Source of the DNA: Nymphaea colorata
Taxonomy: Eukaryota > Streptophyta > Magnoliopsida > Nymphaeales > Nymphaeaceae
Assembly: GCF_008831285.2 (NCBI RefSeq)
Contig: NC_045146.1
Span: 19,833,149-19,897,148, forward strand
Reading direction: 5' to 3'
Length of the DNA stretch: 64,000 nt
Below, piece after piece: positions 1 to 64,000 of the stretch. Both the position numbers and the translations under genes were made by a program. The notes below the pieces were generated by a model. It was not told the origin of the DNA. It saw only the letters and a list, made by a program, of their open reading frames with translations, and ran no database searches. How positions within the stretch are numbered: position 1 is the stretch's first letter; the number at the start of each line of letters is the position of its first letter.

Positions 1-447
1 AAACATAAAAGCACTTCAAATATTTAATACAGAATATGATCTCAACATTTAAATAATGGAAAAACAAATGTTTCACTAGAGGCAAAGAAAGAAAACTCAA
101 CCATCATAGCATAACCATGACAATGTATCATAAGATACTATACAATCAATTTACCTCTCCATTAGCATCACATTGAAAATAAAAAAACAAATTTCAAACA
201 AACATGATACAATAATCAACTAAATTACCTTATATAATTGCAGCTGGTGGCATTATAGTAACATACTTAGATTATCTTTTTCTTTAACATCCATGAATAC
301 AAGAAAATATTAGAAAAAGGAAATGAACAAACCAAGAAAAAATTGTCTTCCTGCAAGCATCCAGACTGTATCTAAAAGCAGACTGTGATCTACACTGCTT
401 CAAAAGTCTCCATAAACATCTTGTATATCCATTTCAGATAATGTAAG
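1..447. other. AT-rich flank, no gene seen
   Basis: No coding exon is recognisable on either strand. The stretch was contiguous with 5595 onward before the copia element at 448-5589 inserted, because the element is flanked by the same 5-bp duplication. It is therefore probably distal 3' flank, or possibly 3' UTR, of the minus-strand gene ending at 5767. Confidence 0.5.
443..447. repeat. Target-site duplication, left copy (copia-1)
   Basis: The sequence gtaag directly precedes the 5' LTR and recurs at 5590-5594 directly after the 3' LTR. Five bases is the usual length for copia integrase. Confidence 0.93.
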
Positions 448-618
448 TGTTAAGATGTGTTTATATTCAGTTTTAGGTTTAAGAGGGTACTTTTGTAAAT
501 AACTTTTCCTTTAGATGGTTCTCTTGTATCTTCTTTCTCTCTCTCCTCTAGTCTATATAAAGAGGAGTTAGGGCAGATTTCGAGCTTAATCAAAGTATAA
601 TCTTCTCCTAATTTATCA
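448..618 (+). repeat. 5' LTR of copia-1
   Basis: This 171-bp repeat is bounded by TG...CA. It matches 5419-5589 except for a T/C difference in the CT-rich tract and a C/G difference near position 584. It contains the element's promoter. Confidence 0.95.
554..562 (+). promoter_or_regulatory. TATA box in the 5' LTR of copia-1
   Basis: The sequence tatataaag lies 56 bp before the LTR end, after a CT-rich tract. It is the only good TATA element in the LTR, so transcription of the element would be expected to start near 585-595. The 3' LTR has the same box near 5525 and could drive transcription rightward into the 3' end of the minus-strand neighbour. Confidence 0.6.
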
Positions 619-630
619 TGGTATCAGAGC
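619..630 (+). other. Primer-binding site (initiator tRNA-Met), copia-1
   Basis: The sequence tggtatcagagc begins immediately after the LTR. It is the standard plant copia site complementary to the 3' end of tRNA-iMet, where minus-strand cDNA synthesis starts. Confidence 0.9.
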
Positions 631-1193
631 TCCAGCCGCCTCCTCCTCAGCGCGTCGTCGCTGATTGAGCGGCGCCAGCCGCTGCCTGATCACGACCGTC
701 GTTGCTCTTCCGCCCGTCGCTCGTGTCCGCCCATCTCCGCCCGTCACCCGCCGCTTGCATCGTTGCTTCTCCGTCCGTCGCCGCCTGCCCACGACCGTCA
801 TCGCCCGTCGCCGTCTGATCGCGTCTCCACGCAGCATCGCCCGCCGCTGCCTGCTCGCGTTTCGCAGCATCTCCGCCCGTTGCTGCCATCTTCGCCCGTC
901 GTTTCTGCCTGCTTCGCTGCTACCCTGCACCATCGCTGCTCCGCTGCTGCTTCCCACCACTGCTTCGCTGTCGTCTCTGGTATCTCTCTTCGTTCTTCTT
1001 CGTCGGCTTGTGTCTGATCAGCGTTGTCAGCTTTGTTATTACCTCCTCTTCCAGCCGATCAGACTTATGGATTACTTCGTGCGTTTGACTGCTATTGTTC
1101 GATGATCAGCATGTTGTCTTTACATATGTGACTATATTCCTTGTTGCCTGCACTTCTTATTCTGTGGCTCGGTGTCCTCCTTTGTGTTGAAAG

Positions 1194-2228
1194 ATGTCTG
1201 AAATTAGCAGTGGAGCTAATACCTCTTCCTTTGCATCGTCGAGAGAGATGAAGAGTTCCCCATTTTCCAGCATTATCACCAAAATGGATGGGGGAAATTA
1301 CGAGATGTGGGCCATGCAAGTAAAAAGAACCTTGATCGCTCATGAGAAGGAACATCTCATATTGGAGCCCGAGCCTGTACAGAAGGTAGGAAAATATACT
1401 ACTTGGTTTAAAGATAATTCGTTGGTTATGGTATGGATTGTTGGTACTCTTTCTCACGACATTGCAAATGAAGTCTTGCATAAGGAAAGTGCAAAGGATA
1501 TGTGGGATTCCCTTGCAGCCACCTATTCCCAAGCAAGGAATGAAACAAGAATTATGCAACTTCATCATGATATTCATCAGATGCGACAAGATGGTCGACC
1601 TCTTCATACTTATTATTCTAGTCTCAAGTCCATGTTTGAGAGACTAAATAGCTACTTTCCTGCATGTAAGTGTGAACAACAAAAGGCATATAGAGATATG
1701 CTTATGGTAGGTGTATTTCTTTCTGGATTAGACTCTGTTTATGAATCAGCAAAGAATCAGATGCTCACTAGTCCCTCGATTCCTCCTATTGATGAGGCTT
1801 ATAGTAGGCTAAGCAGAATTCCAATCCCTGCGTCGACTGTTCTTGATACCACTTCTGCTATGCTTGCTACTCGTGGCAGAGGTGGGTCCTTCTTTGCCAG
1901 AGGACGAGGATACCGTGGTCGTGGCAATACCACTTCTCGCCAGTATGTCAGTTTTGTCATCGCATTGGTCACACTGTGGATAAGTGTTGGCAGAAACATG
2001 GTCGTCCAGCTGTTGCAAATCAGACTGTATTTACTGATCCTCCAGAGCAGCCTAAAACTCAGCATACTGTTTCCTCCAGTGAGATACGTGCAGATGATAT
2101 TATCTCTCAGTTGAGAAACTTGATTGGTGATAGAACTCAACAAGCACCTGATCCGACCACCTCTACTATCACTACTGCTGCCAGTGCGTCTTCATCTGGT
2201 ATGTATTCTGACTATACTCCTGCTACTG
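1194..2228 (+). pseudogene. copia-1 gag (capsid and nucleocapsid), frame-shifted
   Basis: The ATG at 1194 opens a reading frame whose first 240 or so residues are a typical copia Gag (UBN2-type), ending in an Arg/Gly-rich stretch near 1880-1930. The CCHC zinc knuckle (C-X2-C-X4-H-X4-C), which packages RNA, begins at 1946 but lies in a different frame. The Gag frame instead runs on in a meaningless reading to a stop at 2112-2114. The shift falls between about 1930 and 1945. The displaced frame continues to about 2228, where the protease returns to the original frame. The leader 619-1193 is GC-rich and I see no protein in it. Confidence 0.85.
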
Positions 2229-5200
2229 ACAGATTGGCTCATCGATTCGGGTGCATCGACACATCTCTGTGGAGACAAGGCCCAGTTTACTTCTTATGTC
2301 CCTACTCCACCTGGTCGCTCGGTTATTCTAGCAGATGGCAAATATTCTCCAGTTGTTGGACATGGAGAGGTCCAACTTACTTCATCATTGCCGTTGCAAC
2401 ATGTTCTTCATGCACCAGAATTCCCACATAGCCTACTGTCTATCAGTCAGATTACCAGAGATTTAAACTGTCGTGCGATATTTGACTCCTCTTCTCTTGT
2501 GTTTCAGGATATACTGACGGGCAGGGTGATTGGCTGTGGCCGTGAACATGGAGGTCTTTACAGGCTAGTGCATCCCTTTCCTTTTGCTGGGTCTACCTCT
2601 TCAGGGTCATCCTCATCCTCGGCTTATACTTGGCATTTACGTTTTGGACATCTACCGTTTCAGAAATTGCTGCATGTTCTTCCTCAGCTGTCTCCTAAGT
2701 CTTCTTTTCAATGTGAGTCTTGTCAGTTGGGCAAACACCATCGGTCATCCTTTCCTCCGCGGCCCAGTAGAAGTAGCCAGTCTGTGTTTGAGTTACTTCA
2801 TTTTGATGTTTGGGGCCCGAGTCGTACACCTGATCTTCAAGGTCATCGATATTATCTTGTTGCTGTCGATGACCATAGTCGTGTTAGTTGGGTTTTTCTT
2901 ATGAAGAATAAATCTGAAGTGGGTCATGTAATCAAAAATTTTATCAATGAAATTCTGACTCAGTTTGATACTTGTGTCAAAATTGTGCGCTCTGACAATG
3001 CTCTTGAGTTCTGTGCTTCCTCTTTAGAACAATTTTTCAGGGATAAGGGTATCATCCACCAAACCTCTTGTGCCTATACCTCCCAACAAAATGGGGTTGC
3101 TGAAAGGAAACACCGTCATATTCTTGATGTTGCCAGAACCATTATCATACATAGCCATGTTCCTCATTCCTACTGGGGAGATGCTGTTCTCACAGCATGC
3201 TATCTTATTAATCGTATGCCGTCATCTGTGTTGGGAGACCTTATTCCTATCTCTGTCCTCTTTCCTGACAGAGACTTGTTTTCTGTTCCACCTCGTGTTT
3301 TTGGATGTGTTGCCTTTGTTCAGTTGCTTGGTCCTGGGAGAGATAAGTTGTCTCCTCGGGCCATCAAAATGATCTTTGTTGGTTATTCCCGCACTCAAAA
3401 GGGATATCGATGTTATGATCCTTCTACTCGTCGATATTATGTGAGTGCTGATGTTACATTCTTTGAGTCAACCTCTTTCTTCTCCCCAAATGGAACTCAA
3501 TTAAGGGCGCCTGAAGTGAATGATGAAGTCCATTTTCCTCTACCTCTCATGAGTTGTCCAAAACCAGTTGATTCACGCTTTGGGGCTGTCTACCAACGTC
3601 GTACTAAACCTGTTGCGCCTGCTCACTGTGCACCTGTGCCTTCACCCAACACGCCCAAGGTCATTCCTGACACAAACTCTGCTGACAATTTTTTATGTAA
3701 TGATGACATAGGAGAATGTCACGAGCAGGTTCATGCTCCTAATGAACTTGATATGCCCATTGCTCAAAGGAAAGGCAAACGCAGTTGCACTTTGCATCCT
3801 ATCTCTGGTCACTTATCCATGGATAGACTCACTCCTATGTACCGACAGTTTGTCAAGGGGCTGTCGGCTATTGCTCTTCCACAGAATCCCATGGATGCTC
3901 TCTCTGATCCAAAATGGGTTGCAGCTATGCAAGAAGAGATGGATGCTCTTCAGTCTAGAGGCACCTGGACCCTTGTTACTCCTTCAGCTGATGCCGCCAT
4001 TGTTGATTGCAGATGGGTCTTTACTATCAAATACAGAGCGGATGGCAGCCTTGACAGATATAAGGCTCGTCTGGTTGCTAAAGGCTATACCCAAACTTAT
4101 GGGGTTGATTATTATGATACCTTCTCTCCTGTGGCACGACATGCTTCTTTACGGATTCTCCTTACTGTGGCTGTCAGCAAGAATTGGTCCTTATCACAGC
4201 TTGATGTCAAAAATGCCTTTCTCTATGGTGACTTACATGAAAAAGTGTATATGCAGCAACCACCAGGGTTTGTTGCTGAGGGGGAGTGTCAGAAAGTGTG
4301 CAGATTGCGAAAGGCGATTTATGGTCTGAAACAGAGTCCTCGAGCTTCGTTTCAGAAATTGTCAGAGAATATTGAGAATGAGGGCTTTAGACGTTCTTCG
4401 GTCGATCATTCCCTCTTTGTCAAGAAGACTTCTACAGGTACGGTGATAGTTCTTGTCTATGTTGATGATATCATTGTTACAGGGGATGATGATCAGGGGA
4501 TTTCCAACATCAAGGATGTCCTTGGACAACACTTTGTCACCAAAGACCTTGGTGAACTACGTTATTTCCTCGGTATTGAGTTTGCCAGAAATCGAAAGGG
4601 TCTTATCATGTGCCAGAGGAAATACGTTACTGATGTTTTGCAAGAGATAGGGATGCTGGGGTGTCGACCTGCATCCACGCCTATGGATATCAATACCCGC
4701 TTATATGATGATGATACTGAAGATGTTGATGCGAAACAGTATAGAGGGATTGTTGGGAAGCTCCTATACATCACTGTTACTCGACCTGAAATTGCATATG
4801 CTGTTAGCAGAGTGAGTCAATTTATGGATAAGCCCAAGAAAGTTCATTGGGATGCTGCTATGATGATTCTTAGGTATCTAAAGAATTCACCAGGAACGGG
4901 ACTCTTCTTTCAGAATGGTACCTCACTCACTATATCTGTGTATGTTGATGCCGACTATGCGGGATGCCCCTCAGACAGAAAATCCACCACTAGATTTTGT
5001 GTGTTTATTGGATCCAACTTGGTTACATGGAAGAGTAAAAAGCAAACTGTGGTTGCCAGATCAAGTGCAGAATCTGAGTATAGAGCTATGGCTCAGGGTA
5101 CTGCTGAAGTTATGTGGGTTAGATCCCTGATGGTGGATCTTACTGTCGAAGTGCCTCTTCCTATGCAATTGTTATGTGATAACAAAGTTGCACTGTTTAT

Positions 5201-5411
5201 TGCTAATAATCCGGCTTTTCATGAAAGAACCAAGCATGTTGAAGTAGATTGTCACTACACCAGAGACATGATTCAAAAGGGGTTTGTAAGTACCTCACAC
5301 ATTTCAACTACAGGGCAAACGGCTGATATCTTTACTAAGGCTCTTGCAAGGGGACCATTCCAAAGCTGCTGTTCCAAGTTGAGCCTATTTGACATATACG
5401 CTCCAACTTGA
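2226..5411 (+). CDS. copia-1 pol: protease, integrase, RT, RNase H
   Basis: One open frame carries all Pol domains. The aspartic protease active site DSGAST starts at 2244. The GAG-pre-integrase zinc-binding region (H-H-C-C type, ending CESCQLGKH) lies near 2635-2745. The integrase has its Asp-rich catalytic positions (FDVWGP, RSDNA) and QNGVAERKHR near 3087. The reverse transcriptase carries the KARLVAKG and [10 protein letters not shown] motifs and the catalytic YVDD at 4458-4469. RNase H shows DADYAGC, SSAESEYRAM and the closing DNK...RTKHVEVD region. The stop codon is at 5409-5411, just before the polypurine tract. No internal stop is seen. In related elements this frame is fused to gag; here the junction is broken near 2228, and a nominal upstream ATG at 2124 is not homologous. 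Confidence 0.92.
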   Translation: MTDWLIDSGASTHLCGDKAQFTSYVPTPPGRSVILADGKYSPVVGHGEVQLTSSLPLQHVLHAPEFPHSLLSISQITRDLNCRAIFDSSSLVFQDILTGRVIGCGREHGGLYRLVHPFPFAGSTSSGSSSSSAYTWHLRFGHLPFQKLLHVLPQLSPKSSFQCESCQLGKHHRSSFPPRPSRSSQSVFELLHFDVWGPSRTPDLQGHRYYLVAVDDHSRVSWVFLMKNKSEVGHVIKNFINEILTQFDTCVKIVRSDNALEFCASSLEQFFRDKGIIHQTSCAYTSQQNGVAERKHRHILDVARTIIIHSHVPHSYWGDAVLTACYLINRMPSSVLGDLIPISVLFPDRDLFSVPPRVFGCVAFVQLLGPGRDKLSPRAIKMIFVGYSRTQKGYRCYDPSTRRYYVSADVTFFESTSFFSPNGTQLRAPEVNDEVHFPLPLMSCPKPVDSRFGAVYQRRTKPVAPAHCAPVPSPNTPKVIPDTNSADNFLCNDDIGECHEQVHAPNELDMPIAQRKGKRSCTLHPISGHLSMDRLTPMYRQFVKGLSAIALPQNPMDALSDPKWVAAMQEEMDALQSRGTWTLVTPSADAAIVDCRWVFTIKYRADGSLDRYKARLVAKGYTQTYGVDYYDTFSPVARHASLRILLTVAVSKNWSLSQLDVKNAFLYGDLHEKVYMQQPPGFVAEGECQKVCRLRKAIYGLKQSPRASFQKLSENIENEGFRRSSVDHSLFVKKTSTGTVIVLVYVDDIIVTGDDDQGISNIKDVLGQHFVTKDLGELRYFLGIEFARNRKGLIMCQRKYVTDVLQEIGMLGCRPASTPMDINTRLYDDDTEDVDAKQYRGIVGKLLYITVTRPEIAYAVSRVSQFMDKPKKVHWDAAMMILRYLKNSPGTGLFFQNGTSLTISVYVDADYAGCPSDRKSTTRFCVFIGSNLVTWKSKKQTVVARSSAESEYRAMAQGTAEVMWVRSLMVDLTVEVPLPMQLLCDNKVALFIANNPAFHERTKHVEVDCHYTRDMIQKGFVSTSHISTTGQTADIFTKALARGPFQSCCSKLSLFDIYAPT

Positions 5412-5418
5412 GGGGGAG
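5410..5418 (+). other. Polypurine tract of copia-1
   Basis: The purine run gagggggag directly precedes the 3' LTR. It is the RNase H-resistant primer for plus-strand cDNA synthesis. Confidence 0.85.
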
Positions 5419-5589
5419 TGTTAAGATGTGTTTATATTCAGTTTTAGGTTTAAGAGGGTACTTTTGTAAATAACTTTTCCTTTAGATGGTTCTCTTGTAT
5501 CTTCTCTCTCTCTCTCCTCTAGTCTATATAAAGAGGAGTTAGGGCAGATTTCGAGGTTAATCAAAGTATAATCTTCTCCTAATTTATCA
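5419..5589 (+). repeat. 3' LTR of copia-1
   Basis: This 171-bp repeat is near-identical to 448-618 and is followed by the right target duplication gtaag at 5590-5594. Confidence 0.95.
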
Positions 5590-5766
5590 GTAAGCATAGT
5601 TTACAGAAAACCACTACCAGCTACATCCTGAACTGCTGCATATAATTGTCTCAGAAGGACAATAGTTTCTCACTAGCAACTCTTTATAACTTTTGCAACT
5701 GTAAATAGTACAAGAAAGCGGCAACAGTCTGCAGCATTGAATTCAACTTGTGTGTTATCAAGAGCA

Positions 5767-6769
5767 TTATGAACCGCTTCCATCAAGTTGTCCATGAGAA
5801 AGAAGATGCGCCAAGTATTGCTGGGAAAAAAAAACACAAAGTCAGAGAGGGTTTATAAAGAAAGGACCCAGACAAAATTATGTACCATGGGCTCCAAAGA
5901 GCAGATCCTGTTTATCATAAGTACAAAGCAGAAAGGTATGCATGTCTGTGAAACTAAATCCTAAATTGTGTTCATAAATGACAATAACACCAATTCTTCG
6001 TTGCAAAAATTATTTGCACTGTGCAAGCCATCTCAATAAAACCTATAAGCTCTAATGCAAAGAATGGATGACTATCGCAGTTTTGATTGTATCAGCGAGA
6101 ACCAGCTATAGTGGATGAATGAACAGTCTTTTCCATCTATTGCAGATGAATGACAGTCTTTTCACAAAGAGAAAGGAATAATGAATGATGCACCATAGTA
6201 AATGAATAGTGAAAACCAAGCAGGAAGAGAACCCATACAGCATGATATGCATATGGTGACTTCCCTTGTCGATCAAAATGTTTCGCCATGACAGAGAACT
6301 CTATGGGACCCCATTCCTCCTCTTCAAACACGTAGCCGAGAGCAGCTTTGTACAGCTAAGAGATAACAAAGGCAAGCAAACAGTAATTGTAGTGCATCCA
6401 AGGGCTCCCATCAAAGAAAAGCTTGAAAAAGTTTGCAAAGAATGACGTGAAAAGCATGCCAACCTTTGCAGTGTCAGTCAACAGTTCTGTTCCAGCAGGA
6501 AAAGAAGCATAGAATTGATCTCCTCTGGAAATTCCTGCCCTTGTACTTCAAGTTTATCCGAAAAAAAGTCAAAATAAACTCAGAGATTAATAAACGGAAA
6601 CAAGAAAATCATAATCAAGACGACAGGACAAGGCAAGGAAAGTCTCGTACGTGTTACTTGTGTAAGCATAGCTTAGAGTGGCCACGAAGCAGTAGAATAC
6701 ACTATATGAGACAAGCCTCCGGAATTTCTGGATCTTGAGAACTTGTTTGCACGAATCCAGAATTGACAT
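5767..6769 (-). CDS. Conserved plant single-pass membrane protein, 123 aa
   Basis: Four minus-strand exons join cleanly: 6769-6651, 6545-6464, 6355-6239 and 5820-5767, stop included. All introns have GT-AG ends and the frame is kept (119, 82, 117 and 54 nt). The product starts MSILDSCKQV and has one hydrophobic segment at about residues 19-38. A conserved-looking soluble part follows, containing SRGDQFYASFPAG, EEEEWGPIEFSVMAKH and GKSPYAYHAQYLAHLLSHG. The four pieces form one coherent protein, which supports the model. From memory it resembles a small plant family, possibly the one annotated as a mitochondrial complex I ESSS-type accessory subunit. That identity is tentative and I see no diagnostic motif. 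The copia-1 element lies 177 bp past the stop codon. Confidence 0.82.
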
Positions 6770-7660
6770 TGCTTCGGACAGGTACTACCTACAAAGGAGA
6801 AGCCATAAGATCTTCATTACTGTCTTCAGCCACTTCAGTCTTCCGTTTGACATTTCTTTTTTTTTTTCTTTTCTCTTTATTTTTCTTCTTCCTAGCGTGA
6901 TACGGAATTACCCAAATGAGTTATCCTGGTCATCATATATCTGGATGAACCAAATTATTTGCCTGGCTTGACCAGGTAAGAACGTTGATCTTTTAGCTTC
7001 CAAAAAGCAGCGTATATCAAAACATGGAAGCAAGCATCCAGGTCTTAATTGCATATTCTTTGGTCAGTTACCAGAAAATATTGATTTCAGATCTCTTGTA
7101 ATAGCAATCAAATTTTAAAAATAAAAGGTGATTCAAAAGAGCGACAAACATCATGCAGTCCAGAGGGTGTAATCTCTTTGACGCATTTCAGCAAACAGTA
7201 CGCTTGCAACTTCACCGTCCTCATCATCGCCATGAAAAGCACAATATACAGAAGATTCGTTCGCCTCCCATCTTTTATTATCAACCTAACCAATGCTGTA
7301 ACACATAATTTACTAGTCACACATATAGCTTTCACTGTCCAGACAAATCATTTATCCCTTGCCTATTTGGTGATTTCATCTTGGCCAGTCATAAGACCAA
7401 ATGCCAAGGGTAGCTCTTCCAGCCTCATCTATGGCCTTCGTTTATGGTGGCCATCAGACAGAGTGAAAGCCAACACAGATACACACACACACGAGAGAGA
7501 GATTTTACCATGAACAGATTGGAGCAAAGTGGCTGCCAGAGGGAGGCGGAGATGAAGGCGGACGACCAAAACGTAGCGCCGGGAAGAAGCTGGCAGGGAT
7601 ACCGTCTGTCCGTCTCCTATTTTCAGTAATCTCCAATTTACTCCACGCCCATCTCCAACC
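6770..7660 (-). promoter_or_regulatory. Probable 5' UTR, leader intron and promoter of the 123-aa protein gene
   Basis: On the minus strand a good acceptor (TTTGTAG, near 6790) lies just upstream of the ATG at 6769. A plausible donor (GGTAAAATC) lies near 7508, followed upstream by a GC-richer stretch at about 7512-7625 that would be the 5' UTR exon. This suggests a leader intron of about 700 bp. It is inferred from splice signals and base composition only. A CA/GA microsatellite lies at about 7480-7500. Confidence 0.4.
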
Positions 7661-10232
7661 GTCCGTTGTAACCAACAATTCAGGACTTCATAGTTAGGAC
7701 TTGGGATTTCACCGTGCCCTCACGGTTCTAGTATTCTAGAAGGTGCTACATAATTAATCCTCTGCAAATTTTCTGATAGCGGCTCCTAACCTTTATTTGC
7801 ATTTTGCAAAACAGCCACTCATTTTTTCAAAAACCCAATGAAGAAAATGGAACAACACACTCAACCTATATTTGTTCCCAGTGGCGGAGCCAGAAATTTT
7901 TGGCTGTGGGGCACTAGTACATGGCATTTTCTGTGTATAGCCATCTCACTCACACTGAACACCAATTGCTGATGGAGATTGACAGAGTCTTCCCCTGAGT
8001 GTCACCCCCTCAAATCAACAAACAAGAATGCATAAACCCATAAACACAATTGTCCACAACACATTAAAATATTTTCAAGGAAGAAATCTTATTTAATGAG
8101 TAAAATCAAATAGTACTAAGCACAGAAAAGTGTGAAAACTAAACAGATTTGGCAAAACTACTTAGCAAGTAGTAGCAAACTACTTAGCAAGTAGTAGCAG
8201 TAGCTTTATATTTTGCCAACAGCCACCATTGTTTTTAAGGCATTCATGAATGGACAAGAAAGACAACAAATGGAATATGCAACCAATTACATACCAATAA
8301 AGACATATAGCTTTTAGAACAGTAGTTTCATTCCATATTTTCTTTACCACAATAATAACTAGAGAACTTTAAATAAACTGATATAGTCAAGATCATACCA
8401 GAAATATGAAACCAACAATCTTCCCTAATAGGACTGTAGCTTTAAAGCCCGGCGATGAAGCTATAACGGCTTTTCTTAATGCACTTTCTCACCAAATTCA
8501 AAAATTGCTTATTACTGAATAATGAATCCAGTAAGGAATAATGTGAACTTTTAATTAGTCAATATGACGAATGTTATGTGAGAAAATTAACGCAAGATCA
8601 AGAGCAGACCTAGTGCTGATGCTAGGTCTGTACATCAAGATTGTACATCAACATGTGCTGATGCTTCCATCTGATATTTTAGTCACACTGGCAATCTCTC
8701 TGACTGCAAGCAAACTCTGAAACCCATAGGTGCTTCTGAATTCTGATGAATCTGAGAAAAGCATTTTGATACTTTTCTCACTATTTAAATGTCACATCAA
8801 GTAGGACAACTTACGGAACATTTCAGACCATCAATAAACAAAATGAATTCCTGATGAATCAAGGAAAAGCATTTTGATATTTTTCTCACCATTTACATGT
8901 CATATCAAGTAGGACAACTTATGGAACATTCAGACCATCAATAAACAGTTAAACACAATGAATTCTTGTCACAACCCAAAAAAACAAAACTTAGCATAAG
9001 GAAAACACAAAAACAAAGGAACATCTTGTCCAAAATGCATACCTGCATTATTCACAGGACTAAATGGAAGAGGAGAAGACGAGCGAACACAATTTCACGA
9101 TATTATGAGCATGTTTGATTTAAGGAACAGGTTTTCCGAGAACACCTGTCCTTGGATGAAATTTGGACTTCGCCAACAACCCACCCGCCAACTGTCCGTT
9201 GTTTTAATTTTACTGTTACAGAGACATGTTGTTCAACATGTCCGTTGTTGATTGCTGTAAGCTGGGACAGTTTGTGCATACACTGCTTATATGACTTGGA
9301 AGACAACTTGGATAGTACACATGGATCTATTTCAATGACTTGGTGATTTTTGTTGTAATGGAAACAAAAAGGTCTCCGAGAACACACAATGCAAAAACAT
9401 AACAAAAAAGCTAATGTGAAAAAAAAAAGGATATGAGCATCAATTCCTTAAAGTCTTAAACCAAACTTCCATACGCTATACAGGTTGCATGTGTATGATC
9501 TGTGTTGGAAAACACAGTATAACATAAAATAAATACTTAAGAGATAATAGAGAATATATACATGTGAAGCCAAAATATCTGTTGCACAGCCTTCAATCAG
9601 TATCTGAGCTAATGATCCAGTAAAAAGGGAAATTGGTTTGGTACTATTTCGATAGGAAACTTTAATGGGCATTATCTACTGAACTAATCACCTGGTGAAA
9701 TGGAAACTGCAATAGGTATTTTAACACCGACCTTGTTAAAAATGAGCACCAGTGTAAAAACTACGAAGAAACCACGTTAAAAACTACTATTGCCTAACTA
9801 AAATCATGCTCGATTCGGACCAGGTAGAGATGATGACTTAAAGCACTTGACAGATCCCTCCATTGCCCCATCCGAGATCAGAAATTTCCTAAGCTAAGGT
9901 AATACAATTACAACCCCTAGCAGCCGGATGCTCTAAATTCGCCAGAATCCTTGCTAAGGTACTGGTGGGGCGATGGTTTAAGAAACCAACGGAGATTCCA
10001 GCTGCAAACTGATCCTTCTGCCCAAAACTCCCTCTTGCTCTGCTTGCAAAAGCACTAAATTTATCGCAAATTTGTCCTCAACTAGATACCTAGCTGCTGA
10101 TTCAGAGAATAATACTGGATTTTAACCCAAACAGAACAGAACAACGGCAGTAATGCCCATGGCAATTTCGTTGAAGAAACCGGCAAGAAGAAGGTTCAAA
10201 AAGTGATTTTCTGGTGATTTTGTCGATTCTCT
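7661..10232. other. Intergenic, decayed repeats, no gene seen
   Basis: No exon series could be joined on either strand. The region contains a short direct duplication near 8158-8200, a 108-bp tandem duplication at 8743-8960, and an isolated sequence at 7879 resembling the terminus of a plant DNA transposon. The open frames at 9103-9405 and 9152-9346 overlap each other on opposite strands and match no family I know. Confidence 0.5.
8743..8960. repeat. Tandem duplication, period 108 bp
   Basis: The segment 8743-8850 (starting ctgatgaatctgag) is followed directly by a diverged second copy at 8851-8960. Scattered substitutions and small indels between the copies show an old duplication. Confidence 0.85.
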
Positions 10233-10735
10233 AGACTATAGATCACTGGCACGACAAAAATCGGCTCTAGGCTCTATTACAAATGAAAGAGGAACAAAAA
10301 ACTGTGCAAAGAACGTCAGAAGCGGAAGCTGGACCTGCGGCTGCGTGAGGATGAACAGGGCGGAAGCTGCGAGAGGCGAGTGGCGTGAGGACGAAAAGAA
10401 AGAGAAAGCGAGACAGAGAGAGAAAGAAAGAGAAGGCTGAAGAGAGTGAGAGAGCGAGAGAGACTACCAGGGGATTGAACCAGGGGAATGAAGCAGCAGC
10501 AACGCAGCAGTAGGATGAAGCAGCGGCAGGAGCAAGACGTGAGAGGCAGCGGATGAGGCAACGGCAGAAGGAAGATGCGAGAGGCTGCGGCAGGAGGAAG
10601 ACTCGAGAGGCTGCGGTAGGAGGAAGACGCGAGCCCTAACGGGCAAAAAATTAATCCAGGAAATATGTTTCCACCGCGAGACGGGTTTAACGGCACCAAA
10701 ATTAATTCCGCGTTTGATAAACCGGAAATTTTTTT
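10233..10735 (-). mobile_element. Probable end of a DVR-type PIF/Harbinger-like element
   Basis: An 18-bp stretch at 10633-10650 (gccctaacgggcaaaaaa) is the exact reverse complement of 23753-23770 inside the DVR-carrying element. A related version, gccctaacggtt, lies near 25935 in another copy. All three sit beside a GC- and GA-rich segment. At 10709-10724 the sequence gcgtttgataaaccgg resembles the TTTGATGG core of the family's terminal repeats. No terminal inverted repeat pair or target duplication was found, so both boundaries are uncertain. The GC-rich open frames here match no known protein. Confidence 0.4.
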
Positions 10736-11859
10736 AAATTTTGAATTTTTATTCCGTCGCTGCAGGAAGGGGGGTGAGAGCCGAGAGGGGAGAAGAAGGC
10801 GGCATGACAATTCAATGAAGACTAGAAGACCGTTGGGTGCGCGGGCTGGATCATTCGCGTGCATTAGTCGAAGCGGGAGCCCCGGGCCTGCGGTTGCGTG
10901 TCAACAGGTGACGTATTTTACGGATAGCACTTGACGTTGGAGAAATAATACATACCTGCTTAACTTTGTCACGTAATTTTTTAAACAGACGCTTCATGAA
11001 TTTAAAGACACATTTACGCTTCATAATAATTATTTTTTATAAAAGTTCTTTATAGTTTATAAATTTTTGGCAGTCTCTCTATGGTTTCGTTTATTTTTTG
11101 TGTGATTATGGGCAAAAAAATAAGTGTTACATGTGAAATTATAGGGAATTCGGCTCAAATTCGACGTGTGAATTTTTTAGAATAAAGTATCTTATATATT
11201 GAGGATAAAAAAGCATTTTCCATTCATGACGACTCGTTTCGTTTTTGAGTTATTTTATAAAGTCAAATCGGTTATTATAATTTCGTAGCATGTCAAGTGT
11301 TATTCGCAAATACATTAAACATTCAGCAGCTACCTGCAAATTTGTCGATAACAAAACCAAACGAAAACCAAGGTGGAAAATGGCAGACGGATGCCGATGC
11401 CCCTCCTACTCCCCTCCGGTTTGAACGGATCTCTAGAGTGTCGTTAGGAGCATCGGATGACATGGCCAGCCCTGAGCGTCGGATGGTATGTCCTCAAAGG
11501 GTGTTTAAGAAAAGCCGGTACAACCGTTCTCTGTTTTCCGTTGTTGGAGGCCCGGCAGGGTGGCAAGCACCCTTTTCCCTCTCTTCTTCTTCTCGATCAC
11601 TTTTCCTCTCCATCAAACCGAACCATGTGAATGAAAGCGGAGGCCCAAACAGAAAAGGCCCGTTTGAATTGCTTTTATATTGATTATCCTCATCGGCTGG
11701 GATGCAGCGCAGACAGCTCCTTGCCGCCTGATTTCATTGGATATGTAGGCATCGAAGGCCAGCACCTTTCGGAGCGGAGTGGGGACCGTGGGGCTTTGGA
11801 AACTGTCAAACTGACCATAATTTCAGAGATCGTAGAGAAGGGACGTCACAACAGCAATC
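10736..11859 (+). promoter_or_regulatory. Upstream region and 5' UTR of the KEULE/SEC1-like gene
   Basis: There is no coding exon here. It is AT-rich to about 11300, then GC-richer with CT-rich tracts (about 11576-11615) towards the ATG at 11860, which fits a promoter plus 5' UTR. I could not pick a specific TATA box or start site. Confidence 0.45.
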
Positions 11860-14800
11860 ATGTCGGACGTCGATTCTTCCCACAGCACCGCTGACTACAA
11901 ATCCTTCCGCCAAATCAGCAGGGACAGTATGCACTTTTCTCCACTCCTCCCTTTAACCTCTTAGTTTTAGCTCCTCCGTGTACGTATGCTTGTTCTTTGC
12001 CGCTCCTCCTTGTTCTTCTTCGTCCAAATTTATACGATAGAAGCAAAGACATCTTAATTTCGTGGACTTGCCAATAACAAAATATAAGTTTTATGTTATG
12101 ACATCAAATGTTACAAAGTTCCTTGCAAATATCACAAATTTTGAGATACCGTTGCAAACACATCTTAATTTCGTGGACTTGCCAATAACAAAATATAAGT
12201 TTTATGTTATGACATTAAATGTTACAAAATTCTCTGCAAATATCACAAATTTTGAGATACCGTTATGACTGGTTTTTGTCTTTGTGTTACTGACTCTTAT
12301 ATTGTGTATTTCGTTTTCTTCTAAAAATTTGTCAGACAAGAAAATTATAAATTGAGGCGGCAGCTATCTAGCTTTTCAAGACTTTACTTAATATGTGTTT
12401 TCAAAAATAAAGTTTGCTATTTCTTACCTAATTTAAAATTTGATAATCCTGTTTTCGATAACAGCAAAATTAGCAAAAGTTTTTCTTTTCTCAACAATAT
12501 GGTATATAAAGAGCTATACATGAAACTTGTAAAGTGAATAATAGGATTTTGCTATTGGACAAGCTAATATGGTATAAAAAACGTTTGAGTTGTACAGTAT
12601 TGGAAAAGTTCTGCCCATATACATCAATAATCTAGTAATGGATTCTTAATAAAAGTTTCATATCTCAATCTTTTCCCACTTGTCCATGTGCAACATCCGT
12701 GAAGCACTTTGATTAGATTCTATCGTAAATTATCTGAAAATTTATTGTTTGAGAAGACAAATTAGCTTTTTATCTTCTTCCTATTGATTTAATGGTACAG
12801 AAATCTGTTGTTGGGTTCAGAGATTCCTTCGTCCTTCATGCAAATTTAGTTGATATGGGACATATTCATTTCATAACAATGTTGTAAACTGTTAGAAATA
12901 CTGGAGATACTTTGTTTAAATTTGTGATATATAGTTTTACTAATCTTAGTTCTTACTGTAGGATTACTGAATGAAATGCTTGGTTCAACTAAGACAGGGG
13001 ATTCACGATCAACGTGGAAGGTATTGCAGTTTAAACTTGTGTTAATTGCTTGGTCCTTTAAGCACGTTCTGAGGTTTGATACGATGCAATCGGACTGCAG
13101 TACTATCCCGTCGCTATTCAGTACATGAATCTGTTTTCCTTCTTTTAGGGATGGAAACAAACATAGGTTTTAAGTAGTGCACGACACTACCCGTTTGCAT
13201 GACCCACCTTAAATTAGGTTAATCATAAAACTCGATTGCGTAAAAACCTAGCTTCTTGTTTGGGGTCTGGATAAGGTAAAAACTAGTTTTTTACTTTATA
13301 GACCTTGGTTTTAAATGACAATAACCAATCGTACGAAAATTTCATAAATTGAAATTTTTGAAAACTGAAGTTCGATCAAGAAAAACTTGGCGAAGAAACT
13401 TTTTATTTTTCATTTGGAAACTAAGTTATTCTAAAACAGAGTTTGAAAAGTTTAGCTTTGAGTGTCTTCCAAAAAACTCCAAGCGAAGTACCTTTTTGTG
13501 ACGATATTCTATACTTAAACCTGATTATAAATTGAGTATGACCCCATAAAGGTCGTTTGATCGTTGTCTTGCTGGACAAAACCTCATGTCCACCATACGA
13601 CTGTAATAGGAGCAAACAAATAAATATAAGAAACTTAAAAATTGCCTTATACCGGCCTCACATAAAAGGACTAGACAAATAAGAATCCATTTTTAAGAGG
13701 AGCATTAAATAAACATGCCACATTCAACTTTTTAACACATTCCAAATTATACCATCGTGACGTGTTACGATGACTAGCCAAGGATGAGTCTTTAACCAGT
13801 CACCTCGCAGCCAAAAACTAAACACAGTATTTGACTCTGTGCAATCGTCACAAGTTCACAAAAAATCTTTCAGCTTGGCATTTTCTTGAACATAATGTGA
13901 TATGAATATGCTTAACCCCAACACAAGCATCGGCATATAAGTGCATTTCCAAGTTCCAACACACACGTGTATGGGTGCATGTAAATATACATTCCAAGAG
14001 AGCGCAATCGCTAGGAGCAATTTCACAGCAACAAAACGAAAAGAATAAACGGTACCACCAGTGGTCTCTATGAATTAGAAAAGGAACTTTGGCAACATAA
14101 ATTAATGACGAGTTAAGAAATGTACTTCATCTCAATCGCTCGTTGTTGATGAGCAACAAAAATAATATAAATCACGACCTTTCTCCCAAGGAAAAACAAC
14201 ATAGGAAACAATTCCTGCGGCTGCTTCAAACTTAACAGTTCTTACAACTGAAACCCTCTTCTGCAAAAGTTGAGGATCCATGTGGCTTGGCTACTCTTCT
14301 TTCTGTTGCTTGGATACCAAGGTGCAATGATGAGCATGAGTAACCAAAACTATCATATACTGTTGTTAGCTATAATTAAAATGATAAAAACTTACTTTGT
14401 ATTTGGTTGCAAACGATCTTTTGCTTGCTTCAAAATTTTACATAGAACAACTACACGCACTGTGTTAGAACAACTACACGCACTGTGTTTCTAATTTTAC
14501 AATATTTAGTTGATGCTTATCTCTCTCTCTCTTTCTCGTTATATATGTATATGTGTGTGTTGTCTTCCAGCTTGCATCTTTTCTTCTTTATGTGTGATAA
14601 GAAGATAAATTGGGATACCAAAAATAATTTGAGATAAGTAACAGGAATTCGAAGATAAGTCTAGCAAATTTAACTGCTAACTTTTTTATTTAAAAGCGAA
14701 AAATATAAATAAATGGTGCGTTAAAATGTGATTAAATATAGGGACCACGTGAAAAGTCCATCCACCCGGTTAGGTTGTTTCTGTTAGCTAAAAGAAACTC

Positions 14801-17800
14801 AAAAGATGGCTTTTTAGTAACAATCCACAAAAAATTGTTTAAATTTCTCTGATGCACTTGTCCTTTCCCATGTGGTACAAGCAAACGATAAGCTTAAGGT
14901 GAAGCTCTTGAGACAATAAGAGGGCTAATGATAAGGCATGCTGCTTCTCCCTTCTGTCCACATTTTTTGCGGCCAGAACCCTCTTTTTGGATAGAAACTC
15001 CACTAGATCCAACAGTAATGAGTTGGACATAGACAAATTCTGCTACCAATAGTCCTGTTCATTATACGACGGTACTAGAACCAACAAAAGAGAGCATTAT
15101 TTTAGTTTTTCTTGCAGCCTTTTATGGCATTACATCAACATTGTATGTGAAATGGAACATATGTAGATACAAGAAAAAAATATATAAAAAGAAAGATCAG
15201 CACGAGAGGGATTTTCAGCCGACGTATGTGAATAAAACCCAATCAGTGACGTGAAGCTCCAAATTGGTGCAGAAAAGCCCCAAATAGAATGAGACAAAAG
15301 GCGCTTGAGCATAAAAAAGGTGATGCCGGAAACGCCAGGAAGCAACACAGATGAGCTGGTGGGAATCAGCAGACAATGCCGGAACACCGATGAGCCACTG
15401 AACAACAGAGAACATCGGAACGCCGGAACGTTGGAATTGGATCGGAATGAACCAATAGAGGGCTGAGATGGAGAAAGAATGAAGTGGAGCGATAGCAGTG
15501 GGAGAGAGGGGGTTAGAGAACTATTCAAGAGAGGGGGCACACGGCGAAGGTAGGGTTCGCGATTCGCGAGAGAGGGGCGTCCTGTCCAGTGTCTACACAG
15601 CAGTTCCGTGGGTAACCCGGAACAGCCCAGGAAGGTTGGGGGAGATTTCTATAGCATCTGTCTTACCGTATGCCCTATTCGGCCTGTTGGTTCTGCGGAT
15701 GTTGTTTGCGTCGTACTTTGTCTAAACGGAATGTGCGCGTTTCATATAGTGCTCTTTATTTGCTACGAAATTATGGTTATGCTTGTTTCATCGCACAAGT
15801 CTCATTCATGAATTCACGGTCAGACCCTCTCTTTAGAACTTAAATTCATGATTTTTAATGTGTAGCATACATTTAAAATCAATGTATTGAGATTTCCAGT
15901 TTAATGTAGCATCAAATTTAAAATCAACCTAATCGTGGGCCAAACTTTAGAATCAAAATCAAGTGTTTGATATGTCAATTTCCATTTCAATAATTTGAAA
16001 TATCAAAATTAAGTGGTCGATGTGTCATTTTCATTTTAAAATTTTTATAATTTCATCTATTATGAGGAGGGGGCTGGTATCCTCCCACCTAGTGTACATG
16101 AGTACTGTTCACATGTTTATTTGCTGACTCCACGATTCGTCTAACTACATATGAGGTATAATTAGCAAACTCGTGATTCAAAGTCGGATATGTAGATGAT
16201 TGGGTCGTCAGCAAATTGACTTGTAGACTCGGTCAAGTATTCAAATAGCATAATGTATTTTTACTACAGCAGAATCAAGCAATTTTGGGTGAGTCAGAAG
16301 CAAGCCGAGTCAAGAATGAGTCAACCCAAACCTTGACTCATGGCCTGATTTATAAACAATACAATATGATAACATGAAAATAGGTCTTCCTAATCAACTG
16401 TTGAATGAACAGGGGTGAACGGATGCCATAATGGCATATCAAACACCTAGTTTTGATTTCGGGACATAATTAAGGTTGGAGCCGGTACCCAACGAGTACT
16501 CAGGTCGATCGAACCTGGGTTCATGCTTAAAAAAACATATAAGACCGACTCGATTGGACCTGATATGTTTTTAATATTATTTTTATTTTTTTAATGATAT
16601 GTACTTTATCAATCATGATTTATTATATTTATGTATTATTTTATATTTTAAAAATATTTTTTTTTATTTTAATCGAACCGAGCCGGATGAGATGAGAGCC
16701 GGTTACAGCTCGTAACTGTGGCCCAAGCCTTCCCCGAACCTGGCCCGACGGACGCGCAGACACAAGTTTAGACACAAGCTTGCTTCCGGAATGCAAATGT
16801 CCTCCCGTGATCGCGGATTGAAGACGTCTCCCTCTCAGACGACGCTTCGCCTGTTTTGCCGCTCTCCCTCGCCCTCTTTTCCTCCCGTCCCTCTTCCCCG
16901 CCAGCGGAAAGATCAGAATGGCAGTGTAGAAATAAGAGGGCCCCTAGATATGTGGAAATCAGAAAGTGGGTAGGCACTAGGCAGCCGGAGTATCCTCTTC
17001 GTTTCATTGTCGCCATGGTCGCTGAAGTCGTCGGGGGGTTGCAGCTCTCCGGCAGAGGCGAGGGAGATTGATTCGTTGGAGAGGCGGAAGACGGCAGCCT
17101 GGAGGAGGTTGTGGGCGCAGTCGAGACAGGAGACAAAGGTCGGGGAGGCACCGTCATGGGAGAGGGGGGATTCCTAGCTGCGGATGGTGCCGAGGAGGAG
17201 GTGAACGGCCTTGAGAAAGGTTGAGGACTCGGAGGGATCGGGCAAGAGCAGGTGTAGGGGCGGCGGAGTCCAGGACAGTCCACCTAGAGAGGCGGTGCTC
17301 TAGAGAGAAAAGCATCTTCTTTTCTTTCGCTTCCATCGTGGTTGCTCACTACTTATGCCCAAGAAAGAGAGAGGCAATGGGTAGCGATCACAATCTCTCC
17401 GCCGGCAACGGTCTCAGTTTGTTCTTCTTATATCTGCCGTTAATGCTGCTTCTCCTTTGTCATAAGGAAGACAACGCTGTGCAGATGACGGCCCGATGTC
17501 AACTCCATCTGAAAATGGCCGGGGATAGCGGACAGAAGCGGCACGAGGATAGTGCGATATGAGAGGGAGAGAACTTACGCGTTATTTGACAAAATGTAGC
17601 ACGAATACCATGTTATTATCGGATTTTATTCATGATAATACCAGGAGACATATTTGTCACAATATTACACTATTTAAAGTTATTATAGGGAAGGTTTCGA
17701 ATTGCCATATCAAGGTATTCCAATGCATCCCCAAAACTGGTGACACTGGTCGTCTCCCAGTGCTCTTATCAACACGTGTTATTTCCTCTCAATGTAATTA

Positions 17801-20800
17801 CGAAACTTGCTATAATAATTGTGGCATAGAATGCGTAAGAACCTGAATTTGAAGACTTCGTCGACTTGAATTTACTGTTTTGCAGGTGCTGATAATGGAC
17901 AAAGTGACCGTCAAGATTATTTCTTATTCTTGCAAGATGGCAGATATTACGGATGCTGGCATTTCTTGTAAGAAGAAAATGTGCTATTGCCTGATGCGGT
18001 GAACATTAATTGTTTTTGGTTATAGAATGCGCATCCTTCTGCATATCTTTCGCTTTTTACATAATAAGATCTTTTATTTCTTATTATTTCTTAACAAAGA
18101 TTTCATTCTTTCTTTGTTTTCTGGTTTGGTCAAAGTTGGTAGTCTATTTTAGCACTGCAGATCAGCAATCAAATTGGTAAACAAATTGAATAGCTATCTG
18201 CTAGAATGACCTGCCAAAGTGACTTGAACTGGGGAGGTTTTGGTCTGCTTCATTAGTATTGTTTCATAAATGCTGAATTATGGTGAAGCGACAACCTGCC
18301 AGTGGGTTACTGGATGCTCTTTAAGAGAATCATGGTCCCTCTTATCCAGCAACTTTTGTGGATACTACTGGAATTTGAAAGAAACAATTAAGAGCATGAC
18401 AAATTACTCATTTAGTGCATTTGAACTTTACTATAATTCTTAGCAACTTGTCGTTGGACTAGGAGCCCCTTTAGAAGCAGCAAGTCGAGCTTCTTGTTGT
18501 CCTTTCCTGAATGTGTGGATCTGTTTTATCTTTTATTGACTGCAGAATTAACTACAAGTTCTATGTGTGATGGTAATTGAAAATTAAGTTTCTCAAAAAT
18601 AAATAGTTTTTTTTTTCTGTTGATACCCTGTTGATCTAGGAGTTTCTGCCATATGTCTCTGCTTTTGGTGAAAAAGTTAGACTGCATCCAAAATAGGGAA
18701 CTCCAAGTTTCAGTAAGAGTGCTGTGAGAGTTTAGATATTGATGATTCAATTTAATAGATGTCAAGCTTGTTTGGTGTTTAATTTGCCCCCCCTTTTTTT
18801 TTGGTGTCAATGTACTTGAAATGATTGAACCATGGGAAACGTTGATTTGTTCAAGTCAGGCTGAGGAAGGGTTTAACTGGATAAATCTTTTTGATTTCAC
18901 CAGAGACTTGGCACCTTGGCACCGATGGACTTTCCATAGGATCCATTTGATTGACTGGATTTATCGCTGTCTGTTGACAGAATGCTAGCTTTGAGAATTC
19001 TTTGTATGACAACATCTAAAATTATGTTCTTCTATGTAATCTTTGGTCATTCCTGTTTGATAATATCTCAGGTAATCAAGATGATGTTCTAGCTGCTAGT
19101 TTTGATTTATCGAGAACTTTTTATTTTTCTTACTATAGTTGGAAGAAAGAAAAGTATGTGGGTGAAAAGTTCATCTGTGCTATTTGTGCAAAGCATTAGC
19201 TTTTTCCTATTTTTCTTTCTAGGAAGAAAAAAATAATTGACCAATTTGTTTTAGCTGCCATTTCAGCATATCTGCCACATGATTTTCCTGTTTGAGTTTC
19301 TTTGGATAATGGCTAATGAGTTTTTTCTTAGCAAAGGGAACATAAGTGGCACAGACTATTTCTTGCTGCTCTCATGTTGGTTGAAGATTAGGCTTTATTT
19401 AGTCCTTTGCTCCTTCTAATGCAGTGGTGGAAGACTTATTTAAGCGCAGGCAGCCATTGCCATCTATGGAAGCTGTGTACTTTATTCAGCCCTTGAAGGA
19501 AAAGTATGCCTTTGTCTTTTCCTAGATCTGTGTGCTATATCTTCAGCTCATGTTTAACAATCATCATTGCATAACGCTACACTAATGGTCAGTAAAAAAT
19601 GTTGGGTCTTTTACTGTGATGGTCTGAATGCTAGCATTAAGCAGGTAGAATGACTAATTAGATTCGAGGGTCTCAAGCAAATATCACCGGGTACATTACT
19701 AAATCTTCGTTAAATACTAGTGTCTTGGCATGTTTAATTAGTGACAGAAAGTGCAAAGAATGTTTTCCTTCTTGTGGCTGTTTTTAGCTACTTATTTTCG
19801 TGGTTAAACTGACTTCCATGAGTCTTAAGGTGAGGCAATCAACATCACACCATCCCCTCTTTTGCTGTAAGGGAATGATCATTGACATTTGATATTCTCT
19901 ATGCAGCATAGTCATGTTCCTTTCAGATATGTCGGGAAGATGCCCATTGTATAAGAAGTACGTAAAGCATTTTTTTTTATCACTTTAAACTTTCATCTGA
20001 TTAACATTTGTCATTTATTTAGGCATATAGCATATGCAAATGTGTGTTTGGGCATCATTTCTTTAATATTATTTAAGTCCTTCCTTCATGAAGAAATGCT
20101 TACATGATTGACCTATGTTTTCTTCTCTCTAAAATTACTTGTTTGATACTAGTTTGCTAGATAAAAAGGAATTATTGTCGAGAAATGAGAAATTGCATAG
20201 AATTGGCATAGCCAATTCAATAAATGTCAATCAGTCTGTCATGAACTGGTTTGGCAGATCTTAACCTACCTCCTAACAACTTCTATTTCAGTCACAAAAA
20301 GGCTAAGAACTATGACAACCAATCGCTTAACAACCCCCTTTATAAACTCTTAAAGATTCCTCACAATTTTCAATACGAGACTAAACTCTGAAAGTGGGGT
20401 GTTACAATCCACCCTGTTAACCCTAGGTTCGAGTGTTGAACCCGCTTTAATACAAATGTCACGACCTGCCCCCTAGGAACTTTGGTTTCAGCCCCCAAAA
20501 AGACTAAGAATCAGAAATCAATCGCCTAACAACCTCCTTTATAAGCTCTTGAGTATTCCTTACAATTTTTAATACGAGACTAAACTTTGGAGTGGGTGTT
20601 ACAATAAACTATAAGGACCTAGTCGACACTGGGCTCGGGCCTCTGGTCCGACGAATCCCCACCTGTCCATAGCAGTTTTGGTTCCAGCCCAAAAAATGAT
20701 AGAAATTAGGACAACCAACCACACCTTGCTCTGGTACCACTATCCTCAAGTGCCACATAACAATCTCTTTTATAAACCTTGAAGATCTCTCACATTCTTC

Positions 20801-23800
20801 AATATGGGACTAAACTTCTTAAAGTGGGCGTTTCAATCCACCCTCTTTAAGACACACGCGTCTGCGCGTATGGGGCCCCAAGTCTGAGTGTTGAACCTTG
20901 CTCTGGTACCACTATAACGATCCAACCCATACCAGGCTCGGATCCCTGGTGCAACAGATTTCAACTCACCCCCTAGTAGTTTTCGTTTCAGTCTGAAAAA
21001 GGCTGGAAACTAGGACAACAAACCACTTAAGAACCCCCTTCATAAGACTTTGAAGATCTTTCACAAACTTCAATATGGAGCTAAATTTCTTTAAGTGGGC
21101 CATTACATGGTCAATTCAGCTAGCTTAATATTGTTATGTTCTTTTTTTTTTGGATAAATTCAAAATATATTAAACTAAGAAAAAAATTTATAAATAATTG
21201 AAAATGATGTATGACACTGATTCAATTCAGATAATTCAGGCAGCTGATATTTACAATGCTAACCACAAAATTTATTTAGGAAAACAAAAGTTAAAAGGAT
21301 CCTGTTAAATGGTTGCCAAGGGTTAGATGATGACATTATAATACCATATGCAATTGAAAGGCCCTTAGCAGAGCAATTTCTCCTAAATGACAGGTGTTTA
21401 TCATAAATATTTGAAAAGTGAGAAAACTATGATTGATGCTTGGATGTGCATGTGTGTCCACGTAAATCTGCACAGATGGTCTTCTCTCTCTCTTTTTCTC
21501 TCTGTTCTTTCTTATTTTCCAAGGTTCATTGAGTTTTAAATTTTCATTGCAGGGCATATGTGTTTTTCAGTTCACCAGTTTCAAAAGATTTTGTTTCTAA
21601 CATAAAGAATGATACAAGTGTTTTGCCTCGCATTGGTGCTCTAAGAGAGGTGATTGTTGATGCACTATTTGGTCTAAGAAGCAATTTTCTGGATGTTGTT
21701 GGTGAAGCTATTTTAAGTGAAATGTTGTCATATTTCACCTAGATTCTTAACTTGTTAGTTTCTCGTATTCTCTGATTTTCATGAATTTGATCTTGGGGGC
21801 AGCTTATTTTTCGTGCAATTCATGTGGCAGTAATATAGTTCTTGTTTAAATTTTGCAGATGAACTTAGAATACTTTCCTATAGATAATCTGGTAAATATC
21901 TTTCTTCTCTATCTTATTTTTAGAATATGTTTGATTGTCCTGAACTATCATGTACTGTGCAGTGCATGAGGCCCTTCTGTGCAAATGGTGGACAGAATGC
22001 AAGACTTCCAAAAACCTGTGATTTGTTGTTTCGCCTTTGCATGGACAACCCATTGCATGAGATGCAAATGTGGCTCATGGGCAGGCCACATTGTGCGCTC
22101 CTATTCCTAGAAATCTAGTAACAGGGCATCCTGTTCCTGATGTTCCAGGAACAGGACTTAAACATACCTTTAGTTGATATACTTGTCCAAGTTTTTCCCA
22201 AGCATCACATTCTAGGCTTTGTTCCTTATAACCAGGATGTTGTTTCTCATATATTCTCTAGAGTTGTAGGCACTTGGTATATTTGTGAATGGGGCGGACT
22301 CAAGTTAAATGTGGGATTGTTGTAACTTAATTGGATATTTGGTTGACTATTCTCTGCAAACTTCTCCTGTACATTTTTAGATTTTCTTAGGATAATTATC
22401 CTTTGCAGGGGTATATTACTGATAATGAATGGGCACTTGAGGTGCTTTTTGGAGAGAATTTGGAGGCTTCTCGTAAGTTCGATGTCTTCCTCACCGCAAT
22501 GGCCATTCGTGTTGCTACAGTATTTGCTTCCATGAAGGTGATATTAATCAATTGGCATGCTAAACTTTTGCCCTGATATTTCCTTTTGCTTATTTATCTT
22601 GAAGATTCTTTCTACCAGTGCTATTAATTGAACATGACTTCTGTGTTCTGGGCGTCAAATTTTTGGTGATGAATATGAATTTTTCATTCTGAAATTTTAA
22701 TTAGAGACTTTGTAGAAAATTTAGTTCATTAAGCATGTTCACAGATAATATTATTGTTTGTTTCCTTTGGCTCGAATGGTTGTTGTAGAAGGTCTTCATT
22801 TTTTCTAGAAAGCAAAAAAGGAGAAAAACAATCCCCTATATTAGGATGATTAGTCAGCTCCAAATGCTTTTTCCACAGGCAAAAATGCCCCGTTTGATGG
22901 CAGGGAAGAATTTAACGTGGTAAATTTATCATGAAAAAAAATGCTAGAAAAAAATACAGGATGAAATTTTTCCCTCTTCCAATCTGAGGCCCTGTTTGAT
23001 GACAGGGTAGTTTTTTGCATGGTAAATTCAACCCTGTTTGTTGCGCAAGGTAGATTTTTGCAGGGTAAAATTAACCCTGTTTGATGCACATGGTAAAATA
23101 TATGAGAGACTTTTTTTAGAACCGTTAGTAGTTGTTGTAAATTAACGACATTTCAACAAAACTTCCCCAAATTCATTGAAAGCCTTGGCTGATAAAGACC
23201 AAAGATATCAGATCTATGAACATACTAATCATGAATTAAAAAACATCATTAAGTAGTTGGTTTTGTATGAATACCAAACGCTGACCAAAATCCAGCACAA
23301 AACCTTTATAAAATTGATGACAGAATCTTGCAAACATACGAAATAAACTCAGTTAAACTTTCAAAACTAGAAGCTGCAATCGTGTGTAATTCTTGTCATT
23401 GAGCCACCACTAAGCTGTTGCTCACCAACAACAAGAGAAGGAACAAAGTTTGGTATCCCTCTACTTTCTCTGCCATTCTTCCCTACCCTACCAGTTCTGT
23501 TTTACCTGCACCCCTCAGTAGTACCTAAAACCATCTCTCACTCTATCTCTCTCTCAACCTAAGGCCACGTTTGATGGCCAGCAAAAATACTGTTCATCGA
23601 GGGTTTTTTTTCTTTTTTGTACGGTTTCAACCGATTTCAACGAGCGCCATCAAACGGGGCGAAAATCCCCCTGCTCAAAACTCGTTTCCAGGGTAAATTT
23701 ACCCTGGAAAAAAGTCGGACCCTCACGGGTCCGACTTTTTTTTGGAGATAATTTTTTTGCCCGTTAGGGCTTCTTCCAGCGCTCCTCTCCCTCGCCACCG

Positions 23801-26800
23801 CTTCCACACAGGCAAATGTCGCCCTTCGCTGCTGCCGAAGCTCTTGCCTCTTGCCTGCCGACCCATCACTGTCGTCGCCACTAGTCGGTGCTGCCTCTGC
23901 CCTCCCCTAAAATTTCCCTCCCCTGATTCAATGGTTCCTTGACTGCTTGCGGCTGCTGCTGCCATCGCCACTCGCTGGCGTTGTCGCCACCACCGTCGCC
24001 CTTCACTGCTCAGCTGAGGGGATCCAACGTTTGCTTTTCTGATGTAACTGAATTGAGTGCTCTTCAGAGATCTCTGGAGGGCTTGGACACCAGAATCGAT
24101 GTAGTCGTCTCGTGCTTTGCCAGCCGATCTGGTGGTGTTAAGGACTCCTGGAAGATCGACTATGAAGCGACCAAAAATAGTCTCGTTGCGGGTAAAAAAT
24201 TCGGGGCTGTTCATTTTGTTCTGTTGCCTGCAATATGTGTTCAGAAGCCCCTCATTGAATTTCAAAGAGCGAAGCTGAAGTTTGAGGCAGAATTGCAGCA
24301 GGAAGCAGAAAATGGGGATTTCACCTACAGCATTGTGAGGCCGACGGCTTTCTTCATGAGTTTAGGTGGGCAGGTTGAGTTGGTAAAGGATGGGAAGCCA
24401 TATGTAATGTTCGGAGATGGCAAACTATGCGCCTGTAAACCCATCAGCGAAGAGGATTTGGCCTCTTTCATTGCTGACTGCATCTCTTGTGAAGATAAAA
24501 TTAACAAGATTCTCCCAATTGGTGGACCAGGAATGGCATTAACACCACTTGAGCAGGGAGAATTGTTGTTCAAACTTTTGGGCAAGGAACCCAAGTTTCT
24601 GAAAGTTCCAATAGGAATGATGAACTTTGTAATCGGCATTTGATTTTTTGGTTAAATTCTTCCTTTCTCTGGGAGATGCTGCAGAATTTGGAAAAATTGG
24701 AAGGTATTATGCTGCAGAAAGTATGTTGCTGCTTAACCCAGAAGATGAATGAATAAGCAGGATGTTTGGGTTTCAAATTTTTTCATGAAAAAATTTTCTT
24801 GTCTATCAAACTATGCATTTTTTACCCATCAAAAAAATTCCAGACTATCAAACATGGCATGAAACAAGAAAAAGGAAAATTTACCCCCTTTTCAATTTAC
24901 CGTGGAGATTTTTTCTTGAAAAAATTCTCCTTCAAAAAAATCCAGGCCATCAAACGTGGCCTAAGTGATAGCAATCACTAGCAAAGTGGTTATGATGGAG
25001 ATAGAAGCTAGGATTGTAGGGTTTTATGCAAGAAGAATGATTTGCAAAAGGAAGCCACACAAACCTCTCCCCCTTCTTTCTCTCTCTCTCTCTCCGGCTC
25101 TTTCCCTCACTTGACCTCCACAGTAGCAATGGCCATCAGACTAAGTGGAGCAGCTAAGCTGGAAGCTGAATGAGACTAAGTGGTATGATCTCTTGGAAGG
25201 GATTCAGAGAAAGACATTCTCAGTGAAATCCTTTCCCTTTCCTCTCCTGCAACACAATGGACATCGGTGGGGAAGGGAATGTGGAAAGGCCGCTTTGATA
25301 AAAGCGAGAGGAACTTTCTTCCAAAAAGAAAAAGAAGAGTGAGAGCCGACGCTCTGCTCTCGAGCTCCGGAGTGCAAGCAGAATATGTTAATCAAATTAA
25401 AGGGAAAACCGACCATCAGAAAGAAAAAGGGAAGCAACTCATCGTCTACTATGTTTACTACTCCATAAAGGGAATTTATTACAACATTTATGTTCGAAGG
25501 ATCTGTAAAAGCTTCAGATGAAATGGTTCTGTTAAGTACCGTAAAACATTTTCGCACCTTCAAGCTAAATTGCAGCTGAACCGAAACCTAAATACTCTTC
25601 TGCCATGCCCAAAACAAAAACCAAAAAAGAAAAAACAACACATAGATTTGATCGACGCCAAAACCAACATCTGATTGCATAAACGCTACGACAGAAACAA
25701 ACAAAAATGCCAAAATCAGGGAGATTGACAATGGAACAACAACAGAAGGAAGAGAGAGGGGGGGGGAGGACTTGGCTGTTGGGAAGCTGCTCTAAGGCGG
25801 AGGTGCCCTGCTACCTAGTCTTGCCGAGTGAACAACAAAAAAAAGAGCAACACAGAGAGAGAGAGTGAGCGTGATGCAGCGAGAGAGGAGAGGAGAAGAA
25901 GGGCGTTGACTGGGAAAAGGGGGAAAAAATTGAGAGCCCTAACGGTTCTCAATTTTGTCTCCGCGAAAAAGTCTGACCTCAACAGGTCAGACTTTTTTCC
26001 GCGTGAAATTTCACCCGATCATACGAGTTTTTTGGGTGAAATTTCACGGTGTTTGATTCGTCATGAGATGAACGGGTGAAAGTTTACCCGCCTGTACCGT
26101 TTTCAACCGATGCACAAGATTTTTCCTGTGCATCAAATGGCCTAAATAATCAAAAGGTCAATCTTGGGGCTCCTAGCTAATTTCTTTGGCCAGGTCTCAG
26201 TCCTAGTGTTTCCAGACCAACCATTGATCCTCCTTTTGGCCCTTTAGAACAAGGTTAAGACTGTATCCTCAGGTATTTGACGTATAAGATTTGGTTAATG
26301 ATGCAGAAGCCATGAGAAAACAACTCACTAACAAGGACATCGAGTTCTTTTCCCCTTAAGATGGGGGTGAGCCCTGAGGCTCCAAATCACCAAGCCTTGA
26401 AAGAACCATTATCACTAATATCAATGCTTTATAAAATGAGAACAAATGGGAAAATGAAAAAGAAAAAAAAGGAAAAAAAGAAAAAGTGAACAAATTCCAA
26501 AATTTTGAAGAAAAGTGCCAAAATGAAAATGGTTGTGCTTTCTTTGCCGTTTTTCACTTTTCTAGAAAATCAGGCTTTAATATATTTTGATCTTTTGATG
26601 CTTCTTTACAATTTTCATAGTTAACTTGAATTTTATCAATTATCTTTGTAAGAAAATTAGTAGAAAACTCAATTTTTCATGGCTTTCTATTATTTGTTAT
26701 ATTTTTCAATTTTTTTGAATTCCTTAAAGAAAGTCCCCTCAATCCATATTAGGAAAAATCCTCACTGATATAAACTTATCAACAATATTTGTAAAAATGA

Positions 26801-29800
26801 TGAGAACAAAGACATCAAGCTATTGTATGTCTTCAAAAGATGAAGGTTGTTTTGCCTGATGCGATTAAAAGATCATTAGGGCTAACTTTGCACATTGGTA
26901 TCACCCTTAACTATGGTGTTACACCATTCCACCACTAGGTTGACTAATGTTGTGAGCTACTTTGGTTCTCAATTAAGACTACCACTGACCACTAGCCAAG
27001 GTTCCATGCTTCTTTTTAAGGGCTTTCACCTCTGGCTGTCTTACTCCCCCTGATGTCCGGAGAATGTCTGCATGGGCGGTAGGCCTCCAACCTTTATTTC
27101 AAGAAATGAGATTATAATTACATATGTACATTTCCAAAAAATTGGGAACCGAATGGTCTCTATTCTAGACTGATAGGCTCCTCGAAAAGGTTCCAAGTCC
27201 CTTCCTGAACATTCCAAAATTTACTTAACAAGTTCCCTGAAAAACCGTGAATAAGATGTAAAACCTCTGGGGCTGGCCAACCTTTTGAAATCTGAAGATC
27301 AATAGCTCGCCTTGCTCCTCCTGATGTCACATTGGGCTAGATTTTCTTTTTTAGCAAAGCTGGAGGGTTTCCCTTGCCTTTCCTTTCTCCCTCCATCAAA
27401 TCGTGTTTTGAAGGTGAGAATGCACAACCTCAGTTGATCAAAGGATATCAGTGACCAACCAATGGCAGACAGAAGCCAAGGGAGCATGGATGTTACTCAA
27501 TCTAAGGATTGTGTTGTGTATAGGGAGGAGGTGTTGATGACTTGGATTGTGTGAAGGGGAAAAACCAGGTACCCTTTGCAGGCCCTTTTTTGCTTCTGGT
27601 AATGTTAAATCCTGGTCCAGCAGAGGAAGGAAAATTTGCCTCCAATTTACGTAGAAAAAGGATACAAACACCACCTGGTCATCCCAGCTGTAATGTAGCA
27701 TGGAATGTTAAAAAGTCCCTGGTAGGGGCTTTGGCTACAAATAGAAACACTAAAGGCTTGGGATATACTTTTATCCTTTCCTTCCTTTGGAAGCTACGGT
27801 CACATCTTCCAAGCATCTTGTTTTTTGGTTTGTCAAAGGATTATTTCTAATCGATGCCATAGTAAAGAGATCATGAAGGTGATTATGCAGCAGAATAGGT
27901 GGAGCCGTGGAGGGTCTCAGCTTGGGGTTCTTCCAACTTCTAGATGGGAATTGAGTTACATGGTTGGTCTAGAGGTTGTCCTTGGAGCTTGTTGGAAAAT
28001 AAGTTTTAATCGTGTAGAAACACACACCAAGATGGAGAGAAAGAGAAGGAACACACAATATACGTGGAAAACCTCAAAGAGAGGTGAAAAACCACGGAGA
28101 AGCTCTAACCTAGGTGCACAACCGCAACCCTAGGAGAGAGAAAATATTATTCCACTTAATCAACTATTACACTATAAGTGGGATTAAATGAGAGGGAAAA
28201 ACGCCTAGGGTACCGAGCCACTATCGGTACCCGTGCCCATGGGACCGGGTCTGGATCCAGACCCGGTTCCCTACACAAGATATGTTAACACTCCCCCTCA
28301 AGCTTGGCATACATGTCAAACATGCCTAGCTTGCTTACATTTTTCTCGAATTGAGATGTACATAAGGCTTTGGTTAGAACATCTGCAATTTGATCTTCAG
28401 ACTTCATATAAGGTAGGATCAACTCCTTTGAATTTATGCGTTCCCGTATGAAGTGGCGATCAATCTCCACATGTTTAGTTCTGTCATGCAAAACGGGATT
28501 ATTCGCAAGATTAATTGCAGACTTGTTGTCGCAGTACATCCTCATCTTCTCTTCTGTTTCAACACCAATATCTGCTAGGAGAATCTTTAACCATAACATT
28601 TCTGTAACTCCCATAGCCACAGCCCTGTATTCAGCCTCAGCACTGGATCTAGAGCAAACTTCCTGCCTCTTACTTCTCCATACAACCAGGTTACCTCCCA
28701 GAAAGATGCAGTACCCTGTGGTAGACCTCCTAGTATCAGTACATCCGGCCCAATCTGCGTCAGAGTATCCTTCAATATTAAGTTGGTCTTGCTGAGTATA
28801 GAGTAATCCTTTTCCTGGGTCATTCTTTAGGTACCCCAACACTCTTTCTGCACTCTTCCAGTGACAATCAGTAGGAGCATGCATAAACTGACTCAACACA
28901 TTCACAGCATAAGTAATATCAGGGCGAGTAAGAGTAAGATAGATAAGCTTACCAACCAGCCTCTGATACCGCCCTTTTCCTTCCTCATCTAGGATGTTGT
29001 CAGTTTTGATGCTTATCTTTGTACCAGACTCCATTGGAGTTTGAAAGGGTCTGCATCCAAGTTTGCCTGTCTCCTTTAGAAGATCCAGAGTGTATTTCCT
29101 TTGGCTCATAACCAGCCCTGTCTCTGACCGAGCAATCTCTATCCCCAGAAAGTACCTTAGTTTACCCAATTCTTTAAGATCAAATTCAGCAGCTAACCTC
29201 TCCTTCATCTTCTTTTTCTCTTCTTCATCTCATATCATCAACATACACAAGAAGAAGACTCACCAGGCCATCTCTCTGCTTAATGAATAGGGTGTGATCA
29301 CCATTTCCCTGTTTGTATCCATTTGTCTTTAATCCATACAAGGCTTTCTTAAGATGACAGCATTTTCCGCTTTGAACATATCCAGGAGGCATACTCATAT
29401 AGACCTCTTCTTCTAGATTGCCATTCAAGAATGCGTTCTTAACATCAAGTTGATCCATGCTCCACCCCTTTTTCACGGCAAGTGCTAATATGACCCTCAC
29501 AGTTTTCAGTTTGGCAACAGGGGCAAAGGTTTCAAGATAATCAATACCATATTTCTGGCTGAACCCCTTTGCAACAAGCCGAGCCTTATACCTTTCCACA
29601 GTACCATCTGGTTTGTACTTCACATTGAACACCCACTTTGAACCAACTAAATGAATCCCTTTGGGAATATCCACAACTTCCCAAGTGTCATTCTTTGCAA
29701 AGGCATTCATCTCCTCTGTCATGGCCTGTAGCCATTTAGGATCCTCTTTAGCATCTTCCACACACCTGGGAATAACAGACTTAGACAATGATGTTATAAA

Positions 29801-32800
29801 GCATTTGTAATTCTTACTCAATTTCGCATAAGAGACAAATCTCTGAATAGGATGAGAAGTGCAAGACCTGGTGCTCTTGCGCAGGGCTATAGGAAGCTCT
29901 TCATTGATTAGACTTGGGTCATCCGGGGAGCTCACAGGATTGGGATTGGTTACATCAACATTTTCAATCACATCTGTCTTCTTCCTTCTGTACATCTGGC
30001 CAAACAAATGATCACGGGCTGTAGGCTGATTATCAACAAGACCCTCGTCCATGTGACGGTCTCTATCATCTCTGACTGTGTCTGCCACACTGTCACTGGC
30101 CTTGTAATCCAAGAAATCCGTAAACTGAATCAACTGATTTGAGGAATACTCTTCACTACTGTGTCCTAGATACTCCCCCTGAAGAGGATTCACATGAAAG
30201 TATGCCTCATGTTCATGGAAGGTGACGTCCCGGGAAACATAGACTTTAGAGGTGGTAGGATCAACACATTTGTATCCCTTTTGAGTGGAGGAATACCCCA
30301 GGAAGACAGCCTTGACAGACCGAGGATCAAGTTTCTTGAGGGTGGGACTATGGTCATGAACAAAACAGACACACCCGAACACCCGAGGAGTAAGAGGCCA
30401 GGGATTCTGAGTAGGCCAAAGCATAGAGTACGGGGAATGGCCCTGCAACACACGGGTAGGCATACGGTTGATAAGGTGGGCACTAGTGAGAAGCGCATCA
30501 CCCCAGTAGCGCTTGGGAACCTGTCGATGGAACAGAAGAGCCCGGGTAACATCAAGCAAATGGCGATTCTTCTGTTCAGCCACGCCATTTTGGGGAGGTG
30601 TGTAACTACATGACGTTTCATGGACAATACCCTTGCTCTTCAAGAAATCATCTAGGGATTGAGAGACATACTCTCTAGCATTATCGGTGCGAAAAGCTTG
30701 GACAGACGTCTGAAACTGAGTCTCAACAAAGGCCACAAAATTTTTGACAATAACGGGAACTTCACTACGTTCTTTCAACAGATACACGAACGTACAACGG
30801 GAGTAATCATCAATAAGGGTCATAAAGTAATGAAAACCACGACAAGTGGGTACTCCCGAAGGACCCCAAACATCAGAATGAACCAAAGCAAATGGACGAG
30901 TGGTTTTATTGAATGAAATAGGGTACGAGGCCCTAACATGTTTAGCCAACTGACACACTTCACAGGTGAAGGAGTCCATGGAAACAGAATGAAACAAACT
31001 AGGAAACAACTTCTTAATCAATGGAAACGGAAGATGACCAAGCCGCTCGTGCCATCGCATAATAGTAGATCTGTCTTCCATGCCTGACAACTGTCCACTA
31101 GTGGCTGAAATAAGAGCGGACGCAACCTGCACAGGCAGTCTGTAGAGTCCATCAATAGCCGAACCAATCCCAATCTTCTGCCCCGTCACCAAGTCCTGCA
31201 GAAAACACCGATCAGCAGAAAAGATCATATTACAGTTGAGCTCTTTAGTAATACTACTGACAGATAACAAATTCACAGGAATATTGGGAACATGAAGAGC
31301 ATTATGAAGACAGTATTTATTTAACAAGGACAAACTCCCTTTTCCAGCCACAGAGATAGAAGAACCATCAGCCATAGATACACGTTGCTGCCCCGAAGAC
31401 AATTTGTATTCTTGGAACATCTTAGGGTCCCCTGTCATATGATGCGTAGCACCACTGTCAACAATCCAATCACCATGTGAGGAATTACCTTGGTCACTAG
31501 TGGCCACGAGAGCTTGGGCTAACTTGGCCCCCTCAGACGTGGAAGTATCCTCCTGAGTAGTAGACAGCCGGCTGATATACGCTTGCAGTTCTTTGATTTG
31601 ATCGGAGGAAAGCTTAGATTTGGCAACATTTGAAGGACTACTCTGACTAGGCTCAGGCACAGAAGGACTCCGGCGGCTAGAAGGAGGACGACCCCGGACA
31701 AGCCGCCTCTCAGGATGAAGATCCCAACAAAAATCAACAGAATGTCCAGATTTGTTGCAATGGCTACACCGCCGAACAGGACGCTGTCCAATCCCAGAAG
31801 CACGACTAACAAAGGCTGAAGGAGAACTCCCCTGACTGTTGTCAATATGCATCACCTGTCGACGCTGTTCCTCAGATTCCACACGGGCATACACCTCTTC
31901 AATTCCGGGGACCTCGTCACAATTGAGAATTTGGCTCCTAATGGATTCAAATTCATCGCGTAAGCCTCCGAGGAAAAGAAACGTCTGATCCATCCATTCT
32001 TTGTCCCAGTACAAGGCATGATCAGACCCACAGTGCCAGTCATCATTCACATGGTAGTCAAGTTCCTCCCACTTAGTCTTTAGGGCTGCAAAGAAAGCGG
32101 CTACAGACAAGTCACCCTGTTTAAGAGAGTATATGCTACGTTTGATTTGGTACGTACGCAATACTCTCTTCTTACGGCCATACATCCGTGCAAGCACAGT
32201 CCACATGTCGTAGGCAGTCGATTTACGCAAAATCAAAGGCTGAATATCTGCAGAAACAGAACTAATAATCCATACTTTAACCTGACTATCTTCCAACGTC
32301 CAAGTAGCCCATCGCGGATCGGTTTTTGAAGGTGCAGGCTTCTCCCCAGTAATGTAGGGTAGGCGACCACGACTGGTTATCCCAATTTCTAGGGCAGCCG
32401 ACCAAGAGAGATAGTTATCCTTGTTCAGCCGGATGGAGGTGACTTGAACAGGCAAGATCTCGCTCTTGGTATTGCTGCCCGAGTCTAGGGCATCATCGAT
32501 CTTGAGGGACATCTCCTCGGCCATCACAATCACCAAGGGAAAAGAATACCCAGCACCAGAGACGACAAACAAGAGGCAGCGGCCGGCGCAGGACGGCGGC
32601 GGTGGACAGCGAACGCAGTAGAGAACAACCGCGCTGGACGATGGCGGCACAGCTGGCAGCGCTGGACGGCGGCGGCGCAGCAGAGAGCGACGGCGCAGCA
32701 GCGGCAGAGAAAAAAAAACCGGCGAAAACAGCAGCGGCAAAAAACGGCGGAAACACGACTATCACACCAACGATCTCTCACGCGTTGGCTCTGATACCAT

Positions 32801-35800
32801 GTAGAAACACACACCAAGATGGAGAGAAAGAGAAGGAACACACAATATACGTGGAAAACCTCAAAGAGAGGTGAAAAACTACGGAGAAGCTCTAACCTAG
32901 GTGCACAACCGCAACCCTAGGAGAGAGAAAATATTATTCCACTTAATCAACTATTACACTATAAGTGGGATTAAATGAGAGGGAAAAACGCCTAGGGTAC
33001 CGAGCCACTATCGGTACCCGTGCCCATGGGACCGGGTCTTGATCCAGACCCGGTTCCCTACACAAGATATGTTAACAAATCGGTTAGGTGGTTATTAGCA
33101 ATTTCTAGAAGTTAGTTATATTCTTATGTTTTTTTTATCATTTTTAGTTCAGGCCTTCTTTAATAATTTCTGTTTTAGTCCTGGACTGTTTTTGTAATCT
33201 TGTAGCTACTACCCAATCTCTTATAACGTGAGATTAGGGTTAATGTGAAATTAGATTTTCTGTCTCTCTCTCTCAGCCATTTTCAACATGGTATCAAAGC
33301 TGGTCCCTCCTGGATCTGCCTGATGCCGCCCCTCTCTTGCATCTTCTTCTCTTCCTCTTCCTCTTCCTCTTCATCTCTATTATTCTGTTCAAATCTGACC
33401 GTATGTCGGAGCATTCCCTAAGGGGCTATGACATGTGGGAGATAAGGGATCTATTCACTACTGATCACGTCACAGTGATGATTAGATGCCTAGATCTGGT
33501 CATTGTATGATCTGAAGATTGTCGATGATATGAAGATCATATTCAGTTGGGCGTGATGATGCTGCTGCTGTAGGAACGTCGCTGGAGTCAAGACAAACTG
33601 CTGTGATTTTTTTTTTTTCTTTGATATGATGGTCTGTGGATGACTGATTTGATGTCTTCTGAAGTTTATGCTATGGATGCTAGGGTTTGACGTCTTCTAT
33701 CTCTAGTAGTAATTTATGTGGTATAATTATGACATTGATGGCCTATTGACTGCACTGTTGATGGCTGATATTGGTGGTTCGTTGGCAGTTATGGTTGACG
33801 ATGATTTTTTCATATTCTTCTACTATGATATCAGATTAGAATCTCTGAGTTCTGTCTGCAGTCTGAAATTTTACATATCCTTTTAGCGTAATCGCCTTAG
33901 TTTGTGGTATTTCTTCTTGGATTTAGTGCAGCAAATTTTTTCTGTTTTTTTTGGGGGGGGAGGAGGGTGGAGGGGATGGTTTTGTTTAGCAGTTCTGTTT
34001 TATACTTCAAACTGAAAAGAATTCTGTATATTGGTGGTGATTTGGGACTACTTCTAGTTGCTTAATTACGTAGAATTGAGGTCTCTTTGGCTGTGTGGTT
34101 CTAATGGCTGCAAAGAAGAATGATGAAGTAGACCCGATCAAGATAAGAATGGTACACGGATTAATGTGGACTTCTATGGAAATGTGAATGAATTTTCAAG
34201 TTGTTTCATATTACAAAGACAAGCATTATGGTTCACTCTTTTTTAGAGCAGATCCTGGAAATGCACATTCTTACCCATCATGAAACACTATCATGAGATT
34301 CTTTTGGCAGTAGCTCCCAACATGCTGTTCTCAAGGTCTCATGCAGTTTGCAGCCCATCACTCTAGGCCCATTAGTGATGCTAGAGAGTGGGGATTTTCA
34401 TAGTTACTCTATTTGATTTTTTGAAATTTGGCTTCATTTCTCCCTAAAATGTAATAGCAATTTTCTTATCTTAGTCTTTTCTTATATATTTGTCACATTC
34501 TTATTCTGCTTCCTTTGATTTAAAAGGAACTTCCTCGTGTTCGCTATCGTGCGGCTAACTCATCAGCAGAAACGTCAACGACAGTTCGTGATCTAATTCC
34601 TACCAAGTTTGCCAATGCTCTGTGGAACTGCCTGGAGAAGTACAAGTCTAGCATTCCTCAGTTCCCCAAGTCAGAGACTTGTGAGTTGTTGATTGTTGAC
34701 AGATCGGTGGATCAGGTTCGATTTTTTACAGAAACCTTAAAATGGTAATTTATAAATCTGAAATTATTGGTTAAAATTATGCTTGTGCGAAATGCTTTTA
34801 TACTTGCAGATTGCACCGGTGATACATGAGTGGACCTATGACGCTATGTGCCATGATCTGTTAAACATGGATGGAAATAAATATGTATATGAGGTATGTC
34901 ATAACTATATACCATGCTTACAAAACACAGCCAATTGAACAAACGCAAGAGATGATCCAACGATATAGCACATTGTGGAGTAATGTAGGGAAAAGCAATG
35001 AAAGTTGAACACTGAAATATATAAACACACATACATTGAAATAACATAAAGCAGAAAAGTAAAACATGCATATTACATATCATAAATCTTGTAAGTTGTA
35101 GCAATGCTATTACAAGATTGGACATAGGCATTTAACAACTCATTGACAATAAGCAAGTCAAGTGAATTAATGATAATTAGTTTAAAAAATTGACTGTAAA
35201 TTCAAGGCCTTATCATGGTACATGATTAGTTAACAACTATAATTTCCTATTATTAGTAAATGATAAAACATTCCTAGCTTGACAGGTGCTACCAGTGAAA
35301 GAGGAAAAAGTGTAATGACTAAAAAAGAAAACAACACCAACTAAAAATTATAAAAAAGAAAAATAAGAAGGGGATCATAACAAAAAAAGACGAAAGGAAA
35401 AGAAAACAAAAAAGGTAAAGGGAAAAAAGAGTGAAGAAGTGAAACAAAATAAAGGTGACAAAAGAAGGGAGGTAAGAAGTTAAAATCAAATGGAAAAGGA
35501 CATTAGGGGGGCTTGGTGAACTGAAAGGAAAGAATGAGAGTGAAAAAGAAGAAGAAGAAGAGAAGGGCTTTTGACCACATTTTCTGTTGTAAAAGATAAA
35601 AAAAGGAAAAATTACGTACATGAGTTGGCCAAACCACACTGTATGAGTGCCTGTCAGCCAGTTGTTCTGGTTGGTCAGGACAACTAAGCCTAGGCAGCCA
35701 AGTTATTTTAGCTTATTAAGGAATTTATGTGTATACCTATGTGCTTTTGGCTGCATACTGGATTATAGTCTGATATGCTTTAATATAGGTAATGGCACAA

Positions 35801-38800
35801 GGGAAAACAGAGAAAAAGGAAGTTCTTTTGGAAGATCATGATCCTATATGGCTTGAGCTGCGGGACTTGCATTTTGCCGAGGTAAGATGCATTTTTATTC
35901 TCTGGCAAGCTTTCATTTTGATATACCTTCACATCTCTTTTTGATTTTTCTGTATTTTTAGGCTAGTGAGCGACTCCATGTAAAGATGCAAAATTTTCTT
36001 TCAAAGAACAAGGCTGCTCAAATTCGTCATAGCTCAAGGTATGTTGAGTATAGTACATGTATGGTACTGTATTTGTATAGCCTGTCAATCTGAACCAAAT
36101 GTAAAATACTTTATATGGTCGTGAAATATTCTTATGGAAACGCTACCTGACCTAACCTCATCTGAAGTAATGTATGTACAGGCAGATTTGAGATATAATT
36201 TGTTTGGACATCATGCCACTTAATTATGCAACCAAGTTTAAGTCCATCACAGTTTCTCAGGAATGGTTTCATACATGCTGGTTAAATTTCTGTTGTAACA
36301 CTGGTTTTAGGTTGATATGATGATTTCTTTCTATTGCATCAATTTGTACTTCACAAATTTTTAGTTTTTCACAAAAAAGAGAAAATTCGTGATATTTGAA
36401 AAAGAAGTGCCAAAATGGAAATATCACACTTTCCCCCCTTTATCAGAAAAGTTGTGTGCAGTATATTCTTAAACCTTTTGATGTCTATTATTTTGGATTC
36501 TTATCAATGTTTTTATTAGAAAACCAGAAAAATCTAAGTATTTATGATTCTTATATATATTTTTAAAAAAGTTTTCTATGTTTGAATTCCTGAGATTTTC
36601 CCATCAGAAACAAACTTCCTGATTAACACCTGTGTAAAACCTCACTGCTAAAAATCCAGGAACAGTATCTATGACAATTTTTCAAATGGTTTTACTAGAT
36701 TAATTTGCTTTGTCATTGAAAGGTCTAAATTTCTAATTGTTTGAATTTCAACTTTCTGAGTTTAATCTTGCAGCGCATTTTTTGTGTGTTAAGTTTCTGG
36801 TTTGCATGCTATGGGTCTTTGCCTGATGGATGGTGATTTTGAATGGAGGCATTATTGACTGGGTACAGTGAATTGCAGAGATGGAAGCGACATATCAACG
36901 AGGGATCTGCAGAAGATGGTTCAGGCTTTGCCACAGTACACTGAGCAGATGGACAAGTTAACTGCTCATGTTGATGTTAGTTTCTTCAGAGAATATAGGC
37001 ATTACTGTTGTGTAACTTTTTTTTTCTTCTTGCCTTTTCACTTCATACAGTTTTAGTTGCAAAAAAATATCTCCTGTACACGAGTGATGGGAGTGACTTC
37101 CTGGTGTACAGGGGAAGGTTAACCCTAATAGTCTTTGCACCAAATATTTGCTGAACCAAGCCACAGTCAAGGTGGCACCTCTTGACCATATCCAAATGTC
37201 CAAACTAATGGCTGTTTATCCTCAGAATTTTTTTTCTCCAGGTCTGGGACTGTGACTCCATGGTTTATTTCCTCGGCCCTTATTTTCCACTTTTTATGTA
37301 TAAAGTTGAACAGAAGGCCGAAAAACTTATAAAGGACGTGATTTGGACTGCTTCTTATATGTTCCCGCAAGCTTGAACATCATTTGTTCTTTTGTTAGTT
37401 CGATTTCTTTTACCCTTTCATGTAAAATGGTGGGTGTTGTGTCTAACAGCTCCCTGTCTGTGGAGAGCACTTACTTTTGTTCATCATCTCTTGCTGTTCT
37501 TTCATGCATCAACATGCTCTAATGTTTGGTGCTGTTGTCAAGTGCTTCTTTCTCACTTTATTCAATAGCATGATCATCTCTTGCTGTTCTTTCATGCATC
37601 AACATGCTCTAATGTTTGGTGCTGTTGTCAAGTGCTTCTTTCTCACTTTATTCAACAGCATGTCTTCTTAAAGCTTCTTGCATTTTCATTTACTTTACTA
37701 GCTACTCAAGGTTGTGGAGTCTTCCAGGAGAGATTGGGTTTTGCTAAATTTAATCAAAAGACCCACTTAGAAGATGTGGAAATTTTGTTTGATGTCTAAC
37801 TACACTTTTTCTGCTTCTTTCGATGAATGCTGAATGAGATCAGTGGATGCTGCCAAGACAAGTATAAAACACGTTAAAATAATCTATGAAATGCCAAAAC
37901 TTATGTTCATTTTACATACTTCAACATCCAGTTCTTCCTTCTCATAGTTCCATCTATGTTGGCAGCCTAACACCGTGTTGTGGTCTGGATTCTCTTGCTT
38001 GCTCATAAGGTGTGTCTTTTTATGTTTTCCATGCATTCCTTTTTTTTCTTAGAAGATGTAACATCCATGACTGTTCCACGAGGGGACAACCATCTGATTT
38101 CTAACTATGTTTCTTATGCTGTGTTCTATGAATGAATGCAGTCAGTAGATGCTGCCAAGATACCAACATAAAACACAAAAAAGGAAACTTTGAAATGCCA
38201 AACTTGATGCTCATTTTACATACTTCAACATCCAGTTCTTCTCATAGTTCCTTCTAACTTGGCAGCGTTACACCTTGTTGTAGTCTGCATTCTCTGACCT
38301 TGCTTATAATATGTCTTGTTTATGTTCTCCATGAATTCCTACATTTCTTCCGTCAGGCCATGAAAAACTAAGGAAAGTGGAAAATGCTAATCACAAAAGA
38401 AAAATATGCTATACTTGATCTGTTTCGGTTCACAAAGATGTTGATGCTGTTATTGCTTTTCCATTTAATCACTTTTCCTTTTGCAGATAGCTAAGAAACT
38501 CAATGAGAAGGTCCGAGAACTTGGACTTCAAGAAGTTGGACAGTTGGAAGAAGATCTCGTCTTTGGACAGGCAGGACCTAAGGAGGTGATCCAATTTCTC
38601 AGAACAAAGCAGGTACCCTTAATTTTGATTTATTTTGTGGAAATTATTAAAATTTCTATGGAGTTTAACATGAATTGCTTTTCCTGAACAGGACATTAAT
38701 CCAGAAATCAAATTGCGGTTACTAATGATTTATGCTGTTATATACCCAGAGAAGTTTGAAGGAGATAAAGGTGTTCAACTGATGCAGGTATATGTTCTGT

Positions 38801-41800
38801 ATTTCTACTAGTTGGAAATGGGGTTTGACAGCACACACGGTTTGCAATCTTGTAGGCACTGAATAATCAGGACCATGTATCTTTCAACCTCATATTGATA
38901 TAAGTTATGTCAAATTTCGATGAACCTTTATCTGCATGAAGTTAAAGACCTATGGGATTGCACAAATCCAGATAATGCAGCAAATGCAGAGCATTGAACC
39001 TAATTGTTGCCTATACTGTGATAAATGTTGATGAAAACCAAATCTCCAGACTACAGTTGACCGAGTGATCTTCAATCTGATTGTGATATGATAATGCTTC
39101 ATGAGTTTGAGGCCTATATAAATGACATAAAATGCATTGAATTTTGTGACATCCCATGTCTGGGGAAGAACTTGAGAATAGTCCCTGTTGAGGTGAACAC
39201 TACGAACCGATCTGGACATGTGGGGCGCACTTCTATAACTCTATTCATCCGTTTAAATGGTTGAGACCTGAAGAAGACCTGGTTTGGGTCCTGAGGTCTG
39301 ATCCTAGCCTTTGCCCGCCAACTGGATCAAGTTTGGGTTTGGACATCCAGACCTGAAAACTATCCAGACTGAAACTTGATATCCAAAACCAAATGTATTT
39401 TTTATTCCAATCCTCTACATAAGGCAGCTAGGAAGCAGGTTTCAATCTGCTGGGTCAAGCACTTGGGGTGTTACTAATTAGTCCAGGAAATGATTGAGAT
39501 TATCTGCTTCTCCAAATTTATATTTGATACCTCATAGTTGTCATTTTGTTTATGAAGTTGTCTACGCCTACTGTGAAATTTAGGTAAAACTTGAGCAGTC
39601 TAAGGAGTAGATTGCCAAGTGAGACCTAGGTTCCCATGCAATTTCATTCAATTATATTTTTTGTTAATTGTTATCTTTTTCTTGGTATTATTGTCTATTG
39701 TTTCCTCTTGTCGGAGTATCAGTAGAGAAGAAAAACAACAAAGGATGGAAATTACAGTAGAGGACCATCGCAAATCTTCTTCTTCTGATTTCTCTTGGTT
39801 GCTTTGGGTTTACGCACAAAGATATCAAAATCTATGAACTTGTTGTACACCATACCCGGTTCCTCTTTTTCAGCCCATTTCATTTTATTGTTATCTGTTG
39901 GAAGAAATGTGGTCCAATTGAATTCCTAACTCTTTCCTTTTTATGCCCTTTTGCTGGAAAGATTCTCCATGGAAGTAAATTCTCAAGGATTGCCTCTTGA
40001 TATTTTTTTTCTTAAACTTTTGATAATTCTTGTTATCTGAGCTCCAAATTGTCATGGGAGAGGGCAGGAAGGATGATGATGTGCATTGACTTATTTGAAG
40101 TTTCAAAAAAGGAGATCTCTTGGTAAAGTTGCTGCTGCATGCCTTGATAAATTCCAACCTTGACATTGCAATATCTTTTGTCATTTTTCTCATAATTTCC
40201 TCTGAGAATTGAGAGAGATACCCTAACATTGTCCAAGTTTCATTAATAAGTTTCTTGCTCTTGATGTTGATATTTTGTTATTAAATGACCATTAACAAAT
40301 GCATTAGATCCCATAGTTTAGAGATTGTTCCATTATGGAAGTTCTTTTCCTACTTGCATTTGTCAAATGACAATGTTGTAAAAGGCATATCGTAACGCGT
40401 ATTGGTGACGCCAACCTATACACTGTATCACAACGTATCGTAAATTATTTTTTTTAAACTTAAAATTTTAAAATCAGAAAAGTTAGAAAAAATCACCAAG
40501 TTCAAGAAAAATAAAGAAAAATTTAGAAAAAAATCAGGAAAAATGTATTCCATATAAACAACTCATCACATCATTCATAAACTATAATACATTAACACAT
40601 TTAGAAATGAGAATTCAAAGAATCATAATAACATAATAAACATCCATCACAACTTTAAAGTGTTTTAGATTTCATTACAAGATGACAACATGTATCTTGA
40701 TTATCATCAATCAAGGTATCATCCTCTTCACGGGTCCTTAAACAAACCTTCTCCTCCACCAGCAAATTCTCCCTTAAATCAACGATTTATTGCTCAAATG
40801 GGTGTTTTTTCTAGAAAACTAGCAGAACTTCCCCCTTCCACAGCTCTTAGATATGTTTAGAAAGAGGGAAGGAGGGAAGAGTTCTTAAAGAAAAACCATG
40901 AAAAATTCATTTTATCACCGTATCGTGCAATACAGGGATGTATCAGCCATAGTGTATGATACGGCCCTATAGCCCATAGTACAGGTGATCTGCCTACAAT
41001 ACACCAGCGTGTTGCGTATCGTATAGGATACGTATCGCATGGTATGGCCCATATCGTGTGATACAAATTACGGATAACTCTGTCTCATGATATTTCTATA
41101 AAGAAGGACAACTGTCTTTTTGAATTATACTTTTCAAAATTTTTCTGTTAATAGCATCTCTTTGACTCTTCTCATGGCTTATTTTAATGGGGAAAACTTT
41201 TTCCTTTCTGAAGGCTGCATAAAGAAATCTTTGAAAAATAGTCTACAAAGGAGTCTCCAAAACAGTTTTTAGAAAGACAGGTAGATATATAGAAGTGGGG
41301 CATTATGCTTATATTTCCTTTGAAATTTTGACTACTTTTTTTTTTTCACCAGTCGCTTAATGTCTTTATTGCATGTATAAGCTTGATTTTTAATAGCGCC
41401 AACCTTTTCTTCTATTGTAACAAGTGTACGGCTTTTAACGGTCTTCCTTTTGTTTTTGCCTGTTATGACTGTTCTAATCGGTGTTAGTCAGCCCACAAGG
41501 GGTTTATGCACCTGATCAAGGGACTTAAAATGTCCAACTTAAGGACCACATTGTAGGTTTCTATTTTTGTCAAAAGAAAAACTGTACTTCAACCATGGCA
41601 ATTGACATTTTATTCCAACAAGAAATGTTGGTATCATAGGACTGAACCTATTATGTCCTTGCATCGGGGCTATGACTCAATGCAGTATTTGTTTACAAAA
41701 TTTCTGTGTTGTTTGTATGAAAAGCTGTCTTCAAGCCATGATGGTTCCCTATTTTCTACATGTGTGCTATTTGTATTCCAACAGGAAATCTTGGTTGTGG

Positions 41801-44800
41801 TAGGAGTCAAGCTAACATTTCTTTTTATCAGGCTGATGATCTTTTCTTTTCCTTTCTGAATTTAAAATGTGCTTCATAAATATCCTAGTTTTGACTTCTA
41901 AATTTAAGACGATCTTTTGCTTTATTTGAAAGTTAGCACGGCTCTCAACTGAAGATATGAAGGCAGTAACAAACATGAGATTATTAGGAGGCCCAGATGC
42001 AAAGAAAATGTCAGGAGCATTCTCTCTGAAATTTGACGTTAATAAGGTAAATATAGTGGTCTTATTGATGGTACTTTTGGTCTGGTAGTGTTTTTCTTGG
42101 ATGAAAAACCTTGGGAAGACTTGGGATTAAGAGAAAATTGAGAAATTGCAGAGGAGAACAAATTGACATACCATCGATGGCCTCAGTAATACAACTCCTT
42201 TTTTGTGGAGACCTTAATAGACATCAACTAGCTCAATATAAGTTCTTTTGAGGAATTTCCTAGCTTGTGTTACCATATTTACATAATTCAGTTGATTCTG
42301 CTATAAAACTTGGCGATATTTGTATGCAACTGGAAAATCCTCCAGCACTCTTGTGATCAACTGTATTACATCTACAGTCTTTCATTGATTTTTGCCTGAC
42401 ATTTTGTTCTATTCTTTGTAAGAAACATGCTGTAAGGAAAGAGAAAGCAACCGAGCAGGAAACATGGCAGTTATCAAAGTTCTATCCCATGATTGAGGTA
42501 TAATGAATTCAGAATTTGTTCTTATTTTTGTGGGTTTTAGTTTTTTAAAATTCATTGAAGCGATTATGTGCGCATGCATGAGTATTTCTCTATGCAACAT
42601 GAGTCAAAACTCATGCGACTCTGAACTATGCAGTTAAAAACAGCTTAACCAGTCTGAGTGAGGGCTGATTATATGGAGAGAGAGGTTGAAGAAAAAAAAA
42701 AAAAAAGGAAGGTGGGGGTTTGCACTGAGAGTGGGTGGTTTGAATAACGTTACCCAGGTCTGTAACCAATGAAAGTTGGAAGCAAGGCCAGATACCATAC
42801 AACATGTAAACATGTAAAGGCACATGGAGTTAAGTGCCTCAAACACCTGACTGTCTGCTCATCTCCCCATTTGATCTAACTGTATTGAAAACATCTGATT
42901 GCACCCTCCTGGTAACCAAAATCAGCTCCATCCTTCTCTTACATACATGACCTCCTTATGCAGAGTCCATATTTTTCTCCACAAAGTGCAGAACCAGCTT
43001 CTCCAAATGAGGAACTAGATGCTGTTATGTCTCAGTTAGCCTGGCCTTTGAATGAGGTCTCTTATGAGGGATTGAGCTCTGGGAGTAACTGCGCAGGTGC
43101 CTTCTATGTTTTCTGCACCCATTCTTGTGTAGCTAGGCAGTACCAAAATAGGTAACCAGTGGGCTTCTCGTTGAAGTTGCATAGGATGTGCTTAATGTGG
43201 GGGATGGTAACCCCATTCTTCAGCATGAGCTGAATTTGCAGATGGTCAAGAAGCCATAACAAAGCCAGAATTTTAGATCTTGGATGAGACCGGCAGCTCA
43301 CAACTGATTCTTTTGGAAAGCAGTTATGCATGAGGGCTGCAAGCTGCACAAAACCAGAATTTTAGATCTTTGATAAGACCGGCAGCCCACAACTGATTCT
43401 TTGGAAAGCAATTATGCATGGGGGCTGTAAGCTGCACAAACTTTAGCTATAGAGAATTTCCTGTCAGCAGTGCTGATTGTGGCCAGATGCCACATTTTGG
43501 GTGTCACCATCCACATTGACTAAATAGGTAAGACTGTTCTTGTTGTTAGTTGCTAGGCTAGAGATGGTGGATAAAACCCTTAAAATAAGGTGATAGCTGT
43601 CATTTGCTGAATAGAATTCTCCTTGATAATTGCGTAGGGTTTTGAAAAAACCATGAAGAAAAGAGGGTAGGTGAGGCTGCCATAAATAGACACTAGTGGG
43701 TAGGAGATAAAGATAACCTTGATGCACCCTTGGCTCACCCGAGGTTGGTGTGTTTTTTCCCGTTTGTTGTCAGGATATCTTCTGAATTCAATGCATTCTT
43801 TGGTCCAGCCCAAAACCCATTGCCTTAAATCACTTTGAATTGTAATTCCAAAAGCTTGAATTGAAGGCTTATCAAGAATTTATTTTCAACATGAAAAGAT
43901 GTTGCTTTGATCGCTCCATAGGATGCGCTAATTCTGTAATAACCATCAATCCATGCATGCTGCATGATGCTCCTTTGTGGAATTAACACTAGTCACTAAG
44001 CAACTTGAAGTTGTTTGATAAGATAGCAAATCTGATCCTTATTGCGAGAACTTCTTAAAATGTTAAGTGCTGCAGCAAAGGACAACGTGCATAAAACAAG
44101 AAATGTCCCCTTGCATCTCTTTTTTTTAGTCATCAAAGTTATGATGAAGTGATGCATGAGTGGGAGGATGGAATTTCTATAGAACTCCTCAAGAAATTCA
44201 GCATCTTGTTCAATAATATTCTGCTACCACCTGAAACATCTGTTTTCTGACCATTCAATCTGGGTGGGTGCTTCTAGGCCCAAAAAGTAGTTTATTGCTG
44301 CTTTACTCTCCTGAACTGTAGAGGGCATTTGCAACATCCTAGCCTGTGCAGATGTTAAGATAAGAATGCCTTGCCTCCCAATTGAGTCAGCTTGGTATCA
44401 GCATTCTGTTCTTCGTGATGTTCCAGCTCACCTGTGGAGAGAAAATGGTTGTGGCTTTCTCAGTGTCTTTTGGAAGCCAACTGGTGAATCATTACCATCT
44501 CCAATGTCCACTTCATCTCATCTTTTGCCTGCCATTCACCAAATTAGTAGGGATCTTCAATTCCATGACCAACTGATTTTGTTTTTGTGCTTCAGGTAGG
44601 TTCTGTAGGGATGAGACTGCTTGTTCTAAAATAGATAGCTCCTCCTCCCATGGTTGCAACTATTCAAACCTCTGCACTCACATATCTTGCAACCGAGTCT
44701 AGACAATTCTCATCCACTGGTTTTCTGTAGTACCATTTAGCTACTTTTATGGCCCTAGCTTTTGACATTCTATGTGTACCAGACCAAGGTTTCTCTTCCA

Positions 44801-47800
44801 AACTAATGAAGTTGGTACAATGATGACTTCTGATAATGTAACAACCAACTTTGTGCAGTACTCTTGTATTGAAGATTGTAAGAGATCTTTAAAGGCTTAT
44901 AAAAGGAGTTGCTAAGTGGTTGGTTGTCCTAATTCCCAGTCTTTTTAGGTCGGAACTAAGTTATTAGGGGGTGGGTTGGAATCTATCAAACTAGGGGTCC
45001 AGGCCTGATGTGGGGCTGGGTTGGGTCATTACAGTAGTATCAAAGCAGAGTTCAACACTTGGACCTAGGGTTCCACATGTGCGGATGCATGTGCCGGGAG
45101 GTAGATCATAATGTTTGCTTTGAGAAGTCTAGTCCCATATTGAAAATTATGAGAGATCTTCAAGAGCTTATAAAGGAGGTTGTTAGGTGTTTGGTTGTCC
45201 TGGTTCTTAGACTTTTTGGGTCGGAACCAAAGTTGCTAGGGGTGGGATGGGATCCATTAGACTAGGGACCTGAGACTGGTGTGGGAGTGGGTTGGATTAT
45301 TACAGATAATGGCTTCTAGTTTTAGATATATTTGAAATATTTTCTGGTATTTTTGGATCTAGCAAAAAGTGTCATTTTCTTTTTCCTAGCTATGGTTGAG
45401 TTGGATGATTCAAAATTGTCTATTTCTCAGAGAACTGATTACTGGTCACATGATTATTACAGGTAAGTAGGTCTTCAATGAATTTCAAAGCACAAACATA
45501 AATTGTTTTGCATGAAAAAAAAAATTAAGTTAGAAATAAGAAATTACGGTGCAAGCTTCAGCAACCATGCTACATTGATCATATCTGCTGGGTCAGACCA
45601 GTTTTGACACAACCTGCACCTTGATTTGCAGTTAGATAGGATGCTTATAGTTGCAAAACTACCCTACATATTACATGACTGTTTTTTAGTTTCATCATAT
45701 AATTCAAGAGTAGTAGTCATTGTTTACTAATTTCAGGATCTCCTTTTCTCTCCCTGTTTGTCATGCTGGCATTGTTTATAGGACCTCTTGATTTGTCTAT
45801 ATCATGAGAGCCAACTTTTGGGGGCTAAGTAATAACTTATGTAAATGAACAGCAGATGCATTGACATATATAACCAGCAACTCAGATCTATAGAAAGATA
45901 ACAAAAGGACATAAGAAAAAGTAGCAAAACCACCAAGTACCCTCTGATGGACCTGATAGTTGTCTATGTCATATCGACACTCTTATTGGGTGTCACAGCT
46001 TTGTCTAAAGAAGGTGAACAATTGCACAACTTTAGACATGGTTATACATGACTAGTCAAGGGTTGGAGCAATCAACGCACCTACTTTCGTTTTAATCTAA
46101 AACTGGAAATTGTAAATTTGGAAAGTTATGTTTAGTTCAAAAAATTGAAAACAAAAGCATTTAAAGTCATCTTGGTATCCTATCCTAGTCTATGAACATA
46201 GTTGGACTCCCTTTGTTATTCTACTTGTTTGTGCACTGTTATGTATCTGTCATAGTTATGAAATGTGAGTAATAGCTTTTCTGTATATCATTTCTATATT
46301 TAATTAATGCAGTAATTGGTTACTTTTATCTATCAATAAACACTAAAAGCAAATAAATGGGTTGTGCTTTTAGTACTTACTGATAAACAAAAGCAGTTGA
46401 TAACTGCATCTAACTGAATCTAGAAGACAAATTAATGCTGTAATTGGTTGAAGTAAATAATGCAGTAATTGGTTGCTTTTATCTATTGAGAAACACTAAA
46501 AGCAAATAAGTGGGTTGTGCTTTTAGTATTTACTGATAAACAAAGGCAATTCATAACTGCATCTAACTGAATCTGGAAGACATGTATCAGCATAACGTTT
46601 TCTCTCACATTTTAACTATTTGAAATTAGTTCAGACCCATGAATTTTTCATGCCACACGTGTGACAATTACATCTGAAGTTACTTAAAATTACCACCTGA
46701 AAGTCAAACTCATGATTTATTCCATGTACTACTAGTAATGGTATCATGCATCTAAATTTGCTGATAGACTGATACACATGTTGGGTTTTCTAGGAGTTGA
46801 TTAGACAACTTAGCAAAGGTGAACTGCCAAAGAATGAATTTCCATGCATGAACGATCCTAATCAAACTAATCAAGGGTCTCATGTTGCACCAACGCGGAC
46901 CACTCAAGCTCAACCTGGCCAGTCCATAAAGTCAAGAAGAACTGCAACTTGGGCAAAACCCCGTCTTTCTGATGATGGCTATTCAAGGTAACTTGACATC
47001 TTTCTCTTTCTCTCTCTCTCTCTGACACGCACACACATAATGACTAGAAAATGACAAGACTATAAAGACGATCCATCGGATTGGATTGAGCAATCTAATC
47101 ACGTTGAGGCAACGGCTCACAAGTTGTCCTTATCATTCTCATATTTTCTAGCTTCTTATATTTGAAATGCACACACACATGCACAGAGAGAGAGGGGGGA
47201 GAGAAAGAGAGAGAGAGAGAGAGATTTAAAAACCATTACTAAAAGCATCATGCCACGGGAGCATTGGCAATATGGTGTCCTTAATGATAGGTTTTAAATA
47301 TTTAGCCATCCGACAGCCAGCAGATTTCAATTCACACACACACACACACAGACATATATATGGCTTCTCAATAGAAATCTTGTCTCTAACGTTCTTGAAC
47401 CATACAAATCTTTTATAAAGCTGGACTACTAGATCGACCATTTGGTTGTGAAGAAAAAGTATAATATAAAAATAAAGAATTATCAATTCCATGATGTGGA
47501 AGTGTAAAAATATTCAAAATTGCAAGTCTTCTAAAATCTAGGATACACACAATAAAAACAGTAGATGCTTTTAAAAGCTGTATCTCCCCAAGAAGCAGCC
47601 TCTCATCTATGTACAACATTATGAATTTTGTAAGTGCTGAATCCTTGAATAGATCGGTGCACCAACATGCTGTGGTTTAAAAACCATTCTGATTTTTGTA
47701 CCATGAGCATTACATTTGTGCTGTTAGTCTTGTTAGAAAATATTTTTTAAACATGTGTTTTTAATGGAATAGGAGGGTAACCTGGCATGTGGGCATAAAA

Positions 47801-48624
47801 CCATCACGATCCCTCCCTGCTCCTTCACTTTTTTATTTGGAACACTTTTATGCCTTCTGATTTGTTATTTGTTGGTGTTTTTAGTGATTCTATTCTTCGC
47901 CATGCATCAACTGATTTTAAAAGGATGGGACAGCGTATTTTTGTGTTCATCATTGGTGGAGCTACTCGCTCCGAGGTACTCTCTCTAATATGTACATACA
48001 TGCACACATATATTCTGCATATCTATGATATATGCTTCTCTATGGTGTCTTCATCAGCTACGTGCTGCCCACAAGCTAACCAATGAGCTCAATCGGGAGA
48101 TAATCCTTGGTTCATCCCACCTTGATGATCCTCCACAGTTCGTCACAGTAAGGATTTCAGTTTCTTGGTTTCTTAGGAACTTTGATACGATGAGTTCAAG
48201 TCCACTCAGCAGTTTCGTTCCATGCTTAGCCGTTCTCTTTGCATAAACTGGTGAATAATGGACCTAAATTATTATAGATAGTAGACAGGAAACCAATCTT
48301 TGTTGATATATGGCGCAGCAGATTTGCCGGATTCTAGCCAATTTTGTCCAACTTCCTAAATGAGCAGAGCCAGCTCAAATAGATGGAATTGAAAAAAAAT
48401 CCCTATGCGCAAACCAGTTATGAGGGATTTAAGATCAACAATTTTAGGTTGACTAAAAATTTTATGGACCATGAAATTCAATCTTTGCATTCGGTTTTAG
48501 CAGTTTTTATTAACCTATAAACATTGGCTGTCCAAGCTCATTTGTGAAGTCAAAATGAACAAAATTGGCTGGAATCCAATCAAACCGGCTACAGGGCGCT
48601 GGGCAGCTATAAATAGTGGTTGGC

Positions 48625-48677
<53 letters not shown>

Positions 48678-49158
48678 AATTGGTAGAAACCAGACCATTA
48701 GGTCAGGGACAAAAACCAGACCTTTTAAACTTTTTGTTAACAATTTATTTTAAATAAAATATAAACATCTTAATATATTTATAAAAATTATTTTGATATA
48801 AAACATGTTTTGACTAGAGTTGTTTTTATAAATAATGTTGATTTTTTTATTATCAAAATGTTGATGCTATGGGAGCGATTCATTTTTTCTATACAAAAAC
48901 ACTATTAAAGCTAAAAAATTGATCAACTTAATATATGTTTTGCATCAACATATTCTTAAAATCATATCAATAAGGTTAGTTTTCTTAAAAAAAATATCTT
49001 AAATGTCATATTTAAATGGAGAGAGAAAGAGAGGATACGTGATGAATATGTTTCTGACCTGCGATGTTTTTTTTTATTTATTCTTTCTTCATCTATACTT
49101 GCAGAAGTTGAAGTTGCTATCTGCTCAAGAGCTTTCTTTGGGCGCTCTTCAATTTTAA
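11860..49158 (+). CDS. KEU: KEULE/SEC1-type Sec1/Munc18 protein, 21 exons, 658 aa
   Basis: Exons: 11860-11926, 12962-13020, 17886-17967, 19425-19503, 19907-19957, 21553-21649, 21859-21891, 22409-22537, 34527-34715, 34810-34893, 35789-35881, 35962-36038, 36879-36975, 38487-38612, 38692-38787, 41933-42046, 42423-42497, 46794-46987, 47885-47975, 48058-48147, 49105-49158. All introns are GT-AG and the frame closes at a TAA. Arabidopsis KEULE is about 666 residues, so the protein looks full length. SM proteins clasp syntaxins and drive SNARE assembly; KEULE acts with KNOLLE at the cell plate. Visible family sequence includes [11 protein letters not shown] (from residue 43), [10 protein letters not shown] (136-145), [15 protein letters not shown] (264-278), [23 protein letters not shown] (602-611) and LDDPPQF. 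The start ATG is followed by the conserved [25 protein letters not shown]1A and SEC1B cannot be told apart here. Intron 8 is about 12 kb, and most long introns hold transposons. Confidence 0.95.
12051..12266. repeat. Tandem duplication, period 111 bp, in SEC1 intron 1
   Basis: Unit 12051-12161 is followed by 12162-12266 with only about four substitutions, so the duplication is fairly recent. Each unit reads through in one frame, which produces a 68-codon open frame with a repeated protein sequence. I regard that as a by-product of the duplication. Confidence 0.92.
13021..17885 (+). other. SEC1 intron 2 (4.9 kb)
   Basis: The intron has GT at 13021 and AG at 17884-17885. It is mostly AT-rich. 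Two GC-rich islands break it: 15180-15740 and 16740-17560. Both have long overlapping open frames on opposite strands, as seen in GC-rich gene fragments carried by transposons, but neither matches a protein I know. An AT-rich stretch lies at 16560-16670. Confidence 0.8.
17968..19424 (+). other. SEC1 intron 3 (1.5 kb), nothing recognised
   Basis: GT-AG intron, T-rich, with no repeats or coding remnants that I can recognise. Confidence 0.85.
20237..20603 (-). mobile_element. TRIM-like retroelement, copy A, in SEC1 intron 5
   Basis: Two related repeats, 20237-20406 and 20457-20603, each read TGT...ACA and flank a 50-bp internal segment. The internal segment contains the reverse complement of a degenerate tRNA-Met primer site followed by ttcaacac, as in the intact copy at 44837-45304. 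The element is therefore on the minus strand. The repeats have diverged considerably and no target duplication is visible, so it is old. Confidence 0.65.
20611..21107 (-). mobile_element. TRIM-like retroelement, copy B, in SEC1 intron 5
   Basis: Two related repeats of about 200 bp (about 20611-20835 and 20913-21107) flank an internal part with tgttgaaccttgctctggta near 20889. Its reverse complement is a degenerate tRNA-Met primer site plus the family's ttcaaca motif. A second primer-site-like piece inside the left repeat (about 20731-20750) suggests rearrangement. It lies almost next to copy A in the same orientation, so the two may be parts of one multimeric array sharing an LTR. Confidence 0.6.
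23685..23742. repeat. Subterminal palindrome and hairpin of the DVR-carrying element
   Basis: Positions 23685-23710 form a perfect 26-bp palindrome centred on taaattta. Directly after it, gtcggaccc (23714-23722) and gggtccgac (23727-23735) form a 9-bp stem with a 4-base loop, lengthened by flanking A and T runs. The copy near 25971 has the same arrangement with paired changes. Confidence 0.9.
24013..24752 (+). pseudogene. DVR: Truncated divinyl chlorophyllide a 8-vinyl-reductase (DVR) fragment
   Basis: DVR is a plastid NAD(P)H-dependent reductase that converts the 8-vinyl group of divinyl chlorophyllide to ethyl in chlorophyll synthesis. A frame open from 23939 becomes clearly DVR-like at about 24013 ([14 protein letters not shown]). 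It continues through [70 protein letters not shown] and [17 protein letters not shown]. The transit peptide and the N-terminal dinucleotide-binding GXXGXXG region are absent. A one-base indel at about 24640 ends the frame; homology resumes in the next frame ([19 protein letters not shown]) to a stop at 24750-24752, short of the usual C-terminus. It cannot encode an active enzyme. It lies wholly inside the inverted-repeat element. Confidence 0.9.
25971..25992. repeat. Subterminal hairpin of the outer or related PIF-like element
   Basis: The arms gtctgacct and aggtcagac form a 9-bp stem with a 4-base loop (caac), flanked by A and T runs. The downstream stretch carries gtgaaatttcac palindromes at about 26005 and 26038. 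The design matches 23685-23742, but the stem bases differ in a paired way. Confidence 0.88.
26146..27989. other. Intron 8 segment, no gene or clear element
   Basis: The stretch is AT-rich and no terminal repeats or coding family could be recognised. The open frames at 27438-27701 and 27542-27850 lie on opposite strands of the same bases and match nothing I know. Confidence 0.5.
28013..28290 (-). repeat. 3' LTR of copia-2 (left in the window)
   Basis: This 278-bp copy follows the polypurine tract in element orientation. It contains a perfect 24-bp palindrome at 28244-28267 and an 8-bp inverted repeat, gggtaccg...cggtaccc, at 28208-28232. Confidence 0.95.
28285..32524 (-). pseudogene. copia-2 gag-pol polyprotein, broken in the reverse transcriptase
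   Basis: The frame is open from 32740, but the likely Gag start is the ATG at 32524 ([13 protein letters not shown]), because the 72 upstream residues are Arg- and Leu-rich leader. Gag, with the CCHC knuckle [14 protein letters not shown], is fused to the protease (VDSGATHHM), the zinc-binding pre-integrase region, integrase ([20 protein letters not shown]) and reverse transcriptase ([10 protein letters not shown]). The catalytic YVDD (29245-29234) is followed at once by a stop at 29227-29225. Pol resumes one frame over, by 29208, and runs to 28285 with RNase H motifs ([19 protein letters not shown]). A second, in-frame gap lies at about 29325, where about 16 residues of the usual reverse transcriptase are missing after YGLK. 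Confidence 0.92.
32788..32799 (-). other. Primer-binding site (initiator tRNA-Met), copia-2
   Basis: On the minus strand the sequence directly after the LTR is tggtatcagagc, the usual tRNA-iMet complement. Confidence 0.9.
32800..33077 (-). repeat. 5' LTR of copia-2 (right in the window)
   Basis: This 278-bp copy differs from the other LTR at two sites. One of them interrupts the 24-bp palindrome that is perfect in the left copy. Element transcription would start in this LTR and run leftward. Confidence 0.95.
33289..34526 (+). other. Remainder of intron 8: older element leader, then unassigned
   Basis: The primer site at 33289-33300 is followed by a CT-rich leader (33330-33380). AT-rich sequence without recognised genes then continues to the branch region and acceptor before 34527. 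The right limit of the older element cannot be placed. Confidence 0.5.
34894..35788 (+). other. SEC1 intron 10
   Basis: GT-AG intron. A purine-rich run at about 35325-35560 gives a spurious Phe/Ser-rich open frame on the minus strand. No element is recognised. Confidence 0.8.
36039..36878 (+). other. SEC1 intron 12, nothing recognised
   Basis: GT-AG intron of 840 bp with a T-rich body and no repeat or coding remnant that I can see. Confidence 0.85.
37483..37662. repeat. Tandem duplication, period 90 bp, in SEC1 intron 13
   Basis: Units 37483-37572 and 37573-37662 differ at one position (ttcaatagca against ttcaacagca). Because 90 is a multiple of three, the copies also give a repeated open frame, which is not a gene. 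Confidence 0.95.
37815..38345. repeat. Diverged direct duplication of about 230 bp in SEC1 intron 13
   Basis: Sequence at about 37815-38045, with gatgctgccaaga and cattttacatacttcaacat, recurs at about 38130-38345 at roughly 80-85% identity by eye. The offset is about 305 bp. It lies just downstream of the 90-bp duplication. Confidence 0.8.
38788..41932 (+). other. SEC1 intron 15 (3.1 kb)
   Basis: GT-AG intron. It contains a distinctive segment rich in cgtatcg words (40380-41075) that looks like a decayed DNA transposon. No coding exon is recognised in the rest. Confidence 0.8.
40380..41075. mobile_element. Putative decayed element rich in cgtatcg words
   Basis: Both ends of this segment carry clustered variants of cgtatcg and gatacg (about 40388-40445 and 40918-41065) around an AT-rich core. 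The arrangement resembles terminal or subterminal repeats of a DNA transposon. No exact inverted repeat or target duplication could be defined, so family and limits are open. Confidence 0.35.
43265..43441. repeat. Tandem duplication, period 89 bp, in SEC1 intron 17
   Basis: Unit 43265-43353, starting ccagaattttagatctt, is repeated at 43354-43441 with a handful of substitutions and one-base indels. Confidence 0.88.
44837..45304 (+). mobile_element. TRIM retroelement with intact target duplication
   Basis: Terminal repeats 44837-45033 (197 bp) and 45112-45304 (193 bp) both run TGT...ACA and flank only 78 bp. The internal part opens with gtagtatcaaagcagag, a degenerate tRNA-Met primer site one base after the repeat. 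The target duplication gataa is present at 44832-44836 and 45305-45309. There is no coding capacity. This is the diagnostic layout of a terminal-repeat retrotransposon in miniature, which must move using another element's proteins. No 5S rRNA-like box is present, so it is not Cassandra. Related copies lie at 20237-21107 and 57306-57751. Confidence 0.85.
46308..46582. repeat. Direct duplication, period 153 bp, in SEC1 intron 17
   Basis: The 122-bp unit 46308-46429 recurs at 46461-46582 with about nine differences, separated by 31 bp. Each unit itself contains a weak inverted arrangement (aaacactaaaagc and gcttttagta). Confidence 0.9.
46988..47884 (+). other. SEC1 intron 18
   Basis: GT-AG intron with TC/AG and CA microsatellites at about 47002-47024, 47186-47223 and 47333-47350. 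Otherwise it is AT-rich with no recognised element. Confidence 0.85.
48148..49104 (+). other. SEC1 intron 20
   Basis: GT-AG intron. An (AT)n tract runs straight into an (AG)n tract at about 48629-48677. The segment to about 49035, which ends in a second GA-rich tract, is very AT-rich. No element ends could be defined. Confidence 0.8.
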
Positions 49159-52100
49159 CACACTGATATTGATTTTATACTATTTGGCGGACTTTGATGC
49201 CCTCTCTTCTGATATGAGAAGCTCTGAGTTGCTAACTTTTCAGAATGGTGGTAAACTGGGAAGGGTATAGATACTAGAAGGCCAGAGTCAATGCTGCTTT
49301 GGGGCTACTTTACTCCAAAGGGTGCGTGAACACCCACGCAGGATACATCGCCTGTTTTCTTGTTCTAGATGAGTCATCGGGATTCAGGTACTTGAGCGGC
49401 TCAACCATTTCGTACAAGTAAAACTTGTATATGTTAAAAGTATGGTTATACCGTTTGCATAATTATTGACTTCATTTGGTGCACCAAACGTCATAAAGTC
49501 GTTGTTTCTGGTTCTGGCGATTTTCTAAGGCAAACTTTCATGTCCGTCTATTTTTCAGCCGACTGTCACGGGAGGTCTTGGATCACGTGATGCAATCTTG
49601 TTCTTGATGTTCTTGGGTGTCATTTACCAATAACGTCCTCTCGTACCGTAACAGCGAACGTTTGGTTGCGGGTGCTCTGCGTGGAGTCACACAACTGGAG
49701 AAACAGGTTGGGGCCTTCGCCAAAATTTAACTCTTATTCTGTGAAATGACTTCCCTGCCGCGCTGTTTCCACGAAGGCTGTCTGACCGGCCTTAGATAAA
49801 CCTTCTGTGATCGGCCTTCAATGGTGTAGATGTGGTTGATATACTAAGACACCTTCTGCAAAATGATGTCGGTGCACTTTTTTCAGACCTTTGCGGTGTG
49901 TGTGAAAAGATCTAGATCGAAGATGGGAAGGGTATTTTATCAGTAAACGAAAGGGAGTTTCGACTTAACTTGCAGTACCAAACGCCCCAACCAAGAAATT
50001 CTCTCACCGCAGCCACGCGTGGTGTTCTTTCGGCTCTCAGCCCCCTGAAGCATCTATCTGAATTCACAGGCTTGTCCTATCGCTAAGACTCATGCATCTC
50101 GTTACCTTTGTCGTGTTTACGCTGAAGAGGTTGTTAGAAAGTATGGATTTATAAGTTGCCATTGATTTAAATGTGCAAACAATCAATAACGGACAAAGGC
50201 GACTTGATTCTTATATGCCGGATTTAGAGAGTGTCAACCATCGACCATCAAGGTTTGGGTTGGACGCCGATTATATCTAAAACTCGAATGGTAGGGTTTG
50301 GCAAAATACTGAACGGGGCCAATGCACTGCTCTAGATATGGTAAAAACTTGCTTTGAGAAAATCTTATCTCGAGTCTTCTGAAAGTTAGGTTTACCTTTT
50401 CTATTCAAAAGCCAAAACTTTTTGGTGGCCCACAAGCTGGGAAATGGGTCGACTAGAGTCCAACAATTTTTATGCAGACTAATGGCGGATAATTTATGGA
50501 AAAAATCTATTTTTATAGTTAAATGATAAACGTATACAGAACACATTGGCTTCATTCACAGACAATACATTTGGCCACGAGAGTGTCTAAATGTTGAAAA
50601 TGTCATAAAAGAAGATGTCATAAAGCGCCATTTTTATAAGCAGATAATGCACCGATAAGTCGAAGAATCACTGGGAAAAAAACGAGCAACTTAAAAAGAG
50701 AACAATAAGTAGTCTCCCTAATCCACCAACTGGAAAATTGGCGAATCTAGCCAACCATTTTCTGCTTGATCGGTAGCTGGACATTCTGCGCCATTCTACC
50801 AAGTGGGGGATGGCAGGTATTGGACACTGGCCGATGCGTTCGGCCTTTCTCAACCGCTTGATTGCCGAAAAATGGGTGGTTGAGAAAAATGCAGACCTTC
50901 GTTTCAGTTATTGGCCGCTAAGAAAATGACTGAACTAAGCCTACACGGTCGATGATGCTGATATGGCGCCTGGTTTGAAATGGCTGGAATGTGGCTAACC
51001 TCAGTGAACGGCCTATTCACGGTTAGGGTTAACTTTGATGGAGGAACAAAGTGAACGATGGTGAGAAAGAGAGAGAGAGAAGTGAGTGGTGGTAAGCATA
51101 GCCAAAGGCGGCAAAAGATGAAGCATGGACCAACGGTGATTGAAGTAATGTTTAAAAAGTCAACTCTTTGACCCAAGTTGACCATGCTCCACTGGGCCCT
51201 CCTACCTGGGTCAATCTAAGGCAGACGAGTTCTTCCCTAAGGTGTTTTGCTGGAAGGAACAAAGACAATCAATGAAAACGAGTCCCGACGTTCCAAATGC
51301 ACAATTTCAATAGACAAAATCTAACCTATGGCCGACCCTAGATCACACTCTCTACTTGGCCCTCTAACAACGACGATTCTAGAGCCTAATTCTATCAATT
51401 CAAAACAATGAAAAGCAACAAAAACTTGCATCAAAAATAGTCCTAAACTTGCTGGAAATGAAACCTGCGTTGGTCACAAAGAAAAAAAATGAAAATTGTG
51501 CAGACTGTATTCTAAAGAGGGATGAAAAGGCATATTTACTACTACACTGGTCTCCTGACAAGCAAAGGATAGAAGAGACTTAGAGTGAGTTGCCAACGTG
51601 CAACCTGCCAGGAGGCGTCCAACCCTGTGCGCAGTTGTTCACTCCACAGCATATTGATCAGTGAGTAAGAGCAGACCAGCGGCACAGCTTGGATCATCAG
51701 TGTTCCGAACGACGGTTGCATGTTGGGACCCAGCACCGTACAGATTCTCTAGGACAGCAAGTTGAGGACAGGGATTGTTCTCGTTAGGACTGGATAGGCT
51801 GTTATCGAGGGCACAGTTAGGACCGGCGGTTGAGCCCCAAGTGAGTTGCGAGGCACCAGGTGGGCGCGGCTTCCAGGCCCTGTCAAAGGACAGTGCTGAG
51901 GGCGAGACCGGCTACTGAGGCACCAGGAAGGCACACGGTAGCAGGCGCACATTCCGCCTCCATTATGTTGAAGGCCTGGCTCCACCGCTGTGGTCGAGCA
52001 TGCTGCCGACGGCGCCAAGCGGACGGCAGTGTGTAGCCAAACGGCCGGTACAGAACTCAAGACTGCATGGACAGAGCAGTCCCTACAGTGCAGTTCGCCC

Positions 52101-55100
52101 TGGTATTTCGCGCATTGTACTCACAGGGGTCGACGAAACATGTTATCTTAGCACAATGAAATTGGTGTTAGACTAAAGAAAATGAAGACAAAAATTGGAT
52201 CTCTCAGGTACAAGGACAACCTATGTTGCTGCACTTTTTTCTATTTATACTTTATACGTGACACCTGTTCCAAATCGAGGCTTAAAATTAGCAATTGTTC
52301 ATAATTACTCAAACTATTGCAAAATTCTCAAACATTCTAGGCATCATCTATGGAGCCTTCTGTTGTAATTTCAAATAATTGAGGACATAGTATTTTGGAT
52401 CCCATGCTTACATCTAGTATAATCCAATCTAAACCCTTTTGGATGGATCTAGATCTAAATCTTCTTGAAAAATTGCTCTAATGCACAAAATTGCATATAA
52501 ATCTCCGACTTTAACTCCAAAAGCAACAAATTCGAACGATAGCTCGTTAACACTTGAAGCAACATAAACACGAGGTTTAAATGATAAAATCATGATCAAA
52601 ATGCATGGATTATAATGTAATATACGATTCAATTTATGCATAATTAGGCAGCCCAGAGATCACTCTCCCTTCAAGTACAAAGGCTAGATATGTACGTTAT
52701 ACTGCACTTTGTTTAATAGAGAAAAGTTGATGAAAATGTGGAAACATTTCTCTTCAACATAGGTAGATCTATGCTGCAGAATGGAATTATTATTTTTACA
52801 ATCCTATTGAAATGGAAATGGGAGTTTATCTGCACTTCATTTTTCTATTGGAGAGTTGCTACTACCAGACATACAAAGAGTTTTCTGTCCAAACCATGAC
52901 CTCTTGCATTACTTGGGGATTTGAACTGCCTTGGAACTCCAAGTGTAAAACTAAATAAATCTGCATCTATACCGGCTCCTATTTTGCTCTTAATTCTTCA
53001 TATTGGACTGCAAATTTGTGGACATACATGAAGTAAATCACCCTTACACATGAAGCAGCAAGAAAGAGCCTACTAGCCATGTTGAGTGTAAATTTGATAT
53101 GTTTTTTGCTAATTAGGCATGCATAGACACATTTATAAAATGTCAAATTAATTTTGGTCTTCTCTAGACTAGTTTTCATCTTCAATCCCATTATTTTGCA
53201 ACTTTAATAATCCAATAGCAACCAATGAGTAAGAGTTGCTTCAGTTTCCACAATTGTGGCTTCAGTTTCCACAATTGTTGGTGCTTAAATCCAGCTAATC
53301 GCAGAAGGCTGGAACATTAGGACTGAGAAACTTTGCAATTAATCATTGGGGTACTCTATGAAATTAGATCGAGTGGAGGACAATATTATTTGGTGGCTCA
53401 AATTTGAAGGGGCAACATGGTTAAGAAAAACATACCTTGGGGAGGAAATTAGTAGAACTTGTGGCTAAAGTTGAATAAGGAAGGATTCAAGGGAAACATT
53501 ACATCGAGCTCTTTGGATGATGGGAGTTACTGTGAACAAAGAAGAAACCGCATTTATTGTATTATAGTTGGGTTAGGAGATTCTAAACGCATTTCTATTG
53601 TTGGTAGAGATTATGCAAGCCACTTGCTTGCGAAAGGACGTCGTATCTCCTCGTCGGTAATTGCAGTTCGTAAGTACCACCCATCCAAAACGAACTTATT
53701 AAATCCCTATACTGCGGGTTCTAAAGAATTAGATATTGCTGAAGTAAATGAAAAGAAAAAAAAAAAGGACCTCAATAGTTCCTCATCCCTAGAATCGAAA
53801 ATGAACGAAATAAAAGGATGAAACAATTCACGATCATTTTCCAGGTATAAACAAAACCATTATCAATCATTGAGAAATTATATAAATTTTACTAGCTAGG
53901 CTCCATGATTGAGAAACTACAATCATCACTAATTGAGGATCTATGGCATTTTCAAAAGTAATAATCCATGATTGAAAATCTCAAGGCAAAACAAATGGAG
54001 GCAACAGTATCTCTTAAATACCTACGGGATTGCAATGCATTAATAAGTGGCAAGGCAGTCCACTTCAAAGGGGAGGTTCTGATGCAAACTTTGTGAATGG
54101 TGAGGACACAAGTCACACAAGGGAAGGCAGTTAATCTTTTAGGGACGGTGGAGATGAACCAGTCACTCTGAAAAAGGAAGAACAGTATCTCTTTAAATAT
54201 TTTTCTATCATAAAAAGGAAGGAAGATGACTTAGCTTAGCGTATGTATCGAGCTGTCAAACAAAGCTAGAGAGTCTCTCCCAAACTCAGGCTTCCACACC
54301 ACGAAGGTGCCGCCGCTTTCCTCGTTACAGGATCATCTCCTCTGTAATCTAACTTGTCTTTGACGGCCAAATGGTAAGTCTTCGTGAAAAAGGGCGTCGG
54401 GTGCTGACCTCTTCGCCTCCCCCACCACCATCGGCCCTTATCATTCTCCAGTAGATGGTCGATCTCGTCGTCGACTCTCGCCGGACGGCGACAGCGTGTT
54501 TTTAAAGAAAAGTCCAGTGGGCAAATTTGTCATTTGAATGAATAACGAAGGGCAGCTGTTCGAGAAACGAAAGTTCACCGCCTGTTTGATGTTTCTTAAA
54601 TTATAAGTGTTTATTTGTTATTCGCTCATTAGATGACAGGTCGTTTGTAAATTCTTATTGGCAAACTCACTAAAAAACACAGCTAACTTTTCAATACATG
54701 CTTTATGAAAAGGCGGTTGATTATTTTTCTTTCTAAGATTGTGCATGTTTTTTCTTATTTAACCAGAGTTCTCGGCGCTTAAAATTTCAAGTTCGATGTC
54801 TGAATTGTCAATTGATAATACGGCAATGGGTTTCTTGCTAACCTATAAGATGCAGGGACGAATTTGGTGGGGGAAAAAACAACCTGTTTTGTTGTATTCC
54901 TATTAAGAACATTTTCAAACAATTTTCCTCAGATCCAATTGCTTGACTTTCCTCGCCCTTCGCCCACAAGATCCCCCTCCCCATTCTGCTCCTCTTCTCT
55001 TGCGAGCTTCAGTCTCTCTCCAGAATAGGTTGTGACGACACTCCTTTCTCGTCTCCCAAAAGAGGAGGAAATGAAACCCTTCTCCATTTGGGGTAAACGG

Positions 55101-55236
55101 CGGTCATCTGTGCATTCCAGCAATCTCCTCGCTTTCCCAATCCTCCATTTCTGCAGATGCTAGCTGTCCCTTTTTGAAAAAGAAAGAGGAGGGTGGGAGG
55201 ACTAATCATTCTCGTTCATCCCTTCTCCTCCCCATC
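49159..55236. other. Intergenic region between SEC1 and the DHHC gene
   Basis: The first few hundred bases are presumably SEC1 3' UTR. Beyond that no exon chain could be joined. GC-rich open frames at about 51540-52060 match nothing I know. An unassigned open frame lies at 53459-53821. A 5'-UTR-like stretch ending in ATG plus a splice donor lies at about 54280-54370. The last few hundred bases, GC-richer, should be promoter and 5' UTR of the gene at 55237. Confidence 0.5.
53459..53821 (+). other. Unassigned 120-codon open frame
   Basis: The frame encodes a basic protein with IYCIIVGLGDSKRISIVG near residue 33 and a Lys-rich tail (KKKKK near residue 101). Its composition is unlike the surrounding spacer and has an organellar feel, but I could not match it to any plastid or mitochondrial gene. 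It has no evident splice context and may be a fragment of something larger. I assign no function. Confidence 0.25.
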
Positions 55237-58200
55237 ATGTACAGATCGGGCGCGGTGATGGCGTGGAACGTTTTTAGATTCTGCACGGCTCTCAGAGGCC
55301 TGGGCTCTATCATGATTCTTCTAGTTCTTGGCGTCGTCGGTGTTACATACTATGCGGTCGTCATCACCAACTATGGCCCTGCCTTGTATCACGGCGGTCT
55401 CGAATCCCTACTCGCTCTCCTGATCCTGCTATTCTTCCACGTTCTGGTACGTCACACGCTATTTTGCTCCTTTTAGTGCTTATATGGGGAACGCCTGGCG
55501 CCTACAAAATGTTGTATTTCCTTGCCCACCTTTTGGGTGAAATGAAGGGAGGAAAAATTCGTTCACGTTGTTTCTGTAACTGCGACTAGGTTTCCTCTTG
55601 TAGGGAACTTATGATTAAGAAGCGAGGACACAGGCAGCCCTGGCGACCAGGTCACAAATGTTTGAGAATCAGATGCCTAAAGGGTTCACTGTGGCAGGGA
55701 AACCATTTTCATTCGCACTGGCAATTTCATAGATATGTTTAAGACATTATCTGTTTTACTTGCATTAGATGAATACAAAAAATTGCTCTAAACTAATGTA
55801 ACAGTATGACTCAAAGTATCCTGCGCATACATTCTGGCGAATCAACCTTGCCACCTAACTTGATTTTGGCATGATGCAGGACGCAAGGTAGTAATGGAAC
55901 TCGAGTATATATTTTTTAGAATCTTAGACGTGAGACTATTTCCAAGCCATTCTTGTACTTGGGATGTAATAACTACGGTTCTGTAGGGTTTGATCGGTGG
56001 AATGCGGTTGTTCCTTCTGCACTTTGAGCATTTACCTTTGGAGCAGTCCTCTACTTTGGTAACTCTAGTAAATGACTTTGAACCTAGTCATTGTTTGCCT
56101 AGTCTTAAAGTGTATAATCTTTGCCTGGTTGGTCTGCCACTCTGCCTTAATGTTTCTTGGAAGGGAAGTACCGGATTCTATGAATGAAAGTAAACATCCG
56201 TCAAACCTGTGATGCTCATTTTCATGGGCAAACTTGATCATCGTAACGGGTATTTTTTAATAGGCAAGCTAGGTTAGGCAGGCATCCTACCAAATTGGGC
56301 GAATAAAATATGCACCCAGGGTACTGAGTGGTTCAGTTTCTTTATTTTGAAGGGCTTGAGTTTGAATCTCTAGACAGGTTAAAATCTTCATAGCAAATTG
56401 CATTTGACAGCATATATGTCTAGGAATGCATGTAGGTCCTAACATCCACAAATATGTGCTTCATGAAATGCAGGAAGCCCATGTTTTGGACTGACACAGA
56501 CACCATCTATACTTTCAGAACTTAGAAATTAAAATATTATGTTGAAGATGTGTACATCAGAACATTATCTATTTTGTGTTAGATACAGGCGTAGCCGGTT
56601 GCTTAGGCTAGTTGGTTCCAGCCAACCTGCTACTTGAAGTATGCCTATGTTTATCTGCACACTCAATAGCTCTAGCTTTTTTATTTGACAACAAAAATTC
56701 TCCTTTTTTCTCTTATTATTTTTTTCTTTTTTCTGCAACAATTTTTTTCTGTTTTCGTGCACTTTTCTTTTCACTTCTTTGTTCTTGCATGTGATTGTGT
56801 ACTAAAAATATATGTGTGCATGCACAGTTATAGAGATTGTTATAATTATAATTGCAAGTTGTATACTATTATAATTTGTATATTTTGTCTGTTATTTTAG
56901 CTTTTGAACTGTACATTGCATATATATGTGTTATCTTCTTAGTATTTTTCTGTTTTATTAAAATTATAATAGAAGACAGTTTTACAGTGAGCAAGGTAAA
57001 CATAAAAGATGTGATTATAAAATACTTTTATTCCCTTCTTTTTTCTAATTGAATTATTAATTTGGTTCTTGTTTTAAGACTTTAGTTTTAGAAATTTAGA
57101 ATCAGAGACCTGGCCATTGGCATTTGAAAACACCGAAATAGTATTTGGACAGATAGAATCCACCCAGTTAAATAAATATGTGAAAAAAAATGCATTTGAT
57201 GAGGAGAAATAGACTCAATTTTGGTCTTCCTCATAAACAAATCGGAAATAGATTCCTAGCAAAACCTATGGATCGAATCACTCTTTTTGTGGTATACCAC
57301 CTCATTGTGAAAAGTTTACTCATGTATTGAAATTTGTTGAAAAATCTTCAAGGGCCTATAAACAAGTTGACTAAATGATTAGTTGTCCTGGTTCTTAGCC
57401 TTTTTGGATTGAAACAAAAGACGGTAAGGGGTGGTTTGAACTTCTAGTTGTGGGAGCGAGCTGGGTTTGTTGCAGTTGGAATCACAGCGAAGTTCAACAC
57501 TTGGACTTGGAGTGTCACATGCAAGAATGTATTTGCTTTAAGGGGGTTGAATTGTAACACTCCAATATGAAAAGTCTAGTTTCACTTCAAAGATTCTTGA
57601 AAATCTTCAAGGGCTTATGGGAGGGTTGGTTAAGTGATTGTTGAACTAGTTCCTAGCCTTTTTGTTACTGGAACTTAAACCATTAGGGGGCGGGTTGCAA
57701 TCTACAAAACTAGGAACCCAAATCCAGTGTGGGGTGGGTTGGGTTATGACATGTAGTTCAAAGGTTAAATCATTTAGCGAAGCTACCAAAGTGAAAATTT
57801 TTGGCATCACAAAAAAGTCAATCGATCCTATGTCAAAGTCAATAAAGATTTACGCTACAAGTGCAAGGTGTATCCATTGCATCCGAGTTTGTCCTGCTGA
57901 CTTAGACATAATATGTTGAGAAGGTAAACAAAGCACTTTTGCACCAAGAACAAATAACTGATGTGAATCTGCTTGTCCAATAGATTTCAAGTGTAGAAGT
58001 TCATTTTTGGCATGAAACCGCCCATATGTGTGTGTGTGTGTCTCTGTTGTCAAAAATTCAATAGATCATCTCACAGTTCATTGTAATGCATTTGTAAGTT
58101 TTTATGTTGATTCAAAATCAATAACTTACAATTTCTATAATCTATTGGCAAATGAATGACGAGTGTCTATCATGCCATATTCACAGAAAAAAAATTATGC

Positions 58201-61200
58201 ATTTTATAATTTTCAATCAGAAGCTAAACATAAGTTGTTCAAGACTGTTTTACGGTAAAGACTAATGGGGATTCGTCTGTCTGACCCGATCCATGTCAAT
58301 TGACTACAAAAAAAGTAACACATATATTTATACAGAAATAAATGCCTAAATATATAAATTTACGTAAAGAACATATATATTTATAGGTGAGGAATTAATT
58401 GGCTGACCAATACGAGTAATTGACTAGTCTAACCAATTAGTTGCTGGTTTGAAATACTAGTCAGTCGATAAATGACTTATCTGACTAGTTGGACTAGTTG
58501 GGATATATATATATATATGTATATATCCCAACTAGTCCAACTAGTATGATAAGTCATTTATCGACTGGCTAGTATTTCAAACCAGCAATGTATCCATCCT
58601 CTGGCCATTGTGAGCTTCATCCAATCACGGCTGCTTGCCACTAGATGTTTTGCACGGAGTGGGGCATTATTAAACACGCCGTCTGGTGCATTGCATTAGG
58701 CAGTTTGCTATGAAAGGTCGGAGGATTCTTTCCTCCAAACCTAGACGGAGAAATCCACAAATCCTATATATGTATACATGTGTGTATACATATTTAGGAG
58801 CTGAAATCCTCCGACGGTCCAGAGCTTCATCTAATAAAGGCTGCGGGATGCAATGCATTGGGCAGTGTGCTATGAGAGGCCAAAACCTGGAAGGAGAAAT
58901 CCACAAATCCTATATATGTACACACACACACACATATATATGTATATATCATAGTCACAAAAAACACATTTTTTCTAAAAATGTGACAAAATGTGATAAA
59001 TAAAATAGCTGTTTAAAACTTTAAAAAATGCATTTTTTTTAAGAAAACGTTAAAATGAAAAAAGAGAAAAAAAAACTGCTTTTTTGTGTAGTTTTCATGT
59101 TTTTTTTTCATATTTTTTCAATGCCAATTTTTTTTTTTCATTTTCTATTTTTATTTATTGTAAGTCTACTTATTTTGTCATGTTTTCAATTTTTATTATT
59201 AGTTTCTCATTTATTTTATTTTTCCCTTACTTTTATTTATTTTTTATTTTTAAAAGTTTTTCTTTGTTTTTTCCCTTTTTTTCAATCCCATCGTATTATA
59301 CCCGAGAAAAACCTCACCTTTTGAAATGCAAGAATGCTTTTTGTGGCTACGATATATATATATATATAGGAAATTTCTATGATGTTGTGTACCAAATATT
59401 GCCAGATACCTAAGAATTGAAAATTTGTCATTAAAAGCACCATGAATTGTTTTTAGAAACACTGTGAAATGTTCCTGCATCACAAACCATCGCTAATACT
59501 CATGTGTCAATTGTTTTTCAGTGATAGATTTTTAATTTTTAACTATCCAGCAACATCTGGTACATAGCAGCATAGAATTCCCCTATATATATATATATGT
59601 AAATTTATATACCATGTTAAGAGGGTTTTCTCGTGTCTCACATGTCACAAGATGCATGTTTGGAATGATTTGGTAAATCAATGGCTAACAATTTTGTGAT
59701 GATAATTATCACTCTAAAAATGGTCTAAAATATTAGGTTGGAGTTCCCTTTTAACTCATAAAAAATGTTAATAAGGGAAAGTGCATACCTAACATCTGGT
59801 AAACATTCTCTTATTTTTTGTTAAAAACACACCTATGTTCTACATTGTTAAATGATCTGCTGTCAATGTAACCTAGTTAACACCAACCAAAGTTGAGTTA
59901 GTGAAATCAATGACTAGAATGCCCCGAATATGAAGAAATCATGTTCAATCATTTGCATTGGCTTCTTTAACTATGCATAATTATATTAATGCATGATCAA
60001 GTATATCCAAGCATTTTCGAGTAACTTGGCTCAGATAGTTTTATTCCGAATTTACTGATTTCCGCACAAAATATCCTTTCCATTTGGTATCTACATACTA
60101 TGGAAACTGCTGCATTTGTCATTTGATGCATCAAATTGTAATGCAAATATCACCAAACTGTAAGTTTGCCATTCAGAATTTAGATGACTCATATAAACCA
60201 TTGCTGTTGTGCAATAGATTATGTTCTTTCTGGATTCATTAGTGTAATAATTCCGTTTGACCCATCCAGTTGATTACATTTTCTAAGTTGCTATACAAGC
60301 CAGAGAGGTGAATCGGTGATGAAACTCTCTCGTTCTATGAATTATTGTTCATGAGGATGGTAAAAGATAAAACCGTATGTGTAAATGAATGTACCGGGTT
60401 AATGGTTGGGCAGTGTAAATGGTTATTTGAAATTTAGCAGGCCTTCCCATATAATAATTGATAATGTCATGCAGCCCTTCTTTTCTTTTGAATTATTTAT
60501 TGATTTAATCTTAATTTTTGCCGGATTGATTCAGTTTGAGTGTCATTTGATAACGCAGGTGACTGACCATGGCTATACTTTTTGCAAATTGGATTTGACC
60601 AATGCTTATTTTGAACCTACAAGGAAATGAAAATCCAAATTAATGGACTTCTCTTGTTGTTTCATCAATGTTGGTACCTTGAAATTGTTATTCTTATTCA
60701 AAGCTATTCTCAGCTTCTCTTTCCTTCTATTTATCAGAAATAAAACTCCTTACCATTCTCCTCTGAACCTGCCCCACCACATCCTTTTTCTTCACCGCTG
60801 TTGTAGTTTACTTTAATGTTTCAATTTCTTTTTCCTGCTTTCAAATGCAGAAACACTTTCCTGAAGTCTTAATCTTCTATTTTTGTAGCTGGTGATGCTA
60901 CTATGGAGCTACTTTTCTGTGGTTTTCACGGATCCAGGCAGTGTTCCGCCAAGTTGGAGGCCTACAGTGGATGAAGAGAGTGGTGACACTATTCCATTAG
61001 CTAGCTCTGAGTTTGTTAATCAAGTTGTGGGTTCACAACTGTCTCCAGTTGTTGTTGATCCGTCAAATTCCAGAGTTCGTTACTGCAGGAAGTGCAACCA
61101 GTTGAAGCCACCTCGCTGCCACCATTGCTCTGTTTGTAAGTTATGATTTCACTTTGTAATTATCCTTTTAGTTATTTGCGAGAAACATCGACATATTTAT

Positions 61201-63813
61201 GGTTTTGTGTCAGTTTGATCATTTATTCGCAGTATATTATATGGTTTTTTCGGTTTTAGTTACCTTTATGATGTATGACTTATGTTTAGGTACTGACGCT
61301 GGATCTTGTTGTGTGTTTGGTAGGTGGGAGGTGTGTTCTGAAAATGGACCATCACTGTGTATGGGTGGTTAACTGTGTTGGTGCACTAAATTATAAATTT
61401 TTCCTTCTTTTCCTGGTAAGGTGTCTGCACTACACTCCAGTTATTGTCTATTCATTATTTCTACATCTGGAAAACAGTTACAAATACAGTTCTCGGGTTT
61501 CTATCAGCAAGCATTTTTGGTTTGTTCGGCAATTTTTTTAAGAAAAACCTCTGAAACTCAGAAAATTTAAAATTGTACAAAAGATAACGGATAGAATTTA
61601 TGATACTTAGAGTTTTATCTTAAAGTCATATTGATAAAGGTTCAAGATGGATTTAAAATTTTTTGATAAACAAAAATGGAAACATACAATGGAAATATGT
61701 TAAAAAGATTTTTCATAAAAGGATGGAAAGTTTCACGATGGTATCATGATACTATCACAGGCATTTTTTGCAATAATTTGAAAAGATTACAAGATTATCC
61801 CCTTTAGCAATGGTTGTTTTGGCAACAATTTTTCAAAATATTGCCATTACTTGTGACTGTGGTTTGGAACTTCGAAAAGGTGGGTAATGCACCTCTTATG
61901 AGTAAGTATATTTTTTAACGTTGTATGGGTACATGTCAATAGTTGTACACTGATGTTGTTTCTTGGTGAATGACATGTATATGTTTATTTATTTATTACA
62001 ATCTGGAGTAGCACTTGTATAATGTTCTGAAATAGCACCTTTATACTAAATTAATATGAAGGGGCTTGCAAAAAGAGGTCCTGATAAAGAATATGAAGCA
62101 TATTTTTTATACAAAGAAGCTCTAATGTGGTATAAAACACAATGATGGCGTAAATGTTCAGCAATTTTTTGGTCTCAGGATTTCCCTCATAGCTAAGAAG
62201 GATTTTACCTCAAACTTGGAATTTCTGTAACCTTGCCACGAGGTTATCGACCTATTGCTAGACCCTTTTTTTCCGATTGCATTACATATAATACAAGATG
62301 TTTTCAAATTTCAACCTATGATGTAGTATTGTTTAAATTGCTTACCTAATTTTGTAGCTTTGTATTACAATGTTTGGAAAATATATTCGGCCAATCTTCA
62401 ATAGCTAGTACTTGTTGCAGAACCATAGCTATTGGTTTAAGTTTGAAAGCTGTTTGACTCGTACAGTCGTAGCCATGTGGTAACTAGGGCTATTGCAGGT
62501 GTAACCTGGACACATCATGGGTATGGCAGCTTGATAGAAGTATACCCATGTAAATGGTTGGTAGTTTTGGAGTGTTAGGTGTTTCATCTTGACATAGTTT
62601 TGTTTATTGTATCACGCTATATTAAATGGTTGATAGGATTCAAACTCGTCATACACTTAAATTCTTGAACTAATGCAGATTCACATGGTCCTGAGTGTCT
62701 ACATGGTCCTCAGGCCTTAAGCTTGTTTTATTTCACCTAGTCAATAGCTGCACTGAAGCATCACCTAGGAATTTGTCAAACACGTTGATGCTTGGGCAAA
62801 AGCTGCAGCTAGGCATGGGCAAGTTCTCTTTTTCATTGTTTTTTCCTGTTTCATTTTGTATTCCAAAAAAAAAAAGAAACTGATTAGTGGAGTTGGCATT
62901 CTTGAATATTTAGGTTCATCTCTGGCTTAAATTTTGGAATCTTTCCTACGTGGTAACCTTTTAATGAGCTAATGTCAAAATGGATGTGAATCTTTTCTCT
63001 CTACAATTTTGACAATTTTTGTTAGTGATGACACACCATATTCCTCTCCACAGGTCTAAAACTAGTCTCCTTATTGTGCTGAATACTTTAGATGTTTTTT
63101 TTTTTTTCATTTTCATACAGCTGTTGATCTTTGTTATTTTGTCATCTGGTGAAAAACTATTCTGACTTATATACATGTAAATATATCTCTAAATGCAGTT
63201 CTATACTTTCCTTGAGACAACGCTTGTTACATTAGCTTTGCTGCCACAGTTTGTGGCATTCTTTAGTGATCGAGAGATCCCTGGTACACCTGGAACTCTT
63301 GCTACCACCTTCCTGGCATTTGGTATGATTCTTTCATTTTCTTTCTTAGTAGTCTTGTCCTGCTGCAGCTTGTGTTTGTTGCTTACTGGTTTGCTGTATG
63401 TAGTGTTGAACCTGGCTTTTGCTCTAAGTGTTCTGGGTTTTCTGATCATGCATATATCTCTGGTCTCTGCCAATACAACAACCATTGAGGTAAATAGACT
63501 GGAACTGGTTTAGCCTCTAAGGCTGCATTTCCTTTCGTGGTTATTTTGGTTCTCTATTACAAACAGAGAAAATTAATGATCCTTTAGTAGTCCTTGTCAA
63601 AGTTGATGCCCTCTAAACCTCTGATTCTTAATCATAACTTTGATGTTTGTTGGCAATGTCTCGAAGGTTGGGGAATAACACCTGTGTTTTCTCAGTGACC
63701 AAAAACAAATGTGCCTGAAATTTCTCAATTTATGTTCTTATATTCAGGCATATGAAAAGAAGAGTTCTCCAAAATGGCGGTATGATCTAGGTCGAAGAAG
63801 GAATTTTGAACAG
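55237..63813 (+). CDS. PAT14: DHHC protein S-acyltransferase (PAT13/PAT14 type), 5' part, runs past the window
   Basis: Six exons are visible: 55237-55446, 60889-61135, 61324-61415, 63199-63322, 63404-63489 and 63748-63813. All introns are GT-AG and give 275 codons in frame. The last exon (or exons) lies beyond 64000. DHHC enzymes transfer palmitate to protein cysteines at the Golgi, vacuole or plasma membrane. Visible are two N-terminal membrane segments (about residues 22-42 and 58-83), the DPG motif (85-87), and a Cys-rich zinc-binding domain starting [19 protein letters not shown]. The catalytic DHHC is at 161-164, two further membrane segments follow (about 177-200 and 226-246), and the TTxE motif is at 250-253. 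The start is the ATG giving [11 protein letters not shown]; an in-frame upstream ATG at 55174 would add a non-conserved Lys-rich leader. PAT13 and PAT14 cannot be separated here. Confidence 0.94.
57306..57751 (+). mobile_element. Decayed TRIM-like retroelement in the DHHC gene intron
   Basis: Two diverged repeats, about 57306-57474 and 57553-57751, share atcttcaagggc and the cctttttg region with the intact TRIM at 44837-45304. The internal part has a degenerate primer site and agttcaacacttgga, the same motif that follows the primer site in the intact copy. No target duplication is visible. Confidence 0.65.
57830..58030 (+). pseudogene. psaC: Plastid psaC relic (nuclear-integrated plastid DNA)
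   Basis: psaC encodes the 81-residue photosystem I subunit that carries two 4Fe-4S clusters and is normally encoded in the plastid. The stretch from the ATG at 57830 reads [20 protein letters not shown] in place of the psaC start, and several cluster-binding Cys positions are altered. Farther on, the DNA at about 57936-58020 (caccaagaacaaa, gatgtgaatctgcttgtcca, tggcatgaaac) matches the 3' half of plastid psaC closely, but the frame is lost to small deletions. The relic is about 200 bp against 246 for the gene and is non-functional. Confidence 0.8.
58441..58588. repeat. Long hairpin, about 70-bp arms, MITE-like
   Basis: The left arm from 58441 (ttgctggtttgaaatactag) is matched by its reverse complement ending at 58588, with an (AT)n centre and only a few mismatches. 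Such foldback structures are typical of MITEs. Related gactagt words continue to the left (58395-58440). No target duplication was identified. Confidence 0.85.
58610..58921. repeat. Direct duplication in the DHHC gene intron
   Basis: Sequence at about 58610-58775 recurs in shortened form at about 58821-58921. Both copies share gagcttcatc near the start and end with gagaaatccacaaatcctat followed by an AT/CA tract. The second copy lacks about 60 bp. Confidence 0.8.
61416..63198 (+). other. DHHC gene intron 3 (1.8 kb), nothing recognised
   Basis: GT-AG intron between exons ending at 61415 and starting at 63199. It is AT-rich and no element or exon remnant is seen. Confidence 0.85.
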
Positions 63814-64000
63814 GTTGGTATTCTTTTTTCTTCCATGTTATTAGATGATCATGTGTAGTTGTTATTTTTTCCCACATTCTTTTTAGTCCTACCAATTTAT
63901 TTGAATCCTTTTTTTCCGTATATATTCACAACCTTCACTGGTCAAACATGGATGTTGTTTAATCAAGAAACTTGGTAAAATTGACTTGTGGTGGAACACA
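63814..64000 (+). other. Start of DHHC gene intron 6, open at the window edge
   Basis: A GTTGGT donor follows the exon ending at 63813. No acceptor is reached before the window ends. Confidence 0.75.

Follow-up and report, generated by a model that had tools for sequence, protein, structure and literature searches.

How a piece of a presumed chlorophyll-synthesis gene came to lie between the inverted termini of a DNA transposon, itself inside an intron of another gene, is the question raised by a 64,000-nucleotide stretch of the Nymphaea colorata genome (the window). The element concerned, W, is a non-autonomous PIF/Harbinger element of 1,399 bp at positions 23563–24961, carrying a DVR-like gene piece. 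It is almost certainly a Pack-PIF as regards the identity of the element and the fact of capture. The best explanation as a whole, to which a probability of about 0.85 is given, is a Pack-PIF into which the DVR piece was swapped and which then spread as a chimera.

The ends of W, compared directly, form a perfect 17-bp terminal inverted repeat (23563–23579 on the forward strand and 24945–24961 on the reverse strand), flanked by TAA duplications read directly at 23560–23562 and 24962–24964, as an earlier note on this DNA had claimed. These limits are confirmed by a paralogous empty site, L047, on C8 at 17.078 Mb, which was found by both W flanks and reads ...CTCTCAACCTAAGTGATAGC..., with a single TAA. 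Aligned with the W flanks joined at one TAA, it is identical in 578 of 661 columns, with 51 gap columns, and the two large gaps fall in CT repeats. Because the empty site joins both flanks by one TAA, the limits of W and its target duplication are proven.

The 5′ block of W (23563–24011, forward strand) is 87% identical to that of sister elements lacking the DVR piece, L008 and L009, and its first ~214–242 bp are common to most family members examined. Within this conserved block, sequence and fold reveal two adjacent palindromes forming a double hairpin (23680–23754, W 118–192; DNA fold z = −7.45), and the palindrome region (W 125–215) is matched at 88–90% in the autonomous-size elements L021 and L022. 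For the GC-rich part of the block (W ~240–447), a genome search in which it formed part of a longer query showed no source outside the family. The 3′ block occupies 24739–24961 (forward strand), and its last ~187 bp are common to the family, including autonomous-size members. The open frame of W matches only NAD_binding_10 in Pfam, and no match to the transposase family PF13359 lies inside W among the 150 of 307 candidates scored, in line with the claimed absence of a transposase; W thus combines intact termini with the lack of a transposase, as is expected of a Pack-TYPE (Pack-PIF) element.

A pattern of TWA plus the 17-bp terminus, allowing up to 1 mismatch, finds 105 matches in the genome, and the reversed pattern used as control finds none. 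Among 18 elements compared, 12 were readable at both ends and 11 of these have matching duplications. This count omits L002, L003, L004, L007, L008 and L010, in which an end is broken, cut or masked, and includes L013, with a terminus one base short; L019 and L020 were not among the 18. A second set gave 15 of 16; as it was chosen by a pattern containing TWA, the result is informative only in whether the middle bases agree. The unequal cases are L016 in the first set and L035 (TTA/TAA) in the second. W itself, with TAA on both sides, has the 3-bp TWA target site duplication of PIF/Harbinger elements.

A second gene with a Myb/SANT-like domain is a defining feature of the PIF/Harbinger superfamily. 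The membership of W could be tested because same-terminus elements of 5.8–7.7 kb encode DDE_Tnp_4 and Myb/SANT proteins, confirmed by Pfam for DDE_Tnp_4 in L021 (E 4.6e-15) and L022 (E 1.9e-16) and for Myb_DNA-bind_3 in L021 (E 2e-15) and L024 (E 3.9e-15). The termini of L021, L022, L023 and L024 are within 3 mismatches, the PF13359 matches lie between them, and L021–L023 share W 1213–1399 at 78–85%. The superfamily assignment made earlier therefore holds, on the TWA duplications and on termini common to elements bearing these proteins. Ten long open frames from relatives matched no family in Pfam.

The captured coding piece lies at 24012–24742 (W 450–1180, forward strand) and corresponds to residues ~233–477 of the 517 in the parental open frame. 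It measures 731 bp in W, slightly less than the 740 bp or so suggested earlier, and 733 bp in the parent; identity is 97.3% over 733 columns, with 18 substituted positions out of 731 and a single 2-bp deletion in W. The piece is present at eight places, namely seven element copies (W and six further family members) and one intact gene, L006 on C5, so that the other copies and the intact gene sought by the earlier note are both found, and capture from an intact gene elsewhere is borne out. L006 has an uninterrupted 517-codon open frame, the donor piece lies in one of its exons, and it is the only intact gene found; the DVR pieces of the elements are up to 98.8% like it. The gene and the captured piece are presumably DVR (divinyl chlorophyllide 8-vinyl reductase). 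In Pfam the L006 protein matches general NAD(P)-binding families, NAD_binding_10 best, and in NCBIfam it has weak matches only, all below cut-off. The best 3 of 12 bacterial relatives are 51–53% alike and are named NAD(P)H-binding, and the Rhodobacter gene neighbourhood, examined for a DVR name, was uninformative. The L006 locus and the surroundings of W share the captured piece and otherwise two matches of 15–17 bp (E 0.05–0.19); the intact gene is therefore not flanked by the sequences found outside the termini of W, and the element carries a host-gene piece with its parent elsewhere, a further mark of Pack-TYPE elements. Within this genome, neither of the two refuting conditions set by the earlier note was encountered.

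All seven copies have S305P, E370K and a silent V341 change in common, and the four that include the 5′ part have A237S, D238N and a silent S266 change in common as well, which points to one capture followed by spread to seven sites. The copies are dispersed, as expected if a Pack-TYPE element moves as one piece once the capture has taken place. TAA duplications are present in all three that are readable at both ends; the remaining four each have an end that is broken or cut, or that lies in an assembly gap. Between L004 and L005 there is no difference at 550 sites of the captured part, and there are 2 differences at 616 sites outside it.

A single assembly contains the donor gene, the DVR-less sisters and a more distant relative, as well as the chimera with its descendants and an empty site, so the capture is readable to the base. 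The DVR copies hold 733 bp of donor DNA where L008 and L009 hold another interior of 460 bp. The direction of change is indicated by L008, L009 and the more distant L045, which share an interior absent from the DVR copies. The DVR piece is joined to positions 449 and 1177, both in the interior of a single type of sister element. Microhomology is 0 bp at the left junction and 4 bp at the right (CAGA, 24739–24742, from the junction alignment). The chance of at least 4 bp is 0.018 per junction and 0.037 for one or other of the pair. A match of this length at a single junction is only weakly improbable, and this, together with the lack of microhomology on the left, counts against the preferred explanation. 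A direct progenitor of the chimera was not found in the assembly, only sister elements 82–94% alike over shared parts.

Template switching is a fairly likely route of capture. DNA repair or replication with template switching would have swapped the interior, perhaps while a gap left by breakage or excision in the element was being filled, with the DVR gene serving as ectopic template, and the 460 bp of sister-type interior would have been lost in the same event. Neither reverse transcription nor joint mobilisation of two flanking elements would be involved. Transposition would then have been driven in trans by the same-terminus elements encoding DDE and Myb proteins, and would have carried the chimera to seven sites, including the Sec1-gene intron, where TAA was duplicated.

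How cut-and-paste elements take up genes is disputed, with template switching (PMC8277862) and joint mobilisation (PMC8903248) both proposed in the available parts of these papers. Under joint mobilisation, two family elements flanking the DVR piece would have moved as one and lost their inner ends. Such a route is put forward for Pack-PIF in maize in the available text of PMC8903248, there after Catoni et al. 2019, and family members do seem to nest, W lying inside an older relative. However, it explains poorly why 733 bp stand in for 460 bp: exactly the 460-bp interior of one sister type is missing, neither join holds an inner terminus, and the model would need two separate deletions stopping at just these points. 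Moreover, among those of the 105 genome matches that were listed, no TWA plus terminus lies on C5 within 4 Mb of 18.10 Mb, and joint mobilisation is unlikely here. A spliced transcript (cDNA) was suspected as the source instead of DNA, on account of pieces that are adjacent in an element and apart in the genome. The DVR piece cannot decide the matter because it lies in one exon. Pieces from two other sources, an mTERF gene and a C2 locus, are also found in the terminus family, and these captures skip parts of the donor locus. The skipped stretches (92, 347, 2960, 567, 122 and 899 bp) nevertheless show no GT-AG borders on either strand, as judged by eye, several joins carry filler bases, and the 567 bp skipped in the mTERF case lie within one 594-codon open frame. 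Since the gaps in the mTERF and C2-locus captures are not introns, they argue for DNA as the source instead of mRNA, and the cDNA route is rejected as highly improbable. That the terminal repeats arose by chance or are unrelated, the locus being an ordinary duplicated DVR pseudogene, can practically be dismissed, nothing having been found in its favour. It is contradicted by the count of 105 matches against none in the control, by the empty site with one TAA, and by seven dispersed copies with the same body, the same ends where intact, and none of the parental flanks.

A different proposal concerns not the origin of the captured piece but its present role, as a putative working gene part under selection, either translated or taken up as an exon by the Sec1 transcript. 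In favour of this, W is in sense orientation in an intron, and none of the seven copies has a stop in the DVR frame if the 2-bp deletion of W is set aside. The stop-to-stop frame spans 238 codons (23927–24640, forward strand), ~28 from the element followed by DVR codons. The 234-codon length reported earlier is correct when counted from a TTG at 23939, but no in-frame ATG precedes codon 144, and the first ATG leaves only 95 codons. The 2-bp deletion, found in W alone of the seven copies, sets the end of the frame, and the nucleotide-binding motif (parent residues ~191–197) lies outside the captured piece. Distinct changes in the captured frames number 28 nonsynonymous and 12 synonymous (omega 0.70–0.98, p 0.35–1.0), and these counts lend no support to selection on the frame. 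The chance of no stop among the 40 changes is 0.18–0.34, and no function need be invoked to account for the frame being open. The frame looks inherited rather than selected, a working role is very unlikely, and the captured fragment is probably drifting without a protein function. What is known of chlorophyll synthesis and of the Sec1 gene is unchanged unless transcription is shown.

The host gene was recognized only after more exons had been joined, a few short exons having given no identity. The joined exon translations then matched the Sec1 domain of Sec1/Munc18 proteins (PF00995, E 1.4e-57), and the best structure matches of the protein are syntaxin-binding proteins. The intron, delimited by eye, spans 22538–34526 (forward strand), with the donor GT at 22538 and the acceptor just before ~34527. 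Translation and Pfam together place W between the exon ending at 22537 and that at ~34527, in agreement with the claimed sense orientation in an intron of a trafficking gene. An older member of the family, now decayed, appears to surround W, with approximate limits of 22887–26142. Its left end shows terminus-like sequence at 22887, a second copy at 22988 and no matching duplication, and its right end reads GCATCAAATGGCC followed by TAA at 26130–26142.

PIF/Harbinger gene capture is less rare in print than had been supposed, being described in the available parts of papers on grapevine (Pifvine-3, PMC2528002) and on rice and maize (Pack-PIF, PMC8903248). Within the text available, the Pack-PIF elements of maize and rice resemble W in having PIF termini, mostly TTA/TAA duplications, several copies, a fragment from another locus and fragment-less sisters (maize cluster 18: 163 bp, 97%). 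W differs in that its 731-bp piece replaces 460 bp of interior instead of being a plain insertion, in that donor, sister element and empty site are found in one assembly, and in coming from a water lily, not a grass. Pifvine-3, as far as the accessible text goes, likewise belongs to the PIF family and carries captured genomic sequence (exons and introns) in several copies, but as a long extra 5′ region beside its ORF1 and transposase regions, while W lacks both genes. In Turmoil-1 of C. elegans (PMC2572040, where the accessible text names Harbinger 8 times), a DNA element also carries gene fragments (the RRM of rsp-2, and cpg-3), placed inside the inverted terminal repeats and not, as in W, in the middle. 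Animal Pack-TIRs, attributed to gap filling and FoSTeST (PMC8277862), resemble W in combining a TIR element with a donor piece, in short microhomology at one join or at both, and in chimeras multiplied by transposition; they are animal and not plant elements, and Harbinger is not named in the main text as available. No report of PIF/Harbinger gene capture in Nymphaea was found in the open-licence literature. W is a further Pack-PIF of a known sort, unusually well documented, and with it the water lily joins the plants in which PIF/Harbinger gene capture is described.

A more far-reaching idea, which must be considered unlikely, sees the terminus family as a serial gene-capturing machine of an early-branching flowering plant: the 5′ double palindrome would stall forks or cause breaks, interiors would be swapped just inside it, and the DVR pieces might then feed small RNAs affecting chlorophyll synthesis. 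Against W, 5′ similarity ends within 204–242 in 23 of the 27 elements L010–L036, by hand count. Since the history of W itself sets the ends in this count, a pairwise test among 25 family members other than W is preferred (L019, L020, L024 and L025 of L008–L036 and the DVR copies are left out). There, 202 of 298 comparable pairs, which are not independent events, lose similarity at W-equivalents 193–250. Palindrome swapping is opposed by the DVR join, which lies at W 449, and a transposition that needs the conserved 5′ block would give the same border. The interior of L013, one of these elements, is similar to other family members and also to pieces on C6 and C14.

Element W lies at window positions 23563–24961 (window C9:19833149–19897148). 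It measures 1,399 bp, ends in inverted repeats of 17 bp that match perfectly, and is bordered by TAA at either end. The genome searched comprised 407,766,735 bases in 783 contigs, the main contigs C1–C14 being 12.6–44.0 Mb each. The strongest single proof of the limits is an empty site, locus L047 at C8:17.078 Mb, which was matched by both W flanks in separate flank searches and joins them with a single TAA, the element being absent. In the alignment of this fetched locus with the joined flanks 578 of 661 columns are identical, and both large gaps fall within CT repeats. The inverted termini and TAA target duplication described in the earlier note are thus confirmed.

The terminal sequence TWAGGCCACGTTTGATGGCC has 105 matches in the genome at no more than one mismatch, versus 0 for the reversed control. 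Among 18 elements laid out, matching target duplications are present in 11 of the 12 legible at both ends, a number that includes L013 although its 3' terminus is one base short; the exception is L016. A further 16 elements agree in 15 cases (exception L035), where only agreement of the middle base counts as a test, the set having been chosen with a TWA-containing pattern. Four relatives of autonomous size (L021–L024, 5.8–7.7 kb) possess the same termini and each contains a PF13359 match; Pfam confirmed DDE_Tnp_4 in L021 and L022, and Myb_DNA-bind_3 in L021 and L024. A two-gene make-up of DDE transposase and Myb protein is expected for PIF/Harbinger. The last 187 bp of W are common to L021–L023 at 78–85% identity. 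Judged by its sequences, the family is PIF/Harbinger, as had been proposed from W alone.

The search for the DVR piece (divinyl chlorophyllide 8-vinyl reductase, a tentative name for the parent gene) gave nine candidates, every one of which was scored, and placed it at eight loci: seven element copies (W, L001–L005 and L007) and L006 on C5, an intact 517-codon stop-to-stop open frame. W 450–1180, counted from the start of the element, is 97.3% identical to L006 over 733 columns and corresponds to parent residues ~233–477, which bears out the proposed capture of a DVR coding fragment. The 3.6 kb surrounding L006 show no similarity to the W flanks beyond two 15–17-bp matches (E 0.05–0.19). The sister elements L008 and L009, which lack DVR, resemble W to the left (87%) and right (82–94%) of the piece and differ in the interior. 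Since their interior is also present in a more distant relative, L045, DVR is the newcomer; in terms of L009, 733 bp stand in place of 460 bp. No bases are shared at the left join, while CAGA is common to both sides of the right join; microhomology of at least 4 bp arises in 1.8% of random joins of the two sequences, or 3.7% for either of two.

The DVR swap could have occurred through template switching during repair or replication, by gap filling or FoSTeST, which PMC8277862 describes as routes for animal Pack-TIRs. Joint mobilisation of neighbouring elements, the route described in PMC8903248, is less favoured: one interior has replaced another, the joins inside the element are clean, and no terminus is left over. 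Template switching is favoured on this anatomy. At 23680–23754 the conserved 5' block holds a pair of neighbouring, nearly perfect palindromes. As DNA they fold far better than shuffled sequence (z −7.45), and the double palindrome is also matched in L021 and L022, which are of autonomous size. Of the pairs formed by 25 family members, W excluded, 298 have a 5' block in common; these pairs are not independent of each other. The block ends at W-equivalents 193–250 in 202 of them, before 193 in 45, at 251–350 in 21 and past 350 in the other 30. There is therefore a sharp border between common end and variable interior just inside the palindrome, a picture that a need for the 5' block in transposition would produce as well. 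The DVR join, at W 449, lies farther in than this border.

Other host DNA is found in the family. L031 (1,056 bp, TTA/TTA) contains two pieces of L040, whose open frame of 594 codons encodes an mTERF domain (E 1.4e-32). One piece is 123 bp long and 98.4% identical, the other 376 bp and 94.4%, and 567 bp within the L040 frame are skipped. L028 and L029 (3.1 kb, TAA/TAA) contain pieces of C2:8.949–8.953 Mb (L039) at 85–96% identity, their order kept save for a partial duplication in L029. The 390-codon open frame of L039 has no Pfam match over the cut-off, and neither L039 nor L040 has a family terminus at up to three mismatches. Because the skipped donor stretches have no intron borders and several capture joins contain filler bases, DNA was probably the source, copied piecemeal. 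In the relatives, ten long open frames have no Pfam match. L028 has an additional 803-bp stretch, 89% like C7:6.460 Mb, part of which looks like copia reverse transcriptase.

The DVR-bearing copies are best read as one capture followed by spread. Three changes from the parent are common to all seven, and three more to the four with the 5' part. L001 is closest to the parent (9/733 differences, versus 18/731 for W), and the sole firm split in the tree sets L001 and the parent against the other six (100/98, a provisional bootstrap). Taking 6.5e-9 substitutions per site per year, a value that may not hold for this plant, the W–parent distance would mean some 2–4 million years. L004, L005 and L007 lack W 448–633 and are identical across 550 sites of the captured part; outside that part, L004 differs from L005 at 2 of 616 sites. 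Movement has therefore been recent, and the three copies with their common deletion indicate that a derivative was amplified recently.

The 40 distinct copy-versus-parent changes, including any on the parent's own branch, comprise 28 nonsynonymous, 12 synonymous and no stop; omega is 0.70–0.98 against the neutral expectation (kappa 1–4, p 0.35–1.0), and the chance of no stop is 0.18–0.34. The 238-codon W frame has no ATG ahead of codon 144 and terminates at a 2-bp deletion absent from the other six copies. The GSTGYIG motif, at parent residues ~191–197, is outside the captured piece. By this evidence the captured frame does not appear to be protein-coding.

Pack-PIF elements are already known. 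In the portions of the open-licence literature covered, no paper was found that describes capture by PIF/Harbinger elements in Nymphaea, nor any on DVR capture. What is fresh is the completeness: a single genome, probably that of an early-branching flowering plant, preserves the donor, the sister elements, the chimera with its descendants, and the empty site.

W lies in sense orientation in the intron after 22537 of a gene whose exons, once translated and joined, hit PF00995 (Sec1) at E 1.4e-57 and resemble syntaxin-binding proteins. W appears to sit inside an older, decayed relative of L024 type that spans ~22887 to 26142. Part of the interior of this older element, 23397–25437 with W left out, matches L047. 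L047 shows no family terminus at up to four mismatches and has an open frame that looks like the start of a glucanase gene. The older element has thus probably itself taken up C8 DNA, the donor locus now being the empty site of W. Another part of it, 23141–23399, matches L049, which also has a Myb-like transposon frame. A stretch like 23141–23399 is contiguous at C4:27.490 Mb, but ~230 bp interrupt it both at C8:5.164 Mb and at C3:25.692 Mb (C3:25691472–25691959; loci L049 and L050). Long open frames are present in two copia-like retroelements, at 1191–5408 and 28285–32758, the latter in the same Sec1 intron as W.
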